Source: Asticcacaulis benevestitus DSM 16100 = ATCC BAA-896
GTDB lineage: Bacteria; Pseudomonadota; Alphaproteobacteria; Caulobacterales; Caulobacteraceae
Direction of reading: 5' to 3'
Assembly: GCF_000376105.1 (NCBI RefSeq)
Contig: NZ_AQWM01000019.1
Span: 166 to 64,165 of the forward strand
Length of the DNA stretch: 64,000 nt
The notes under the pieces are model-generated. The model was not told the DNA's origin. It ran no database searches and was given only the letters and a program-made list of their open reading frames with translations. Positions 1-64,000 of this stretch are shown here, piece after piece. Every line of letters starts with the position of its first letter. Position 1 is the first letter of the stretch. A program made the position numbers and the translations under genes.

Positions 1-207
1 CAGCGCCCGGTGCGAGCCCTTCAACGTATGCGTGCTGTTAACTTTACCTGTGAGCAGGCCGATCGGTTGGGCGCTCAGCTGGGAGATGCGGGATTTTTTA
101 TAGAGCGTCTGGGATTTCTTCAAGATGGTCGCGCTTGCGAATTTACCCGATCCTATTATCGGGGTGATGCCTACGACATCGTCGCCGAATTGAACGATCT
201 CAACTGA
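1..207 (+). CDS. GntR-family regulator, C-terminal UTRA effector domain (partial)
   Basis: The reading frame is open from the first base, so the gene starts outside the window. The visible ~68 residues look like the end of a UTRA ligand-binding domain, the effector half of HutC-type GntR repressors. The diagnostic element is the conserved FTRSYYRGDAYDIVAEL strand near the end, which resembles the family terminus (RSYYRGDRY-FVAEL). The N-terminal winged helix is not visible. A GTG at 10 is in frame but is not a credible start because it would leave only half a domain. The effector ligand cannot be deduced. Confidence 0.75.
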   Translation, partial: QRPVRALQRMRAVNFTCEQADRLGAQLGDAGFFIERLGFLQDGRACEFTRSYYRGDAYDIVAELNDLN

Positions 208-645
208 CTACATCCCAATTTGCTCGACGTACTCTATAGACGATAGCCTGTCTCATAAGTCTTCCGCCGACCGGATGATCCCGAAGTCCGAATGGGAGGA
301 AGAAAGGCGCCGGTATGTCAACGAACTTGGGGCGGTTCTCCTGTGTGACGCCGTCAATATCGCGCAACAGACGAGACGACACATCCGCCGAAGACGTCAT
401 CTAATTCACCAAACGCGCCAATTTTTGAGATTTACATCCCTAGTCTGCACCGAGAAGACTCTTAACTAGTTCGGTGACCGTCGTGGTCCAACCGCGGTCG
501 GTACGTGACCTGCAGCCCAAGCTTTGGTTGATCTCGACGCCTGGGGTGATATCAATAGGTATGGGTGCTGGATCAGCGCCCTTTTCGCGACTATGTTTTG
601 AGCTGAAAGCCATATGTATTATCCATTTTCACCGTGAGGCAGACC
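208..645. other. intergenic region
   Basis: No convincing gene is seen in these 438 bases. Short open frames on both strands have no ribosome binding site and no recognisable domain. A pair of 14-base direct repeats at 386-420 resembles the pair upstream of the short-chain dehydrogenase near 21.5 kb and is listed separately. A GAGG ribosome binding site at 636-639 belongs to the cupin gene that follows. Confidence 0.5.
386..420 (+). promoter_or_regulatory. AraC-type direct-repeat operator candidate
   Basis: CACCAAACGCGCCA at 407-420 is preceded 21 bases earlier (386-399) by a weaker copy matching 10 of 14 positions of the CACCAAACACGCCA form. The same unit, also repeated at 21-base spacing, lies at 21515-21549 upstream of an SDR gene beside an AraC regulator. 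Two direct repeats two helical turns apart is the usual layout of AraC-family operators. Binding is inferred. Confidence 0.35.
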
Positions 646-1284
646 ATGAGACTGCTCCTGTTACTTATTGGGTACTTGCTCAGTTGCGCACCCGCTTACG
701 CGCAAGCCACCTCCCGCCCTTGCGATGTGGCGACCAAGTCAGACCACCCTGGTCCTGCCTGCCTGGCAGGACATATCAATCTGGGACGTCTGCAATCCGG
801 CGATCTTTACTGGCATATCAACGAATTCCACACTGTAGCCGAGGCAAAGGCGAATGGCTATGCCGAAGGCCTGGTTGCGGAAGCGTTCGGCAAGTACTGG
901 GTGTTCTCTGTCGGACCCAAGAAACTGGTAGGGAGTGATACGGCCGAGGTCGGTCCACTGCCCTTGGATAGCCGAGACGGTGACTTTCATGCTGAAATTC
1001 TACAATCAGCCTTTTCCCCAGGCATGTCAGCACCGCTTCACGTACATTCGGGTCCCGAAGCCTTTTATGCCGTATCAGGCGACACATGCCTTGAAAGCCC
1101 CGACGGGGTGCAAACGGCTAAGGGGGCCGGAAGCAGCCTCATAATTCGACAAGGACCACCGATGTTACTGATGGCCACGGGTCACGACCTACGGCGTGGA
1201 TTTGCGCTGATACTGCATGACGGAACCGAACCACCAACCACTTTGGACCATAGCTGGACGCCGCGTGGGCTGTGTAGCCCTTAA
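646..1284 (+). CDS. secreted cupin-domain protein
   Basis: This 213-residue protein begins with a signal peptide (hydrophobic stretch RLLLLLIGYLLSCAPAYAQA, likely cleaved after AYA). The C-terminal half carries a cupin motif: PLHVHSGPEAFYAVSG gives the HxH, E and G spacing of cupin motif 1. It is probably an exported metal-binding beta-barrel; the substrate is unknown. The ATG at 646 is preferred over the GTG at 634 because GAGG at 636-639 is well placed for it and because translation then starts right at the signal peptide. It stands alone between a GntR gene and an NTF2-like gene. Confidence 0.7.
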   Translation: MRLLLLLIGYLLSCAPAYAQATSRPCDVATKSDHPGPACLAGHINLGRLQSGDLYWHINEFHTVAEAKANGYAEGLVAEAFGKYWVFSVGPKKLVGSDTAEVGPLPLDSRDGDFHAEILQSAFSPGMSAPLHVHSGPEAFYAVSGDTCLESPDGVQTAKGAGSSLIIRQGPPMLLMATGHDLRRGFALILHDGTEPPTTLDHSWTPRGLCSP

Positions 1285-1414
1285 GGTCGCCTCTGCGCCG
1301 ATGCTGTTGAAAAACTCCAGTTCTTGGAAATCGTCGTCGGAAAATTGACCATACAGTTTAGTCTTTGATGGTGGCGTAGCGTTTCAGTATCGGTACTGCT
1401 GGCCACTTAAACAA

Positions 1415-1792
1415 ATGGATGTCGAAATGTCTGAATTGCCAGAAATTGAATTGCTGCCCGCCAGCATTGAACGGGTGTGGAACGAGCGGAATGATGATCG
1501 CCGCTTGGAGGCGATTAAGGCACTCTACGCGCCGGATTGCGTGGTTTACGAGCCTGGCCGTCCTATCTCCGGGCACGAAGCCATGTCCAAGGTGGTTGCC
1601 GGTCTACTAGGCGACATGCCATCGGGCTTCCGTTTCGAAACGGTCGGACCGATCGTTGGCCACCACGGCGTCAGCACCACGCGCTGGCAGGGTGGAACGC
1701 CTGGCAATGTGACACTGACGGGTGCCGATGTAATCCGCGTCAAGGATGGCCTGATCGTCGAGCACTACTTTTTCTTCGACCCTAAGCCGTAA
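1415..1792 (+). CDS. SnoaL/NTF2-like domain protein
   Basis: A 125-residue protein with the fold signature of SnoaL-like (NTF2 superfamily) proteins: an N-terminal helix ending in AIKALYAPDCVVYEPG, a glycine-rich middle, and the terminal strands ADVIRVKDGLIVEHYFFFDP in which the conserved (V)xDGxIvEH motif is clear. Such proteins are small cone-shaped enzymes or ligand-binding proteins (isomerases, cyclases, hydrolases); no catalytic assignment is possible. A second ATG four codons in could also serve as start. A strong terminator follows directly, so it is the last gene of its transcript. Two other NTF2-like proteins occur at 5.9 and 18.0 kb. Confidence 0.7.
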   Translation: MDVEMSELPEIELLPASIERVWNERNDDRRLEAIKALYAPDCVVYEPGRPISGHEAMSKVVAGLLGDMPSGFRFETVGPIVGHHGVSTTRWQGGTPGNVTLTGADVIRVKDGLIVEHYFFFDPKP

Positions 1793-1817
1793 GAGGTCAG
1801 GATAATTAGAAAAGGAG

Positions 1818-1847
1818 GCGCCACGTGGTCAACGCGGCGCTTTTTTT
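1818..1847 (+). terminator. rho-independent terminator after the NTF2-like gene
   Basis: GCGCC at 1818-1822 pairs with GGCGC at 1836-1840, with a weaker inner CG/CG pairing, and the stem is followed directly by seven T residues (1841-1847). The remaining bases to the TPR gene (1848-2125) hold no supported gene and presumably contain its promoter. Confidence 0.75.
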
Positions 1848-2125
1848 ATGGCTCCTAGAGCGGCTTAAGGCATCAACAATACCAATTTGCGTCGCGTCGG
1901 CACTACCACAACACTGTGTCTGTCGGGACAAATCGGACGCTGCCGGCGCCAAGTCTGGACAATGCCTGGACCGCAGGGCGCCGATTGCAGAAATAGAGCA
2001 GGCGTGGCTATCCGAACGTGTCTCTGGCAGAGATGCTTTTAGTCAGAACTCGAATAGCGACGTTCACCCAGCTGTGCTAGCCTTGCCAAGTGCCAATGTC
2101 GGCCGAGGCAACAAGGGGTGTATTC

Positions 2126-3805
2126 ATGCGTATATTCGTCGCCACTGCCGGATGTCTGATCATGCTACATGCGCCTTTCGGCGCAAGGGCTCAGACGCAC
2201 GACCATCACAACGATGCTATGTCCATGTCCATGGCCATGCCCGAAGACAGTGATCACGCGCACATGATGATGGAAAGTCTCGGTAAGGTCAGCTTCACCA
2301 CCTCATGCAGCCCCGCCGTCCAGCCCGATTTCAATCGCGCCGTTGCCCTGATGCACTCGTTTCAGTTCGGCCCAGCGATCGATGGCTTTCACGGCATTCT
2401 GGCCCGTGACCCCGGCTGCGGGATAGCCTATTGGGGTATCGCCCTCAGCAACTGGGGCAATCCGTTCGCGGGTTTCAAATCTCCTGGCCAACTTGCGCAA
2501 GGGTTGAAGGCTATTCAGGCTGGCAGAGCTGCAACACCGCAGACAGCGCGAGAAAAGGCTTATATCGATGCTGTCGCCCACCTTTACGAAGACAGCGACC
2601 ATATCGATCAGGCAACGCGCCTCGAAGCCTATGAAGCGGCTATGGCCAGGGTCAGCGCCGACTATTCTGACGATATCGAAGCGCGCATCTTTTATGCGCT
2701 CGCGCTGGCTGCGGCCGCCGACCCGGCGGACAAGACCTATGCGAACCAAATCAAGGCTGGCGAAATGCTGGACGCGCTATTTGTCAAATATCCGGACCAT
2801 CCCGGACTGGCGCATTACATCATTCATGCCTATGACGAACCTGAACTGGCCTCGCGCGCGGCTGAGGCGGCGAAGCGGTACGGCGAGATTGCGCCCTCGA
2901 CACCGCATGCCCTGCACATGCCGTCACACACCTTCACACGCATTGGCGAATGGCAGGCATCCATAGACACCAATATGGCCTCAGCCGCCGCCGCCCAAAA
3001 GGCCGGGCAACCAGCGGACGAACTCCATGCCAGCGACTATATGATCTATGCCTATTTGCAGACCGCGCAGGACGAAGCCGCAAAACAACTCGTCCTGGCG
3101 TCCGCGCAGACTTTCAAACAGTTCGACCCAGATCATGTGACGGGGGCAGCACCGGTGACGGCAGGCTATTTCGCCAATGCCGCCATTCCGGCGCGATACG
3201 CGCTTGAGCGGCACGACTGGTCAGGCGCTTTGGCGTTGACGCCCGTGGAGACACCCTTCGGCTTTGTCAACGCGATTACGGTTTTCACCCGGGGGATTGG
3301 CGCTGCGCATTTAAAGAACGATGCGGTGGCTCAGCAATCGATCGACACCCTTGCCCTCATTCGTGACAAACTGAAAAGTAAGGATGATAGCTATTGGGCT
3401 GATCAGGTTGAAATACAGCGTCAGGAAGTTGCCGCGCAATTGTCCGCAGCGCATGGCGATACCGCCAACGCACTGGCCATGCTCACTAAGGCGGCGGATA
3501 TGGAAGATGTTACAGAATTGGCATCTATCACGCCCGGACCGTTCGTCCCGGCCAGAGAAATGCTGGGAAACCTGTTGCTGGACATGAAGCAACCGGCAAA
3601 GGCCCTTGAGCAATTCAAAGCGACCCTTGTAAAAGAACCGGACAGGTTCTGGTCGGTTTATGGGGCGGCGACCGCGGCAAAGCAGTCGGGTGATACCCGC
3701 GCAGCCCAGGTCTATTTCCAACAACTTCTGACAATTGCCGCGCATGCGGATAAACCAGGACGGACCGCGCTGACGGAAGCCAAAACTGCGTTGGGCAAAA
3801 AATGA
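2126..3805 (+). CDS. secreted tetratricopeptide-repeat protein
   Basis: A 559-residue exported protein. It starts with a signal peptide (MRIFVATAGCLIMLHAPFGARA) followed by a His/Met-rich stretch (HDHHNDAMSMSMAMP, then DHAHMMM) that could bind metal such as copper. The rest is alpha-helical with TPR-like hairpins: PDFNRAVALMHSFQFGPAIDGF near the N-terminus, the HYIIHAYDEPELA and HALHMPSHTF segments in the middle, and two clear repeats near the end (PAKALEQFKATLVKEPDRFW and the following AAQVYFQQLL). The start at 2126 is preferred because AAGGGG lies 8 bases upstream and the signal peptide follows; an ATG at 2090 would put 12 extra residues in front. Proteins of this layout are widespread and uncharacterised. 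The gene converges with a cytochrome P460 gene. Confidence 0.75.
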   Translation: MRIFVATAGCLIMLHAPFGARAQTHDHHNDAMSMSMAMPEDSDHAHMMMESLGKVSFTTSCSPAVQPDFNRAVALMHSFQFGPAIDGFHGILARDPGCGIAYWGIALSNWGNPFAGFKSPGQLAQGLKAIQAGRAATPQTAREKAYIDAVAHLYEDSDHIDQATRLEAYEAAMARVSADYSDDIEARIFYALALAAAADPADKTYANQIKAGEMLDALFVKYPDHPGLAHYIIHAYDEPELASRAAEAAKRYGEIAPSTPHALHMPSHTFTRIGEWQASIDTNMASAAAAQKAGQPADELHASDYMIYAYLQTAQDEAAKQLVLASAQTFKQFDPDHVTGAAPVTAGYFANAAIPARYALERHDWSGALALTPVETPFGFVNAITVFTRGIGAAHLKNDAVAQQSIDTLALIRDKLKSKDDSYWADQVEIQRQEVAAQLSAAHGDTANALAMLTKAADMEDVTELASITPGPFVPAREMLGNLLLDMKQPAKALEQFKATLVKEPDRFWSVYGAATAAKQSGDTRAAQVYFQQLLTIAAHADKPGRTALTEAKTALGKK

Positions 3806-3908
3806 GCTGAGGCTTTCCCAACGACCGGGCAATCCGTCCGCTTAGTTTCCGTCAGATGCCATGGTCTGAAAAGCTCGCATGAGCGTACATTCTAGCAAGG
3901 TGCCGCAC

Positions 3909-4535
3909 CTATTTTTCCTTGGCTGCGGCGATTTCAGACAGGTATTTCGGGTTCAGCGTGCCATGCTGGGTCGCAAAGGGCAGAAGAGTCGGATAAAATT
4001 GTACGAAGGTCGTATCCGCCGCAGCATGATCCTGATGGCAGGCGTAACATGCTGCCGTATGCGCAATCTGTGCGGCGGGCTTGCCGTCGTCAAAACTGTA
4101 AAAGCCCCAACCGCCTTCCAGACGTGCATCCTTGACATGCGCTTCCAGTCCCATGACCTCGCCTGTCTGCACCACGCCGCGCTTGTTTATGGATACGTCC
4201 TTTGCCCCGCTGCGATTTTCGAGAATGATCATGGTCTTGTCCGGCCATATCCCCGTCGCTTTGAACGCCAGATAGGCCGCGCGCGGCACAAAGACATTAT
4301 TGAACATGTGCGCGCCTGGCATGGTCGCCGCCTGGCTATAACTCATGTCCAGGCCGGAGCTAAGAAAAACCCAGTCGCGGTAATCGGCTGGAAGCTTCAG
4401 GCGCATCCGGGCATCATATTGCGGTTCAACTGACTCCGGAGGCGTGGGTTCCGCCATCGCGCCCAATATGATCGCTGCCAGAACGGCAGCCGCGACAACA
4501 CTAAGCAGATGTTGTGATTTCATCGAAATTCTCAT
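3909..4535 (-). CDS. cytochrome P460-family haem protein
   Basis: A 208-residue periplasmic protein with an N-terminal signal anchor (LLSVVAAAVLAAIILGAMA) and a single c-type haem site CYACH at residues 163-167, near the C-terminus. The surrounding pattern (MPGAHMFNNVFVP, HTAACYACHQDHAAADTTFVQFYPTL) is that of the cytochrome P460 / DUF6194-like family. Characterised members oxidise hydroxylamine or detoxify nitric oxide; the substrate here is not known. The start codon lies inside the 3' end of the upstream regulator gene (overlap 4501-4535; an alternative ATG is at 4523), so both are probably translated from one message. The pairing suggests the regulator controls its expression. Confidence 0.75.
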   Translation of the reverse strand: MRISMKSQHLLSVVAAAVLAAIILGAMAEPTPPESVEPQYDARMRLKLPADYRDWVFLSSGLDMSYSQAATMPGAHMFNNVFVPRAAYLAFKATGIWPDKTMIILENRSGAKDVSINKRGVVQTGEVMGLEAHVKDARLEGGWGFYSFDDGKPAAQIAHTAACYACHQDHAAADTTFVQFYPTLLPFATQHGTLNPKYLSEIAAAKEK

Positions 4536-5514
4536 TTGTTAAGTGGGGAGTAAAACGGTCGCGGTAGGCACTTGGGGGCACACGAAACCGCCGTTCGAAA
4601 GCCCTGCGGAAACCATCGTCGCTTTGGAAGCCCGTCATATGCGCAATCCGGGCTATGCTGCGCTGGCCGGTTGACAAGAGAAGCCGCGCTTCGTCCAGGC
4701 GGAGCAGTTCGACATAATCGGCCGGCGTCGTGTCAAAGGTCGCCTTGAATCGTCGCGCAAATTGCCGGCTGCTGAGCCCTACCTGCCGGGCCATCGTCTC
4801 GACCGACCAATCGCTGGCAAGATCGCTGGCCACTGACGCCACCAGTTCAGCAAACTGATCCCCGGCGCGTGTCTGGAACCTGAGCAGTTCAGAATATTGC
4901 AGTTGCCCGCCGGATCGCTTCATATAGACGACGAGTTGCCGGGCAGTGGAAAGGGCAAGTGTCGGCCCATGATCTTCTTCGATTAGCGCCAGCGCCAGGT
5001 CGATACTGGCCGTCATACCTGCCGACGAATAGAAGGGACCATCCTTGATGAATATGGCATCCGGTTCAATGGTGACATTTGGAAAGCGGCGCGCCACCGC
5101 TACGGCATGACGCCAGTGTGTTGTTGCACGGCGTCCGTCCAGCAATCCGCTCGCCGCCAATCCGTACACGCCCGTGCAGACGGACACGATGCGGCGCGTG
5201 TCCGGGGCGCGCGTTCGCAGCCAACCCGCAATCGCCGCATTGGTATCGTCTTCGCGCAAACCTTCGCCACCAGGTATAATAATCGTGTCGAAAGGAGGCG
5301 CGGTTTCAAGCGTCACATCGGGCAGCATCCGAACACCGGATTCAGCGGTAAAGGGGGCTTGCGACAGTCCCACGATCAGGGTCGCATAACATGTGCGCAC
5401 CCCGCGCCAGCCCCCACCATCTGCAATGGCAAAAGCTTCCATAACGCCGGTCAGGTCGATGGCAGCGACGCCATCGTAACCTATCACGCCAATTTGCCGC
5501 GGAGTTGTTCGCAT
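4501..5514 (-). CDS. GATase1-like AraC-family transcriptional regulator
   Basis: A 337-residue regulator. The N-terminal half (about 5-190) is a DJ-1/PfpI (class I glutamine amidotransferase-like) domain with the elbow VSVCTGVYGLAASGLLDG, and the C-terminal third (about 215-320) is an AraC double helix-turn-helix with VETMARQVGLSSRQFARRF and the second-helix signature IARIAHMTGFQSDDGFRRAFERRF. This is the layout of the FtrA/GlxA/CdhR group, whose N-domain usually acts as a sensor and not as an enzyme. The gene overlaps the downstream cytochrome P460 gene by 35 bases. Effector unknown. Confidence 0.85.
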   Translation of the reverse strand: MRTTPRQIGVIGYDGVAAIDLTGVMEAFAIADGGGWRGVRTCYATLIVGLSQAPFTAESGVRMLPDVTLETAPPFDTIIIPGGEGLREDDTNAAIAGWLRTRAPDTRRIVSVCTGVYGLAASGLLDGRRATTHWRHAVAVARRFPNVTIEPDAIFIKDGPFYSSAGMTASIDLALALIEEDHGPTLALSTARQLVVYMKRSGGQLQYSELLRFQTRAGDQFAELVASVASDLASDWSVETMARQVGLSSRQFARRFKATFDTTPADYVELLRLDEARLLLSTGQRSIARIAHMTGFQSDDGFRRAFERRFRVPPSAYRDRFTPHLTNENFDEITTSA

Positions 5515-5877
5515 TGTCTGAACCTATGCCGGATTTCACATGTCTCTTACGACATTTACCCGACCGTTTCAGACATGACGCCAAAATTCAGCAGCAAATC
5601 AGCCTACGAGGCTGTTCCATTTCCGGCGGAGGTTTCAGATTTGCAAAGAGCGTTGACCCGACCTCGCCAGTGCGCCCACACCCGTCATTCTATGAGTCGA
5701 GGCAATAGTAGCCTAAGCATGAAAGCGGACTGAGTTGCCCACTTTGGCTAACCTGAAGCTATTCACAGTGGCACCATGGGCACGTCCTGTTTTGAGACGG
5801 GTATGATCGCGTCTAAACGAAATCTAAATTGCCTTGATGGAAAGAGCCCGAGGCATTGATACCCTTCAAGCTTGGCT
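5515..5877. other. intergenic region upstream of the AraC-type regulator
   Basis: No gene is supported here. Both flanking genes are on the minus strand, so the region holds the promoter of the GATase-AraC gene and the 3' end of the NTF2-like transcript. Short open frames have no homology that I recognise. Confidence 0.5.
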
Positions 5878-6291
5878 CTAGCCGAGATCGATTCCCATCA
5901 GCTTTGCGAACGAGACAGGATTGGCATATTCGCTAAGATGCGAGATGCCGCCGTCACGGAATGTGAACTTGAAGACGTACCTATTCCGGTAGCTTGCGTT
6001 TGTACCACGCTGAATCAGGTCACCCGTCGTCTCGACGAACACAGTGCGGCCATCCTCGGCGATGTAGACCGCACGATTCAAGAGCTTAACCTGGCTGAAA
6101 TTCTCGAAGATAGTTCCAATATATCCCAGCACTCCATCCCGGCCCTCGAAAACGAACCAAGGGCTCAGGGTGCCAGTGTTCGAAAACGGTATTTCAATCG
6201 TTGCATCTTCGGTCAGTAGAGCCGAAATTGTCTCGACACTCTGCGCTTCCAGTCCATCGAGATATATTTTGGCGATGTCGGCGATAGTCAT
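5878..6291 (-). CDS. SnoaL/NTF2-like domain protein
   Basis: A 137-residue protein with the NTF2-like pattern: an initial helix (IAKIYLDGLEAQSVETISALLTEDATIEIPF), a GRDGVLGYIGTIFENF segment, and paired strands ending FRDGGISHLSEYANP. A ribosome binding site (AGGAACC) lies just before the ATG. It is the last gene of a minus-strand array of oxidoreductases and hydrolases, but a 298-base gap separates it from the preceding fusion gene, so it may have its own promoter. A role as small isomerase, dehydratase or binding protein in the same pathway is possible, without direct evidence. Confidence 0.7.
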   Translation of the reverse strand: MTIADIAKIYLDGLEAQSVETISALLTEDATIEIPFSNTGTLSPWFVFEGRDGVLGYIGTIFENFSQVKLLNRAVYIAEDGRTVFVETTGDLIQRGTNASYRNRYVFKFTFRDGGISHLSEYANPVSFAKLMGIDLG

Positions 6292-6319
6292 GATTTGGTT
6301 CCTATAGTTGAAAATGATG

Positions 6320-6347
6320 AAAGGGCTGCTTTAAGCCCTTTGTTTTT
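6320..6347 (+). terminator. terminator-like hairpin
   Basis: AAAGGGCT (6320-6327) and AGCCCTTT (6334-6341) form a perfect 8-base stem with a 6-base loop, followed on the plus strand by GTTTTTG. The poor T-tract on the other strand means the signal points right, although no plus-strand gene feeds it; it may stop antisense transcription. The rest of 6342-6589 holds nothing I can name. Confidence 0.45.
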
Positions 6348-6589
6348 GTTGTGTGTTTTCTCTCATCGTAGACGCGAGACCGGCTACGAGGCCTTTTTCA
6401 GTCGGCACATAAATGCCTGCTGCCTCGAGTAATCCAAACGTCGTCATCATTGACGGGACGTGCGACTCTCGCATGTGGAATGCTTGGGATGCGTGCTCGG
6501 AGCCTAACTGACGCGCTCGACCTTTTGGCCGTGCTCACCGATATGATCGGACGACCCGGCATTAGGAGCGCCGTTTCACCTGTTAGATT

Positions 6590-8140
6590 TTACCATGTGA
6601 TCAATGGCTTCTTTCCCAAATATTGGTTGCTATCGACCTGTGCCGTTACGAAGTCCGCGACATCGCTTCGAGAAATCGTTCCGCCGTGAAATTTGCGAAG
6701 GTCGGTTAGCGCTCGGATTTTGCCGCTGCGCGGTTTGTCGTTCAAAACCGCGGGACGAACGACAACCCAATCGAGACTGCTCGCGCCGATGATGGCTTCC
6801 TGTCTGTTCTTGTCGGCGTAGACCTTCCGCAATAGCAAAGGCATGATAATGTTGTCGAAGGCGAAGCCGCCATGGCCTCTGCTATCCCCGGCGCCGATGC
6901 CGGTGATGCACACGAGCCTTTTTGCGCCGTTGCGCTGCATCGCCGTCACCAGCAGTTGGGTAGCCGAAGACAGCAAGCTCACGGCCTTGAATGGGCTGGG
7001 CGGCGTACCCAAAGCAGAAATCACGGCATCGCATCCCGTCAGTGCACGGTCGAGCGCCTTCGGATCGCGGGCGTCGCCTTCGATCAGAATAGCGTCAATG
7101 TCCGCCGCTTTCGCGCGAGACCGGACCAGCGCCACAGCCGTATGACCCGTTTTGTTCAGTTGTCTCACAATCTCACGGCCAGTCCCGCCGGTTGCGCCCA
7201 ACACCAGGACTTTCTTGTGCGAAGCCTGGCGCACTGGAGGCGCAAGACGATCCGCCAAAAAGCGGGCTATATCGTCGACCGCTGCGGCGGCGGCCTGCAA
7301 CATTGCGAAGTTCGAGGGGAAGACGTGGATCATCCCGTCCCAGACATGGACCTCGCAGGGTACACCAGCATCATCGGCCTTCTTCGCAAACCGCAACGCA
7401 TCATCCAACAGGACTTCCGCATCTCCGACATGAATCCGGACGGGCGGTAAAGCCGAGAGGTCGGCGTCTAACGTCGCAAGTCGCGCGTCGCTTACATTGG
7501 CCTCGCCAACATAGGAAGTCGCGGCGGAAGCAAGCGTGTCTTTGGAAAGCAAGGGGTCAGAGCCTGCCCGCGTCACCATGGAGTCGCTTCCGAGCGACAG
7601 GTCGATCCAGGGCGACATCGCGACAATACCGGTAACCTGTCCGGGGTCTATACCTGCGGCCAGGAACGAGAGGGCGAGCCCGCCGCCGGCAGAGTCGCCG
7701 CAGATCGCAATCCTACCAAAGCCAAGTTCGGTCAGCCCTGAGTGAAGCGCGCGCAGATCAGCGAGCGCCGCCGGGAAGGGTCGCTCAGGCGCAAGCGCAT
7801 AGTCAGCGACAAATGCCGCTGCGCCTGATTTCGCGGCAATATGCCCCACGAAATTGCGATATGCGCCTGCCGAACCGATAACGTAGCCACCCCCGTGCAA
7901 GTAAAGTATAACGGCCTTTGGGTCGGCCTTGGCGGGTCGAGCCCACCAGCCCGGAACGCCGCCGACCTGGCCCTGTTCGAAGCTCACGCTCTCAGGGGCT
8001 GGCGTCTGTCCCATGATAGCATCGAACGTCGGGCGACTCTCCGGACCAAACGTGAGACTGGGCATACCGGCGAGCATGGCGCGCATGCCCTGCATGGTTT
8101 CCGCGTCAGCGGCTGTCAGTTCGTGTTTTATTATGGGCAT
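6590..8140 (-). CDS. HSL-type alpha/beta-hydrolase fused to an NmrA-like NAD(P)-binding domain
   Basis: A 516-residue two-domain protein. Residues 1-300 are a hormone-sensitive-lipase (family IV) esterase: oxyanion motif HGGG at 82-85, nucleophile elbow GDSAGG with Ser150, acidic residue in GDAEVLLDD (E242 or nearby D) and His272 in GMIHVFP. After a short linker, residues 309-516 form a Rossmann domain of the NmrA/atypical SDR type, with GATGGTG at 315-321, EGDARDPKALDRAL, and RLVCITGIGAGDSRGHGG. Each half is close to the length of a free-standing protein. The reading frame is continuous through the junction, so this is a true fusion unless there is a sequencing error. It lies in a minus-strand series of oxidoreductase genes. 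Joint action on an ester-containing carbonyl substrate is an inference. Confidence 0.8.
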   Translation of the reverse strand: MPIIKHELTAADAETMQGMRAMLAGMPSLTFGPESRPTFDAIMGQTPAPESVSFEQGQVGGVPGWWARPAKADPKAVILYLHGGGYVIGSAGAYRNFVGHIAAKSGAAAFVADYALAPERPFPAALADLRALHSGLTELGFGRIAICGDSAGGGLALSFLAAGIDPGQVTGIVAMSPWIDLSLGSDSMVTRAGSDPLLSKDTLASAATSYVGEANVSDARLATLDADLSALPPVRIHVGDAEVLLDDALRFAKKADDAGVPCEVHVWDGMIHVFPSNFAMLQAAAAAVDDIARFLADRLAPPVRQASHKKVLVLGATGGTGREIVRQLNKTGHTAVALVRSRAKAADIDAILIEGDARDPKALDRALTGCDAVISALGTPPSPFKAVSLLSSATQLLVTAMQRNGAKRLVCITGIGAGDSRGHGGFAFDNIIMPLLLRKVYADKNRQEAIIGASSLDWVVVRPAVLNDKPRSGKIRALTDLRKFHGGTISRSDVADFVTAQVDSNQYLGKKPLITW

Positions 8141-8259
8141 CTGAACAACTCATTTAGGAAGAAAGTGTTTTGCACTATGCGGAGATCTTTGGAGGATGAC
8201 GAAGCTATAGAACTGAAGTCAGCCTATCAGTTCACACCTGTTTCTTAAGGCGCATTTTT

Positions 8260-8294
8260 GGGACAGTTTGTTGCGCTCTAGGGACAATGAGCGC
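8260..8294. promoter_or_regulatory. operator-like repeats upstream of the esterase fusion gene
   Basis: GGGACAGT at 8260-8267 and GGGACAAT at 8281-8288 are direct repeats 21 bases apart. The second lies inside an inverted repeat GCGCTC (8273-8278) / GAGCGC (8289-8294). GGGACAAT followed by AGCG recurs just upstream of the second LysR gene (12776-12783). Function inferred only from position. Confidence 0.3.
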
Positions 8295-8364
8295 GTGCAA
8301 TACTGGATTTAAGAGTGGCTAGAATTCGGTGCTTCAGCGACTTCCTGCTCTGACTATGCCGAGC

Positions 8365-9096
8365 CTACCAGGGCGTTGTCCCGCCCGGCTCCACGAACTG
8401 TCCGGAAACCGCATCCTCGCCAAGCAAGGCGTACTTGACGGGGAGCCTCGCGCCCTCTTCGGCGGTCATGAAACCGGTGTGCCCCGTCAAATCGGTTTTG
8501 ACATAGCCGGGGCTCACCGAGTTCACGGCGATAGATGTGCCGCGCAGTTCCGCTGCCAATTGCACCGTCAGCATATTCACCGCGGCTTTCGATGCGTTGT
8601 AGCCGATCAGCCTGGCGGAATAATAGGGTGAGTTCGGATCGCCATTGACCGTTAAGGAGCCGAGTGAACTGGACAGGTTGACGATGCGGGCGGTGGGCGC
8701 CTGCCGTAGCAGCGGCAGCATCGCTTGCGTGACCGCCAGGGTACCGATGAAATTGGTGTCGATGATCCGTCGCGCAGCCTCAGGTGACCCGGAACTCGGC
8801 GGCCCATCCTCCGCATCGACAATACCTGCGTTGTTGACGAGGATGTCGAGTCTGTTGTGTTCCGTACGAATGGTCTCGGCCGCCGCCTCGATGCTCGAAT
8901 GGTCGTTGAGATCGAGCCGGATGAACTTCGCACGGCCGCCTTCCGAAGAAAGTAGGGCGGCTGCGGCGCTTCCGCGCTCGACATCCCGAGACCCGATGAG
9001 GACCAGGACGCCGGCTCGGGCGAGTTGACGCGCGATCTCAAGGCCGATGCCTTTATTGGCGCCGGTGACAAGCGCAATAAGTGTCTCATTTGCCAT
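8365..9096 (-). CDS. short-chain dehydrogenase/reductase
   Basis: A 243-residue classical SDR. It shows the cofactor motif TGANKGIG near the N-terminus, the DLND adenine-pocket motif, NNAG, a catalytic Ser in VNLSSSLGS, and the YNASK (YxxxK) catalytic pair, followed by VNSVSPGYVKTDLTGH. It is close to plant-type carbonyl reductases of the family that reduce ketones with NADPH. It sits between the Old Yellow Enzyme and the esterase fusion on the minus strand, with 84 and 224 bases on the two sides. Confidence 0.88.
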   Translation of the reverse strand: MANETLIALVTGANKGIGLEIARQLARAGVLVLIGSRDVERGSAAAALLSSEGGRAKFIRLDLNDHSSIEAAAETIRTEHNRLDILVNNAGIVDAEDGPPSSGSPEAARRIIDTNFIGTLAVTQAMLPLLRQAPTARIVNLSSSLGSLTVNGDPNSPYYSARLIGYNASKAAVNMLTVQLAAELRGTSIAVNSVSPGYVKTDLTGHTGFMTAEEGARLPVKYALLGEDAVSGQFVEPGGTTPW

Positions 9097-9180
9097 GATG
9101 GATTGCCTTATACATTAGGGGCGGGTGATTGGGTCTGAGCTGAGATTGGAAGCGGGTGTACCGCCCCCAATCGCAGATGC

Positions 9181-10248
9181 TCAGGCTTCAGGGAGCGTGG
9201 GATAGTCGGTATAGCCTTCCGCACCGCCGCCGGCGTAAAACAGCGCTGGGCGCACGGCATTAAAGGGAGCTCCGGTCTTCAAACGCTGGATGAGGTCTGG
9301 ATTTGCAAGCGACATGCTCCCGAGCGCTTCGATGTCGGCGAGCCCGGCGGTAATGTCGGAGCCGATCTGCTCGCGCTGGCGGCCGGGACGATTGACGACC
9401 AGTACGCCGCTGAATGCCTTACGGATTTGGTCAAGAAGCGAGTCGTTGCGGACATAAAGAATGTGGAGATAGGCGAGGCCCATCTTGCTGAACTCTGCGG
9501 TAAGGTAGCGGTACAGGTCGTCGTTGTTCTGGCCTTCGGCGATGCCGCCGGTCGGAATGCCTGGTGAGAGGCGGATCGCGGTCTTTTCGGGGCCGATGGC
9601 CTCAGCTATGGCGCGCACCACGTCAATTGCGAAGCGCGCACGGTTCTCCATCGAGCCGCCATATTCGTCGTCGCGATGGTTGGCGTTCGGCGCGAGAAAC
9701 TGGTGGACCAGATATCCGTTCGCCCCATGGACCTCGACGCCATCCGCGCCTGCTTCGATCGCGCGTCTGGCCGCATTGGCGAAATCGGCGACGGTCTGCT
9801 TGACTTCGGCCGTCGTCAGAGCACGCGGTTCAGGGACGGGCTGCATGCCGTTCATCGTGAACATGTCCTCGCCGGGGGAGATGGCAGAGGGAGCAACCGG
9901 CTGGCGATGATGCGGCGTGTTATCCGGATGCGACCTGCGCCCGACATGCATGAGTTGGATGAACAGGCGCCCACCCGCAGTGTGCGTGGCGTCGATAACC
10001 TTGCGCCAACCCTCGACGTGCGCGTCGGTATAGACACCGGGCGTGGCCAGATACCCCTGGCCGTCGTCGGACGGCTGGGTGCCCTCAGTGATCAGAAGGG
10101 CCATCGTGGCGCGCTGGGCGTAGTATGTCGGCGCGAGGTCGCCGGGCGTACCGTCGGGCTTCGCACGGCTGCGGGTCATAGGGGCCATGGCCAGGCGATG
10201 CGGCAGTTGCATGCCGCCGACTTTGATTGGGGACCAGACATCGGTCAT
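9181..10248 (-). CDS. Old Yellow Enzyme family NADH:flavin oxidoreductase
   Basis: A 355-residue FMN enzyme of the OYE/NemA class that reduces activated C=C bonds or nitro groups. Visible motifs are MAPMTRSRA at the first barrel strand, LITEGTQPSDDGQGY, the substrate/hydride region VEVHGANGYLVHQFLAP, and the DEYGGSMENRARF signature. The start at 10248 is chosen because AGGAG lies at 10256-10260; an in-frame ATG 19 codons upstream adds an atypical tail. It is followed by an SDR and preceded by an AtaL-like gene with a 43-base gap, so these are likely cotranscribed. Confidence 0.9.
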   Translation of the reverse strand: MTDVWSPIKVGGMQLPHRLAMAPMTRSRAKPDGTPGDLAPTYYAQRATMALLITEGTQPSDDGQGYLATPGVYTDAHVEGWRKVIDATHTAGGRLFIQLMHVGRRSHPDNTPHHRQPVAPSAISPGEDMFTMNGMQPVPEPRALTTAEVKQTVADFANAARRAIEAGADGVEVHGANGYLVHQFLAPNANHRDDEYGGSMENRARFAIDVVRAIAEAIGPEKTAIRLSPGIPTGGIAEGQNNDDLYRYLTAEFSKMGLAYLHILYVRNDSLLDQIRKAFSGVLVVNRPGRQREQIGSDITAGLADIEALGSMSLANPDLIQRLKTGAPFNAVRPALFYAGGGAEGYTDYPTLPEA

Positions 10249-10291
10249 TGCGTGTCTCCTTGGAAATAGATTTGAGGGAAAGACTGCACGT

Positions 10292-10765
10292 TCAGAGCGT
10301 GCCATCGGCCAGCAACTCGCGGGTACGTTTCAACGTAGACAACAGAGCCGCCTTGTAGCCGTTGCCACTATCGAACTGCGTCTGTTCGGCCTGCTCTTCC
10401 GGTCCGTTCGGCGCCTTGTCGCGGAGGCCCAGATAGCAGTAGAACTTGAGCTGAAGCTCTCCGGCTGCGTCCTCGAACAGTTCATTGATGATAGCGCCCT
10501 CGCGCGGACCGGTTGCCTGAAAAAAGGTGACCTTGCGTTGAGGTTCGAGGGTGATGATTTCGCGCAGATCCGCGCGGGCGATGGTGGCTTCACGCACGAA
10601 GTGGGTGGCGCTCTCCTCGACGACGTCGCAACGGGTACAAAGGCCAGCCGGGAGAAAGAGGCGCGCATCGCGCGCCTTCAATTCCAGGCCTTTCCAGACC
10701 TGCTCGCGAGTAAGCCTGGTTTCACCAGCAGGGTTTACCGGCACAGTGGCTGTTGAATAGATCAT
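10292..10765 (-). CDS. SRPBCC/AtaL-like (DUF1857) protein
   Basis: A 157-residue protein matching the AtaL-like/DUF1857 branch of the START/SRPBCC superfamily: LTREQVWKGLELKARDARLFLP, then the strand ITLEPQRKVTFFQ and the helix GYKAALLSTLKRTRELLADGTL at the end. Such proteins form a hydrophobic cavity and have been linked to polyketide or antibiotic biosynthesis and to general ligand binding. Here it lies in a row of redox genes between an NmrA-like gene and an Old Yellow Enzyme. The ligand is unknown. Confidence 0.7.
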   Translation of the reverse strand: MIYSTATVPVNPAGETRLTREQVWKGLELKARDARLFLPAGLCTRCDVVEESATHFVREATIARADLREIITLEPQRKVTFFQATGPREGAIINELFEDAAGELQLKFYCYLGLRDKAPNGPEEQAEQTQFDSGNGYKAALLSTLKRTRELLADGTL

Positions 10766-10802
10766 GGTGGAAGTCCTTATGATTGGGGTGAATGAAGCGG
10801 TC

Positions 10803-11672
10803 TCAAGCCACAGCGGTGATTTCAGTCGCGAAGTCGCGGTAGGTGTGCAAGGGGCGGCCCAGGATCCGGGTCAGTCGCTCGACGTCGCCACGCTCGGGGA
10901 TCATGCCGTCGCTGACATAGCGCTCTGCCATCAGGCGCATCTCGTAGGCCGTCCATTTCGGCATGAAGCTGGCCATGTTCTGCTCGAAGCCACTGGGATC
11001 GTCGCCGCCATAGACAATCGGGCGACCGAGAATGTCCGACCAGATCGTGGCGACCTGCAGACCAGTCAGGGTATCGGGGCCAACCACGTTGATGGTCTCG
11101 ATCGGCAGCTTGCCGGGGGCCTTCTCGCGGCGAATAAGTTCGATGGCGGCGATTTCTGCGATGTCGCGTGCGTCGACCATGGCGACGCCTTTGCTGCCGA
11201 TTGGCATCGGATAGACGCCGTAATTGACGATCACATCCTTGATCATCAGTTCGTTGTCGATAAAATAGGTCGGACGCAGGATGGTGGCGCTGAAGCCCAT
11301 CTGTTCCAGCATGCGTTCGGCGCCGAACTTCACCGCGAAATGCGGCACGTTCACCGCGCGATCGGCCTCAAACACCGAGAGATAGACGACGCGCTCGACA
11401 CCCGCCTCGCGGGCGATGTTCAGTGTGATTATCGCCTGGGCGAATTCATCACCGGTGACCGCGTTGAGCAGGAAGAGCGTCGTGACGCCCTTGAATGCAG
11501 CGCGCAGGGCGTCGATATCAAGCATATCGCCTTGCGCAACTTCGACGCCGGCTGGAAATTGTACTTTCAAAGGATCGCGGGTGAGCACGCGGACCTGGGC
11601 GCCGCGCTGGACGAGTTGGTTGACGACATGGCGGCCGACGCGGCCTGTGGAACCAGTAACGAGGATAGTCAT
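10803..11672 (-). CDS. NmrA-family NAD(P)-binding protein
   Basis: A 289-residue atypical SDR. The N-terminal Rossmann motif GSTGRVGRHVV begins at residue 7, followed by RVLTRDP (phosphate-binding) and QGDMLDIDALRAAFKGV. The catalytic YxxxK pair is not evident, as is normal in NmrA/HSCARG-like redox sensors and in QOR2-like quinone reductases. It is the first gene of the minus-strand redox array and faces a divergent LysR gene across a 105-base promoter region, the classic arrangement for LysR control. Confidence 0.8.
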   Translation of the reverse strand: MTILVTGSTGRVGRHVVNQLVQRGAQVRVLTRDPLKVQFPAGVEVAQGDMLDIDALRAAFKGVTTLFLLNAVTGDEFAQAIITLNIAREAGVERVVYLSVFEADRAVNVPHFAVKFGAERMLEQMGFSATILRPTYFIDNELMIKDVIVNYGVYPMPIGSKGVAMVDARDIAEIAAIELIRREKAPGKLPIETINVVGPDTLTGLQVATIWSDILGRPIVYGGDDPSGFEQNMASFMPKWTAYEMRLMAERYVSDGMIPERGDVERLTRILGRPLHTYRDFATEITAVA

Positions 11673-11730
11673 GAAGATTACTCCAGATAGGGGGTTGGTT
11701 GACGTCGTCCAAAATAACGATCCACAAAAA

Positions 11731-11751
11731 TATCGATAGCCGCTATATATG
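11731..11751. promoter_or_regulatory. LysR-type operator between divergent genes
   Basis: ATAGC (11736-11740) and GCTAT (11742-11746) form an inverted repeat centred on 11741 inside an AT-rich 21-base stretch, between the NmrA-like gene and the LysR gene. LysR proteins typically bind such dyads (T-N11-A) in shared promoter regions. Binding is inferred. Confidence 0.4.
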
Positions 11752-11777
11752 GACGCATCGTCTCACAGGTGGAACAC

Positions 11778-12668
11778 ATGGATCTTCTCGCGCTTACCGA
11801 TTTCAACCTGGTTGCCCGCCACGGCGGGTTCGGAAAGGCTGCGCGCGCAGCTGGACGGCCGAAAGCCACTCTGTCTCGCCGCGTTGCGGAGTTGGAAGCA
11901 AGCCTCGATGTGCGCCTGTTCGAGCGGGGCGCGCGAATTTTGAAACTCACCGAAGAAGGGCGAGCGCTGTTTGAGCGGACCAGTCAATTGCTGACAGAGC
12001 TTGACGAGACTGCGACCGCGATCGCTTCGGGCGGACACAATCCTCGTGGCCGCTTGAGGATCAGCGCGCCATTGCTTTTTTCTCAGATCGCGATGGGGAA
12101 GCTCGCGGCGGGCTTTGCCCTTAAATATCCGGACGTCCGGCTCGAGGTCACCGTTGAAGACCGGGCCGTCGACATGATCGAAGAGGCCTACGATCTGGTG
12201 ATCCGCGTCAATCCCGAGCCGGATGTGAACCTTGTCGGTCGCGCCTTCCTTCACGACCGGCTGATAGTCGTCGCGAGTCCTGTCATGGTCCGGCCGCCAG
12301 ATGATACCCTTGTGCCCGTCGTGGTCCGCGGAATGATCGGCCGGAGCGAAACATGGGAGGTGACGACATCGTCGGGCGCATCGAAATTGCCTGTCAATCC
12401 CGTGCTGGGCCTGTCGTCGCTTGTCATGGTTCGTGATGCCGTGAGGACGGGCATCGGGGCGGCCCGCCTGCCCCTGTCGCTGGCTATTTCTGATCTGGCC
12501 TCTGGAAAGCTTGTGCATTGGGGAGACGTAGAGGGGCCGGACACCGCGATCTGGGCGCTCTATCCGACACGTCGGCTGCTTAGCGCTCGGGTGTCGGCAT
12601 TCCTTGAGTATCTCAAGGATGCCTTTCCGAAAGGCGCGCCCGAGGAACTCGCCGCCTATATTGGATAG
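11778..12668 (+). CDS. LysR-family transcriptional regulator
   Basis: A 296-residue LysR regulator. The winged helix (residues 1-60) contains FNLVARHGGFGKAARAAGRPKATLSRRVAELEASLDVRLFERG, and the C-terminal periplasmic-binding-protein-like effector domain follows a GRLRISAPLLF linker typical of the CrgA/DsdC-like group that controls oxidoreductase genes. ATG 11778 is preferred over the GTG at 11769 because AGGTGG at 11766-11771 is correctly spaced for it. It is divergent from the minus-strand redox array and most likely regulates it. Confidence 0.9.
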   Translation: MDLLALTDFNLVARHGGFGKAARAAGRPKATLSRRVAELEASLDVRLFERGARILKLTEEGRALFERTSQLLTELDETATAIASGGHNPRGRLRISAPLLFSQIAMGKLAAGFALKYPDVRLEVTVEDRAVDMIEEAYDLVIRVNPEPDVNLVGRAFLHDRLIVVASPVMVRPPDDTLVPVVVRGMIGRSETWEVTTSSGASKLPVNPVLGLSSLVMVRDAVRTGIGAARLPLSLAISDLASGKLVHWGDVEGPDTAIWALYPTRRLLSARVSAFLEYLKDAFPKGAPEELAAYIG

Positions 12669-12765
12669 CAACGCAACGGCGGGATTTACATTACGCGGTA
12701 TGGCCATTGAACGAGCCTACCGGCGAAAAATCACCGTGGACAGGCGTCAACTTTAGAATAGACTG

Positions 12766-12788
12766 TCGCAAATCGGGGACAATAGCGA
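12766..12788. promoter_or_regulatory. possible autoregulatory site of the second LysR gene
   Basis: TCGC (12766-12769) and GCGA (12785-12788) flank GGGACAAT (12776-12783), just 3 bases before the LysR start codon. The same GGGACAAT-(G)AGCG core appears upstream of the esterase fusion gene. Short and speculative. Confidence 0.25.
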
Positions 12789-12791
12789 ACG

Positions 12792-13703
12792 ATGATCGAC
12801 GTCGATGACATGCGTGCATTTCAGCAAGTTGCGCTCTTGCTGAGTTTTTCCGCGGCTGGACGAGCATTGTCGGTGCGTAAATCGGCCGTCAGCCGTTCAG
12901 TCCTGCGCCTTGAAGAGATGTTGAAAGTCAGACTGTTTGAGCGCACGACCCGCGAGGTCGCATTGACCGAAGCTGGCAAGGTTTTACTCGTTCGTTTTGA
13001 CGAGATCGTCGCACGTATCGATGAGACAGTGGAGGTTGCCGCGGGGCTAGCTTCACGTCCCGCGGGCCGGCTCAAGGTCACTGCCGGCATTGGTTTCGGC
13101 ATCGAGGTGCTCACAGAATTTCTGCCAGCTTTCTCGCTCGCCTATCCAGACATCGAAATCAATTTGGACCTAACCAGCCGTACGGTTGACTTGGTTGCGG
13201 AGCAAGTCGACATCGCCTTCAGGATGGGCCCCTTGGCTGATTCCAGCCTGATCGCCGTACGGCTTGGAGCCATTGGTTGTCAACTCTGCGCAGCGCCGTC
13301 TTACCTTGAACGACGCGGCTGGCCAAAAACGCCAGAGGATCTGAGGGGGCACAATCTGCTTGCGATCCCGCGCAGTGACAACCTGCCTCGGCGATTGTGT
13401 TTGCGCGATAGCGAAGGGCGATCAAGGGAATTCGAGGCTTCGATCCGGTTGGGGGCGAACGACCCTCACGCGCTTCATCGAATGGCTCTCAATGGAGCTG
13501 GAATTGCGACAACAGCAAATTATGTGGCGCTGCCAGAGATTGAGCGGGGCAAGCTTGTACGTCTGCTGCCGGAGTGGTCTGTGCCGTCAGTTGACGTGAG
13601 CCTGATTATGCCACCTGGTCGGGCGCGAAGCCCGGTAGTTCGTGCCTTTGTCGACTTTGTACGCCGCGAGGTAGGTGGGAACCGACGCTGGTTTGACAGC
13701 TGA
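12792..13703 (+). CDS. LysR-family transcriptional regulator
   Basis: A 303-residue LysR protein. The helix-turn-helix is in residues 1-62 (FQQVALLLSFSAAGRALSVRKSAVSRSVLRLEEMLKVRLFERTTR), followed by GRLKVTAGIGFGIEVL and an effector-binding domain with the common IDIAFRMGPLADSSLIAVRLG segment. It follows the first LysR gene in the same direction with a 123-base gap, and no divergent partner lies next to it. Its target could be the esterase fusion gene, whose upstream region shares a short motif with this gene's own promoter. Confidence 0.88.
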   Translation: MIDVDDMRAFQQVALLLSFSAAGRALSVRKSAVSRSVLRLEEMLKVRLFERTTREVALTEAGKVLLVRFDEIVARIDETVEVAAGLASRPAGRLKVTAGIGFGIEVLTEFLPAFSLAYPDIEINLDLTSRTVDLVAEQVDIAFRMGPLADSSLIAVRLGAIGCQLCAAPSYLERRGWPKTPEDLRGHNLLAIPRSDNLPRRLCLRDSEGRSREFEASIRLGANDPHALHRMALNGAGIATTANYVALPEIERGKLVRLLPEWSVPSVDVSLIMPPGRARSPVVRAFVDFVRREVGGNRRWFDS

Positions 13704-14275
13704 GCAAGACCTCGCCATACCCGCCGATCCCGGACATGGGCGCGGTCAACGCGTGAGTTGTCGGCGCACAGCGGGGCAAACGACATTGACCGGTTCTTTG
13801 ATCCATCGTGAGGGGGGGCGCAGCAATTCATTGGTGTTCGCTTCAGGGCAATCTTGCTGAGGGGCGTGACGCGTTTTGAGGATCATGAAATCACCGGAAC
13901 AAACATTGGGGATCATTAAATCCATTTGACGATCCACAACGGCTCTTGCGTTATATTGGTGATCCACAAATCAAAATTGCGAACCCATTCCCTAGGGGGG
14001 CTTTCACCTGCGGGTGCATCGCATCCTGTGCGATAGTGCCATGACCGCCGAAATCGTCAATGATCGGCCAGGTGAGATTTCGGCATTCAATCCCGCAGGA
14101 TAGAGGTCGTCAGCATGCATCCAGTTCGGCGGGTGTAAAGCGAAATGTGTAATATATTAGTCATTTTAATGGCTTTTGCACGCATTGCCTAATAAATTTG
14201 ACATTTCCGAAATGCCTTATGTGTTAGGCGCAGCGTGAATATACCTCTTTCATGCCTAATATATTGGACACTATC
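13704..14275. other. intergenic region before hipBA
   Basis: No gene is supported. Direct repeats of GGATCAT-AAATC type occur at about 13878-13922, followed by two GATCCACAA copies near 13933 and 13962. A perfect 9-base inverted repeat GCCGAAATC (14047-14055) / GATTTCGGC (14076-14084) encloses a 20-base loop. The final 130 bases are AT-rich and carry the HipB operator candidates listed separately. Confidence 0.45.
14150..14267. promoter_or_regulatory. HipB operator cluster
   Basis: TAATATATTA at 14150-14159, GCCTAA at 14187-14192, its inverse TTAGGC at 14224-14229 and GCCTAATATATTGG at 14254-14267 lie in front of the hipB start. Multiple palindromic half-sites are normal for autoregulated hipBA operons. 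The last site overlaps an ATG at 14252, which argues for the start at 14276. Confidence 0.5.
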
Positions 14276-14527
14276 ATGGACCTCGAAACGATCGGCAAGA
14301 AAATAGCCGAGCGGCGGCGGCAGGACGACCTGACGCAGACGCAATTGGCCAATCGTGCCCGTGTCAGCCGCGCTACCATCACTGCACTCGAGACGGGGGT
14401 ACAGAGAGAACTGGGGTTCAACAAAATTATGTGCATTTTGGCGGTGCTGAAACTCGACCTCCATCTTACCGAAGAGAACGCTGGGCGGCCAACCTTGGAA
14501 GACCTGCAGCGGGAGGGCGGGCAATGA
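14276..14527 (+). CDS. hipB: HipB-like antitoxin, XRE-type DNA-binding protein
   Basis: An 83-residue XRE helix-turn-helix protein (KKIAERRRQDDLTQTQLANRARVSRATITALETG), the usual size of HipB antitoxins. It should neutralise HipA and repress the operon. Its stop codon overlaps the ATG at 14524 of the original hipA frame (ATGA), showing that the two genes were translationally coupled. An ATG at 14252 would add 8 residues but overlaps a putative operator. Confidence 0.8.
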   Translation: MDLETIGKKIAERRRQDDLTQTQLANRARVSRATITALETGVQRELGFNKIMCILAVLKLDLHLTEENAGRPTLEDLQREGGQ

Positions 14528-15712
14528 TCCGTGTCTGGAGCGATGCGCTGAATGCAGGATTGTTGGATCGGCATGGCGCCGACGGCGCCGCCTTTGACCA
14601 TGCCGGTCCGGCTGGCCAGTTGGGATCAAAGATTCGGCATTCACCCGATTTTCGAGATGAACCTGCCCGAAGGGTATCTAAGGGAAAAGCTACGCCTCGC
14701 TTTTGCCAAGGCTACAGGCACATTCGACAGCCTGGATCTCCTGGCCATCGTCGGCCGCTCTCAGATCGGTCGGTTGAGATACACAGCGCCGGATGAGGCC
14801 CTCGACAGTCAAGTTCCTTTCCAATCCGTCGATGAGGTGCTGAAGCGTCGGCGCGATGGTGAATTATTCGACTACATGATGGACCGGTTCGCAGCCTATT
14901 CAGGAATCGCCGGCGTTCAGCCCAAGGTCATGATCCGCGATGAGAAGGCAGCGGCAGTTCTGGACGGATACAGGTCGCAGAGCGTCCAAGGCGCGACTCA
15001 TATCGTGAAATTCTGGGATCCAAATGAATACCCGCACCTGGCGGCAAACGAATATTTCTGTCTGCTTGCGGCTGAAAAAGCAGGTTTGACGGTGCCCCGC
15101 CGCCGTCTCTCCGAAGATGCGTCGGCCTTAGTCGTGGATCGCTTCGATCTGCGCACGGATGGTACCTATATGGGCATAGAAGACTTTTGCGTCCTGAACG
15201 GTAAGGGAACCGAGAAAAAATATGAAGGCGGCTACGAAACGGCGATCTTCAAGCGAATCAAGGAGTTCATTCCCGCGGAAGCACAGCGCGCCGAACTTGA
15301 AAAGTTGTTCATCCTGTTCGTTCTCAATGCTGTAGTACGCAATGGTGATGCACATCTGAAGAACTTCGCCTTGATCTATGACGAGGTCGATGGGAAGGCG
15401 CGGTTGGCGGACGTCTATGACATCGTGACGACTACGGTCTATATGCCGAAGGACGTCATGGCTTTAACATTGGACGGTACGCCGAAATGGCCGGATTTGA
15501 AGCAATTGACTAAACTCGGGACGCTGCGCTGCGGACTATCGCCGAAGGAAGTCATGATGATTATGGGTCGCGTGGGAACCGCAGTGTCTGAAGCGCGCAT
15601 AGAATTGCAGGCTTACGCCAAATACGATCCGAGTTTTAAGGATGTGGCGTCTGCCATGGCGGCGCAGTGGGAGATCGGCATGCGCCATTCGCTGGAAGCC
15701 GATGCACGATAA
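14524..15712 (+). pseudogene. hipA: HipA-like kinase toxin gene with N-terminal frameshift
   Basis: The frame that starts at the coupled ATG (14524) reads MIRVWSDALNAGLLDRHGA, a proper HipA N-terminus, but runs out of frame after about residue 24. The rest of HipA continues in the +1 frame from about 14597 (TMPVRLASWDQRFGIHPIFE) to 15712. The kinase core is complete: FSQPK-like GVQPKVMI, the catalytic NGDAHLKNFAL and the metal-binding YDIVTT. About 15-20 residues that family members have between the two parts seem missing, in a GC-rich repeat (ggcgccgacggcgccgcc), which suggests a small deletion. Translation could restart at ATG 14552 or 14600 but no ribosome binding site is seen. Toxin activity is therefore doubtful. 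Confidence 0.65.
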
Positions 15713-15768
15713 TGCCGGTTTGGAGATGGTGCTAATCGCTATGCGGCAATCCCTCGTGCCCTTGAGAT

Positions 15769-15807
15769 GTATACCTCTGTCTCCGTCACTCCGTGACCTC
15801 GGTATAC
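15769..15807. repeat. hairpin between convergent hipA and araC genes
   Basis: GTATACC (15769-15775) pairs with GGTATAC (15801-15807), and an inner GTCAC/GTGAC stem with a TCC loop lies within. There is no T-tract, so it could be a bidirectional transcription barrier or an mRNA 3'-end stabiliser. Confidence 0.45.
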
Positions 15808-15810
15808 CGC

Positions 15811-16686
15811 TTAGCCTTTTCGCAATCGCGCCACATCTTTCAGAGGCGGCAGACCAAAATGTCGTGCGTACTCGCGGCTGAACTGCGTATGGCTTTCATA
15901 GCCCACATCGAGTGCTACCGAGGTAGCGGTGCCCTCTCCAGCTATCAAAAGTGACCGCGCGTGTAGCAGACGGATGCGTTTTTGATATTGAAGGGGGCTT
16001 AGGGCCGTCACGGCCTTAAAGTGCCGATGGAAGGCTGAAACGCTCAGTGAGGCCATATCGGCCAATGCTTCGACCCGAAGCGTCGATGCGAAATTTTTGC
16101 GAATCCATTGAATGACAGTGGCAATGCGCGCGACCGCCGTATCTGGTGTTGATATGTCGCGAAGCATCCACCCCAAAGGACCTTGCAGGACGCGGAACAG
16201 GATTTCACGCTCATATGCAGGCGCAAGGGCCGCAATTTCGTCTGGTTTGGCCATCAGGCGCAACATCCGGAGCCACGCATCGAGCAAGTCCGGTGTAACA
16301 GACGCAACCGAAAAGGCCGAACTGTAGAGACCGCCTCCGACAGGTTTAGGCAGTTCGGCTAACAGGTTCGCAATTATGGACGCGTCGAGTGTCAGGCTGA
16401 TGGCAAGATAAGGGCTGCCATCTGCCGCCGGGTGAACGGAACCGACGGCCGGCAAATCTACGGACATAACGAAGTAGGTCGCAGGATCGTAACACAAGGT
16501 GCGGTCGCCGACGGTCATGGTCTTTGAACCCGTCAGTATCAGGTTGATCATGGGTTCATATACGGCTGCCAGGTTGTGCTCAGGAATTTCGCCTTGCACC
16601 ATGGCGACGCGGGGTATCCCCGTTTCGGTGCGTCGGTTTTCCGCGTGGCTGACCAGTGCCCTCAGTTCTTCCAGTTTTTGTAACAT
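15811..16686 (-). CDS. AraC-family transcriptional regulator (AraC_N type)
   Basis: A 291-residue regulator. The N-terminal half is the cupin-like AraC_N domain (VAMVQGEIPEHNLAAVYEPMINLILTGSKTMTVGDR), and the C-terminal 100 residues are the AraC double HTH (RVEALADMASLSVSAFHRHFKAVTALSPLQYQKRIRLLHARSLL, then ATSVALDVGYESHTQFSREYARHFG). ATG 16686 gives the usual family length; the longer frame from 16785 adds an unrelated hydrophobic leader. It is divergent from an SDR-VOC-NTF2 operon (134-base gap) and very likely controls it, as seen in many proteobacteria. Confidence 0.88.
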   Translation of the reverse strand: MLQKLEELRALVSHAENRRTETGIPRVAMVQGEIPEHNLAAVYEPMINLILTGSKTMTVGDRTLCYDPATYFVMSVDLPAVGSVHPAADGSPYLAISLTLDASIIANLLAELPKPVGGGLYSSAFSVASVTPDLLDAWLRMLRLMAKPDEIAALAPAYEREILFRVLQGPLGWMLRDISTPDTAVARIATVIQWIRKNFASTLRVEALADMASLSVSAFHRHFKAVTALSPLQYQKRIRLLHARSLLIAGEGTATSVALDVGYESHTQFSREYARHFGLPPLKDVARLRKG

Positions 16687-16819
16687 GATCGATCTGTGGC
16701 ACGTCCGTTTGCCGCCAACAACAAGAAAGCAGAAATAGGCAAAAATCAAATAGGATCGTATGAGCGGGAGCGTTCGAGATGGCATATTCCTCTGTCATCG
16801 ACAATCAAAGATGATCACA

Positions 16820-17563
16820 ATGAAAATCGCCATCATAACAGGCGGCAGCCGGGGCCTCGGCGCCAGCATCGCCCTCCAATGCGCCAAGCGAGGAATAGGC
16901 GTCATTCTCACTTACAACAGCAATCCGGAAGCTGCCGCAAGGGTCGTTGCATCTATAGAAGACGAAGGTGGAAAGGCGATCGCCTTGGCGCTCGATGTCG
17001 GGGCCAGCGCATCTTTCCCAGCCTTCGCACAGGCCATCCATGATACTCTAGACAAGACTTGGGACCGGACTGACTTCGATTATCTCGTCAATAATGCAGG
17101 TTACGGGGCCTTTACCCCCATCGCGAATGTCACCGAGGATGAATTCGATGGCTTGTTTAAAGTCCACCTGAAAGGACCGTTTTTCCTGACCCAGGCCTTG
17201 TTGCCTCTGATTGCCGATGGCGGGCACATAGTCAACATCACCAGCGCAACGTGCCGGGTCGCTTTTCCTGGCGTTGCCCCTTATGCGTCCTTCAAGGGCG
17301 GCCTTGAGGTTCTGACACGCTATATGGCCAAGGAATTTGGTGACCGCCGAATTCGTGCCAATTCTATAGCGCCGGGTGCTATCCGCACCGATCTTGGCGG
17401 GGGGCTAAATGATGAGTTCGAAGCTCTTCTCGCGGGGCAGACCGCGCTGGGACGTGTTGGCGAACCTGACGACATCGGCTGCATGGTTGCCAGCCTTCTT
17501 TCCGACGACAACCGCTGGATCAACGCCCAGAATATAGAAGTCGCCGGCGGCTACATCATCTGA
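16820..17563 (+). CDS. short-chain dehydrogenase/reductase
   Basis: A 247-residue classical SDR with TGGSRGLG (cofactor), NNAG, ITSATC (catalytic Ser region), YASFK (YxxxK) and NSIAPGAIRTDLGGG. The C-terminus (DDIGCMVASLLSDDNRWINAQNIEVAGGYII) is that of FabG-like SDRs. ATG 16820 is chosen because the beta strand of the Rossmann fold begins at once; ATG 16811 is an alternative. First gene of a three-gene operon divergent from an AraC regulator. Confidence 0.88.
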   Translation: MKIAIITGGSRGLGASIALQCAKRGIGVILTYNSNPEAAARVVASIEDEGGKAIALALDVGASASFPAFAQAIHDTLDKTWDRTDFDYLVNNAGYGAFTPIANVTEDEFDGLFKVHLKGPFFLTQALLPLIADGGHIVNITSATCRVAFPGVAPYASFKGGLEVLTRYMAKEFGDRRIRANSIAPGAIRTDLGGGLNDEFEALLAGQTALGRVGEPDDIGCMVASLLSDDNRWINAQNIEVAGGYII

Positions 17564-17577
17564 CAAAGGAGAGTGAA

Positions 17578-17979
17578 ATGCTCGACCATATTTTTCTGAC
17601 GGTAAGCGATACGGATCGCTCGGTCGCCTTTTATGAAAAGGTTCTCCCGGTGCTCGGTATAACCCGCCGGCTCGACTACGACGGAAAGGATGGGCCTCCG
17701 GGCCACCCTGACCTCAAAGGCTTCGGCGCAAATGGCCGAGTGTTCTTCTGGCTGCGGCAGGGTACGCCAGCACCAGGGGCGGTTCATGTCGGTTTCGTCG
17801 CCGATTCCGAGGATATGGTGACATCCGGTTATTCTGCCGCCCTCGGGGCCGGCGCCACGGCGATCCATGCGCCGGGTCCCCAGCTTCATTACGACCCGCG
17901 ATATTATGCCGCGCAGGTTCGTGATCCGGACGGCTACAGTCTGGAATTCGTTTACAAGCCTTGGCAACACGGGAGCTGA
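17578..17979 (+). CDS. VOC-family (glyoxalase/bleomycin resistance) protein
   Basis: A 133-residue single VOC domain: MLDHIFLTVSDTDRSVAFYEKVL at the start (His in DHIFLTV), AVHVGFVADSEDMV in the middle and RDPDGYSLEFVYKP at the end, which carries the metal-ligand Glu. A strong ribosome binding site (AAAGGAG) lies before it, 14 bases after the SDR stop, showing cotranscription. VOC proteins of this subgroup are often annotated as lactoylglutathione-lyase-like; the real substrate is unknown. Confidence 0.88.
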   Translation: MLDHIFLTVSDTDRSVAFYEKVLPVLGITRRLDYDGKDGPPGHPDLKGFGANGRVFFWLRQGTPAPGAVHVGFVADSEDMVTSGYSAALGAGATAIHAPGPQLHYDPRYYAAQVRDPDGYSLEFVYKPWQHGS

Positions 17980-17983
17980 TCAA

Positions 17984-18328
17984 ATGACCGGAAATCAAAC
18001 CCTGACCGCTGCCGTTGAGGCATTCATCAGCACTACAAACGCATCCGACATAGCGGCGGCACTCGCCCTTTTTACGCCAGATGCCGTAATCGACGACCCT
18101 TCAGTGGGCGAAAGGTTCGTCGGGCATCATGGCATTCAAGACTACTTGGACCGGTTTTTTATCGGCTACAAAACTGCGACTCGGCTGTTATCTGTGGAGA
18201 TGTCAGGCGATAACAAGGCGCGCGTCCGCGTCGATTTCACCGGCGACTTCGGTCATGAAATCGGGGTGCTGGATGTAGAGATCAATCCTGCCGGTTTAGT
18301 CGTCAATATCATTGCCGATCTGGAATAG
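17984..18328 (+). CDS. SnoaL/NTF2-like domain protein
   Basis: A 114-residue protein with the SnoaL pattern: VEAFISTTNASDIAAALALFTPDAVIDDPSVGERFVGHHGIQDYLDRFF, then strands ending in VEINPAGLVVNIIADLE. The ATG at 17984 has GGGAG upstream and lies 4 bases after the VOC stop codon; longer frames starting at 17867 overlap that gene. Third gene of the SDR-VOC-NTF2 operon; probably an enzyme or binding protein of the same small pathway. Confidence 0.78.
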   Translation: MTGNQTLTAAVEAFISTTNASDIAAALALFTPDAVIDDPSVGERFVGHHGIQDYLDRFFIGYKTATRLLSVEMSGDNKARVRVDFTGDFGHEIGVLDVEINPAGLVVNIIADLE

Positions 18329-18676
18329 GGACCGCTTCATGCCCAAGCCCGCGTTATGCAATGTCGGCTCATTGGGCCAGTCCCACCGGTCGGGATCGGC
18401 TCCTGTGCGCCCAAGGCTGTCATTCTGGACCGCTTGCAAATTTATCGGTTGCGGACATTGGGGCAAAGCCCAGTTACCCGACCTCATTTTGTAGCGTCAA
18501 TGGACAAATAGACTAATGCAAAAAGACGAGGCTTACGGCGCCGCTTATTCACTCTGCGTGAAGCATAGCGCGTCAGGCCATATAGTCGAATGCTGGTTCG
18601 CGGGAATTGCCTTGTCAGGCTTGAACCGGTGCGCAGTTGCAGGCTACCATCTGTTGTGAACCGAGGGGGAGATTTT
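18329..18676. other. intergenic region
   Basis: No gene is supported in these 348 bases. A GGGGGAG ribosome binding site at 18664-18670 belongs to the next gene. The rest shows no clear hairpin with T-tract and no repeated motif. Confidence 0.5.
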
Positions 18677-19399
18677 ATGTCCGGTCTATTCGTTGCCTTT
18701 GCCGTTTTGTCGGGCTTGAGCCCCCGTCCGGTAAGCCTGACCGGCCCTTTGGGCCAGCCGGCCTATGAGGCTGCGGTCAATTCCGAACTGGCTTTGGATG
18801 GTATCGATGTCCGCATTGAACGCTATTTCGGTGTTTGCAAAGTGATGTCGCTTGAAAGTGAAGGCTTTGAGGCAGTGACCGACGACCGCACCGCCTATCT
18901 ACCCACTCTGGATCAGATTCCGACGCAGTCCAGTGAGGCTAGAATAGCTTCCGCGCCGCGGTTTCCGGAACTTATAACTCTGGCCACAGCAGCGGCACCC
19001 GACGGCTCGGCGGCAATCGAGCATATCCGCGTCGCAGGCTGCGGTAAAACCTATCGGCTGAACCTGATGAGCAAGTATGTCGCGCCGGCTCTGATGCCTA
19101 AAGTGAATATGATGGAAGCCGGCCACTCTCTGACCACGCCAGGTATACAGGCTCGTACCGAAGCCGACGTCGTCAATCAGGTGCAGGAAGACCGGCGCAA
19201 CCGCCCAGATATCAAATGCGGCATGGTGCCTCTCGTCTATGATATCCGAGTCGTGTCTCCGCCGGATTCCACTGGTCAATGGCGAGAACAATGGGACACT
19301 TATTATTGCCAGGCCAGCCAGACCACCGAAGTAATCTTCACGCCGTCCGCCGACGGCAAAGCATTGGCTATTGACGGCAAGTTAATTTCCTCACGATGA
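18677..19399 (+). CDS. secreted protein of unknown function
   Basis: A 240-residue protein I do not recognise. A short hydrophobic N-terminus (MSGLFVAFAVLSGLSPRPVSLTG) suggests a signal peptide. Four cysteines in the mature part (in FGVCKVM, VAGCGKTY, IKCGMVP and YYCQAS) could form two disulphides, in line with export. ATG 18677 is supported by the ribosome binding site GGGGGAG 7 bases upstream. It is convergent with an AraC gene and has no operon partners. Confidence 0.6.
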   Translation: MSGLFVAFAVLSGLSPRPVSLTGPLGQPAYEAAVNSELALDGIDVRIERYFGVCKVMSLESEGFEAVTDDRTAYLPTLDQIPTQSSEARIASAPRFPELITLATAAAPDGSAAIEHIRVAGCGKTYRLNLMSKYVAPALMPKVNMMEAGHSLTTPGIQARTEADVVNQVQEDRRNRPDIKCGMVPLVYDIRVVSPPDSTGQWREQWDTYYCQASQTTEVIFTPSADGKALAIDGKLISSR

Positions 19400-19509
19400 C
19401 TTTCGCTCCAGATTGTCAGAGGGAAGATATATCGTCTGGACGGCGGCTCCACGAGGAACTTGACGGCTTGGCACCCTTTTGTGGACATTAAACCGCTACG
19501 CCAAAATGT

Positions 19510-20586
19510 CTAATCTGACATACTCTTGTTCGCGCCAGCTCGGCGCAATGCCTCCTTTGTCCCATCAGGTAGTAACGGTTGATCTCCCATCGTCTTTCTC
19601 CAGCGGCTTGGCGGCATGCCTTCCCAATCGCGGAAGGCGCGACAAAATGAGCGGGTGTCCTGATAGCCCAACAGGTAGGCGATTTCGTCAATCCCGGAAG
19701 TCCCGTCGCGCAGAAGCTGGCAGCCCCATTCGCGGCGGGCGTCATTAAGTAGGATTCGAAAACTCGTACCTTCCTCTGTAATCCGACGTTGCAGTGTCCG
19801 CTCACTCAAACCCAAGTCTCTGGCAACCTCCGATAATTCAGGACGCCCGCTGGCAAGCTTGCCCTTGAGAACAGCCTTCACCTGATCTCCGGTGGCGTCA
19901 CTAGCGTCCAATTCCCCCAGTGCGGCAGAAAGGGCTGGCGTCAACATCTCAAGCAGCTCGGGATTATGACCAGGGAACGGACGCTCAAGGTCACCCGGCT
20001 TCAGGATCAAGGCATTTCGAGCGGCACTAAAATGGACCGGGCAGCCAAAAAAGGTCTGGTGCGCGCGGCCTTGTGAATTTGGCCGCATCAACTCAACCCG
20101 CAAAGGCGTCAGGTTTTGCCCTGTGCCGTGACGGCCAATGGATAATAGCAAGGCGAACGCCACATCGGTAGAGACCGCTGGTTCCGGCTCCACGGCAAAA
20201 AGCCATTTTGTGGTCAGGGTGACCTCATGCTCGGTTTCCGTTATATAAAGTTCCTCAGGCGTGCAGAGGCGCTTAAACCGCGCCGTTCGCATCAAGGCAT
20301 CACGGTAATCGCGCGCAAAATAGGCAGCCAGAAAGGCTGGGGGATAGCCTTCCGGGTCAGACATTTGCACCAGCCTGATCCCGAAAGCCGCCTCGCTACT
20401 TAAGGTCTCCAGCGCACGCCATACGGCGAAATACTGGCTGGTACTGACGATCTGCGCCCCGCCCAACACAGTGGCGGGTAGCCGCGCTTGACGCAACACC
20501 GCCACCGGCGGAAGTCCGCACCTTTCCAGAGCCCGCCAGAAGGCGGGGGGCAGCTTGCAACGGTCTGCGGGAATGTGGCTGGTCAT
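19510..20586 (-). CDS. AraC-family regulator (Arabinose_bd / OruR type)
   Basis: A 358-residue regulator. The N-terminal ~200 residues are of the ArgR/OruR-like arabinose-binding type (PPAFWRALERCGLPPVAVLRQARLP, with AAFGIRLVQMSDPEGYPPAFLAAY), and the C-terminal HTH shows LSEVARDLGLSERTLQRRITEEGTSFRILLNDARREWGCQLL and IDEIAYLLGYQDTRSFCRAFRDWEG. It lies immediately downstream of an SDR gene on the same strand (37-base gap), and a direct-repeat operator candidate lies upstream of that SDR, so it probably controls the pair. Confidence 0.88.
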   Translation of the reverse strand: MTSHIPADRCKLPPAFWRALERCGLPPVAVLRQARLPATVLGGAQIVSTSQYFAVWRALETLSSEAAFGIRLVQMSDPEGYPPAFLAAYFARDYRDALMRTARFKRLCTPEELYITETEHEVTLTTKWLFAVEPEPAVSTDVAFALLLSIGRHGTGQNLTPLRVELMRPNSQGRAHQTFFGCPVHFSAARNALILKPGDLERPFPGHNPELLEMLTPALSAALGELDASDATGDQVKAVLKGKLASGRPELSEVARDLGLSERTLQRRITEEGTSFRILLNDARREWGCQLLRDGTSGIDEIAYLLGYQDTRSFCRAFRDWEGMPPSRWRKTMGDQPLLPDGTKEALRRAGANKSMSD

Positions 20587-20623
20587 AGCGCCTTGCGTCC
20601 CTTTCTATCTCTAAAATGCAGAA

Positions 20624-21460
20624 TTACTTCATCTGGCTAAGTATAAGGCTGTCAAAGGCGCGGTCACCAAACCATTTTCTAACGCTGATCATCATCTTGG
20701 CATACCGGCCGGCGGCGTAACGCGTTTTAGGCCTGCGGGCCTTCACGGCTCTGGATATGACGCGAGCGATCACCTCTGGCTTCGTGCCGGTGCCCGGCTT
20801 GTAGCTTTGGCGTGTCACCTTGGCGACGCGCTGCGTCACCTCGGCATAGGCGCCATCCCCTGATCGCTTGAGGATACCGTCCACAACCACATCTCCGAAA
20901 CCAGTGTCTATTATCCCAGGTTCAATCACGACCACCCGGATACCCAAAGGTTCAAGTTCCAGCCTCAGGCAATCTGACCAGCCCTCAAGGGCATGCTTGG
21001 TGGCATGATACCAACTCCCCAAAAGGGTATATATCTTGCCACCCATTGAGGTGATGTTCACGATCGTGCCCGATCTTTTCTCGCGCATGGCGGGCAGCAG
21101 AAGCTGGGTAAGTCGTGCGGGGCCGAAGACATTGACCTCGAACTGATAGCGCGCTTCGTCGATGCCGATATCTTCCATTGCCCCGAACAGGCCGTAACCC
21201 GCATTGTTGACCAGCACGTCGACGGTTCCGGCTTGGCTTAAAATGGTTTGTGCGGCCGCGTCGATGTCTGCGGGTTTGGAGATATCCATCTTGATGGCAA
21301 TGGCGCCTTTGGCAACCAGATCGCTCATCTTATCAATGCTTCGGGCCGCGACGTACACGCGGTAGCCATCTTTGATCAGTTGTTGCGCGATGGCATGGCC
21401 CATACCGGAAGAGGCTCCGGTCACGACCGCGGTTTTGGTTAGCTTTGAATTTTTTGACAT
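20624..21460 (-). CDS. short-chain dehydrogenase/reductase
   Basis: A 278-residue SDR with TGASSGMG, the DISKPADID segment, NNAGYGLFGAMEDI, ITSMGG (catalytic Ser), YHATKHALEG (YxxxK) and VVIEPGIIDTGFGD. The extended C-terminus (RAVKARRPKTRYAAGRYAKMM) is typical of oxidoreductases related to 17-beta-hydroxysteroid dehydrogenases that work on bulky substrates. ATG 21460 is chosen because AAGGA lies just upstream. Operon partner of the AraC gene. Confidence 0.88.
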   Translation of the reverse strand: MSKNSKLTKTAVVTGASSGMGHAIAQQLIKDGYRVYVAARSIDKMSDLVAKGAIAIKMDISKPADIDAAAQTILSQAGTVDVLVNNAGYGLFGAMEDIGIDEARYQFEVNVFGPARLTQLLLPAMREKRSGTIVNITSMGGKIYTLLGSWYHATKHALEGWSDCLRLELEPLGIRVVVIEPGIIDTGFGDVVVDGILKRSGDGAYAEVTQRVAKVTRQSYKPGTGTKPEVIARVISRAVKARRPKTRYAAGRYAKMMISVRKWFGDRAFDSLILSQMK

Positions 21461-22397
21461 GTGGTGTTCCTTTTTGAGGCCCACAATATCGCTCTATCGA
21501 TCTCCAGTTTCATCCACCAAACACGCCATCCAATTCACAAAATACGCCAGTTTTCAAACTTTGACTGCTACCGAAGGAATCCGCATAAGACCCGTACGCA
21601 GCTTAACTTGCCTCTGCCACAGGGCAGTCTCTGGCCTTAAAAGAAGAACGGAGAATGAAATGGAGTCGATTTAAAGAAGAGTAGATATCACGATTTCTCA
21701 AAATTCAAGTTTGCTTAGGACCCGGCGAGAGTGTCCTCTTCCTGGGTCGCGCCAATTGCCAAAACGACCGGTTTGGGCCAACAAAACCAGTCATTGAACT
21801 GCCGCGCATAGGGAAGGGAGGATCAAACCGAATAACGAGCTAGTCTGTCCAGTCGCAAATTGGCGCCATATGAATCCGTCCAATCCTGAGTAGGAAGGCG
21901 CTTGACGTCGTGCACTGGCGTACAGGTCGATGCAGGATATAAAACCTGCAACTAATACGTATTTAGGTGGAGGTTTTGTATCGAGGCGTAAATTCGGCAC
22001 TCAGCCGGAGCGGTAAACGGGATGAGCTTGCATAGCCTTAGTCGTAAGCTTTGGAGAGTAATGTCCTGCCACGAGAATGGTCATCAGGCCTATTTGATAG
22101 GCCTTTTCCCAGGGCGGTAACATGTTGCGTCTGGTCTTCGATATCGCATCAAGAAGTTTAGACACCTCCACCCGGCGCCTTGAACCGTAAGAGGTAGGGC
22201 CGCTGGCCGGAGGAATTGAAGAGCACAAAAAAAAGTCATTAACTCACCGGTGGGAATATTGCCGAAGCGGCCAGATATTTTTTGTCGTTCCCCATTTTGA
22301 CGCCGATGGTACTAAATCCATGCGTGTAGGAGGGGCTTAAAGAGTTTTTAATTAAAACGGCGTTCTCTGGTTGTTACAATAACCGGGGAGCTGCGTT
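21461..22397. other. long intergenic region between the SDR and a chemoreceptor gene
   Basis: In 937 bases I can support no gene. The first 100 bases hold the SDR promoter and the direct repeats listed separately. A perfect 10-base palindrome AATACGTATT lies near 21953. Minus-strand frames at 21791-22000 and 22001-22228 are open but have no recognisable domain. The last ~150 bases are AT-rich with TTTTTAATTAAAA near 22345 and must contain the chemoreceptor promoter; GGGGAG just before 22398 is its ribosome binding site. Confidence 0.45.
21515..21549. promoter_or_regulatory. AraC-type direct-repeat operator upstream of the SDR gene
   Basis: CACCAAACACGCCA (21515-21528) and CACAAAATACGCCA (21536-21549) are direct repeats starting 21 bases apart, 55-90 bases upstream of the SDR start. 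A similar pair lies at 386-420. The flanks are also alike: 29 of 39 positions match between 395-433 and 21524-21562. Likely bound by the AraC protein encoded at 19510-20586. Confidence 0.5.
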
Positions 22398-24083
22398 ATG
22401 AAGCTATCTGATATCAAGATTGGCTACAAGATTCTTGGCATAATACTTGTATTCGGAATTTCTAGCATTGCCACGACTATGTGGCAAAATAATAGTATGG
22501 ACTCGGCGCAAGCAGAATACCAGAGAATTACAGACAAGCTTGATCCTGCTATCGTAAAAATTACGCAGATGAATCAATTTGCGTATATTTTACTCTCTTC
22601 CGAGAATGGAATTGCTTATCAAACATGTCCAAGTTCGGTTTGTGAACTTATGAATAGAAACATAAATAAATCAAATGAGCTTTTTAATCAGAGATACTCT
22701 GAGGTTGTATCGGTTGCGCCTGAGTATGAAGCGGCATTAGCGCCATTCAAGACCCGCTTCAATTCCCTCTATGAAAATGCCAAGAATAATCTTGTTCCAC
22801 GCGCTCTGAAAAACGATACGACCCTTGGGCCAATTTTGGCGACCGAGACTGAGAAGGTTGAAGCGTTTTGGACCGAGTTAAAGAGCCTGACGGATCAAAA
22901 AGCAAAAGAGAATGCTGACAAAATCATTGGGTTAAATAAAGCTCTGGACGATAAACAGCGTAACGGACTGATTATATCTATACTGATGACGGTCGGTATA
23001 ACCGCTCTGGCAGGTTTCATCGCCTTTGCCGATATCTCCAAGATGATTGGTCGTCTCACGAACCAGATGAACTCTATCGCAAACGGCAATCTCAAACAGC
23101 ATATTGACGGTCAGGATCGTGGCGACGAAATCGGACTGATGGCGAAAACCTTGGGTATATTCAAGGAAGGTCTTGCTGAGGCTGAAAAACAGAGGGAAGA
23201 TAGCGAAGCCGCAAAAAAGCAAGCAGAAGCCGAACAGCGGCAGGCTATGCTTGATCTGGCAGATGGATTTGAAGCCAGTATTTCCAAGATGGTTACTGCT
23301 GTCGCGGCGGCATCAACGGAACTGGAAGCCTCAGCCCAAACTCTGACTTACACCGCGCAGCAGACGACTGAACAGTCCCGTGCTGTGACACAAACCGCCG
23401 AAGAAAGCGCCTTGAATGTCCATACAGTGGCGTCAGCGACGGAAGAAATGAGTGCCTCTATCTCTGAGATCGCCAATCAGGCGGCACAATCTGCGAGAAT
23501 AGCTAAGTGTGCTGAAGAGCTTGCGGAAAAGACAGGAGTAGTTGTCAGGGAACTTTCTGATGCTGCATCCAACATAAGTGGCGTTGTGGGCTTGATCCGG
23601 ACCATAGCATCGCAAACTAACCTGCTGGCGTTGAATGCGACGATTGAAGCAGCGCGGGCTGGTGAGGCGGGCAAGGGCTTTGCTGTGGTTGCTACTGAGG
23701 TCAAGGGTTTGGCATCGCAAACAGCCAAAGCCACCAGTGACATCGTGGCGCAGATCGCAGGAGTTCAAAACTCCACGAGCAATACTGTTGAAGCCATCGC
23801 TGAGATCACAAGAACCATAGGTGAGATTTCTCATATTTCCACTGCCATCTCGGCTGCAGTTGAAGAGCAGATGGCGACGGTTCAGGAAATCGGGCGTTCC
23901 ACATCGGATGTCGCTAACGCATCAGGTGAAGTTTCGCAGCGGATGTCGGGTGTTCTGGCGGGTTCAACCGAAGTTGGGGCGGCTGCGGAACAATCTCTCG
24001 GTGCTGCCAAGGAGCTCGGCAACTTGGCGGAGAACCTCAATTCAGAGGTCAACAGGTTCCTTGAAACTGTCCGCGCGGCATAA
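22398..24083 (+). CDS. methyl-accepting chemotaxis protein
   Basis: A 561-residue transmembrane chemoreceptor. TM1 is at about 9-28 and TM2 at about 190-212, bounding a ~160-residue periplasmic four-helix-type sensor. A HAMP domain follows ([39 protein letters not shown]), then the signalling domain with the hairpin tip [40 protein letters not shown]. The C-terminus ends FLETVRAA without a CheR/CheB tether pentapeptide. The sensor region is less GC-rich than its neighbours. Monocistronic, preceded by an AT-rich promoter region. Ligand unknown. Confidence 0.92.
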
Positions 24084-24301
24084 GCTGCTCTTGCTGCCAC
24101 GCGCTCTTGGACGGCCCCCGGCAGTCTCAGCCTTTCGGCCCTTAACGGACGGCCGAAGACGCGCTCACCAGAAAATACGCCGCCCTCTGCCGTCGTGACA
24201 TGTCGCCCGAAAGCTTTGTCGCGACACGGAAGCGGAGATCATCGGAACGCCATCGCAGATCGCTTTTGTCGGGTCTTAGTGCCTTCCATGACACGTTTGA
24301 C

Positions 24302-26323
24302 CTAAACTGTGACTTGCGTACCAAGTTCCACAACCCGGCCAGGAGGGATGTGGAAGAACTCGGTCGGATTGGCGGCGTTCTTGATCAGGAAGATGAAAAG
24401 TTTGTCTTGCCAAAGAGGCATGCCTGAATTCGCCGACGGCACAACATTGCGTTTGCCCAGGAAGAAGCTCGTGGACATGATGTCGAACTTCAAGCCGAGT
24501 TTCCGGCACATCCCGAGCGCCCGAGGCAGGTTGGGGCTCTCCATGAATCCATAGGCGATCGTGATCCGCTTGAAGTCTTCATTTAGCGTGTCAATGGTGA
24601 TGCGATTGGCTTCATTGACCCGCGGCGTATTGGTGGTCTTAACTGTCAGGATGATATTTTTTTCATGCAACACCTTGTTGTGCTTCAGGTTGTGCATGAG
24701 CGCGACGGGCGCTGAATCGGCATCCGATGTGAGGAAGATTGCCGTGCCGGCTATGCGGTGGGGCGGGCGGCGGTTCAGCATTTCCGCAAGGTCAAGGATA
24801 GAGACGCTGTCTCGTTTGGCTTTTTCGGCCAGTGTTTGCGACCCCTTGGTCCAGGTGAACATGACCAGGATCAGTATTAGGGCGAAGGCGAGGGGCATCC
24901 AGGCGCCAGAGAAAAACTTGGTTAGGTTGGAGGCCATAAATATAGCCTCTATGACTCCAAGCGGGATAAGGAGGGAAAGGGTGCGAAGTTTTGACCAGAG
25001 CCAGACCTTGCGGATAACGATATAGGCCAGGATGGTACTAATGAACATCGTGCCGGTCACGGCGATGCCATAGGCCGACGTCAACTTGTCAGAGCTTTGG
25101 AACATGACGATCAGGAAAAGTACGCCGACCATCAACATCGTGTTGATCTGCGGCACGAAGATCTGACCAGCCTGCGTCTCAGAGGTACGCTTGATCTCGA
25201 TGCGTGGCATCAGGCCCAGTTGCACCGCTTGTTGGGTCATGGAAAAGGCGCCGGTGATAACCGCCTGTGAGGCGATAATTGTCGCCATCGTGGCCAGCAG
25301 CATGACGGGCCAGTAGAACACGTCCGGTACCATGCGCCAGAAGGGATTTTCGTGCGCGGTCGGATCGATCAGGGTCAACGCCCCTTGGCCGAGATAGTTC
25401 ATGGTGAGGCAGGGGAATACCAGCCAGAGCCACGCCATATTGATGGGCCGCTTACCGAAGTGACCCATGTCGGCATAAAGCGCCTCAGCGCCGGTCACAA
25501 CGAGGAAGACACTTCCCAGGATTACAAAGCCGGTAAAGCCGTTCGCAATCAGGAACTGGAGACCGTAAACCGGATTCAGCGACTGGAGGATCATGGGCTT
25601 TTGAACAATGTAGTATGCCCCCATGGCAGCGATAACGATGAACCAGACCAGCATGATCGGCCCGAAGAACCTGGCCATCTTCGCTGTACCTTTGGATTGT
25701 ACCATGAACAGGGCAACCAGAATAACGATCGAAATCGGCACGATATAGCGATCGACGCTGTGCCCAACGCCGGGCGCATCTTTCAAGCCTTCGATCGCAC
25801 TCATGACCGATAGGGCGGGGGTGATCAGACTATCGCCGTAGAAGAGCGCCGCCCCACACATGCCCAGGAAGAACACGGTCGGGGAATATCTGCCCAGCGC
25901 CTTTTGTGCCAAAGCCATCAAGGCGAGCGTACCGCCTTCGCCCTTGTTGTCCGCCCGCATCAGGAAGATGACATACTTGACCGTCACCAGCAGAAGGAGC
26001 GCCCAGAACACAAGCGAGATAACGCCGAAAGTGGCGAGTTGAGGATTGGTGCCGGCGCGGGTGTGGTGTAGGGCTTCCTTCATGGCGTAGAGGGGGCTCG
26101 TGCCTATGTCGCCGAATACCACGCCAATCGCGCCCACCGCCAAGCCCCAGAACCCCGTGTGGCCATGGCCGTGACTTTCAATGGCTTCGGCTTCAATGGC
26201 GGTCTTGGCATCTGGCTGGGCGCTTGGGAAGTCAGATGTCCCTTCGACGGCTGGTGACCCAGCATCCGTCTGCGGGTGCCCGGCAGGTCGTTCAGTCTTC
26301 GGTGATGGGGGTAAGCCCGTCAT
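24302..26323 (-). CDS. kup: KUP/HAK/KT-type potassium uptake transporter
   Basis: A 673-residue potassium-proton symporter. After a ~55-residue hydrophilic leader with SHGHGHTGFW, the first TM carries the family signature GAIGVVFGDIGTSPLYA, followed by about twelve membrane helices and a C-terminal soluble domain (about 530-673) ending SGMPLWQDKLFIFLIKNAANPTEFFHIPPGRVVELGTQVTV. It lies 104 bases downstream of the divergent kdpC paralogue on the same strand, so it is probably in the same transcript and under the KdpE-box promoter at 28.35 kb. A small GTCCC/GGGAC hairpin at 26369-26382 lies in the gap. Confidence 0.93.
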   Translation of the reverse strand: MTGLPPSPKTERPAGHPQTDAGSPAVEGTSDFPSAQPDAKTAIEAEAIESHGHGHTGFWGLAVGAIGVVFGDIGTSPLYAMKEALHHTRAGTNPQLATFGVISLVFWALLLLVTVKYVIFLMRADNKGEGGTLALMALAQKALGRYSPTVFFLGMCGAALFYGDSLITPALSVMSAIEGLKDAPGVGHSVDRYIVPISIVILVALFMVQSKGTAKMARFFGPIMLVWFIVIAAMGAYYIVQKPMILQSLNPVYGLQFLIANGFTGFVILGSVFLVVTGAEALYADMGHFGKRPINMAWLWLVFPCLTMNYLGQGALTLIDPTAHENPFWRMVPDVFYWPVMLLATMATIIASQAVITGAFSMTQQAVQLGLMPRIEIKRTSETQAGQIFVPQINTMLMVGVLFLIVMFQSSDKLTSAYGIAVTGTMFISTILAYIVIRKVWLWSKLRTLSLLIPLGVIEAIFMASNLTKFFSGAWMPLAFALILILVMFTWTKGSQTLAEKAKRDSVSILDLAEMLNRRPPHRIAGTAIFLTSDADSAPVALMHNLKHNKVLHEKNIILTVKTTNTPRVNEANRITIDTLNEDFKRITIAYGFMESPNLPRALGMCRKLGLKFDIMSTSFFLGKRNVVPSANSGMPLWQDKLFIFLIKNAANPTEFFHIPPGRVVELGTQVTV

Positions 26324-26427
26324 AATCGATCTCCGTTCAACACCATTGGTTGTTGACTAGATGAAGAGGTCCCGCAAGGGACAAATGTGAATAAAGAGAA
26401 GGGCGCGCAGGCTGCAGATGGGGCCGC

Positions 26428-26988
26428 TCATTTCAGTTTACCGTCCAAGCGCAGGTTAAGCTCAAGAACGTTAACGTAAAGCCCGCCGCCCAGTTCATAG
26501 GTCGGATTATGCAGGGAGGTCTCGACGAGCGATGAGACCGTGGTGTCACTCAGTCCTCGAGCCTGTGCAATGCGATGAACCTGGAAGGCTGCGGCCTCTG
26601 GACTAATCCGCGGCATGTCTCCGGGTATGCCGAATTGGGTCAGATCGTCCGGAACCTGCGCATTGGGAAGTGCTTTCAGTGCCTGGAGACGCTCATCCGC
26701 CAACCGGCGACACTCCAGAGTGTACGCGCGGTGGCTTTCGTAGCAGTCTGCACCCTTTGCGTTGACAATTTTGCCCCAGAAATATTGAGGCGCATCTACA
26801 GGTGCGCCATCTAGGGTAGACGCCAGGATTTGGCCCGTCCGGTCGCGAATGGCCGTATCGCTCACCTGAGCGTTCCACGCATTCTCGACGAGGGCTTTGA
26901 CAAGGAGGGGGTAGGCGCCGCCCAGCAGAACCGTGAAGGTTAGGAGAAGGACCAAGGCTGGTCTTACTTGAACGGATTTTAAGACCAT
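26428..26988 (-). CDS. divergent KdpC paralogue
   Basis: A 186-residue protein with KdpC architecture: one N-terminal TM (VRPALVLLLTFTVLLGGAYPLLV) and a periplasmic domain whose end (VHRIAQARGLSDTTVSSLVE...NVLELNLRLDGKLK) is nearly the same as that of the canonical KdpC at 32.7 kb. The middle differs: the canonical SSGSNLG-NNP segment is replaced by KGADCYESHRAYTLECR with two cysteines. The gene overlaps the KdpA-like gene by 10 bases. No kdpB lies between them, although the canonical order is A-B-C. It could associate with the neighbouring KdpA-like protein or with the canonical complex; this is inference. Confidence 0.85.
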   Translation of the reverse strand: MVLKSVQVRPALVLLLTFTVLLGGAYPLLVKALVENAWNAQVSDTAIRDRTGQILASTLDGAPVDAPQYFWGKIVNAKGADCYESHRAYTLECRRLADERLQALKALPNAQVPDDLTQFGIPGDMPRISPEAAAFQVHRIAQARGLSDTTVSSLVETSLHNPTYELGGGLYVNVLELNLRLDGKLK

Positions 26989-28259
26989 TTGGTTTGACCG
27001 TCAGAAGACCGCGGAGTCGTCGCGAATGAACCGGCGATGGCGAGCGCAGGTATCATGATCCAGAAACGGCTCAACAAGATGGCGCCACCCCATAGAGCAT
27101 CAAGCGCGGAAAGGGGCGAAGCGAATGCGGGCAGGCTCAAACTGAGAAGGTGAAAGGCGCCGAGGGCGATCGCCGGAACCAGTAAGGCTGTCAATGCCAT
27201 TGTAAGATCAAAGCGCCCTACTTTGTGATCCTTATAGACAAGCCCCCGGCCCAGGACCCATCTACGTATGCAGGCCGTCAGTGTCATCAGGGCGACCAAG
27301 AGGTACAAAACCGTTCCGTTTCGGTCGGCCAGCCCGCCCAAAGTGCCAACCGGATTCTGAGCGAACTCAGTGGACGTCAGCGCAGATACGCCAAACAAAG
27401 CGACCACGCCCCCCAAGAGGAGGTAGGCCTGGCGCTTGTCCCTGATCATGTTCCCGAACGTCCAGCACAAAGCCGCCGGTATCAGCCAGCGAGACAGAAA
27501 GTCGATCAAGCTCGTCAATGGCGTTGAGACGGCCGCCAAGTGCGCGCTATTGGCGTTCACGAAGCTCCCCGCTTGCGTGACCGTTAATTTGAGTGTCTCG
27601 GTCGCTGCAACAGCCTCCAGACCATTGGAAGCGGTTGAAGGGTGTCCCAGGTTTGAGACGGCGTAGGCTTCGATCGCGTCGCCGACGCCTGCGGTGGCGA
27701 TGAGCAGCGCATAGGCCAAAGACAGAGGCAGCAGGACGTATAAGACGGACCGGACGAGATCGACCCAGAAATTTCCAATGTTACCCGATGCGGTGCGCGT
27801 AATGCCCCGTGTCACGGCCACAAAGACGGAGATGCTGACGGCGGCCGACAGGAAGTTCTGAACGGTCAGTCCCAGCATGCGACTTGCTGGGGTCAGCGCA
27901 CTGCCGGGGGCAGGCATAGACACGCCCGAATTGGTGATAAAGCCGGCTGCGACTTTGAAGGCAAGAGCCGGTGACACCCCTTGCAGGTCCTGCAGCATCA
28001 GGACCGAGTAAAGAACGACAAAACTGAAACCTGAGAAGACGAGTACCGACAGGGCATATGATTTCCAGGACATGCCCTTCTCTGCATCCACGCCTGCGGC
28101 CCAGTAGAGTTGCGCTTCTAACCAGGAGAGCAGGGGAGAGAGGAAAGTCGGCTTGCCTCGGTAGACACGGCTGAGATAGCCGCCCATGGGCGCGATACAC
28201 AGCGCAAGCACTGCCAGGTTAATCACGAAATGCAGATATTGAGGGGAATTCGGAACCAT
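26979..28259 (-). CDS. degenerate KdpA paralogue without selectivity-filter motifs
   Basis: A 426-residue membrane protein clearly homologous to KdpA (576 residues at 28.9 kb): shared blocks are GLTVQNFLSAAV, GNIGNFWVDLVRSVLYVLLPLSLA, VNANSAH, MIRDKRQA and RFWIMIPALAIAGSFA. The potassium filter is dismantled. TNTNW is TNSGV (109-113), GTNGGG is VTQAGS (227-232), the third pore loop (canonical GGAGSGLYG) is absent and the fourth (canonical TNNNGS) is deleted. The open frame is intact and the membrane segments are hydrophobic, so it appears to be maintained. ATG 28259 gives an N-terminus aligning with KdpA. Cotranscribed with the KdpC paralogue and kup, and divergent from kdpXFABCDE. It cannot be a normal potassium pore; a regulatory or scaffold role is inferred. 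Confidence 0.85.
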   Translation of the reverse strand: MVPNSPQYLHFVINLAVLALCIAPMGGYLSRVYRGKPTFLSPLLSWLEAQLYWAAGVDAEKGMSWKSYALSVLVFSGFSFVVLYSVLMLQDLQGVSPALAFKVAAGFITNSGVSMPAPGSALTPASRMLGLTVQNFLSAAVSISVFVAVTRGITRTASGNIGNFWVDLVRSVLYVLLPLSLAYALLIATAGVGDAIEAYAVSNLGHPSTASNGLEAVAATETLKLTVTQAGSFVNANSAHLAAVSTPLTSLIDFLSRWLIPAALCWTFGNMIRDKRQAYLLLGGVVALFGVSALTSTEFAQNPVGTLGGLADRNGTVLYLLVALMTLTACIRRWVLGRGLVYKDHKVGRFDLTMALTALLVPAIALGAFHLLSLSLPAFASPLSALDALWGGAILLSRFWIMIPALAIAGSFATTPRSSDGQTKWS

Positions 28260-28336
28260 GCAGCCAGCCTTACGACAACGGGATTGCGTCGTTGGCGCGT
28301 GGCGCCCTCGCCAGACGATCTGATAGGGGTTTTGGC

Positions 28337-28384
28337 GTATAGAAAGTGTATAATTTTGAGGTATGGCCGTATATATTGTGTATA
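28337..28384 (-). promoter_or_regulatory. tandem KdpE-box pair before the degenerate kdpA operon
   Basis: On the minus strand TATACACTTTCTATAC (28337-28352) and TATACACAATATATAC (28369-28384) each contain two TATAC half-sites 11 bases apart. The two boxes are set exactly 32 bases apart, about three helical turns. OmpR-family regulators such as KdpE bind direct repeats of this kind. They lie 78-125 bases upstream of the KdpA-like start. Confidence 0.6.
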
Positions 28385-28543
28385 ATTTATGGCGCGCCAA
28401 GCCTGATTTTCATGTGTATTCATATGTAAGTCGAAGTGATTGAAATGGGAAGAGCGGCGAAGCTGAACCGCTTGATCAGTCTTCGAGAAAATCACTTTAG
28501 CCAATACAGCTTATGCTCGGCTAAGCCTGACATATATGCTGTC

Positions 28544-28628
28544 TATACACTTTTCCATCGGATTGACAGCTCAGCTCCTATACAAAATCTATATGGCGTA
28601 GGCCCCAGTTTATACACTACCTATATAC
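28544..28628 (+). promoter_or_regulatory. KdpE-box array before kdpXFABCDE
   Basis: Three plus-strand boxes: TATACACTTTTCCATC (28544-28559, second half weak), TATACAAAATCTATAT (28579-28594) and TATACACTACCTATAT (28611-28626, with TATAC again at 28624). The last two are 32 bases apart, the same spacing as in the other two pairs. The proximal box ends about 54 bases before the first start codon, a suitable place for activation. Confidence 0.6.
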
Positions 28629-28644
28629 GATCTCGTCTAAAGCA

Positions 28645-28671
28645 CCTGGAGTCAATCAGACCTCCAGGAGG
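28645..28671 (+). promoter_or_regulatory. leader hairpin overlapping the first Shine-Dalgarno sequence
   Basis: CCTGGAG (28645-28651) can pair with CTCCAGG (28662-28668) around a 10-base loop. The 3' arm includes the first half of the Shine-Dalgarno sequence AGGAGG (28666-28671) of the 31-codon gene that opens the kdp operon. Translation of the operon's first gene could be damped by this stem. Predicted by eye only. Confidence 0.35.
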
Positions 28672-28679
28672 CTTTAGCC

Positions 28680-28775
28680 ATGACTTTTATCTATCTTGCC
28701 GGCGGGGTGGCGTTCTTTGTCGTCTCCGCTCTTTTCGTTGGGCTGTGCGAGCGGCTGCGGGAGAACGGCCAATGA
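28680..28775 (+). CDS. 31-residue membrane micropeptide upstream of kdpF
   Basis: The frame MTFIYLAGGVAFFVVSALFVGLCERLRENGQ (given here only by its parts: hydrophobic residues 3-23, then charged CERLRENGQ) begins 8 bases after a perfect Shine-Dalgarno AGGAGG. Its stop overlaps the kdpF ATG (ATGA at 28772-28775), so the two are translationally coupled. It should be a single-pass membrane peptide with the charged tail in the cytoplasm. From memory, small open frames of this type precede kdpF in other proteobacteria but are rarely annotated. It may be an extra small subunit of the Kdp complex; no function is known. Confidence 0.7.
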   Translation: MTFIYLAGGVAFFVVSALFVGLCERLRENGQ

Positions 28776-28864
28776 CCGAACTCTATATAGGTGCAGGCGT
28801 GATTGTTATCGCCTTGTTGGGCTACCTGCTGGTTGCCCTTATCAAACCCGAAATTTTTCCGTAA
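28772..28864 (+). CDS. kdpF: KdpF, small stabilising subunit of the Kdp ATPase
   Basis: A 30-residue peptide whose core GVIVIALLGYLLVALIKPE matches KdpF (LLGYLVYALI-E-F in Escherichia coli). It forms a single membrane helix and stabilises KdpFABC as a lipid-like component. It overlaps the preceding micropeptide by 4 bases and is followed by kdpA after 15 bases. Confidence 0.9.
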   Translation: MTELYIGAGVIVIALLGYLLVALIKPEIFP

Positions 28865-28879
28865 ATCACAGAGGGTACT

Positions 28880-30610
28880 ATGTCCCAATTTATCACGGGC
28901 AATGGCTGGTTGCAGCTTGCTCTCTATATGGTCGTGCTGCTGGCGTGCGTTGTGCCGCTGGGTGGCTATATGGCCAAGGTTTTCCAAGGCGAAAAGACCT
29001 TTATGTCGCCGGCGCTTGGCTGGCTTGAAAAAGGTATCTATGCCATCTGCGGCATTGATCGCGAGAAGGATATGAGCTGGCAGGACTACGCCATCGCTAC
29101 GCTTGTCTTTTCGGCGCTTAGTTTTGTTGTTCTCTACCTGATCCTCGTCTTCCAGAACCTGCTGCCGCTTAATCCGCAGAAACTGCCCGGCCTGACGCCG
29201 GACCTGTCGTTCAACACGGCCGTTAGCTTCGTCACCAACACCAACTGGCAATCCTATGTCGGCGAAGCCGTCATGAGCTATTTCAGCCAGATGGTCGGTC
29301 TGACCGTGCAGAACTTCGTCACCCCGGCCGTCGGCCTGGCGGTGATGATCGCGCTGATCCGTGGACTTTCCCGCAAATCGGCCGCAGGTATCGGCAACTT
29401 CTGGGTCGATATGGTCCGCGCCAATCTCTATGTGCTCCTGCCTCTGGCGCTGGTTCTCGCTGTCATTCTGGGCTCACAAGGCGTCATCCAGAATTTCGGC
29501 ACCTATGTCACCGCGCACGGCCTGCAAGGCGCCGACCAGACCCTCGCCATGGGGCCGGTGGCCAGCCAAGAAGCCATCAAGATGCTCGGCACCAATGGCG
29601 GCGGTTTCTTCAACACCAACTCGGCTCATCCGTTCGAGAACCCGACGCCGTTCACCAATTTCCTTGAAGTTCTGGCCATCCTGCTGATTCCGGCGGCGTG
29701 CTGCCATACCTTCGGTGTGATGGTGAAGGATAAACGTCAGGGCTTCGCCGTTCTGGCCGCCATGACCGTAATTTTCATTCCGCTCCTGCTGCTCTGCGTC
29801 TCGGCCGAGCAAGCTGGTAACCCGCACCTTAACCACCTCGGTGTCGATCAGGTTGCCAGTGCTGTTCAATCCGGCGGCAACATGGAAGGCAAGGAAACGC
29901 GCTTCGGCATCACCAACTCGGCGCTTTGGGCCTCCGCCACCACGGCAGCCTCTAATGGCTCGGTCAATTCCATGCACGACAGCTTCACCCCGATGGGTGG
30001 TTTCGTGCCGTTGATCCTGATGAAGTTCGGCGAAGTCATCTACGGCGGCGCCGGTTCAGGCCTCTACGGCATGCTGATCTTCGTGATCATCGCCGTCTTT
30101 ATCGCTGGCTTGATGGTCGGCCGCACGCCGGAATATCTCGGCAAAAAGATCCAGGCGTTCGAGATCAAGATGGCTTCGGTCGCCATGCTGGCTCCGTGCG
30201 TTTTTGTCCTCATCGGCACCGCCATCGCGGTCATGATGAAGGACGGGCAGGCGGGCATCTATAATCCCGGTGCGCAAGGCTTTACCGAAGTGCTTTACGC
30301 CTTCACCTCGGCCACCAACAATAATGGCTCGGCCTTTGCCGGCCTCAGTGCCAACACGCCCTTCTACAATACGGCGCTCGGTCTCTGCATGTTGTTTGGC
30401 CGCTTCTTCATCATCATCCCAGTTCTGGCTATCGCCGGCTCGCTGGCCGCCAAGAAGACCGTTCCTGTCTCTGCCGGCACGCTTCCCACCCATACCACGC
30501 TCTTCGTCGCGGTTCTGGTGGGCGTCATCCTTATTGTCGGTGTCCTGACCTATGCGCCCACGCTCGCGCTTGGCCCGGTCGTCGAACACTTCAACATGAT
30601 CAAGGGCTAA
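28880..30610 (+). CDS. kdpA: KdpA, potassium-binding channel subunit
   Basis: A 576-residue membrane subunit related to superfamily of K+ transporters that selects potassium in the KdpFABC pump. All four pore-loop motifs are present: TNTNW at 119-123, GTNGGG at 237-242 followed by [20 protein letters not shown] at 389-397 and TNNNGS at 479-484. Length is normal for the family. It is the reference for the degenerate paralogue encoded across the divergent promoter. Ribosome binding site AGAGGG precedes the ATG, and kdpB starts 4 bases after its stop. Confidence 0.97.
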
Positions 30611-30614
30611 GTCC

Positions 30615-32708
30615 ATGTCCGCTACATCAAACCCCAAAAAGAGTGGATTGTTTGAGGGGGCCGACCTCGGCTCCGTCTTCAAGAACTCGATCCTCCGCCT
30701 AAATCCCGTCTATCAGGCGCGTAACCCGGTCATGTTCCTGGTGTTCGTGGGCTCGATCATCACGACCGGCATCTTCGCCGTCATGCTCGTTAAGCCCGAC
30801 AGCGTGATCGGTGGCGGCCAGCCCCTGTGGTTCGTCGGTCTGATCACCTTCTGGCTGTGGTTCACGCTCCTGTTCGCCAACTTTGCCGAGGCCATCGCCG
30901 AAGGCAAGGGCAAGGCGCAGGCCGACAGCCTCAAGAAATCGCGCCGCGATGTGTCGGCCAAGAAGCTGAACAAGGTCTCAGATCGCGCCAAGCACCTCAC
31001 CGTGCCGGCCAACAGCTTGCGCAAAGGCGACATCATCGTTGTCGAGGCCGGTGACTTCGTGCCGTCCGACGGTCAGGTCATCGAAGGCATCGCCTCTGTC
31101 GATGAAAGTGCCGTCACCGGTGAATCGGCGCCTGTCATCCGCGAATCCGGCGGTGACCGTGACGCGGTGACTGGCGGCACGCGGGTGCTCAGCGACTGGC
31201 TGGTGGTGCGCGTCACCTCCGATCCCGGCGAAAGCTTCCTCGATCGCATGATCAGCCTGGTCGAATCGGCCAAGCGCCAGAAGACGCCGAACGAAATCGC
31301 CTTGTCGATCCTGCTGGCGGCACTGACCATCATCTTCCTGCTCGTCTGCGCGACCCTGCTGCCGTACTCGCTGTTCGGTGTCACTCGTGCAGGCTCCGGC
31401 ACGGTCATCACGATTACCGTCCTGATCGCGCTTTTGGTTTGCCTAATCCCGACCACCATCGGCGGGCTTCTGTCGGCCATCGGTATCTCGGGGATGCAAC
31501 GCCTGATCAAGGCCAATGTCATCGCGACCTCCGGCCGCGCCGTCGAAGCTGCCGGCGACGTCAATGTCCTGCTGCTCGACAAGACTGGCACCATCACCTT
31601 CGGCAACCGTCAGGCGGTCGAATTCTTCCCGGCGCCGGGTATTACGCAGCAACAACTGGCCGAAGCCGCCGAACTGTCATCGCTTGCCGATGAAACGCCT
31701 GAAGGCCGCTCGATCGTGGTGCTTGCGCGAAAGCTGTTCGGCCTGCCGGAAAAAGATGTCAGCGCCCTCAAGGCGGAATTCATCCCCTTCAGCGCCGATC
31801 AGCGCGTATCCGGCATCGTCATCAATGAGCGCCATATCATGAAGGGCGCCGGCGATGCCATCGCCAAACTGGTGGGCCTGAAAGGCGGCTCCGTGCCGCA
31901 CGAGGTGACGGTTCAGATCGAAGATATCGCCCGCAAGGGTGGGACTCCGTTGACTGTGGCCGAAAATAGCCAAGTCTTGGGCGTCGTCTATCTGAAGGAC
32001 ATCGTCAAGCCGGGTATCAAGGCGCGACTGGCTGACCTGCGCAAGATGGGCATCAAGTCGGTAATGATCACCGGCGACAATCCCCTGACCGCCGCCGCCA
32101 TCGCCTCCGAAGCCGGCGTCGACGACTTCCTCGCCCAGGCTACCCCTGAGATGAAGCTCAAATACATCCGTCAGATGCAGGAGGGCGGTGAACTGGTCGC
32201 CATGGTGGGAGATGGCACCAACGATGCCCCCGCTCTGGCCCAATCCGACGTGGCGGTGGCCATGAACTCCGGCACCCAGGCCGCGAAGGAAGCCGGCAAC
32301 ATGGTCGATCTTGACTCAGATCCGACCAAGCTGATCGAGATTGTCGAGATCGGCAAGCAACTCCTGATGACGCGCGGTTCGCTGACGACCTTCTCAATCG
32401 CCAACGATCTGGCCAAGTATTTCGCCATCATTCCGGCGGCGTTTGCCACCACCTATCCGGTGCTTGGCGCGCTCAATGTGATGCATCTGGCCTCGCCGCA
32501 AAGCGCCATCCTGGCGGCGGTCATCTTCAACGCCCTGATCATCATCGCGCTCGTGCCTCTGGCCCTGAAAGGCGTCAAATATCGCGCCGAACCGGCCGCC
32601 AAAATGCTCTCGCGCAATATGTTCGTCTATGGCCTCGGCGGTATCATCGCTCCGTTTATCGGCATCAAGCTGATCGATATGGCGCTGGCGGCTGTCGGTC
32701 TGGCATAA
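30615..32708 (+). CDS. kdpB: KdpB, P-type ATPase catalytic subunit
   Basis: A 697-residue P-type ATPase that energises potassium uptake at very low external potassium. The phosphorylated Asp is D322 in DKTGTIT; the actuator loop is VTGES at 167-171, whose Ser171 corresponds to the inhibitory phosphoserine described in Escherichia coli KdpB (Ser162). The hinge motif [21 protein letters not shown] and the TGDN motif are intact, and [15 protein letters not shown] marks the ion-site helix. It is the only kdpB in the window, so the KdpA/KdpC paralogues have no dedicated ATPase here. Confidence 0.97.
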
Positions 32709-32719
32709 GGAATACGGAA

Positions 32720-33307
32720 ATGAAATCTCTTCTCTCAACACTCCGCCCGGCCATAGGCACTACGGTCTTGCTGACGGTGCTCCTGGGTGGCGTCTATCCG
32801 CTCGTGACCACCGGCATCCTGCAACTGGGCTTCAAGGCTCAGGCGCAGGGCAGCCTGATCAAGGACGCGGACGGCAAGGTCATCGGCTCTAGCCTGATCG
32901 GTCAGAACTTCGACCAGCCCAAGTATCTATGGGGGCGCCTGTCTGCCACCGGCACCGCGCCCTATAATGCCGGCGCATCTTCGGGCTCCAACCTCGGGTC
33001 CAACAATCCGGCTCTGCTCGATGCGGTCAAAGGCCGTGTCGCCGCCCTGAAAGCCGCCGATCCGCTCAATGCCAAGCCGATCCCGGTCGATCTCGTCACG
33101 GCGTCCGGCTCCGGTCTCGACCCCGAGGTTAGCCCCGCCGCCGCCGCCTATCAGGTCAACCGAATCGCTCAGGCCCGTGGTATTGGTGTCGAAAGCGTCA
33201 AATCGGCCATTGCCAAATCGACCCGCGGCCGCGACCTTGGGGTGCTTGGTGAAGCCCGAGTGAATGTGCTTGAGGTCAATCTAAGGCTCGATGGAAAGCT
33301 GAAGTGA
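32720..33307 (+). CDS. kdpC: KdpC, accessory subunit of the Kdp ATPase
   Basis: A 195-residue subunit with one N-terminal TM (IGTTVLLTVLLGGVYPLV) and a periplasmic domain bearing the conserved YLWGRLSATGTAPYNAG, SGSNLGSNNP, DLVTASGSGLDPEVSPAAA and VNVLEVNLRLDGKLK segments. KdpC stabilises the complex and raises ATP affinity. The stop codon overlaps the GTG start of kdpD, indicating coupled translation of pump and sensor. Confidence 0.96.
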   Translation: MKSLLSTLRPAIGTTVLLTVLLGGVYPLVTTGILQLGFKAQAQGSLIKDADGKVIGSSLIGQNFDQPKYLWGRLSATGTAPYNAGASSGSNLGSNNPALLDAVKGRVAALKAADPLNAKPIPVDLVTASGSGLDPEVSPAAAAYQVNRIAQARGIGVESVKSAIAKSTRGRDLGVLGEARVNVLEVNLRLDGKLK

Positions 33308-36024
33308 CACCAGACAAACGCCCCAATCCGGACCGGCTCCTTGAGCTGGTCCGAAACGAATCGAGTGAGTTCCCGCGCGGCCATCTGAAGATCTTCTTCG
33401 GATCGTCGGCGGGGGTTGGCAAGACCTTTGCCATGCTGACAGAAGCGCGCCGGCGCCAGTCAGAAGGTAAAGACGTCCTGATCGGGGTTGTCGAACATCA
33501 CGGCCGGTCTGAAACGGCAGCCCTTGTGGAAGGGCTGCCGGTTTTGCCGTTACAAGAGATCGACCATCGCGGTGTGAAGGTCCGGGAATTCGACCTCGAT
33601 GGTGCCCTGGCTCGCAAGCCACCTTTGATCCTGATGGATGAGTTTGCACACACCAACGCGCCAGGCTCGCGCCACCCCAAACGCTGGCAGGATGTCGAGG
33701 AACTGCTCGACAACGGCATTGATGTCTACACCACGCTGAACGTGCAGCATCTGGAGAGCGTCAATGATCAGGTCGCAAAACTGACAGGGATCTGGGTCAA
33801 GGAAACAGTGCCAGACACCATTTTCGAATCGGCGGATGAAATTGCCCTGGTCGATATCCCGTCCGACGAATTGCTGAAGCGCCTGGCCGACGGTAAGGTC
33901 TATGTCGCCGAGGGCGCCAACAAGCGGGCTGCCGAGAACTTCTTCAAGAAAACCAATTTGCTGGCTCTGCGCGAACTGGCCCTGCGCCGCACCGCCGAAC
34001 GGGTCGACGCGCAGAGCGACGAACTGAACGCCGCCATGGGCCAAAACGAAGCCCAGGTCGGCCAGAAGATCATGCTTTTGATCGGACCGGACCCGCTCTC
34101 CACCCGCCTGATTCGTCATGCCAAGCGGATGGCGACGCGGGGCAGGGCACCGTGGTACGCGGTCTATCTGCAAAGTGACCGCCACGAACAACTCGACGAA
34201 AAGGGGCGGACGCGTGTCGAGCAGTACCTGCGGCTGGCGGAGAACTTAGGCGCTCAAATTGTGCGTTTGTCCGGGGCGCGTCCGGCGCAGGATATTCTGG
34301 CCTACGCACAGCAGAACGGTTTTACGCGCATTGTGGTCGGTTATCGCCGACCCAAATGGTGGCTACGACCCTTTCAAAGCACGCTTGCGCAAGCCCTGAT
34401 CGAGGCCAGTGATGGCATGGAGATTACTGTGGTGCATGGCGCCACTGGACAGGCGCGTGCCCCCCTCCAACCCGTAGATGCCTTGCGACCCTTTTTAGCC
34501 CGTCCTCTGGATTATGGCCTGGCGACCGCAGCGGTCGCCTTGTGTACCTTGATCGCGTTCCCGTTCCGCGATCATACACCGTCGAACAATCTGGCCATGA
34601 TCTACCTGACGGGCGTGGTGGTTGTCGCCGCCAGGCTGGGCCTGGGACCATCCATTCTTGCCTCGATGCTCAGCATCCCGGCGTTCAATTTCTTCTTCAC
34701 CGATCCCTATTACACCTTCAATTTCTACGACACCTACTATTACGTTACCTTCGCCTTCATGCTGGTGACGTCCCTGGTGGTCGGTTCCCTGACCGCGCGG
34801 CTATCGCGCCACGCCCGGCTGGTCAGCAACCGCGAACGCGAAACCCAGATTCTGTACGGTCTGACCCGAGGACTATCGAATGAGCGGAGCGTCGAGATGA
34901 TCTGCGCTGTCGCGATTAAGCACTTGAGTGGCCCGTTCAGTCTCGACGTGACGGTTTTTGTACAAACGCTAAATGGGCTTCAAACCTATCCCGTCGGAGC
35001 GGCAAGCCAGGACATGCGTGAAATGGGAGCGGTCAACTGGGTCGCGGCTAATGGCCTGATGGCGGGACGTGATACCGACACCATGCCTTCGGCCAGGGGG
35101 CTTTACTTGCCTTTGCAGGCCGAGAGTGAAAACCTGGGCGTTCTTGGCCTGACGGCTCGCAATGCGACGCAGCCCTTCTCAGGCGCGGAAATTCTGCAAT
35201 TCGAGGCCTTTGCCAGCCTGATCGCCGGGGCTCTGCAACGGGCGCGCCGCTCCGAGCAGGCGGCAGAAGCCAAGGTCGAGTCCGAGAACGAAAAGCTACG
35301 CAATGTGCTCCTGTCGTCCTTGTCACATGACTTGCGGACTCCGCTGACGGTGATGAATGGTTCGGTCAGCCTGCTTCTGCGTATGCGTAAAGAGTTGCCG
35401 CGCAAGGCGGTTGATGAATTGACAGGCTTGTGGAGCCAACTCGGACGCTTGCAAAAATTTGTCGGCAATCTGCTCGATATGGCGGCGATCACCTCAGGCC
35501 ACATGAAGCTCAATTTCCAGCCCTATATGATCCAGGAAATCATCGGCGCTGCTATTGGTCGTGCGCAAGCAACCAAGGGCGCACGTACCTTGCGGACGCA
35601 GATATCTGGCGAATTGCCCATGGTCAGGATCGATGGTGGTTTGATCGAGCAGGTGTTTATCAACCTGATTGAAAATGCCTTCCAGCATACGGATGATAAC
35701 GGCGAGATCGTTATTTATGTCGAGAAGGATGCCGACCGTCTGCGCGTGCGTGTCTCGGATAATGGCACAGGCCTTAAAGAGGGCGAAGAGGCCCGCATCT
35801 TCGAACAGTTCCAAAAGGGCCAGACACTCAGATCCGATCGTTCCGGCGGAACAGGGCTGGGCCTGGCCATTTGTCGAGGGATCGTACAGGCGCACGGCGG
35901 TATGATCTATGCTAAAAACAATCGCAGTTTGCCCGGTCAGAGCGATGCGCGCTCCAGTGCCGGGGCAAGCTTTATCTTCACGCTCCCCATCGCGACCGCT
36001 ACCGCCGCTTCCGAAGAGATATAA
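33304..36024 (+). CDS. kdpD: KdpD, potassium-responsive sensor histidine kinase
   Basis: A 906-residue kinase. In order: N-terminal KdpD domain with Walker-A-like GSSAGVGKT (33-41) and LMDEFAHTNAPGSRHPKRW; a universal-stress-protein-like domain (about 250-375); four short TM helices (about 395-500, with NLAMIYLTGVVVVAARLGLGPS); a GAF-like domain; the dimerisation domain with phosphorylated His675 in SLSHDLRTPL; and the HATPase (NLIENAFQHTDD, VSDNGTGL, SGGTGLGLAICRGIVQAHGG). Start codon is GTG overlapping the kdpC stop. It phosphorylates KdpE under potassium limitation or osmotic stress. Confidence 0.96.
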   Translation: MTPDKRPNPDRLLELVRNESSEFPRGHLKIFFGSSAGVGKTFAMLTEARRRQSEGKDVLIGVVEHHGRSETAALVEGLPVLPLQEIDHRGVKVREFDLDGALARKPPLILMDEFAHTNAPGSRHPKRWQDVEELLDNGIDVYTTLNVQHLESVNDQVAKLTGIWVKETVPDTIFESADEIALVDIPSDELLKRLADGKVYVAEGANKRAAENFFKKTNLLALRELALRRTAERVDAQSDELNAAMGQNEAQVGQKIMLLIGPDPLSTRLIRHAKRMATRGRAPWYAVYLQSDRHEQLDEKGRTRVEQYLRLAENLGAQIVRLSGARPAQDILAYAQQNGFTRIVVGYRRPKWWLRPFQSTLAQALIEASDGMEITVVHGATGQARAPLQPVDALRPFLARPLDYGLATAAVALCTLIAFPFRDHTPSNNLAMIYLTGVVVVAARLGLGPSILASMLSIPAFNFFFTDPYYTFNFYDTYYYVTFAFMLVTSLVVGSLTARLSRHARLVSNRERETQILYGLTRGLSNERSVEMICAVAIKHLSGPFSLDVTVFVQTLNGLQTYPVGAASQDMREMGAVNWVAANGLMAGRDTDTMPSARGLYLPLQAESENLGVLGLTARNATQPFSGAEILQFEAFASLIAGALQRARRSEQAAEAKVESENEKLRNVLLSSLSHDLRTPLTVMNGSVSLLLRMRKELPRKAVDELTGLWSQLGRLQKFVGNLLDMAAITSGHMKLNFQPYMIQEIIGAAIGRAQATKGARTLRTQISGELPMVRIDGGLIEQVFINLIENAFQHTDDNGEIVIYVEKDADRLRVRVSDNGTGLKEGEEARIFEQFQKGQTLRSDRSGGTGLGLAICRGIVQAHGGMIYAKNNRSLPGQSDARSSAGASFIFTLPIATATAASEEI

Positions 36025-36714
36025 ATGACCGACTCTCCCCGCATCCTCTCTATCGAAGATGAGGCCGATATCCGAAAGTTCCTTCGCACGACCCTGGCCA
36101 CTCACAACATGACGGTGGTCGAAGCTGAGACGGGTAAAGAAGGGTTGCAGAAAGCGGTGTTACAAACGCCGGACGTGATCCTGCTCGACCTTGGGCTTCC
36201 AGATATGGACGGCATGGACATCATCCGCCAGGTCCGGGAGTGGGGAAGGACCCCGATCATCGTGCTGTCGGCACGCGGTCAGGAAGCGGACAAGGTCGAG
36301 GCGCTTGAACTTGGCGCTGACGATTATCTCACCAAGCCTTTCTCTGCCGCTGAGCTGATCGCCCGCATCAAGGTGGCGCTCCGCAACCGCAATCAGCCAC
36401 AAGGGGACGCGCCGTTCGTCTACAACCATGATAGCCTGATCATCGATACGGCGGCGCGGCGCATCCGTCTGGACGGCGAAGATATTCACCTGACGCCGAT
36501 CGAATATAAGCTTCTTACGGTCCTGGCGCGAAACTCAGGCAAGGTCCTGACACACGGTGCGCTCCTCAGCGAGGTGTGGGGAAAGCACAACTCGGAAAAT
36601 CAGACCTATTTGCGCATCCACACCCAGCACCTGCGCGAGAAGCTCAAGGATGACGCGCTCAATCCACGCTTTATTGTCACGGAGCCTGGGATCGGATACC
36701 GCCTGAAGCCTTGA
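36025..36714 (+). CDS. kdpE: KdpE, OmpR-family response regulator
   Basis: A 229-residue regulator: receiver domain (1-120) with phosphorylated Asp55 in LLDLGLPDMDG and the conserved Lys in LTKPFSAAEL, and a winged-helix output domain ending RFIVTEPGIGYRLKP. It begins directly after the kdpD stop. Its expected binding sites are the TATAC direct-repeat boxes at 28.34-28.38, 28.54-28.63 and 36.72-36.77 kb. Confidence 0.96.
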   Translation: MTDSPRILSIEDEADIRKFLRTTLATHNMTVVEAETGKEGLQKAVLQTPDVILLDLGLPDMDGMDIIRQVREWGRTPIIVLSARGQEADKVEALELGADDYLTKPFSAAELIARIKVALRNRNQPQGDAPFVYNHDSLIIDTAARRIRLDGEDIHLTPIEYKLLTVLARNSGKVLTHGALLSEVWGKHNSENQTYLRIHTQHLREKLKDDALNPRFIVTEPGIGYRLKP

Positions 36715-36721
36715 ACTGAGC

Positions 36722-36769
36722 TATACAAAAACACTACGCGGACAGGTCAAATCTATACGCCTGTCATAC
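36722..36769 (+). promoter_or_regulatory. third KdpE-box pair, downstream of kdpE
   Basis: TATACAAAAACACTAC (36722-36737) and TATACGCCTGTCATAC (36754-36769) are 32 bases apart, as in the pairs at the kdp promoters. The proximal box ends 51 bases before the start of the following open frame. This suggests that the 99-residue protein and DapA-like gene downstream belong to the KdpE regulon. Confidence 0.5.
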
Positions 36770-36819
36770 GCGCAAAGGGCTAGAAAACGTTTGTCTCAAC
36801 AGTATCGAGCCAACACACT

Positions 36820-37119
36820 ATGCCTTCCCCGGACCCCCTCCAGATTCCCCATCAGGCGACGGTTTTGTTCCCCCTGACCGTCGACACTGACCTCAGCCTC
36901 ACGGCGCAGACCCTACTGCGTCGTGAGTGCGGAGCGCAGATCCAGTCTATTCGACTGGAAGCCATCCCAGACAAACATGAGGCGCGTCTATGGGTGACGC
37001 TCGCGGCTGCCGCCTACGGCTTGGCGCTACATGCCCTCATTCTCGGTCTGCCTGCCGCCCAGTTTGGCGCGGTCAAAACGGTGAGAGCCGATGTCGTTTC
37101 CCTTGCCAAGGCTGCTTGA
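36820..37119 (+). CDS. hypothetical protein, 99 residues
   Basis: I do not recognise this protein. It has a regular alternation of strands and helices (ATVLFPLTVDTD, then QIQSIRLEAIPDKHEARLWVTLAAAAYGLALHALILGLPAAQFGAV) that would suit a small ACT-like alpha/beta fold, without a membrane segment or signal. Its stop lies 4 bases before the most likely DapA-like start, so they form an operon. The position right after a KdpE-box pair hints at control by potassium limitation. Confidence 0.55.
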   Translation: MPSPDPLQIPHQATVLFPLTVDTDLSLTAQTLLRRECGAQIQSIRLEAIPDKHEARLWVTLAAAAYGLALHALILGLPAAQFGAVKTVRADVVSLAKAA

Positions 37120-37123
37120 CGCC

Positions 37124-38062
37124 ATGCTTGATCCCAACACCTACATGGCCAGGTCCGCTTATAGTGGCATCTGGACGCCCATGATCACCCCTTTCAAAAA
37201 TGGAGCTGTCGATTATGACGCTGCTGATCTCTTCGCTTCTCATCTTGTGGGCTCTGGCATTCACGGTTTGGTTGTCGGCGGGACGACGGGTGAGGGCCCG
37301 GCTCTCACGTCTTATGAAAAGGCCCGTCTTGCTCAAACCATCACAGCATCCGTCGCTGGTCATATCCCCGTCTTCATGGGTCTTGAAGGCGCGAACACGC
37401 AGAAAATACTGAACGAGCTCGGTGAACTCGGCGACTGTGGTGTGCAGGGATATCTGATGTCCGCACCAAGCTACGTCCGGCCCAGCCAGGACGGTATCTA
37501 CCGTCACTTCATGGCTATCGCGGAGGTGGCTAAGCTGCCGATCATTCTTTACGACATCCCGATCCGAACGGGCTCGGTTCTTCATACCGATACCGTCGTG
37601 AGGCTGACCCAGAATGGCGACTTTCCGGCCATCAAGGCGTGCGGCCTAACCACCGAACGACTGAAAGCCCTGCTCGCCATTCAAGATCTGAAGGTTATGT
37701 GCGGCGACGACACCTGGATGTTCCGGGCGTTTGAAATGGGCGCCCATGGCGCGATCAGCGCCTCCGCCCAGGTGGCGCCCCGTCGCTTCGTTGAGGCCTA
37801 TCACATGTTGGAAAAATATAGTGCCGACGGGGCGTGGAAACGTTTCAACATCCTGCTCCCCTTAATGGAGCTTATGTTCGAGGAGCCAAACCCAGCGCCA
37901 GTCAAGGCGGCCCTGGCCATGCAGGACTGGTGTATCGAAGAACTGCGTTTGCCAATGACGCCGGTCACGCGGGCTTACCGGGATGACCTCAAAGTGCTCC
38001 TCGATAACATGCATGCGCTGCACCACGAAGATCTGATCTGTGCCGACAAGTCCTCGAAATAG
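37124..38062 (+). CDS. dihydrodipicolinate synthase (DapA) family lyase
   Basis: A 312-residue TIM-barrel aldolase of the DHDPS/NAL family. It has the GTTGE phosphate-mimic motif at 53-57, the Schiff-base Lys171 in FPAIKACG and the catalytic Tyr143 in ILYDIPIRTG. The canonical motif reads YNVPxRTG, and here Asn is replaced by Asp. Such deviations and the unusual operon make true DapA function uncertain; N-acetylneuraminate lyase-like, keto-deoxy-sugar or hydroxy-oxo-acid aldolases share the fold. ATG 37124 avoids overlap with the upstream gene; an upstream ATG at 37091 and a downstream one at 37145 are possible. A strong terminator follows. Confidence 0.8.
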   Translation: MLDPNTYMARSAYSGIWTPMITPFKNGAVDYDAADLFASHLVGSGIHGLVVGGTTGEGPALTSYEKARLAQTITASVAGHIPVFMGLEGANTQKILNELGELGDCGVQGYLMSAPSYVRPSQDGIYRHFMAIAEVAKLPIILYDIPIRTGSVLHTDTVVRLTQNGDFPAIKACGLTTERLKALLAIQDLKVMCGDDTWMFRAFEMGAHGAISASAQVAPRRFVEAYHMLEKYSADGAWKRFNILLPLMELMFEEPNPAPVKAALAMQDWCIEELRLPMTPVTRAYRDDLKVLLDNMHALHHEDLICADKSSK

Positions 38063-38088
38063 GTAAAACCCTGGACCCCGCACGGTAC

Positions 38089-38128
38089 GGCCTCAACCTT
38101 TCGCCAAGGGTTGAGGCCGATCCCTTTT
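38089..38128 (+). terminator. rho-independent terminator after the DapA-like gene
   Basis: GGCCTCAACC (38089-38098) and GGTTGAGGCC (38109-38118) form a perfect 10-base stem with a 10-base loop, followed by GATCCCTTTTAA. Confidence 0.8.
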
Positions 38129-38147
38129 AATCTGATCTGACCATTCC

Positions 38148-38612
38148 ATGGATTATCATTCTATGATTCAAACTCAACAAACCTCAATGACAGAAGGCAA
38201 TGCAATCAGAATTGCGCAGGCACAAGACTGCCGGCCTTTGCGCGTACTTCTGATCGATGCGCAAACAACCGGTGCGCCCACCCTGAAATGGGCGATTGAA
38301 AGCCTCGGTGATACGGTCGAGCGATGTGACGCGGAGGCCGCGCTCGTCATGGCTCGGGATTTCGGACCGGACGTCATTATTGCCGATATCGCCCTTCTGG
38401 GCCCCGATGCCGGAAAATTCTGCGCGGATCTTCATGCGATCAAGGATATTTCCAACGCCAAGGTCATTGCACAGGGTGTTACCGGTACGGTCGATTTGAG
38501 CGGAGGCGGCGTGGCTTCTCAGTTCGACTTGCACCTTAAGAGGCCTATTGATCTTCTAGTCCTGGCCGACATGCTTTCCCTATTGCGAACCGGCATGAAA
38601 GTGGTGTCGTAG
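38148..38612 (+). CDS. degenerate response-regulator receiver protein
   Basis: A 154-residue single-domain protein with a receiver-like fold: first strand LRVLLIDAQTTGAPTLKWAIESL, candidate phospho-acceptor Asp in VIIADIALLGPDAGKF and Lys in DLHLKRPIDLLVLADML. The usual acidic pair at the end of strand 1 is reduced to one Asp, and the Thr/Ser position is unclear, so phosphorylation may be impaired. No output domain. No clear ribosome binding site, and ATGs at 38163 and 38187 are alternative starts. It precedes corA by 50 bases. Confidence 0.6.
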   Translation: MDYHSMIQTQQTSMTEGNAIRIAQAQDCRPLRVLLIDAQTTGAPTLKWAIESLGDTVERCDAEAALVMARDFGPDVIIADIALLGPDAGKFCADLHAIKDISNAKVIAQGVTGTVDLSGGGVASQFDLHLKRPIDLLVLADMLSLLRTGMKVVS

Positions 38613-38662
38613 ACGAAAGCCGGCGACTTTCCGGACGAACACATTTCTTAGAGTAAGTGCCC

Positions 38663-39631
38663 ATGACCGTTGTCGCCGCCTATCTATACCGTAACGGGGT
38701 ACGTGTTCGTCCGCTGTCGATCGAAGAGAAGGTGGATTGCGCCGGGGAAAAGTCTGAATTCGTCTGGATCGGCTTGTGCGATCCCACCGAGGACGAGATG
38801 CGCAGCCTGAAGGAAACCTACAATCTCCATCCACTGGCGGTGGAAGATGCCCTGAAGGCGGATCAGCTACCAAAGGTCGACGTTTATGGCGACCAGCTAT
38901 TTGTTATCGCCCGAACCGCTCACTTCGACGGACGGCACATCGCCTACGGCGAAACGGCGATATTTGTCGGACACAGCCATATCATCAGCGTTCGGCATGG
39001 GTCGGCCAGGGCGCATAGCGCGTTGCGCCACGATCTGGAAGCCGTCCCGACACTCTTGGTCCACGGCGTCGACTACATCTTGCACGCCATTCTCGATTTC
39101 ATCGTTGACGGTTATATCCCCATCGTTGAGGCCATTGAAAGAGAAGTCGTCGAGATGGAGCAGCACACAATCGATAATTTCCTCGGCCGAAACGAAGTGA
39201 CGCGCATCTTCTCGCTCCGCCGCGAACTGATCCGCTTCCAGCGTGTGCTAGGGCCTATGAGCGAAGTTGCCAACAAGATGATCCGGATCGAATTGCCGTG
39301 CATCGATCGCGATGCCAAGCCGTATTTCAGCGATGTGCTCGACCACGTCCGCCGTGTTCAGACCATGGTCGACGATCTGCGTGAGGTGTTGAATTCAGTG
39401 TTTGAATTCAGCAGCCTTCTGGAACAGCAACGCACTGGCGTCATCACGCGGCAACTGGCAGCCTGGGCTGCCATCTTGGCGGTGCCTACCGCCATAGCAG
39501 GTATTTACGGGATGAATTTCGAATATATGCCGGAATTGAAGTCACACTATGGCTACTTTATCGTCCTGGGGGCTATCTCGATTATTTGCCTAGGCCTATA
39601 TTTTCGTTTCAAGAAAGCTCGCTGGCTATGA
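38663..39631 (+). CDS. corA: CorA-family magnesium/cobalt transporter
   Basis: A 322-residue CorA protein. The long cytoplasmic N-terminal domain includes FVWIGLCDPTEDEM and HPLAVEDAL, followed by the stalk helix and two TM helices near the C-terminus; the pore signature YGMNFEYMPEL closes TM1. It transports Mg2+ as a homopentamer. ATG 38663 is preferred to the GTG at 38657. Its stop codon is followed at once, in the same frame, by the remnant of an ABC transporter ATPase. Confidence 0.93.
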   Translation: MTVVAAYLYRNGVRVRPLSIEEKVDCAGEKSEFVWIGLCDPTEDEMRSLKETYNLHPLAVEDALKADQLPKVDVYGDQLFVIARTAHFDGRHIAYGETAIFVGHSHIISVRHGSARAHSALRHDLEAVPTLLVHGVDYILHAILDFIVDGYIPIVEAIEREVVEMEQHTIDNFLGRNEVTRIFSLRRELIRFQRVLGPMSEVANKMIRIELPCIDRDAKPYFSDVLDHVRRVQTMVDDLREVLNSVFEFSSLLEQQRTGVITRQLAAWAAILAVPTAIAGIYGMNFEYMPELKSHYGYFIVLGAISIICLGLYFRFKKARWL

Positions 39632-39837
39632 GTAAGCGAAGCGGATGTTATACAAACGCTAAGAGACGGCTTTGGGGCGGATACGATCCTGATCATGATC
39701 ACCCATCGGAAGTCGGTCATGGAAAGCGCCGACTACGTCCTGTTCATGAAGAATGGACCTTGTTGCGCGCGGGACGGCACGAGGTACTCACGCAGGACCC
39801 GGCCGCCTACGCCAGATTGTGGGAAAGGCATCGCTGA
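39632..39837 (+). pseudogene. 3' remnant of an ABC transporter ATPase gene
   Basis: Directly after the corA stop the same frame reads SEADVIQTLRDGFGADTILI and MITHRKSVMESADYVLFMKNG, the D-loop-to-H-loop part (switch His in THR) of an exporter-type ABC ATPase. After about 39757 the match continues in another frame (TLLRAGRHEVLTQDPAAYARLWERHR, stop at 39837), so one base has been lost. Everything before the D-loop is missing. It is a degraded, non-functional gene end, probably left by a deletion whose edge is the corA stop. Confidence 0.75.
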
Positions 39838-39890
39838 GCTGCTGAAGAGCAGGCGTAAAAACCGGGGGGCGCGACAACAATCCCTGACCA

Positions 39891-40166
39891 CTAGCCGTTG
39901 AGCTTATCCTTCAAAGCCTTGGCCGGCTGGAAGGTTACCTTCTTGCCGGCAGCGACCTGAATCGTCGCGCCTGTCGACGGATTGCGGGCTTCACGGGCTG
40001 GCGTTTCCTTGGTCTTGAACTTGCCAAAGCCTGGAAAATTGACTTCATCGCCGGCAACGGCGGCGTCTGTAATGGCCTTCAACACGTCGTCAACAATAGC
40101 CTTGGCGACGGTTTTGGTCAGGCCGTGTGCTGCGGCGAGCGTCTCGGTCAGGTCGGTCGTATTCAT
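39891..40166 (-). CDS. hup: HU-family DNA-binding protein
   Basis: A 91-residue histone-like protein: TTDLTETLAAAHGLTKTVAKAIVDDVLKAI at the N-terminus, GFGKFKTKETPAREARNPSTGATIQV on the DNA-binding arm and AGKKVTFQPAKALKDKLN at the end. It bends and compacts DNA as a dimer. Monocistronic. Confidence 0.95.
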   Translation of the reverse strand: MNTTDLTETLAAAHGLTKTVAKAIVDDVLKAITDAAVAGDEVNFPGFGKFKTKETPAREARNPSTGATIQVAAGKKVTFQPAKALKDKLNG

Positions 40167-40477
40167 ATTGAAATCCTTTGGCGTGTTGGTTCAACCTGTA
40201 CCCGTTCGCCCAATGGGTCAATTACAGCCTGCCAGAAGATCGACGTGGTTGTGGATAGGGCAAGGAGGGCACCAAGGTCGAAATCAGCACAACATCACCC
40301 GATCCGCAAAAAAGAGAGCGAACATCATAGCCGGTGACACGTCACTGCGCGGGCCGAGGCATTTAAGGGAAGCTGCCGTTTCACACATGGTTTCCATGGT
40401 TATTTAACGAATAATTTATCCACAGGGCGCAGCCTCGGTATTGAAATGCAACTGTATGCATGACCGGGGAGTACACG
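40167..40477. other. promoter region between hup and a chemoreceptor gene
   Basis: No gene is supported in these 311 bases between divergent genes. They must hold both promoters; AT-rich tracts occur near 40310-40330 and 40400-40425. GGGGAG before 40478 is the ribosome binding site of the chemoreceptor. Confidence 0.5.
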
Positions 40478-42184
40478 ATGAAATTTCAAGACCTGCGTAT
40501 AAGAACAAAACTACTAATGTTGATCGTTGTCATGAGTTTGGTCACGGCGGGGATTGCAGCCTTCGGTGTCAGCAAGATCACTTTTCTCAATCAGAGTCTT
40601 AAAACCGTGGACCTAGTGGACAGTGCGGCAACGCTGGGTGCCCGCATGAACCAGAATACTATCATCATGAACCGGTCTGAGTATCGTGTGGCTATGGACC
40701 CATCTCCTGAAACGATCAAAGCGGCCCGGGCCGTAGCCGACAAGAACATTGGCCAATTCAAAGAGCGCATGGCAAAGTCTCTTGAGACCGCAGATGCTGA
40801 TGAAAAAGTCCAGCTTGACGCCATTAACACTGAGTATACCCAATATGTCGCTGGACTAAATAAGACATATGCGTTGGCCGAGCAATTGGGTGGCCAGATA
40901 TCGTTGTCGGACGCTCAACGCACCCTTGTCGATCAAGTCAAAACGAGCCGGGAACGCGCCGACACATTGCAAGCCGCCGTCAAGACCTACGTGGACCATG
41001 TCGACGCCCGTGGCACCAAGACGGCGGACGACGCTAAGGCGCAAGGTAACTTGGCCATCATGATTATGATAGCCGTCGCGGTCGGTGGCGTGATTTTCGG
41101 TATCGTTATCGGCATGTTGATGGCCAACTTTGGCATATCTATTCCCTTGAACCGTTCGGTGGACGAGCTTGGTAAGCTGGCCGAGGGTCGCCTTGATACC
41201 GTCGTGACAGGGGCAGATCGCGGTGATGAATGTGGTGATATCGCCAAGGGCCTGGCGGTCTTCCGTGAAAATGCCGTGAGAGCGCGTGATCTTGAAGCCG
41301 AAGCTGCCAACCAGAAGCAACTGGTTGAGGTCAATCGCAAGAAAATGATGATGCAACTGGCAGATGATTTCGAAAAGTCGGTCGGTAGTATTGTCACCCT
41401 TGTGTCTTCGGCCGCGACCGAGATGCAGGCCTCAGCCTCGCAACTCAGCGCCACGGCCCAGGAAACATCCGCTCAGTCGGTTGCCGTCTCGGCCGCTGCC
41501 GAAGAGGCCGGCACCAACGTCACATCCGTGGCGGGCGCGGCTGAAGAACTGGGGGCCTCGGTCGCAGAAATCGGAAGGCAGGTCGAGCGCTCGTCACAGA
41601 TTTCGAATGAGGCCGTTCAGGAAGCCAGTCGCGCGGCCATAGTTGTCAGCGAACTGAATACGGTGGCGTCCAGCATCGGCAGTTTTGTCGACATGATCAA
41701 CACCATCGCTAGTCAGACCAATCTTCTGGCGCTCAACGCGACGATTGAATCGGCTCGGGCCGGAGAGGCGGGCAAGGGGTTCGCGGTTGTGGCGTCCGAA
41801 GTCAAACAACTGGCCGGACAAACCAGCCGCGCAACCACGGATATCTCCGAGAAAATTGCCCTTATCCAGGAGGCGACAACACGGGCCGTCAGCGCGATTC
41901 AAGGTATCAGCGACACCATCTCGGACATCAACAACACCAGCACCATCATTGCGTCTGCGGTGGACCAACAGGGTGCGGCGACGCGGGAAATTGTACAGGC
42001 TGTCTCTCAGGCGTCGATAGGCACTGCCGAGGTGACATCCAATATCACCGGCGTGGCCCATGCGGCCGAACAAACGGGTGATGCGGCCTCGCAGGTTCTG
42101 AACGCATCAAGTGAGTTGGCCGGTCAAGCCGAACGACTGCATCAGGAAATGGACAAATTCCTGACGACTGTCAGAGCCGCATAA
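40478..42184 (+). CDS. methyl-accepting chemotaxis protein
   Basis: A 568-residue chemoreceptor. TM1 ([20 protein letters not shown]) and TM2 ([24 protein letters not shown]) bound a ~150-residue periplasmic four-helix-bundle sensor. HAMP ([36 protein letters not shown]) and the signalling tip [40 protein letters not shown] follow. The end FLTTVRAA resembles that of the receptor at 24 kb and lacks a tether. Start 40478 is supported by GGGGAG upstream. Its stop overlaps the start of a 104-codon gene. Confidence 0.93.
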
Positions 42185-42498
42185 TGTCTCGCCGTGCAGC
42201 TAAAGAGTTAGCGGGTCTTTCGGGATCCGCTGACCTGACCCTGTTTCCCGTCGATCAAAACGCCATACAAAGACTGGCGCATATCGTTACGCCCGATCAG
42301 CTTCAACAAAATCGCCTTACGACCATAGCCACCATAATGGCGCTTTTAGAACCTGTCCTTAAGGATATCGACAGAATGGAAGAACTTGCAGGGACCCTCC
42401 ATCCGACGCCGCCAGATCTGATCAAGGCGATTGCCGAGGCGCGGGAGACCGTAGAACACTTCTACGTTCTACTGGGTGACAGCTTTAGGTGGGCCTGA
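42184..42498 (+). CDS. hypothetical protein coupled to a chemoreceptor
   Basis: A 104-residue, mainly helical protein of unknown family, without signal or membrane segment. Its ATG shares a base with the chemoreceptor stop (TAATG), so it is translationally coupled, which suggests a role with that receptor. The segment LLEPVLKDIDRMEELAGTLHPTPPDLIKAIAEARETVEHFYVLLGD could form a helical hairpin like those of small coupling proteins. No stronger statement is possible. Confidence 0.6.
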   Translation: MSRRAAKELAGLSGSADLTLFPVDQNAIQRLAHIVTPDQLQQNRLTTIATIMALLEPVLKDIDRMEELAGTLHPTPPDLIKAIAEARETVEHFYVLLGDSFRWA

Positions 42499-42750
42499 CC
42501 AACTTGCGCTCATTCTAAACGTTTTTGAACGACCACGTCAGCGTCACGAGGGTGCTATAATCTGAATTGAAAGACGGGTAACGCGTATCAAAACAACAAG
42601 TGGCGCAAATGTAGTGCTGCATTCTGAGCTCGCAAGCCTGCAACAGCCAGATGGGGCGTCGGCCATCCAGCGAGCGATCGACTTCTGGCGAACACGTAGC
42701 CCGGACCTGCTGCATATTGCCGCGCTTGGCCTTGGAAACCATACCGACAG

Positions 42751-43141
42751 GTAGGCGCAATGCCTTACCGCAAAACGCCGACCCGGCGAGCTTGAGATTC
42801 TTCTAGTGACATCTCGCGGCACACGCCAATGGATCATACCCAAGGGTTGACCGATGGATGGCCTGGCGGATCCTGACGCCGCCGCGCGTGAAGCCTATGA
42901 AGAAGCCGGATTGATGGGGATGATCGGCAAGGTTTCGATCGGATCATTCTCCTACACGAGGCAGCCCAAGGGTTGCGACGCCGTGTTCGAAATAAGGGTT
43001 GAGGTGTATCCCATACGCATCGACCGCCAATTGGCTTTTTGGCCAGAAGCGAGTCGGCGACAAACGGTGTTGATGTCACCGACACTTGCAAAGACGATGA
43101 TCAGCAACCCCTCAGCTCCCGAATTCCAATGCCCTTTCTAA
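42751..43141 (+). pseudogene. NUDIX hydrolase pseudogene (frameshift and nonsense)
   Basis: Three pieces add up to a NUDIX hydrolase. VGAMPYRKTPT is read from 42751; after an extra C near 42782-42784 the next frame gives GELEILLVTSRGTRQWIIPKG. A TGA at 42848-42850 stands where a Trp is expected, and translation of the same frame then continues as PMDGLADPDAAAREAYEEAGL (the Nudix box REAYEEAG) and on to FWPEASRRQT. The upstream 42499-42750 contains no supported gene. A short protein could still begin at 42854 but would lack the first strands, so loss of function is likely. Confidence 0.75.
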
Positions 43142-43269
43142 GCGCTTTTAACTTTACACGACCTGCTATTTTCCCGACATTATTTTTATGGTTGCCGGAT
43201 GGGTTGAGTTGAGTGAGCATGTGTCCTTTCGTTGGGGTCTGGTGACAGGCGAAATGCGAGAGCGAAGGG

Positions 43270-44004
43270 ATGCCCGGACGGCTGACATTTGAAGAATTTG
43301 TAGAGGCGACAAAAATCATTCGGACGAAGGCGCATCTCTTCGCCTTCTTTGTCGAGGTGGTTGCCGCCTACGGCTACGATCGCGTCAACTTCTCGGTCAG
43401 ACGCGACAGTGCGCTCTCCGAAGACGATCTGGGCTTTGGCTTGATCAATACCTACCCGGTGATCTGGCGGGCCTATTATGTGGAGCGAGGGTTTGTTAAG
43501 ATTGATCCCGTGTACCGACGGGCGGTCGGCATGGCACCACCCTTCCGCTGGCGGGACATCGAGCGCGAAGAGGATCTAACCCAGTTCCAGATTCACTTCA
43601 TGCGCGAGGGTGAGGCAGCCGGTCTTTATAACGGCGTGGGCATCCCGTTACGTGGTCCGCGCATGCAAATCGCTGGCATAGCGCTGGCCTCCTCAGTCCG
43701 GCACATCGGACCAACCGTCAGTCTCGAAGTCTTGTCGGCCTTGTGCGACCATTTTTACACCGTCTACTATCGAATCTGCGGCAGCCTGGAGAATGTTTAC
43801 TATGGGGCCAAGCTGTCGGAACGCGAGTGCGAGGTCCTAATCCGTGCCGCGATTGGCCGCACAGACGCAGAAACGGCGATTGTACTGGGCATCGCCCGGG
43901 ACACGATCAAATCGCATTTCAGGCGAATCTTCATCAAGCTCGGCGTGACGAACCGCGGCGCCGCCATCGCGCAAGCCCTAAAATATGGCTTAATCGATCT
44001 CTAG
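43270..44004 (+). CDS. LuxR-family regulator with autoinducer-binding domain
   Basis: A 244-residue quorum-sensing type regulator. Residues 10-170 are the autoinducer-binding domain (GYDRVNFSVRRD, YVERGFVKIDPVYRRA, FRWRDI, GLYNGVGIPLRGP), with the usual Trp/Tyr/Asp ligand-pocket spacing. Residues 178-244 are the LuxR HTH (LSERECEVLIRAAIGRTDAETAIVLGIARDTIKSHFRRIFIKLGVTNRGAAIAQAL). The partner synthase downstream is truncated and fused to trbI, so this is now effectively a LuxR solo. Confidence 0.9.
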   Translation: MPGRLTFEEFVEATKIIRTKAHLFAFFVEVVAAYGYDRVNFSVRRDSALSEDDLGFGLINTYPVIWRAYYVERGFVKIDPVYRRAVGMAPPFRWRDIEREEDLTQFQIHFMREGEAAGLYNGVGIPLRGPRMQIAGIALASSVRHIGPTVSLEVLSALCDHFYTVYYRICGSLENVYYGAKLSERECEVLIRAAIGRTDAETAIVLGIARDTIKSHFRRIFIKLGVTNRGAAIAQALKYGLIDL

Positions 44005-44005
44005 T

Positions 44006-44021
44006 TCACCCTTTTGGGTGA
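44006..44021. repeat. short perfect inverted repeat after luxR
   Basis: TCACCC (44006-44011) and GGGTGA (44016-44021) flank TTTT just after the luxR stop codon. There is no T-tract, so it could be a weak terminator or a LuxR operator for the following luxI fragment. Confidence 0.4.
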
Positions 44022-44077
44022 TATACAACCTTAATTCGTTCTGGTGTCCTGAATGCTCCGTACAAGGAGTTTATGCG

Positions 44078-45097
44078 ATGCTTAAGGTGATATCTTACAG
44101 AGACATTTCCAGAAACGCCGACCTCTTTTTTAGCCAGTTCCAGTTGCGGCATCGGGAATTTGTCGAACGACAACAGTATGGGGTGAAGACCCTGGATCGG
44201 ATGGAATTCGATCAGTATGACACTCTTGGCAAGCCTATGCTGGAAGCCCAGCAAAGTCGGGGCGTCAAGCCGACCTATGGTGACGGCCAGACGACCGACA
44301 AGGGTGTGTTCTTCCAGGTGAGCCAAAAGACGACGGGTGCCGCGCCGGCGGCCTTTGCATCTGTGGGGGATACCGGCCTTGCCGTCGCGGCGGCATTGCG
44401 TGACGCGCAACACCGCGATCAGAGTGACCTTCACGCGGAAGGGGGCAAGGTCGGCTTTCTGAAGACAGCATCGACGGGAAGCATCTACAATCCGCATACA
44501 TTGCAGACACCGGCATCGCCATATCAGATCATGGCCGGCACGGTCTTATCCGCCAGTCTCGTCACCGGCCTGAATTCTGATGTGCCGGGAATGGTGATTG
44601 CCCAGTTGTCCGAGCCGGCGTTCGATACCGTTTCGGGAAGAATCTTGTTGGCGCCCCAGGGCACACGTCTGATTGGTGAATACGACAGCGAAGTAGCGTT
44701 CGGACAATCCCGCGCGCTCGTCGTCTGGAAGCGCATGATCCTGCCTAACGGCACGTCCCTGGAAATCGACAATCTGCCGGCAACTGACTTGGAAGGCTAT
44801 GCCGGTTTGGCCGATAGTGTCGACTTCCACACCTGGTCTCTGGTGAAAGGAATCGGCCTATCCACTCTGTTAGGTGTGATGGGCCAGGTCGGCGACAGCG
44901 ACGATAGCGATCTGGTCAAAGCCCTGCGGGAGGCTACCCGACAGAACGGAAATCAGGCGGGGCAACAGATTGTACAAAAGCAATTGTCTGTGCAGCCGAC
45001 GATCAAGGTGCGACCCGGCTGGCCATTTCGCATCATCGTCCATAAAGACATCATCCTCAAACCCTATGAACCCATGATGTCGTCATGGCCGAACTGA
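44078..45097 (+). CDS. in-frame chimera: truncated LuxI autoinducer synthase fused to TrbI C-terminal part
   Basis: A 339-residue hybrid. Residues 1-50 are a LuxI N-terminus matching the autoinducer-synthase signature: R24, F28, Y34 (normally Trp), E43, D45 and D48 in FVERQQYGVKTLD and RMEFDQYDTL. From about residue 52 the sequence is that of the conjugative-transfer protein TrbI/VirB10, without its N-terminal membrane helix: FFQVSQKT, ASPYQIMAGTVLSASLVTGLNSD, PGMVIAQLSEPAFDTVSGRILLAPQGTRLIGEYDS, GWPFRIIVHKDIILKPY. A good ribosome binding site (AAGGAG) precedes the luxI start. The junction at about 44228-44235 marks a deletion that removed the rest of luxI and the upstream trb genes. Neither half should be functional. 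Confidence 0.8.
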   Translation: MLKVISYRDISRNADLFFSQFQLRHREFVERQQYGVKTLDRMEFDQYDTLGKPMLEAQQSRGVKPTYGDGQTTDKGVFFQVSQKTTGAAPAAFASVGDTGLAVAAALRDAQHRDQSDLHAEGGKVGFLKTASTGSIYNPHTLQTPASPYQIMAGTVLSASLVTGLNSDVPGMVIAQLSEPAFDTVSGRILLAPQGTRLIGEYDSEVAFGQSRALVVWKRMILPNGTSLEIDNLPATDLEGYAGLADSVDFHTWSLVKGIGLSTLLGVMGQVGDSDDSDLVKALREATRQNGNQAGQQIVQKQLSVQPTIKVRPGWPFRIIVHKDIILKPYEPMMSSWPN

Positions 45098-45297
45098 AGT
45101 TGCCTCGATTACCAGATCGCACGCCGGTCAAACTGACGATCACCGTCGGCTCCGAGTTACAGCAGGCACTAAAGGACTATGCTGAGCTCTATCAGGTGAC
45201 CTATGGAACAACAGAGCAGATCGTAGACCTGATCCCCTATATGCTCGACGCGTTCTTACAGAGTGACAAGCGCTTCGCCGGCCGTCCCAGGAAATAA
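45085..45297 (+). CDS. DUF2274 protein (trbI-associated)
   Basis: A 70-residue protein LPRLPDRTPVKLTITVGSEL and QQALKDYAELYQVTYGT with terminus LQSDKRFAGRPRK, typical of DUF2274, which is found directly downstream of trbI in alphaproteobacterial conjugative elements. It overlaps the trbI end by 13 bases. It confirms that the region is the 3' end of a trb operon. Confidence 0.8.
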   Translation: MAELKLPRLPDRTPVKLTITVGSELQQALKDYAELYQVTYGTTEQIVDLIPYMLDAFLQSDKRFAGRPRK

Positions 45298-45368
45298 GCT
45301 TAGGCGGCGGACGATTCCGATTGAGCTTGGCGCGAACCTATCTAGGTTCTCCATACGGAGAGTGACGT

Positions 45369-45626
45369 ATGAGAGTGCCAGAGCTCGATTTGGATCAATG
45401 GATCAGTGCCGCCCTATGGTGCTGGATGCATGAGGAAATCGACATGGAGGGGGTAAGGGCAGAGCTCTTTGATCTCATGCGTCTGCCTGACCTGGAAGAA
45501 AAGCTTGAGGCCCTCAACGTCTATTTCGACGTGCTGCTTTTAAGGTTCGAATCCGGAGCGGCAATGACCGAGGAGACAGTCGCCGCTTTAATCGATTTCA
45601 TCGATTCAACCCAGTCGCCAGCCTAA
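45369..45626 (+). CDS. hypothetical protein, 85 residues
   Basis: An acidic, helical 85-residue protein that I do not recognise (MRVPELDLDQWISAALWCWM, then EEKLEALNVYFDVLLLRFES). A GGAGAG ribosome binding site lies before the ATG. It may be cargo of the decayed conjugative element, judged only from position. Confidence 0.55.
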   Translation: MRVPELDLDQWISAALWCWMHEEIDMEGVRAELFDLMRLPDLEEKLEALNVYFDVLLLRFESGAAMTEETVAALIDFIDSTQSPA

Positions 45627-45632
45627 CTAAAA

Positions 45633-45803
45633 TTAGTGGGTGCGGCTCTGGGATATTTGGAGCTTTGACGCCAAGTCGATCAGCTGCGCCGTGCTCATCG
45701 GTCCTCGGCCGTCGACTTGCCAAAGCGCCGAAGCGCGCACGGGGTTGATATTAAATCCGGCGTCGCGCAGACCCTCGACAATCCTAGAAACAGACTCTGT
45801 CAT
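45633..45803 (-). CDS. small hypothetical protein, 56 residues
   Basis: Read on the minus strand from the ATG at 45801-45803 to the stop at 45633-45635. The peptide starts MTESVSRIVEGLRDAGFNIN, continues PVRASALWQVDGRGPMSTAQ and ends in DLASKLQISQSRTH, a soluble helical sequence with natural codon use. A clear GGAGG ribosome binding site lies 7-8 bases before the start. It converges with the 85-residue gene. Family unknown. Confidence 0.55.
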   Translation of the reverse strand: MTESVSRIVEGLRDAGFNINPVRASALWQVDGRGPMSTAQLIDLASKLQISQSRTH

Positions 45804-45902
45804 TTCCCAGCCTCCAACTCATCACTGAGCTCCGGATAGCATGAGTCGCGCGACGGGGGAAAAGGGATAACCTAGCCTCCGGGCTCGCCGCACGGGGTAT
45901 GG

Positions 45903-47156
45903 TCAGACCTGGTTAAGCAGGACCTCACTGCGTCTTTTTACAATCGCAGCATAGCCGCGTGAAGCGCCGGCGTCGAAACCGTCGGCGGCCAGTGCTTCCG
46001 CCACGGCGTCTGAATGCCGCAGCACCAGTTGCCCAAGCTGAAGAAGACGCCGACGCAGGTGAGGCGCACCAACCTGAACCCAGATGGCAAAACGTTCCCA
46101 CCGCTTGGACGTGAAACGATCGAGATTAGAGGCGTCGACAAATTGCATAGCGAGTCGGCTCTGAACGTCAGGATAGGCGACCGTGCAGAGCAGATCATAT
46201 AGCGGCGCTAAGCGCGTCCGCCCGCCTTCGTACAGGAGACTGAAGTTCTTGCCGTGCGCATCCGCGTTGCCGATGATGAGGTTAAACAGGGCCGCGTCCA
46301 GGAATTTTAGTGTTTCGATCGCGGGGCGGGTAGTTGCTTGGCGGAGGAGGTCAAAGCTCATTTTAAAAGTCGGCCCGCCTTCGGCTGCGTATTTGCGTTC
46401 CGGGTTTTTTCCTAAGGCCTGGCAAAAATCTTCCTGGTGCAGCCGTGTATAGCTTCCGTCGGCTTCGCGGCGCCGGTCATAGCGTGTGACAAGGAGATAG
46501 GGTCGGCCGTTTACGAGGCCGGGAACGGCTGGTGCGACGTCCAGGCCTACAGCTCCAGCCAAGGTCATTGCGAACGCCTCGTTTTCCGTCGATGCAGGGT
46601 AGTTCGCCATCGGCGGTTTCAAGATATGTGTCGTCGGCTGACCTTGGGCCGGTAAGGCAATGCGACCGTCAACCAGTACAACTGGCACCTTTGTTTGAGC
46701 GCCAGCCAGTGAGAGCCTGACTTTCGTCTTGCCTGCCATAAGAGGTCTCTTCGGCAGATCGTCAAGAAGGTTTGCCAGTTCGTCGTCGGTAAGCGGTGTC
46801 GTGGCAATGTCGCCGTCATAAATAGGCGGCGTCTGCCCTTTTGCCCAGAGCGTCAGTGCCCCAGCGACGTCGCCGCCAAGTTCTTGTAAAAGTTTGAAAT
46901 CATTGGTCTTGCTGATTCCCAGGTTTTTTGCCACCCGATCAAGCATGTCAGCTTCAGGCAGAAGCCCGGCAAAAAATGGGCGCGTCTTGGCCCTGCCGAA
47001 CGGCTCGACCTGTTTTGGCAACCAGGCGGATATCGGTAAACAGGTCTGATCATTTACCCAGTCTGCACTGTAAGCAAAACCGATGTCACCATTGTCGTCG
47101 AGGAGAAAATCGCCGGCAATCCTATCCCCCCACCAAACGGTAAGCGCCGCTTTCAT
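45903..47156 (-). CDS. hipA: HipA-like serine/threonine kinase toxin
   Basis: A 417-residue full-length HipA. The N-subdomain (ALTVWWGDRIAGDFLLDDNGDIGFAYSADW...FFAGLLPEADML) is followed by the kinase core with SLAGAQTKVPVVLVDGR, the catalytic IGNADAHGKNFSLLY and the DFG-like YDLLCTVAYPD. HipA kinases phosphorylate targets such as glutamyl-tRNA synthetase and cause growth arrest. The start overlaps the hipB stop by 4 bases (ATGA). All functional motifs are intact, in contrast to the hipA at 14.5 kb. Confidence 0.92.
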   Translation of the reverse strand: MKAALTVWWGDRIAGDFLLDDNGDIGFAYSADWVNDQTCLPISAWLPKQVEPFGRAKTRPFFAGLLPEADMLDRVAKNLGISKTNDFKLLQELGGDVAGALTLWAKGQTPPIYDGDIATTPLTDDELANLLDDLPKRPLMAGKTKVRLSLAGAQTKVPVVLVDGRIALPAQGQPTTHILKPPMANYPASTENEAFAMTLAGAVGLDVAPAVPGLVNGRPYLLVTRYDRRREADGSYTRLHQEDFCQALGKNPERKYAAEGGPTFKMSFDLLRQATTRPAIETLKFLDAALFNLIIGNADAHGKNFSLLYEGGRTRLAPLYDLLCTVAYPDVQSRLAMQFVDASNLDRFTSKRWERFAIWVQVGAPHLRRRLLQLGQLVLRHSDAVAEALAADGFDAGASRGYAAIVKRRSEVLLNQV

Positions 47157-47389
47157 TGTACGATATCCGTCGTGTCGGTCGGATCATCGAGACGCAGGAC
47201 CAAGCCAAGCGTTTTGAGCACGGTCAATGCCTTGCCAATTTGTGCAGTAGGCTTTCCGTTTTCGAGTTCGACAACGAACCGCAAACCTACGTTCGCCGCG
47301 CCCGCGAGTTCGTCTTGACGAAGGCCTTGGCGTTTACGGGCGTCGCGAATGAGCCGACCCAAGTCAGCAATTGTCAGAACTTCGGCCAT
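47153..47389 (-). CDS. hipB: HipB antitoxin, XRE-family DNA-binding protein
   Basis: A 78-residue XRE protein: IADLGRLIRDARKRQGLRQDELAGAANVGLRFVVELENGKPTAQIGKALTVLKTLGLVLRL, close to Escherichia coli HipB in length and pattern. It should bind HipA and repress the operon through the palindromes at 47438-47513. Confidence 0.92.
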   Translation of the reverse strand: MAEVLTIADLGRLIRDARKRQGLRQDELAGAANVGLRFVVELENGKPTAQIGKALTVLKTLGLVLRLDDPTDTTDIVQ

Positions 47390-47437
47390 AAAACTTTCCC
47401 GCTCAGGAATTTTCGATCCAAATTAGACATATATGAG

Positions 47438-47513
47438 CATATATTTACCGATCGGTAAATATATGTAGCCTTCGTTCAGTTGCAAGCAATATTTTACCGA
47501 TCGGGAAATATTT
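47438..47513. promoter_or_regulatory. two HipB operators
   Basis: A perfect 28-base palindrome spans 47438-47465, each half reading CATATATTTACCGA toward the centre. A second, imperfect copy with the same TTTACCGATCGG core spans 47488-47513. Their centres are 49 bases apart, 60-125 bases upstream of hipB. Such tandem symmetric sites are the hallmark of HipB autoregulation. Confidence 0.75.
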
Positions 47514-47843
47514 AATCTGACGAGATTTACAAAGGCTCATGGCAAGGGAGCCAAGGGGATAACAATCAGTGGGACCGAGAGATACTGAAATGAGGAAGTA
47601 GCGCACGGTGAACGTAAAACTTGCTCGTCAGGCTCAAGAAACATCGCCACTGTGTTGGAAGCGCAACCTCGTCAAACCTACGCCCTTCGATAGGCTTCGG
47701 GACATCCTGAGCGAAATTGCCGAAGGCGGCTAATCCGAGACCGCCTCGATATTTAATAGAGGGTTCGGTACTTGTAATACCCTGACGTTCCTCAGTGCAG
47801 CTTCTGACTGAAATTCACCTCTATCAATTCAGGTTCCTTCGAA
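47514..47843. other. intergenic region between hipB operators and the histidine kinase gene
   Basis: No gene is supported. The region contains the REP-like palindrome at 47681-47729, listed separately. Confidence 0.5.
47681..47729. repeat. REP-like palindromic element
   Basis: CGCCCTTCG (47681-47689) is nearly inverse to CGAAGGCGG (47721-47729), and the centre reads GGGACATCCTGAGC. Elements of this CCTTCG...CTCAGGACA...CGAAGG kind are scattered in many alphaproteobacterial genomes. Only one copy was noticed here, so genomic repetition is inferred. Confidence 0.45.
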
Positions 47844-49073
47844 TTATTCGCCAATAGAAAATCGTTGCGCATTTAATGGGAAACCACTGGAAACTTTTGT
47901 CTTCGGCAAACGAATTGAAAAGGTCGTGCCGTCAGCCTGGGTGGAGGTGGCATTGATGCTGCCGCCATGCGCATTGACGATTTCACGCGATATGAAAAGC
48001 CCTAAACCCAGATTTTGAGACTCGCCTGTAAGGGGATCGCCCCGACCAGGCGCACGGGTGAAGGATTCAAAGATGCTTTCGAGATGCGTGGGAGGGATGG
48101 CATCGCCATTATTGTGCACTGACACCAGGACAGTCTTGGCCGACTGCGCGAGCGTGAACTTGACGGTGGAGCCGGCAAGTCCATACTGCATGGCATTGCT
48201 TAGAAGATTGGAAAGGACCTGTCCAAGCCGCGTGGCGTCCCAGTCACCTCTGACATCGTCCTCAACCTGGAGAACGATGGGCCGGTCCGGATGCTGAACA
48301 CGCATTTCCTCGACAATGCTGACGCACAGGTCGGACAAGGACATAGGCGCGCGAATAAGGGGAATACCTGTGCCCAGGCGCGCCTTGGCGAGATCGAGCA
48401 GATCCGTCACGATGCTGCGAACACGCGCCGTGCTGCTCTCTATCTGGGTAAGGAGCGTCATGTGGCGTTCGTCTGGATTGCTGGTCCGTTTCAAAATTTC
48501 CGCCGACATATGGATGGTCGCCAATGGACTGCGGATATCGTGGCCGAGCACGCCTAGAATCAAGTCCTTGGACTGATCGACTTTTTGAGCGAATTTAACA
48601 ACCGACTCGGCTAGCGCCTGGTCGATCGACTCGTTAAATCGGGTCAGATCGATCACATCCTCATCCGAAAGATTTTTGTTTTTCTCAGTCCATAGCTTGA
48701 TGATGCTGGCGCGCAGGGCGCGGTACTCCGACACCATTTCCATGATATCGTAACCGTCGTCATGGCGTAAAATCCCGTGCGTTTCTGCTGCCGTATCAGC
48801 CGCTGGCAAAGAATCAGCCAGTCCACGCGATTTATCAAATTGTTCTGATGCAGACTGCGGCGCTTCGAGATCCCTGGCAATAAATGACAATATCTGCTCG
48901 ATATGATCCTTGAGCTGCAGGGTCGTCATACTTGATCCGGGGTTCAGGCTGCGGGCAAAATTTTCCCATTCAGCAATGATGCCGTCAAGGTTGGACCGAA
49001 TGAAGTCTGAAAGTCTCACGCCCACGTCAAATACCTTTCGCGTCATAGTCTTGTGACGAGTTGCCCTTATCAT
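47844..49073 (-). CDS. soluble sensor histidine kinase
   Basis: A 409-residue kinase without membrane segments. The N-terminal region (FIRSNLDGIIAEWENFARSLNPGS...LKDHIEQILSFIARDLEAPQSASE) is like the RsbRD N-terminal domain. It is followed by HisKA with the phosphorylated His in LGVLGHDIRSPLATIHMSAEIL and HATPase motifs NLLSNAMQYG, VHNNGDAIPP and NLGLGLFISREIVNAHGG. ATG 49073 has GAGG upstream; ATGs at 49121 (overlapping the regulator gene) and 49046 are alternatives. It is paired with the receiver protein encoded just upstream. Confidence 0.87.
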   Translation of the reverse strand: MIRATRHKTMTRKVFDVGVRLSDFIRSNLDGIIAEWENFARSLNPGSSMTTLQLKDHIEQILSFIARDLEAPQSASEQFDKSRGLADSLPAADTAAETHGILRHDDGYDIMEMVSEYRALRASIIKLWTEKNKNLSDEDVIDLTRFNESIDQALAESVVKFAQKVDQSKDLILGVLGHDIRSPLATIHMSAEILKRTSNPDERHMTLLTQIESSTARVRSIVTDLLDLAKARLGTGIPLIRAPMSLSDLCVSIVEEMRVQHPDRPIVLQVEDDVRGDWDATRLGQVLSNLLSNAMQYGLAGSTVKFTLAQSAKTVLVSVHNNGDAIPPTHLESIFESFTRAPGRGDPLTGESQNLGLGLFISREIVNAHGGSINATSTQADGTTFSIRLPKTKVSSGFPLNAQRFSIGE

Positions 49074-49095
49074 GGAACTCTGCCTCACAGGTTCG

Positions 49096-49506
49096 TCATA
49101 TGGCTGACGGCCTGTGTTCAAAACTTGTCCTTAAGCCGAGTGTATCCAATATTTGAGCTAACACCTCATCCAGATCATAAGGCTTGGCGATAATTTGCCT
49201 GAAGGGATCGATCTGAGAGGGCACATTTCCGGACGTCAGAATGACCCTTACATCCGTAAAATTCGTCTCTATGACCTCGGCGAGCCCTATTCCATCCATG
49301 CTCCCAGGCATACGAACATCGGAGAACACGACGCCGATTGTACGATCTGCCCATAAATACGCCAAGGCTTCATCCGCGTTACCCGCCTCGACAACAATGA
49401 CGCCGGCGTCTCTAAGAAGTTCTGAAATGGGGAAGCGTAGGGCCGTTTCGTCATCAACAACCAGAACGCTGCTTCCGGGATTCGCAGCTACAGACGGTGT
49501 TTTCAT
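49096..49506 (-). CDS. single-domain response regulator
   Basis: A 136-residue receiver protein: acidic pair in VLVVDDETALRF, phospho-acceptor Asp63 in VVFSDVRMPGSMDGIGLAE, Thr/Ser in VILTSGN and Lys in IIAKPYDLDEVL. No output domain, so it acts by protein contact, as in CheY/FixJ-like single-domain regulators. It is the first gene of a two-gene operon with the histidine kinase and faces an AT-rich region. Confidence 0.9.
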   Translation of the reverse strand: MKTPSVAANPGSSVLVVDDETALRFPISELLRDAGVIVVEAGNADEALAYLWADRTIGVVFSDVRMPGSMDGIGLAEVIETNFTDVRVILTSGNVPSQIDPFRQIIAKPYDLDEVLAQILDTLGLRTSFEHRPSAI

Positions 49507-49987
49507 GAAAAGTACTCTGGCGTGGGGCGCGGCTTTTGCGCGGTTTCACGTCTTGTATGACTGAAAAATATGTAAAGGTACAATGGGGCATCATAATCGA
49601 GCTACATAAATTTCGCGCCGTATGTATTCAATCGTCGTAATGGTATAAATAAGAACCTATATCGAATCCTTATACAGTACATAATTAATTTCATTTGACT
49701 AAAAAAATAAAACATACCGCCATATCTACACATCAAATGATTTTTTCTAAATATTCGCTTTGGATATGAATTTTATAGACTTAGTGCGTATATTTATAGA
49801 GGCTGTCATATTATAAGCCGGCTGTTCTACTTGCACGCTTGCTTTTCGGGCGGTGCACAAGCGGCTCCGCACAGAAATGCCATCACACTATCATCGACCG
49901 ACGGATCAAAAAACAGCAGATCCGGGCGCGCCAGTATCATGGAAAAGCGCGATGTCGCGGCCATTAACCTGGTCAAGAAGGTCTATA

Positions 49988-50171
49988 GTCGTTTCCAGGT
50001 GGAGGTCACCTTGCCTGGATTTACGAAGTGCAGACTGGCGCTGATTTGCGCGTTCAAAAAAACTGTACTCCGGACGATTCTGCTATCAAGCCCCGCCACA
50101 CAGGGCTGAGGCCAACGCCAAGAGATGTACAGTTGTGTGCTACAGTTAATCGGAGTCTGGCCTACGTCTGA
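49988..50171 (+). other. possible protein-coding remnant without start codon
   Basis: This frame is open for about 60 codons after an in-frame TAG and reads like protein (GGGHLAWIYEVQTGADLRVQ, then PDDSAIKPRHTGLRPTPRDV) up to TGA at 50169-50171. It has no ATG and no ribosome binding site. I recognise no family. It may be the end of a decayed gene. Confidence 0.25.
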
Positions 50172-50224
50172 CCAACAAAATCTCATGAATTCAAATTTCC
50201 ATAACGCAACTCTTTACAGTTTGG

Positions 50225-50248
50225 CCGGTTTACGTTTACGTAAACCGG
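50225..50248. repeat. perfect 10-base inverted repeat upstream of the hemolysin-III gene
   Basis: CCGGTTTACG (50225-50234) and CGTAAACCGG (50239-50248) surround TTTA. The internal TTTACGTAAA is itself symmetric with a central CG, as in LacI/PurR-family operators. It lies 66 bases before the hemolysin-III start. It could be an operator for the LacI protein encoded at 53.3 kb or a terminator of an upstream transcript. Confidence 0.45.
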
Positions 50249-50313
50249 TTAATTTCCCAGGCCACTTCGTATTTGTCTTTGCAAAGGCGTCAGCCTAGTT
50301 TTGGGACGACATC

Positions 50314-50979
50314 ATGGTGAAGAACGAAACTCTCCATTATCCAACCTCGGCTTCTCGCAGCTGTGATTTCATCGTGCATATGATTGGGCTCGTCTTTGCT
50401 GCAGTGGGGGCAGCCGTAGGGTTGACGACTGCGATAATGCAGAGAGCCGATGGAGGCAAATTGATAGCGATTGCTGTTTACAGCCTTGGCCTCATCGCGA
50501 TGTTCTCATTTTCAACAGCTTACAATTTTGCGCCGTCGAAACATCAGCCATTTTTGAGACGGCTGGACCACGCTGGTGTCTTCGTGATGATAGCCGCAAG
50601 CTATACGCCTTTCACGACCCAAGCCCTCACGGGCAATTGGGCAACCGGAATGACCGTCGCCGTCTGGGCGCTTGCCACGTTTGGCGTGCTCGGAAAGCTC
50701 TTTATGCCCGATCTCGGCAAAATGTATTGGATCGGCTTTTACCTGTTGCTGGGGTGGCTTGTTGTCATCGCCGTGCAGCCGTTAATGCGGAGCGTACCAA
50801 TGAAAGCGCTAGTCCTGCTGGTTTGCGGCGGGGTCGCCTATTCGGTGGGGACAATCTTCTATGCCAATAAACGTCTCATATATCGACGCGCTATCTGGCA
50901 TGCGCATGTTCTGATCGGTGCCGCCTTGCATTATTTTGCCATACTTTTCGGCATCGCTTTGGCGACGTCCCCTATTTAA
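50314..50979 (+). CDS. hemolysin III / PAQR family membrane protein
   Basis: A 221-residue seven-TM protein of the HlyIII/YqfA (PAQR) family. The conserved motifs are present: STAYNFAPSK in the first part, LDHAGVFVMIAASYTPFT (His of the metal site) and the terminal AIWHAHVLIGAALHYFAIL with the paired His residues. The fold is that of zinc-dependent ceramidase-like hydrolases; bacterial members have an unclear role in membrane homeostasis. Single gene with a hairpin upstream. Confidence 0.9.
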   Translation: MVKNETLHYPTSASRSCDFIVHMIGLVFAAVGAAVGLTTAIMQRADGGKLIAIAVYSLGLIAMFSFSTAYNFAPSKHQPFLRRLDHAGVFVMIAASYTPFTTQALTGNWATGMTVAVWALATFGVLGKLFMPDLGKMYWIGFYLLLGWLVVIAVQPLMRSVPMKALVLLVCGGVAYSVGTIFYANKRLIYRRAIWHAHVLIGAALHYFAILFGIALATSPI

Positions 50980-51082
50980 CGTAGGCCTCTAAGCTGCACT
51001 AATTGCGTGACCTTAGCTATTTCGAGTGGTGCAGGCGCTGGCATGACCGGAGCGATACTCTGAAGTCGCCTGATGCATAATT

Positions 51083-51187
51083 CTTATCGAATGAGTTGAT
51101 TGATAAGGATATGGTATCGCCTCTTGGTTATGTTGGCGTTAAGTGATATATGATTAGATATCTTATCACTAAGCGATATGCGATCAT
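51083..51187. promoter_or_regulatory. operator cluster of the third hipBA module
   Basis: CTTATC (51083-51088) / GATAAG (51102-51107), AGTGATA (51142-51148) / TATCACT (51164-51170) and a GATATG-ATATATC dyad at about 51174-51190 lie just upstream of the XRE gene. The shared element TTATC(A) suggests one repressor binds all three. Confidence 0.45.
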
Positions 51188-51192
51188 ATATC

Positions 51193-51783
51193 ATGACCTA
51201 TAAGACCGAAGACCTGGCGTCAAAAATTAAGCAAGCACGAGATCGTGCGGGCCTAAGTCAGCGTGACCTAAGTGCGCAGTCTGGCATAACCCAGGCGCAC
51301 ATCTCCCAAATAGAAAGCGGCAAGCTGAACCCCGGTCTGGCGACTGTGGTAGACATCGGTAGGGCCCTCGACATGGAGCTGGTATTGATCCCCAAGCGCC
51401 TTATGCCAGCGGTCAACAGCCTGATTGACACTGGGCCAACGCGTCGTGGACTATCGCCCGAGACAGGCGGCGCAGCACTGCAGAAAATATCACGCGGAGA
51501 GCGCCTCGTGATCAAGCAGAAGCACCTATATGGGCCATCGGTCGAACTTGATCGAATGGCCGAATATCTCCAGTTCCTGAAACGTGTCTCGCTGCGTCCC
51601 GACGAAATCGATACGATCGTTGACGTCATAGATACTCTGAATACCCATCAAGCGAGTCCCCAATCAAACGAGATCGTCAAGGACGCCGTTCGGAGGCTGC
51701 AGCAGCTTAGAAATCGGGTGGCGCGCGGCGAAGCCGCAGAACCCCGCTCGGCTTACAGCTTAGATGAGGACGACGATGCCTGA
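51193..51783 (+). CDS. hipB: HipB-like XRE antitoxin with C-terminal extension
   Basis: A 196-residue protein. The first 70 residues are XRE HTH (LASKIKQARDRAGLSQRDLSAQSGITQAHISQIESGKLNPGLATVVDIGRALDMELVLIPKR). The extension of about 120 residues is helical and acidic at its end (YSLDEDDDA), unlike the short HipB of the other modules. It probably provides HipA binding or dimerisation. Its last codons overlap the hipA start (ATGCCTGA). Confidence 0.83.
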   Translation: MTYKTEDLASKIKQARDRAGLSQRDLSAQSGITQAHISQIESGKLNPGLATVVDIGRALDMELVLIPKRLMPAVNSLIDTGPTRRGLSPETGGAALQKISRGERLVIKQKHLYGPSVELDRMAEYLQFLKRVSLRPDEIDTIVDVIDTLNTHQASPQSNEIVKDAVRRLQQLRNRVARGEAAEPRSAYSLDEDDDA

Positions 51784-52996
51784 CGTCTCGATCTTAGACG
51801 TCCGCCTTCATGACCGGTCAATTGGTACTCTCACCAATGTTCCTGGCGATCGAACGCTTTTTGCGTTCAGCCAAGACTACATCGATGAGGTAGACCGCCC
51901 GACGTTAAGCCTCTCGTTCAAAGATGATCACGGCCAATTGCTCACGCGTTTTCGACCTGTTCAAACGAAGCTCCCTGCATTCTTTTCTAACCTACTGCCC
52001 GAGGGGCCTCTTAGGCGACATTTAGCAACACGTGCCGGCGTCAACGAAAAGCAAGAGTTCTTTCTCTTGTGGATGCTGGGCCGCGACCTGCCGGGGGCAC
52101 TCTCCGTTCATCCCGGTGAGGGCGAAGCACTGCCGCCGGGGCATGACGACTTACCCGATCATGCTCGACGGAATGCATTGCGCTTCTCACTCGCCGGCGT
52201 GCAGCTAAAATTTTCCGCTTTTCAAAACGGAGGTAAGGCCGGGGGGCTGACTATTCCTCTCGAGGGCACGGGTGGGTCGTGGATAGTTAAGCTGCCATCC
52301 CAGCAGTTTGCGGGCGTTCCAGAAAACGAGTTCTCCATGATGACGGTCGCACGTTTGATGGGAATGGATGTGCCGGAACTCGACCTTATCAGCCTGGACA
52401 GCATTGTAGGCCTTCCAGAAGGTATTGGACAACTCAACGGCCCTGCCATGGCAGTTAAGCGTTTTGATCGTACACCTGATGGCCCTATTCACACGGAAGA
52501 CTTTGCACAGATCTTCGGGAAGTTTCCGGACGAAAAATACGAGGGCGCGAGCTATAAGAATATTGGCAGTGTTATAAGCATCGAAACCGGCAGAGCCGAC
52601 ATCGCAGAGTTCATCCGTCGTTTGGTTTTCAACACCTTGATCGGCAACGCCGACATGCACCTCAAAAATTGGTCGATTATCTATCCAGACGGCCGAACGC
52701 CCATTCTTGCGCCGGCCTACGACTTCCTTTCAACGATCCCTTATATCCAGGACGATAGTGCGGCGTTGAAATACTCCCGCACTAAAAAGATGGCCGACGT
52801 CACAATGGATGAGCTAGCCCACCTGGCCGCTAAGGCAAGGTTGCCGGAAAAGCTTGTACTGGATGTAACACGCGAGACTGTCGACAGGTTCAAGCAGGTC
52901 TGGACCGCGGAGAAAAATAACCTGCCACTTGGCAAAGATGTTCGTGATGCAGTGGATGCGCACGCACTCAATATGCCGATCTACAATGGCCAATAA
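51776..52996 (+). CDS. hipA: HipA-like serine/threonine kinase toxin
   Basis: A 406-residue HipA of the third module. It has the N-subdomain (LPAFFSNLLPEGPLRRHLA), the core SLAGVQLKFSAFQNGG, WIVKLPS nucleotide-binding strand, the catalytic IGNADMHLKNWSIIY and YDFLSTIPY. All motifs are intact. The start at 51776 overlaps the hipB end by 8 bases; the longer frame at 51764 is less likely. Sequence is only distantly similar to the two other HipA proteins in the window. Confidence 0.9.
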   Translation: MPDVSILDVRLHDRSIGTLTNVPGDRTLFAFSQDYIDEVDRPTLSLSFKDDHGQLLTRFRPVQTKLPAFFSNLLPEGPLRRHLATRAGVNEKQEFFLLWMLGRDLPGALSVHPGEGEALPPGHDDLPDHARRNALRFSLAGVQLKFSAFQNGGKAGGLTIPLEGTGGSWIVKLPSQQFAGVPENEFSMMTVARLMGMDVPELDLISLDSIVGLPEGIGQLNGPAMAVKRFDRTPDGPIHTEDFAQIFGKFPDEKYEGASYKNIGSVISIETGRADIAEFIRRLVFNTLIGNADMHLKNWSIIYPDGRTPILAPAYDFLSTIPYIQDDSAALKYSRTKKMADVTMDELAHLAAKARLPEKLVLDVTRETVDRFKQVWTAEKNNLPLGKDVRDAVDAHALNMPIYNGQ

Positions 52997-53290
52997 CCAA
53001 GCACGCGTTTTGTAATATAAGCAGACAAAGACAGAGCGTTCGATCTGCAAAGCCCAGTAGTGCAATTGTCCCGATTTCTCTGACGACACACAGCGCAATG
53101 GTGTTGCGTGTTGTAGCAAGGGCGGGCCGTGTAGCTTCAGAAAGCTCCTTTTCTTTAGCCTCTTGATACGAGGTGTAAATCTGCCTATTCCAGAACTGTA
53201 GCCAATTGTGTCACGAGCCTGCATCCAAGCCTTAGAAAGGGTAGCCAGATCGATACCGACAATTCCAATGCCGGAAAGCGTGTCGTCAAA

Positions 53291-54283
53291 GTGCGCCGGT
53301 TGAAAATGGCAGACATCGCCGAGCTTGCCGGTGTCTCGGTCTCAACCGTTTCGCGATCGTTGGCAGGAAGCTCTCTCATTCCTCAAATAATGCGTGAAAA
53401 GATCGAAGCGATTGCCAAGGCTAACGGTTACGTGGTCAATCAGGCCGCCCGTATGCTAAGGCTGCAAACCACACGTACGATAAGTATTGTCTTGCCGGCA
53501 GGCGCACAAACCGGTCAGAAGATTGCCGATCCTTTCCTATTGGAAATGACTGACGTTGTTTCCCAAGCTGTTTTTGATCAAGGCTACGATATCCTCCTGA
53601 CCAAAGTCGATGCATCGCATCCAGGTTGGCTCAATGATCTCGTGCGCTCTAACCGTGTCGACGGCGTATTATTGCTCGCGCAAAATGACATGCACGACCT
53701 TATGGATGAGATGGCTGCGCGCTCCTTGCCTGTTGTCGTATGGGGACAAAAGCGTCCCCGCCAAAGCTACTGTTCCGTTGGCGTCGACAATGTCTTGGGG
53801 GGAGAATTAGCCACATCTCACCTGATAGAGACCGGCCGAAGACATATCGTTTTTATGGGGTCGCTCGGGGTGCCGGAGATTGACAATCGGTATGAAGGAT
53901 ATTGTCGGGCCATGAAAAGGGCTAAGCTGAAACCTCGACATGTTGATTGCGGTTTTTCACATGATAGTGCCGTTGTCAGCATGCAGACGCTTTTAGAATC
54001 TTCAGCAAAGTTTGATGCCATATTCGCCGCATCCGATGTTGTCGCTCACGGCGCCAAGATCGCTTTCACCAAGCACGGAGGCTCCGTGCCCGACGACTGC
54101 GCTTTTGTGGGTTTTGACGATGTGGCTATGGCAAGACACTTGACGCCACCACTGACGACGGTCCGTCAGCCCTTGAAGGATGCTGCACAGATCATGGTGG
54201 ATTTACTTCTAAGGCGTATTGAAGGTGAGCAGACAGCTTCGATTGTTTTGGATCCAGAATTGGTCGTTCGCGAAACAGCCTGA
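53291..54283 (+). CDS. LacI-family transcriptional regulator
   Basis: A 330-residue LacI/GalR regulator. HTH: MADIAELAGVSVSTVSRSLAGSSLIPQIMREKIEAIAKANGYVVNQAARMLR. Ligand domain: TRTISIVLPAGAQ, RVDGVLLLAQND, YCSVGVDNVLGGELATSHLIETGRRHIVFMGS, DAIFAASDVVAHGAKIAF and the C-terminal GFDDVAMARHLTPPLTTVRQPL. GTG start at 53291 gives a 5-residue arm before the HTH; ATG 53306 would cut it to none. No sugar operon lies nearby, so the target is probably elsewhere or the hairpin at 50225. Confidence 0.9.
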   Translation: MRRLKMADIAELAGVSVSTVSRSLAGSSLIPQIMREKIEAIAKANGYVVNQAARMLRLQTTRTISIVLPAGAQTGQKIADPFLLEMTDVVSQAVFDQGYDILLTKVDASHPGWLNDLVRSNRVDGVLLLAQNDMHDLMDEMAARSLPVVVWGQKRPRQSYCSVGVDNVLGGELATSHLIETGRRHIVFMGSLGVPEIDNRYEGYCRAMKRAKLKPRHVDCGFSHDSAVVSMQTLLESSAKFDAIFAASDVVAHGAKIAFTKHGGSVPDDCAFVGFDDVAMARHLTPPLTTVRQPLKDAAQIMVDLLLRRIEGEQTASIVLDPELVVRETA

Positions 54284-54326
54284 GCGCTTTGCTCCATGGG
54301 CAAACCATTGGCTTATCGCTTTCGTT

Positions 54327-55139
54327 TTATCCTTTGCGAAAAACGGTGATCAGTGTCAGATCATCGTGGAGAGCGTTCTGATTTAAGTTGAGGCGTCCGA
54401 TCAAGTTTGAATTAACGTCATAAGCGGACATACCCGACAAGCTTTCGTTCGCTAAATTGCAAAGGGTATTTGGCGTAAATATCGCGTGTGGCGGCAAGGG
54501 CGTTTCGACTAAGGCGTCCGAATAAATGACTAGCCCGGCTCCGGCAGCAAAACGACAGCTTCGCAATTCATATTTGGCCTCTGGCAGAAAGCCAAGCGGA
54601 AAACCTTCCCCGTTAAGGCAACTGAAATCGGCTGTGAGGTCACTTCGGTAAAGTGGTGGCATGAAAGTTGAGCAAGCATAGTCAAGCTGGTCGTGAGCAA
54701 AATCAATGACACCATAAAACATGGCTGCAAATCTCCCCCTGGGAAATAGAGCGTAAAGATGCCTGTTGAGCTGGCCTAAAACTTGATCAGGGCGTGAGAG
54801 ATTTTGCGGCTGCAAATGCAGTAAAGTGTGAACAAGACGCGTGTGAGGTGCAACAGCATTGCCATGCCCGCAAACATCAGCGCAGAAAATTCCTAGACGG
54901 GCGTCGTCTATCGGCAATAATCCCCAAAGATCGCCACTCATCGGAGGCTGTGATATAAATCTGGTGTTGAGGTCAAGCTTATAACGCGCTTGACTTGCCG
55001 CTATGAGCGCATCGTCAGGAAGGATACCCGAATAGGGATCAATGTCCTGAAGACAACAGACAAGGCCATCTTTAGAAATGACACAAACTGACCGGCCGTT
55101 TCGATGGTCGCAGTCGCGAGAGGCGTTGTCACACCACAT
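54327..55139 (-). CDS. SpoIIE/RsbU-type PPM serine phosphatase
   Basis: A 270-residue phosphatase of the PPM SpoIIE group. Metal ligands are visible in SGDLWG, FCADVCGHG, IYSDALVE and LHDDLTLI. No sensor domain except a short Cys-rich N-terminus (MWCDNASRDCDHRNG...CVISKDGLVCCLQD). It overlaps the STAS gene by 11 bases, so phosphatase and antagonist form a partner-switching pair, which in other bacteria controls sigma factors or surface behaviour. No anti-sigma kinase is seen nearby. Confidence 0.87.
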   Translation of the reverse strand: MWCDNASRDCDHRNGRSVCVISKDGLVCCLQDIDPYSGILPDDALIAASQARYKLDLNTRFISQPPMSGDLWGLLPIDDARLGIFCADVCGHGNAVAPHTRLVHTLLHLQPQNLSRPDQVLGQLNRHLYALFPRGRFAAMFYGVIDFAHDQLDYACSTFMPPLYRSDLTADFSCLNGEGFPLGFLPEAKYELRSCRFAAGAGLVIYSDALVETPLPPHAIFTPNTLCNLANESLSGMSAYDVNSNLIGRLNLNQNALHDDLTLITVFRKG

Positions 55140-55431
55140 TCATCAAACAATCAAGTTTTGAGATTTGCAGCAGTTGACGCACCGGCCCTTTGGCATTGAT
55201 TAATGTCAGCGAGTAGGCGTTTTTCTTTGATTCATCGTGGGCGATCATAAGCATACCTAAGCCCGAGGAATCGATCACATCCAGCTCCAAAAGGTCAAGT
55301 ACGCAACTTTTGGCCTTGGACGCCTGGATATCTCCCAGCAATTTTCGAAACAGGCCATTGTCCGAAAAAGTTAGCTTGTCGGAAATTTTGGCGCTAAAGA
55401 CGCCGTGGTCATGCCTATATTCAAGGCGCAT
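55129..55431 (-). CDS. STAS-domain anti-sigma factor antagonist-like protein
   Basis: A 100-residue STAS protein with the signature LDLLELDVIDSSGLGMLMIA, in which Ser55 or Ser56 is the expected phosphorylation site. Together with the overlapping SpoIIE-type phosphatase it should form a partner switch: the phosphatase dephosphorylates it and changes its partner binding. It lies downstream of the chemotaxis operon (137-base gap), so the switch may be tied to motility. Confidence 0.88.
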   Translation of the reverse strand: MRLEYRHDHGVFSAKISDKLTFSDNGLFRKLLGDIQASKAKSCVLDLLELDVIDSSGLGMLMIAHDESKKNAYSLTLINAKGPVRQLLQISKLDCLMNVV

Positions 55432-55568
55432 TTCGGTCTGCTTTCTACTTAAAAAGTTTCATTTTAAGTCAACCGGATGTGCATTCGAATTGCACATGAC
55501 AGATTAACCTAAATAACTTTTAGAATTATTGGTAAAATCAACTTAAATCACGTCTGAGCCTAGCGATT

Positions 55569-56768
55569 TCAGAACATTTCTATGTCGTCATCGCTTTCTG
55601 TAAGCTTGGCTTTTATATCCACAAAATCCAGAACTTGATCGGATCCACCGCGATCCAAGGACACTCTGAGCTTATGCTGGACGCTGCCAAGTGTGCACTG
55701 GGTTAGAACTGAATCGCGTAGTTTGGTGGCGAAGGTCTGGCCATGGCATAGGTCGAGGGCGTCGTGTGTCGTCCTATCCACCTCTCGCAATGCCTCCACG
55801 ATTGTCCCAAGGCCTTTGATCGAGCTATCCAGTCTTTGTGTTGCCCGGTCCTGAAACTGCATCCGAACGACGGCATCGGATATATCCCGACTAATGGTTT
55901 GCGTGGCCTCTGCATTGGCCTCAAGCATAGTTCTGATACTTACGCTTTGATCAACAAGCGCGCGCATCATCTGGTTTATGGAGTTGTGTACGCTTAGGTT
56001 CTGACCGGACGTATCAACTTCTGCGATTTCTCTCACCAGTGCATAGCCCTTGTGCAGGCCTTGGGAAATCGAACCAATGCGCGTTTTGAGATCATGGGAA
56101 AGGGTATTGACGTTCTTTGCCAGTTCGCGCACCTCGTCGGCCACAACTCCGAAACCCGCACCAGCCTCGCCAGCATGGGCCGCTTCAATTTTAGCGTTGA
56201 TGGCCAAGTAATTTGTTTGCGCATTAATGTTGTCAATCGACTTAATGCTTTGCTCAACTTTGGAAATTTCGACCAAGACGTCATTCAGGGTGTAAACCAT
56301 GCTGACACTGCGCGACGACATGAAGACAATTTTTTCAACGAACTCCGATAAGGCTCCGCCCATAGAGGCAACGACGTCCTCGATCGCTACAGACTTGTCG
56401 CCCAAAGAAATCGCCTCTACACTACCGGCCATCTGACGCACCATGCTCGTTTGATCATGCGAGACCTGGGCTAGCCGGGTAAAGCGTGAGGAAAGTTCAC
56501 TGAAATTGGAGTCGATGTCGTTACGTACATCCTCGATTTCATGGATAACCACGTCAAGAATCTTGGCCTGTACGTCGTTGAGGCCCAGGACATCACAGAG
56601 GTATTGATGTGCTGAGGTCAGGTGATCAGCCGAAGGTAGTGCAGCGGACTCACCATCCTCACCATCCTCACAAACCTCGCTATCGGTGACCAGACTTGGC
56701 ACCACAGAGGGTTGTTCCACCTCGTATGCGGAGCGTCGAAAAGACGCCGTCGCCTTAAGTAAGGACAT
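55569..56768 (-). CDS. soluble chemoreceptor-like protein with DIEMF tail
   Basis: A 399-residue cytoplasmic MCP-like protein without membrane helices. The signalling hairpin shows INAQTNYLAINAKIEAAHAGEAGAGFGVVADEVRELAKNV, a divergent form of the consensus ([17 protein letters not shown]). The C-terminus ends SDDDIEMF, close to the tail of CheD (GDIEMFE). Start 56768 has GGAG upstream and overlaps the cheB stop by 14 bases, so it belongs to the chemotaxis operon. It may be a cytoplasmic receptor or a coupling component. Confidence 0.83.
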   Translation of the reverse strand: MSLLKATASFRRSAYEVEQPSVVPSLVTDSEVCEDGEDGESAALPSADHLTSAHQYLCDVLGLNDVQAKILDVVIHEIEDVRNDIDSNFSELSSRFTRLAQVSHDQTSMVRQMAGSVEAISLGDKSVAIEDVVASMGGALSEFVEKIVFMSSRSVSMVYTLNDVLVEISKVEQSIKSIDNINAQTNYLAINAKIEAAHAGEAGAGFGVVADEVRELAKNVNTLSHDLKTRIGSISQGLHKGYALVREIAEVDTSGQNLSVHNSINQMMRALVDQSVSIRTMLEANAEATQTISRDISDAVVRMQFQDRATQRLDSSIKGLGTIVEALREVDRTTHDALDLCHGQTFATKLRDSVLTQCTLGSVQHKLRVSLDRGGSDQVLDFVDIKAKLTESDDDIEMF

Positions 56769-57840
56769 GACAAATATCTCCAGCGTTCGAAGGTTTGGTG
56801 CACAATGTAAGTAACATCGACGGAATACGTGATAGGGGCAGTTGATGGGTGACTGCGCCCATTTCATAGGCCGCGCGTGGCATGCCATAAACGACGCAGC
56901 TTTCCGCATCCTGCCCGATGGTTACCGCTCCGGCCTGACACATGCGCATCAGACCTCTTGCACCGTCCTGGCCCATACCGGTAAGCAGAGCACCTACAGC
57001 CCTTGGTCCAAATGTCTCGGCCACTGAGTCAAACATGACATCCACCGAAGGACAGAAGCCGTTAACCTTTGGCTCTTGAGTAATGTTTATTACGACGCCT
57101 TGCCGGGCCTTAGCCAGACGCATCATTTGGCCGCCGGGGGCAATATAGGCGTGGCCCATCAGCAAAGGTTCGCCATCTTGAGCTTCAGTAACTGAAATTG
57201 CGCATTGAGTGTTCAGCCGCTCAGCAAACCGTGCGGTGAAGATCTCAGGCAAATGTTGGGTGATGACAATAGGGGGCGCATTGCTCGGCATGTCCTGAAG
57301 GATTGAGGCAATCGCCGGTATTCCGCCCGTTGAAGCCCCGATGGCGATGACGCGGCCGCTGAAAGAGGCCGCAGGAAGGGGAATGGATTTCGGAGGATTA
57401 GGCGCCTGTCTGACCCTGACGCGGCTTAAGGCGGCAGCCTTGACCTTGGCGATAATGTCGTCGCGCATCGCCTCCATGCCGTCGGTAATAAAGCCCAAGG
57501 GTTTTCCGATAAAATCGACAGCGCCCATTTCTAGCGCCTTTAAGGTGACGTCGGTACCAGCCTGGGTCAGGGAGGAGATCATAATTACCGGCATTGGATG
57601 CAGTGTCATGATCCTGCGCAGGAACTCTAAGCCGTTCATGCGGGGCATTTCGATATCAAGTGTAATAACATCCGGAGCGCACCGCTTGATCTTATCGCGT
57701 GCGATTAATGGGTCCGAAGCCGTATCAACGACGACAATGCCAGGGTCACTTGAAAGCACAGTGGTTAGCATCTGTCGCATCAGGGCGGAATCGTCGACGA
57801 CGAGCACTTTAATGGGACGGGTATATTCAGGTCTGATCAT
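56755..57840 (-). CDS. cheB: CheB, chemotaxis methylesterase/glutamine deamidase
   Basis: A 361-residue response regulator-methylesterase. The receiver has VLVVDDSALMRQML with Asp62 in ITLDIEMPRMNG and Lys in FIGKP. The esterase domain has the catalytic triad in GASTGG (Ser), ITQHLP (His) and LTGMGQDGARGL (Asp). It removes methyl groups from receptors. The start lies 14 bases after the cheD stop. Confidence 0.96.
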   Translation of the reverse strand: MIRPEYTRPIKVLVVDDSALMRQMLTTVLSSDPGIVVVDTASDPLIARDKIKRCAPDVITLDIEMPRMNGLEFLRRIMTLHPMPVIMISSLTQAGTDVTLKALEMGAVDFIGKPLGFITDGMEAMRDDIIAKVKAAALSRVRVRQAPNPPKSIPLPAASFSGRVIAIGASTGGIPAIASILQDMPSNAPPIVITQHLPEIFTARFAERLNTQCAISVTEAQDGEPLLMGHAYIAPGGQMMRLAKARQGVVINITQEPKVNGFCPSVDVMFDSVAETFGPRAVGALLTGMGQDGARGLMRMCQAGAVTIGQDAESCVVYGMPRAAYEMGAVTHQLPLSRIPSMLLTLCTKPSNAGDICHVLT

Positions 57841-57854
57841 GGCGCGTCACCTTT

Positions 57855-58475
57855 TCACTCAAACATCTCGATATCGCCTTCAACCGCTTGAGCAACCAGT
57901 TGCGAGCGATAGCTGAATTCTGACCGTGTAACGGACGTCTCCTGGCTCTGGTTAAGCAACAGTCGCTTAACCTTGCCGGTGGACGGCCAATAATGAATGC
58001 GCCGACCATGGCCCCCGCCCAGGTCCGACACCTCGAGTTTGAGGCCTTCATTTTTAAGGTAGGTCTCGGCGAAACGGGCATTTTGAGTGCCTACAGCACT
58101 GCCGCCCGTGTACATGTTGGCGCCACCAAACAACTTGATCTCGAGGTCATCGCGCCGACAGCCCGTTTTGAGAATCTCATTAATGAGGTTTTCCATGGCG
58201 TGGTTGCCGTAGCGCATCTGAGATGAGACGCCGCCCCATTCCCCGTCCACGCTTTCGGGCAGCATGAAATGATTCATCCCGCCAAAACCCGTAAGCGGGT
58301 TTCGAATGCAGGCCGCGACACAACTTCCCAGCACCGTGATGATCACGGTCGCCTGATCACCACTGACGAAATATTCGCCTGGCTGGACGCGAACATTATG
58401 CTCTCCCAGACGGGTATCCGTTATACGCGTGCGGGCGAGGTGGCGCTGGTGATCAACATCGACAGGGCGTCCCAT
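57855..58475 (-). CDS. cheD: CheD, receptor glutamine deamidase
   Basis: A 206-residue CheD. The catalytic Cys52 is in LGSCVAACIRNP and His69 in GGMNHFMLP; FGGANMY and the terminal domain are standard. A C-terminal extension of about 30 residues ends GDIEMFE, resembling the tail of the soluble receptor and the CheR-tethering pentapeptides of receptors. ATG 58475 is preferred to the longer frame because it lies 4 bases after the cheR stop. Confidence 0.93.
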   Translation of the reverse strand: MGRPVDVDHQRHLARTRITDTRLGEHNVRVQPGEYFVSGDQATVIITVLGSCVAACIRNPLTGFGGMNHFMLPESVDGEWGGVSSQMRYGNHAMENLINEILKTGCRRDDLEIKLFGGANMYTGGSAVGTQNARFAETYLKNEGLKLEVSDLGGGHGRRIHYWPSTGKVKRLLLNQSQETSVTRSEFSYRSQLVAQAVEGDIEMFE

Positions 58476-58479
58476 GGTA

Positions 58480-59337
58480 TCAAGCCCCCACCTTTTGATA
58501 GATGGTGCGCCCGCACGATTTGAACAGGCTCTGTTGGTCAAGTAGGGTTTCAGAGTGCCCGACTACCAGCCAGCCACCCACCCGGAGCAGTTTGGCGTAA
58601 CGCCTGACCAAATCGTTTTTGGTGGGGTTGTCGAAATATATCATCACGTTGCGACAGAATATGACGTCGAATGGACCCTTGATGGGCCACTTTTCCAGCA
58701 AGTTGAGGGACTTAAAGGCGATGAGCTTGCGCATGCCCTCCTTGGCTACGAGGCCGGCGGATGTCGCGGTGAAATAGCGCTCATGATAGGGTTTTGGCAC
58801 ATCGCCAAGTGCGTCATGGGCGTAAAGCCCTTTAGATCCGTGCGAGAGCATATTCGTGTCCAGATCGGTAGCAAGGATACGAGCGTCCCAACGTGAAAGT
58901 TCGGGAAAGTGCTCCAATAGGGTCATGGCGATGGAGTAGGGCTCTTCGCCTGAGGAACATCCCGCCGACCAGATTCTTAGGCGCCGTTCGTCTGCGGATT
59001 GCTTTATTTTCGGGATAATCGTGCCCTGCAAAAAATCGAAATGGTGCTTCTCCCGGAAGAAGCGTGTCAGGTTGGTTGTCATTGCATTGCTGAAGGCCAG
59101 GAATTCATTGGCCCCTTCCGGGGCTTGTAACAATCGACAATAGTCGTCAAATCGCTTCAAATTCAGCTCACGAAGCCGGCGGGAGAGTCGGGAATAGACC
59201 ATCGACCGTTTGCTCGGTCCCAGTACAATGCCCGCGTGCCGATGCACGAGTTCAGCGATGGTCTGGAAATCCGCATTGGTGAAGACAAACTCACCCAGGT
59301 CGCTATCGGACAGGTCTGGTTTACGCGCGACCGTCAT
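58480..59337 (-). CDS. cheR: CheR, chemotaxis protein methyltransferase
   Basis: A 285-residue CheR. The N-terminal helical domain (FQTIAELVHRHAGIVLGPSKRSMVYSRLSRRLRELNL) is followed by the SAM-binding motif IWSAGCSSGEEPYSIAM, ILATDLDTNML and DVIFCRNVMIYFDNPTKNDLVRR. It methylates receptor glutamates. Confidence 0.95.
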   Translation of the reverse strand: MTVARKPDLSDSDLGEFVFTNADFQTIAELVHRHAGIVLGPSKRSMVYSRLSRRLRELNLKRFDDYCRLLQAPEGANEFLAFSNAMTTNLTRFFREKHHFDFLQGTIIPKIKQSADERRLRIWSAGCSSGEEPYSIAMTLLEHFPELSRWDARILATDLDTNMLSHGSKGLYAHDALGDVPKPYHERYFTATSAGLVAKEGMRKLIAFKSLNLLEKWPIKGPFDVIFCRNVMIYFDNPTKNDLVRRYAKLLRVGGWLVVGHSETLLDQQSLFKSCGRTIYQKVGA

Positions 59338-59422
59338 TTACACTTCTCATTTTACTAGGTTGGTCAAAAATTATACGGCGGCCGCCCAGGGTTCCCGAAC
59401 GACCGCTATGTTCAGCTTCGGT

Positions 59423-62386
59423 CTAAAATTCCGCCCAGTCCGCGTCGCTTTCAATGGCTGAGCGCAAGTCGTCCTGAAGACGATGAGCACTTCCATTAGC
59501 GACTTTGCGCATTTGTGCCACTTGTGGCCGAGGTTGCGGTTTGGCTGGGATGGGCGTTGTAGGTTTCAGGCTGCGCGGAGCGATCGCGGCCTGGGGTGGC
59601 GCACCTAAGACGCGAAATGAAGCCATGCGCTGGTGCATGCTTTCGGCCTGATCCTGTAGCATCCTCGATGAGGCAGCATTTTCTTCGACAAGGGCCGAAT
59701 TTTGCTGCGTCATCTCATCCATCTGCGATACGGCCGTATTAATCTCCTCAACACCAACGGACTGTTCCTTGGAGGCTGCGGCGATTTCCGAGATGATTGT
59801 GGCGACCTGCTGGATCGAGCCCACAATTTCGCTCAAGGCACCGCCGGCGTCATTGACGAGCTTCACGCCCTCCTTCACTTCCGAACCCGAGGCTGCAATA
59901 AGGGTCTTGATGTCCTTTGCGGCACCCGAGGAGCGTTGAGCGAGTGAACGTACCTCGGCGGCAACGACCGCGAAGCCCTTACCCGCATCGCCGGCACGTG
60001 CGGCTTCGACAGCGGCATTGAGTGCGAGAAGATTAGTCTGGAATGCAATCTCATCAATCACACCGATAATGTCTGAGATCTTCTGCGAGGAGGTTTCGAT
60101 CCGCGACATGGCCTCGACAGCCTGGGCAACGACCTTCCCGCCAGACGTGGCAACCTTAGACGCATTGCCCGCCAGTTTGCTGGCCTCCTGCGCATTATCG
60201 GCGTTTTGACGGATGGTTGAAGCGATCTGCTCCATAGACGCTGCGGTCTCTTGAAGATTTGAGGCCTGTTGTTCAGTTCGCTGAGACAGATCATTTGTCC
60301 CTGCGCTAATCTCTGCCGTGGCCAATTTGATGTTCGAACTGGCTTCGGTCACATCGCTGATAATGGAAGACGTCGAATCTAGCAGTTCATTGATACCTTC
60401 ACACATGATCGCAATTTCACCGGACTTTCCGGATATATCGACGCGATGCGTAAGATCATTGGTCTTAGCGTGATCAATAACGCTCTTTGATTGTGCGACC
60501 GCGTCTTCAAGGGCTCTGGCTGCCGCAACCTGAATGCTGACATCTGTGGCATACTTTACGACCTTAAACGGCTTGCCATTCATATCCATGATTGGATTAT
60601 AACTGGCCTGTAGCCAAAGTTCGCGCCCGCCCCGGGCGATACGTTTATACTGGCCGGCGTCATATTCGCCACGACCAAGGCGCTCCCAGAACAGACGATA
60701 GTCGGTGCTGTTGCGATATTCTGGATCGACAAACATCGAATGATGCTGGCCCTTGACTTCATCAAGGCTGTATCCGATGGCGGCCAAGAAGTTGTCGTTG
60801 GCGGTGAGAATTTTACCAGTCAGATCGAATTCGATAACGGCTTGCGCCTTTGAAATCGCCTGGAGCTGACCTGAGAAATCGGCGGCCTGAATCTTGGCTT
60901 CGGTGATATTGGTAGCGTATTTCACGACCTTGAAGGGCTTGCCATTCATGTCCATGATGGGATTATAGCTGGCTTGGAGCCAAATTTCCCGCCCACCGCG
61001 GGCGATGCGCTTATACTGCCCCGCATCATATTCGCCGCGACCGAGACGTTCCCAGAAGAGCCGGTAATCGGTGCTGTTGCGATAATCTGGGTCGACAAAC
61101 ATTGAATGATGCTGGCCCTTGATGTCATCAAGACTGTATCCAATAGCGGTCAGGAAGTTTTCATTGGCGGTTAGAATTTTACCTGTCATGTCGAACTCAA
61201 TAATGGCCTGTGCTTTCGAGATGGCAGCTATCTGTCCTTTGAGATCTGTGGTTACAACACCTATTTGCTCCTCAGCATTGGCTTTGAAAACCTCAACGCA
61301 ACTGACCATTTCGCCAATTTCGTCGCGCCGTTGCGAACTGGGAAGAACCACAGTGAAGTCATTTTCGGTAAGACGTTTCATCACGCGGACGATATTGCCA
61401 AGCGTGCCCGAGATTTCCATTACGAGATAGGCTGCCAGCGCCAGTGCCATGAGCGTAATGAGGCCAGCCACGCCGAGCATGACCCAAAGGTTCGCTGTTA
61501 GGTTTGAAATACGGGCCTGTAAAAGCAGGTGAAGCTCATCCAGGACGCCATAGGCCATTCCACGATTTGCCTTAAGGGCCTTAACTGCCTGGGCGGAGAG
61601 ATCGGTCACGTCTACACTTTGGTTTGCCCGCAAAGCATCAGTGGCCTTGCTCGCGGCGGTAATGAAACTGCCGATATCCTGATTAAATGTCTGTTGTGTG
61701 GACGCCATATGGGTTTTGACGGCGCCTGTGTGGTCATTGGAATAGGCCGAGTTCAACGAGTCCTGCGCGGCGTAAAGCTGGCTTTTGATTTCGTTTATTT
61801 TACCGTAAAGCTCTACCTGCTCTTCAAACGACAGAGGGGTTGCGCGTCTCGAATAGTCGCCAATACGGTCTGTGACATTGAACATATGATCGCCCAGTGC
61901 GGGCAGCTTAACGGTAATGGCGTCGATCAAATAGTAGGTCTTAAAATCGGGATCGAGCAGCAGGTTTGAGCCTTCGGCCACTTTCGCCATTAGTGTGCTT
62001 AGCTTGGCAACGGCGTCAGTGGCGGCCCCGCTATCGTTTAATGCCTGATTAGGAAAGCCGACGCTCGACAGCGCGGCCTTAGCCGCACCATAGTCTGCCT
62101 GCGTTGCCATTGACTTGTCATATTTTGTTGCAAAGCCTTCAAGGTCAACCGGTTCAGAGATAAATCGGCTTGGTTCGGCCTTGACCAAACTTGCGGTGAC
62201 CATTGCCCCCTTTGCCGTCCAAACCGCCTTGAAATAGTTGGCACCGTCGCGTTCCTTGCTCGAGAACTGTATGTCCTTAAGGTTCGCCTCTATGAACAGG
62301 CCCGCTAATATGGCAATTGGGACGAATAGAGCGACAACGATTAGTGCCAGCTTGCCGCGAAGTTTGATGTTATTAAGCGAAAGCAT
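59423..62386 (-). CDS. methyl-accepting chemotaxis protein with tandem PAS domains and tether tail
   Basis: A 987-residue receptor. TM1 is at about 12-32 and TM2 at about 298-322, around a 265-residue periplasmic sensor. HAMP (about 323-375) is followed by two closely similar PAS-PAC units (about 384-494 and 506-616), a second HAMP-like linker, and the signalling domain with [40 protein letters not shown]. The C-terminus ends in DADWAEF, a CheR/CheB tether pentapeptide. Tandem PAS domains that carry the [14 protein letters not shown] motif resemble haem- or flavin-type redox sensors such as those of aerotaxis receptors; the cofactor is not determined. It is the receptor of the che operon. Confidence 0.93.
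60539..61237 (-). repeat. tandem PAS-encoding duplication
   Basis: The coding units for the two PAS domains (60905-61237 and 60539-60871) repeat with a 366-base period. Protein identity is very high over about 110 residues ([20 protein letters not shown] is identical in both). Synonymous differences are many, so the copies are kept alike by selection or by occasional conversion. Confidence 0.85.
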
Positions 62387-62404
62387 CGGTTTTTCCTTCC
62401 TGCC

Positions 62405-62932
62405 TTAGGCAGCGTTTTGTTCTGCGGGCTCTGTGCCCGCCAGGATGACAGAGTCGAAAAGGCTGTTGAGTGAGAGCAGGACGATCATAGAGTCGTTGAC
62501 GGTTATGATGCCTTCGAGAAAGGCTTGGGCACGCCCGGGCTCCATTTCGGGAACGGGCCCTACCGAGTCGGGTTGAACACTCAAAATATCGGACACCTGA
62601 TCCACCAGAAGGCCGATCAGGCGTTCCGCGATCGAGACGATGATGACGACGTGTTTTTCGGTGGCCTCGGTCTCGCCTTGGCCAAACCGGCACTTCAGAT
62701 CGAATACCGGCACAATGGCGCCGCGCAGGTTGAGGACCCCGCGTACATAGTCAGGCTGGTTCGGCAATACGGTCGTGCGCGTCCAGCCCTTGATTTCGCG
62801 GACCGCCAGTATGTCGACAGCATAGTCCTCGGTTCCCACTCGAAAGCTTATGAACTGCATCAGGTGGCTATCGCTTCCGCCTCGCTTGATGGTGTTGAGT
62901 GTTTCTTCGTAGTTCTGCGTGACGTCGTTCAT
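62405..62932 (-). CDS. cheW: CheW, chemotaxis coupling protein
   Basis: A 175-residue CheW: QFISFRVGTEDYAVDILAVREI, TVLPNQPDYVRGVLNLRGAIVPVFDLKCRFG and GLLVDQVSDIL are the classical strands; the Arg in NLRG contacts the receptor. Longer than the minimal CheW at both ends. Its ATG overlaps the cheA stop by 4 bases. Confidence 0.96.
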   Translation of the reverse strand: MNDVTQNYEETLNTIKRGGSDSHLMQFISFRVGTEDYAVDILAVREIKGWTRTTVLPNQPDYVRGVLNLRGAIVPVFDLKCRFGQGETEATEKHVVIIVSIAERLIGLLVDQVSDILSVQPDSVGPVPEMEPGRAQAFLEGIITVNDSMIVLLSLNSLFDSVILAGTEPAEQNAA

Positions 62933-64000
62933 GCATTTTGCTCCTTGATTTCGCCAAGCTGTTCTATGTCGAGAATTAGGGCGACGTTCCCGTCACCAAG
63001 GATTGTCGCCCCAGAAATGCCGAGGACCGGCGTGTAGTTTTGCTGAAGGGACTTGATGACCACCTGTTGCTGACCGATCAATTCGTCGACGACGATGCCA
63101 ATCCGGGTGCCATCGGCCGTTTCTGTCAGTACGATGAGGCCTTTGGTCGGGTCATCGATAGCTGAGTCCACGTCGAACAAGCGATTCAGCGCGATCAGTC
63201 GAACGTAATCTCCGCGTATATGGGCCACACGCCCACCACCAGCCAGCACCCGAATCTGACTGGGCAAAGGCCTGAAGCTTTCGATAATCGAGGTGAGGGG
63301 GAGGATGTATTTTTCAGCCCCCACCGAGATCAGCATGCCATCCAGCACGGCAAGCGTCAGCGGGATGATCAGGGTGAAACGTGTGCCTTTGCCCTCAACC
63401 GACGAGACCTGAATACGTCCGCCGATTTTCATTATATTGCGACGCACGACGTCCATACCCACGCCACGCCCGGAAACGTCTGATACGAAAGCAGCCGTTG
63501 AAAACCCCGGCGCAAAAATCAGATCGACGATCTCCTCGTCGCTTAGCTTTGTGCCCTCGGCAATAACGCCCTTCTCGACTGCCTTATTATAGAGGCGCTC
63601 GCGATTAAGTCCGGCGCCGTCGTCTTCAAGGTGGATGAGAATATTGCTGCCGACATGGGCCGCTGACAAGGTGATGGAGCCTTCGGCAGACTTACCCTTT
63701 GCCAGGCGAGTGTCAGGCATTTCGATGCCATGATCAACACTGTTGCGGATCATGTGCGTCAAGGGGTCGGCTAGCTCTTCAATGACAGTCTTGTCGAGCT
63801 CGGTCTGTTCGCCGATCATTGTGAGCCGCACGTGTTTGCCGAGCTTTGAGGCCACTTCGCGGACCAGGCGCGGCATACGCGCAAAGACAGATCGTACCGG
63901 CTGCATGCGTATGGCCATGACGCAGTCCTGCAGGTCGCGTGTCAGTGTGTCGAGCGCTTCAAGGCCGTCAATGGTTTTGTGTGTCAGTTGCGACAACTCT
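62929..64000 (-). CDS. cheA: CheA, chemotaxis histidine kinase (C-terminal part)
   Basis: The gene runs off the right edge; the N-terminal phosphotransfer domain with the phosphorylated His is outside. Visible are the end of the dimerisation domain (LQDCVMAIRMQPVRSVFARMPRLVRE), the kinase N box HMIRNSVDHGIE, G1 LEDDGAGL, G2 SGRGVGMDVVRRN and the GTRFTLIIPLTLA strand, followed by the CheW-like regulatory domain (EKYILPLTSIIESF to VALILDIEQLGE). It phosphorylates CheY and CheB. Confidence 0.95.
   Translation of the reverse strand, partial: ELSQLTHKTIDGLEALDTLTRDLQDCVMAIRMQPVRSVFARMPRLVREVASKLGKHVRLTMIGEQTELDKTVIEELADPLTHMIRNSVDHGIEMPDTRLAKGKSAEGSITLSAAHVGSNILIHLEDDGAGLNRERLYNKAVEKGVIAEGTKLSDEEIVDLIFAPGFSTAAFVSDVSGRGVGMDVVRRNIMKIGGRIQVSSVEGKGTRFTLIIPLTLAVLDGMLISVGAEKYILPLTSIIESFRPLPSQIRVLAGGGRVAHIRGDYVRLIALNRLFDVDSAIDDPTKGLIVLTETADGTRIGIVVDELIGQQQVVIKSLQQNYTPVLGISGATILGDGNVALILDIEQLGEIKEQNA

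Follow-up and report, generated by a model that had tools for sequence, protein, structure and literature searches.

The stretch of DNA analyzed here, a 64,000-nucleotide piece of the Asticcacaulis benevestitus genome (the window), contains two divergent operons with paralogous members (Table 1). One is a canonical kdp operon; the other opens with paralogues of its kdpA and kdpC, here written kdpA* and kdpC*, and probably continues into kup.

Table 1. Genes and predicted operators between positions 24302 and 36714 of the window.
Feature	Position	Strand	Description
kup	24302-26323	-	next gene after kdpC*, same strand
kdpC*	26428-26988	-	186-aa KdpC paralogue; two Cys (C82, C93) where the SGSNLG loop was
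kdpA*	26979-28259	-	426-aa filterless KdpA paralogue without the C-terminal helix
KdpE-like operator array, kdpA* side	28337-28384	-	four TATAC-like half-sites, spacing 11-21-11, 20/20 positions
KdpE-like operator array, kdpF side	28579-28626	+	spacing 11-21-11, 20/20 positions
kdpF	28772-28864	+	divergent neighbor; named by resemblance
kdpA, canonical	28880-30610	+	four filter loops all present
kdpB	30615-32708	+	named by resemblance
kdpC, canonical	32720-33307	+	
kdpD	33304-36024	+	named by resemblance
kdpE	36025-36714	+	named by resemblance; putative regulator of both divergent operons

Both paralogous frames are intact and overlap by 10 bp, as a preliminary description of the locus had reported. 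The start of kdpA* is the ATG at 28259; the frame stays open up to a TTG at 28400, from which translation would cross the operator array. The kup gene encodes a full-length Kup (PF02705) and lies 104 bp beyond kdpC*, a gap in which the terminator scan returned no terminator-like site; it is probably the third gene of the kdpA*-kdpC* operon. This membership, like the kup-linked KdpE-like promoter array discussed below, adds to the preliminary description. The further claim that there is no second kdpB holds for the operon of the pair and fails for the genome: KdpA and KdpC each have three homologs there (in the pair, in the neighboring kdp operon, and in a second kdpABCDE on contig C6), and kdpB occurs twice, once in each full kdp operon.

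The borders of the kdp operon show some additional features. A 31-aa hydrophobic frame (28680-28775) directly precedes kdpF, its end overlapping the kdpF start, and DNA that appears similar by eye precedes kdpF in G022, G010, and G019. An operator-like array (17/20) directly follows kdpE at 36722-36769, and downstream of it a frame from 36820 is open for at least 91 codons.

The preliminary description had suggested looking for short, filterless kdpA genes beside kdp loci, and such genes recur in 4 of 25 Asticcacaulis genomes: the window genome (G000), A. taihuensis (G023), G021, and G019. In every carrier kdpA* is followed by kdpC* and then kup, and the three genes run divergently from kdpABC(D); kup of G021 reaches the contig end and is incomplete. 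The paired genes overlap by 4-10 bp in three carriers and lie 5 bp apart in G021, and in G019 and G021 kdpC* overlaps the first kup start by 4 bp. In the other three carriers KdpA* is 58, 42, and 29% identical to the window copy, and KdpC* 62, 39, and 34%. Seventeen of the remaining 21 genomes of the genus have kdpA; the pair stands beside kdp at none of these 17 loci, all of which have a KdpD match. Profile searches outside the genus found no KdpA* among the matches listed for 299 family, 385 class, and 398 phylum genomes, and no KdpC* among those listed for 398 order genomes; these samples overlap, with 4-8 candidates scored per genome. High profile scores among the matches listed belong only to G000, G019, G021, and G023, and G019 and G021 presumably fall outside one of the genome samples. 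A scan of genome contigs returned 37 loci, one of which (L031, A. taihuensis) is KdpA*.

Several candidate relatives were set aside. Short KdpA-like frames in G204, G298, G753, G844, and G317 are, in all but one case, contig-end cuts or canonical KdpA split between two frames; canonical filter motifs were seen in four of these five genomes, and in G317 one KdpA fragment contains TNTNW and the other none of the searched motif words. A tblastn search of plasmids gave 435 records, none covering 80% of KdpA* and all below 60% identity; among the best 15 of these 435, four name kdpA and the others name no gene or carry no annotation. Two adjacent kdpA-like frames with canonical-like motifs lie near a contig end in a Phycisphaerales MAG (L065), a locus with some unread bases that was dropped.

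KdpA* scores 228.6 bits against the KdpA Pfam profile (PF03814; cut-off 22.6), which places it among KdpA homologs, and 191.7 bits against TIGR00680, below the equivalog cut-off of 387.7; it is 40% identical to the adjoining canonical KdpA. With the filter-loop motifs of that canonical protein as reference (TNTNW, GTNGGG, TAASNGS, TNNNGSA), the first two read TNSGV and VTQAG-S in the window KdpA*, and the third and fourth are missing together with the last helix. The alteration or loss of all four motifs in an intact frame, reported before for the window, extends to all four KdpA* proteins, none of which keeps any of the four; in G021, unrelated letters (PALSCGL) lie beneath the third. The C-terminal helix stretches GVLTY and LALGPVVEH are missing from all four. 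Of 113 columns conserved at 95% or more in 58 canonical KdpA (rows of at most 540 aa and L065 left out), 60 are kept in no KdpA*. The missing portion presumably includes H523 and G524 (E. coli KdpA numbering). Having neither a filter motif nor the C-terminal helix, KdpA* should, to judge from its sequence, neither select nor conduct K+.

The preliminary description also held that the stretches at the subunit interfaces are preserved, and this survives in part. All four KdpA* retain the motifs GN-F/Y-W-x-D and IPALA, the D1-D2 loop residues G162, N163, W165, D167, and R170, and the end of D4M2; GLTVQNF is present in the proteins of the window and A. taihuensis, and not in those of G019 or G021. 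A KRQ-like stretch after D2M2, which we take to be the place of the cardiolipin ligand R278 (E. coli KdpA), is partly kept. The 11-residue stretch on the D3-D4 side, however, is altered in the window (GRGLVYKDHKV) or absent, and the D3/D4 loops and C-terminal helix are likewise altered or lost, which weakens the case for a simple swap into KdpB complexes. The predicted structure of KdpA* (mean pLDDT 67.7, pTM 0.74) is good in the first half only and weak in the second; its best PDB matches are the KdpA chains 7nnp_A, 6hra_A, and 5mrw_A (E < 0.001), followed by KtrB and TrkH (E > 0.05), and it contains nine helices of membrane length (at least 21 residues). The KdpA membrane fold is thus kept in part, comprising the first helix, much of D1 and D2, and the last D4 helix; the helix names D1-D4 and the sidedness of the loops follow KdpA topology, mapped onto the KdpA* model.

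KdpC* is likewise a member of its family by the Pfam profile (PF02669; 100.9 bits, cut-off 24.1), and scores 101.1 bits against NF001454, below the equivalog cut-off of 178. Alignment upholds the earlier observation that the window protein keeps its C-terminal end (NVLELNLRLDGKLK) and loses SGSNLG, a loop missing from all four KdpC*. Three residues invariant in the four (D44, A56, F119) occur in none of 50 canonical KdpC (L057 and L064 left out), all of which carry G44 and G56, and N36 occurs in none of 48. Each KdpC* contains exactly two cysteines, near the site of the lost loop; among the 50 canonical proteins, 37 contain none and 6 two or more. It is possible that the two form a disulfide. 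The KdpC* model (mean pLDDT 83.9) finds its best PDB matches in KdpC chains of solved KdpFABC, with 5mrw_C at the top, and the membrane helix and periplasmic domain are retained. No Pfam domain besides KdpA and KdpC was detected in the eight KdpA* and KdpC* proteins.

We read the pair as duplicated kdpA and kdpC genes unaccompanied by kdpB. In the KdpA tree (L063-L065 left out), the four KdpA* are split from 58 canonical KdpA by a branch with 99/100 support; their neighbor in the best tree, weakly supported (83/74), is kdpA of the carrier subclade, and their branches are very long. An origin outside all kdpA of the genus was not rejected (p-AU 0.147, from a set that held two of the four KdpA*). 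A quick KdpC tree, in which long branches were joined (L057 and L064 left out), places the four KdpC* together, nearest to KdpC of the genus. A tree of 23 kup genes, part of the kup set of the genus (25 rows, two genes being split), gathers the genes with an upstream box, including the four Kups of the trios, into one clade (98/100). Boxed kup genes without the pair are those of G000 (contig C2), G022, G016, G008, and G010 (contig C13). The G010 Kup nests with the trio Kups of G019 and G021 (88/90), a position among carriers that is consistent with loss of the pair. Most simply, the pair would have been gained once, by a kup operon that already had its box, and lost in G010.

The arrangement of kup varies among these and other genomes. 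Tandem kup genes occur in G000 (C2:416297-420314), L121, and L122, the second with a KdpE-like box; in two tandems one member is split over two frames, the first kup in G022 and the second in G016. A KdpE-like half-site pair precedes kup in G008 (C8:121454), where no kdpA was found. In G753 and G844 (L176, L177), from the same phylum and another class, kup adjoins kdpA with no KdpA* or KdpC* between them.

The two TATAC-like arrays between the divergent operons, one per strand, are the two best-scoring places in the window, and none of 300 shuffles reaches the score of either, at an 11-21-11 spacing that was set after the sites were seen. Arrays also precede kdpA* in G019 (20/20) and G023 (17/20), again with 0 of 300 shuffles reaching each score. 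G021 has four TATAC before kdpA* at 11-11-11, and its score at the 11-21-11 spacing (13/20) is reached by 58 of 300 shuffles; the kup array of G010, also 11-11-11, scores 13/20, reached by 89 of 300. In the 5-Mb window genome there are four sites of the strict pair TATAC-N6-TATAC—two before kdpA*, one before the other kdp operon, and one before the second kup of the tandem—against three for the backwards control, so that it is the location of these pairs that speaks, and not their number. Seven of 11 sites of the looser TATAC-N6-TATAY in this genome lie before kdp, kdpA*, or kup (backwards control, nine sites), and genus-wide there are 129 sites against 165 in the control, so that the looser pattern falls on unrelated places no less frequently than its control does. 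Single half-site pairs alone are not informative; the array test is stronger. Scans for sigma-70 promoters (2 found, 2.3 expected) and for terminators (6 found, 4.9 expected; two minus-strand sites within kdpA*) were at chance level. For comparison, passages of the published work describe Caulobacter kdpA as induced by low K+, with a KdpDE promoter suspected (PMC8552747), and KdpD as controlling KdpFABC (PMC11018627).

We consider it likely that the pair is a neofunctionalized, very probably non-conducting module with KdpE-like control. The partner of such a module is a matter for more caution. We tentatively favor a KdpDE-induced, non-conducting KdpA*/KdpC* module that acts on K+ uptake with Kup as its partner; the stricter proposal, in which a non-conducting KdpA/KdpC pair with filter and ATPase gone has become a dedicated K+-starvation subunit of the Kup permease, is more doubtful. 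The mechanism would build on the position of kdpA*-kdpC* between a KdpE-like array and a kup of the boxed clade: KdpA* and KdpC* may associate in the manner of KdpA and KdpC, may form a non-conducting accessory module made with Kup under K+ starvation, and could then stabilize or tune Kup, for example as scaffold and periplasmic cap. Such a role would follow the beta-subunit manner suggested for KdpC in parts of the structural literature (PMC6255902; PMC8385062). Kup is favored because of the shared operon, the altered D3-D4-side stretch, and the lost last helix. Where the preliminary description had offered a replacement subunit, a K+ sensor, or a partner of Kup, the operon and promoter evidence makes a Kup-related or K+-starvation-related role concrete, without choosing among the three.

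The main rival, which we regard as rather unlikely, is a modulator of KdpFABC: KdpA* and KdpC* would compete for KdpB, KdpF, or KdpC, serving under K+ starvation as a dominant-negative brake, an assembly factor, or a decoy. This explanation stays alive because the pair adjoins kdp in the same genomes, all four carriers, with KdpE-like control shared between the two operons; and since kup also adjoins kdpA without the pair in G753 and G844, linkage cannot choose between Kup and KdpFABC. The retained D1-D2 loop residues and D4M2 end, with the partly kept KRQ-like stretch, also fit a KdpFABC modulator. The altered or absent D3-D4-side stretch, the C-terminal helix absent from every KdpA*, and the lost conserved columns, however, argue against it. 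Passages in the structural work place the KdpB-linked coupling helix at D3M2 of KdpA, and describe a cardiolipin of structural importance that uses H523 and G524 of KdpA at the interface with KdpB (PMC6255902; PMC8385062), although the coupling salt bridge is given as dispensable in a passage of the later work (PMC8385062).

It is improbable, in our view, that the pair is instead what remains of a duplicated kdp operon, with its constraint relaxed and its loss under way. Very long branches, shortening (426, 434, 368, and 320 aa for KdpA* from the chosen starts in the four carriers), the G010 kup without the pair, and dN/dS of up to 0.66 in the most diverged comparisons would agree with such a fate. 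The dN/dS comparison proposed in the preliminary description is nonetheless well below 1 in the closest pair, window against A. taihuensis: about 0.20 for KdpA* and 0.10 for KdpC*, values that are rough because dS is saturated (1.7 and 2.9), against yardsticks of 0.14 for KdpA, 0.065 for KdpC, and 0.045 for Kup. Comparisons with G021 or G019 give 0.285-0.66 for KdpA* and KdpC* where defined (one pair has infinite dS), versus 0.145-0.21 for canonical KdpA and KdpC in comparable pairs, which suggests that the most diverged members are under weaker, or less clear, constraint. Identity of KdpA* between the window and A. taihuensis is 0.65, 0.78, and 0.42 at codon positions 1, 2, and 3, and under simulated neutral substitution the frame stayed free of stops in 18 of 500 runs at 0.1 changes per site and in 0 of 500 at 0.45. 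Conservation between these two KdpA* peaks in D2M1 (0.91) and D4M2 (0.90) and is poor in the pore-loop regions and D3; since D2M1 agrees with the canonical majority at just 0.41, KdpA* appears constrained in its own way. Simple decay is therefore unlikely, as the preliminary description had argued from the intact frames, given open frames in four genomes, the closest-pair dN/dS, and shared derived residues that are conserved. Sequencing error or a pseudogene is unlikely in view of the four genomes, open frames, and dN/dS.

The canonical operon of the window has a history of its own. Its kdpA and kdpB DNA (28800-32700) is 85-98% identical to the second kdp locus and to G022 (L007, L098), and from kdpC onward most blocks are 69-85% identical to the same loci, with one at 90-91%; in the trees, the window KdpA groups with the second-locus and G022 copies, and the window KdpC with G023. 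Gene conversion between the two kdp loci of the window genome is probable, and the window kdpA, probably overwritten in this way, is an imperfect yardstick for dN/dS.

Slightly less probable than a relict is a potassium-state sensor or KdpD adaptor, in which the pair would sense K+ or pump load and feed back on KdpDE. The KdpE-like operators, a fold retained although the conduction motifs are lost, and the conserved periplasmic domain are what such a sensor might be expected to show, but the 17 other kdp-bearing genomes of the genus have a KdpD match without the pair, and Pfam detects no domain beyond KdpA and KdpC. A transporter or channel in its own right, with a different pore or substrate, is the least credible reading: the predicted KdpA-like fold with nine membrane-length helices would allow it, but KdpA* lacks pore loops three and four, conservation is low in D3 and around the pore loops, and there is no linked ATPase gene.

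If the module does act on Kup, as we tentatively favor, an unrelated permease would, unusually, have taken over subunits of a pump, with parts of one K+ importer serving a structurally unrelated one. A natural KdpA-KdpC pair that lacks both filter and KdpB also separates the binding of KdpC to KdpA from the selection of K+ by KdpA, and so offers a genetic system for testing what KdpC and the KdpA scaffold do; the role of KdpC is called an uncertainty in a passage of the structural literature (PMC6255902). The preliminary description knew of no account of such a pair, and searches of the literature (subscription papers and preprints lying outside it) on paralogues of KdpA, its truncated or orphan forms, accessory subunits of Kup, and control of kup by KdpDE listed none; nor did the search find a paper on Kup with KdpA-like or KdpC-like companions.

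Among known systems, the closest counterparts are the subunits of KdpFABC. KdpA* is homologous to KdpA mainly across the first 300 residues, and KdpA chains are its best fold match; it differs in having no intact filter motif, no C-terminal helix, and a sub-equivalog score, and in belonging, in all four carriers, to a cluster without kdpB. KdpC* shares the domain layout of KdpC, with 5mrw_C its best PDB match, but has a CX7-10C stretch in place of SGSNLG, D and A in place of G44 and G56, and sub-equivalog scores. The third gene of the cluster encodes a full-length Kup permease (PF02705). The KdpE site of E. coli kdpFABC, described in a passage of PMC3264566 as two 6-bp direct repeats (TTTATA, TTTACA) with 5 bp between them, shares with the predicted Asticcacaulis sites direct half-sites with an 11-bp period; the Asticcacaulis half-sites are instead TATAC, form doubled arrays, and, besides the kdp operon, precede kdpA*-kdpC*-kup and further kup genes.
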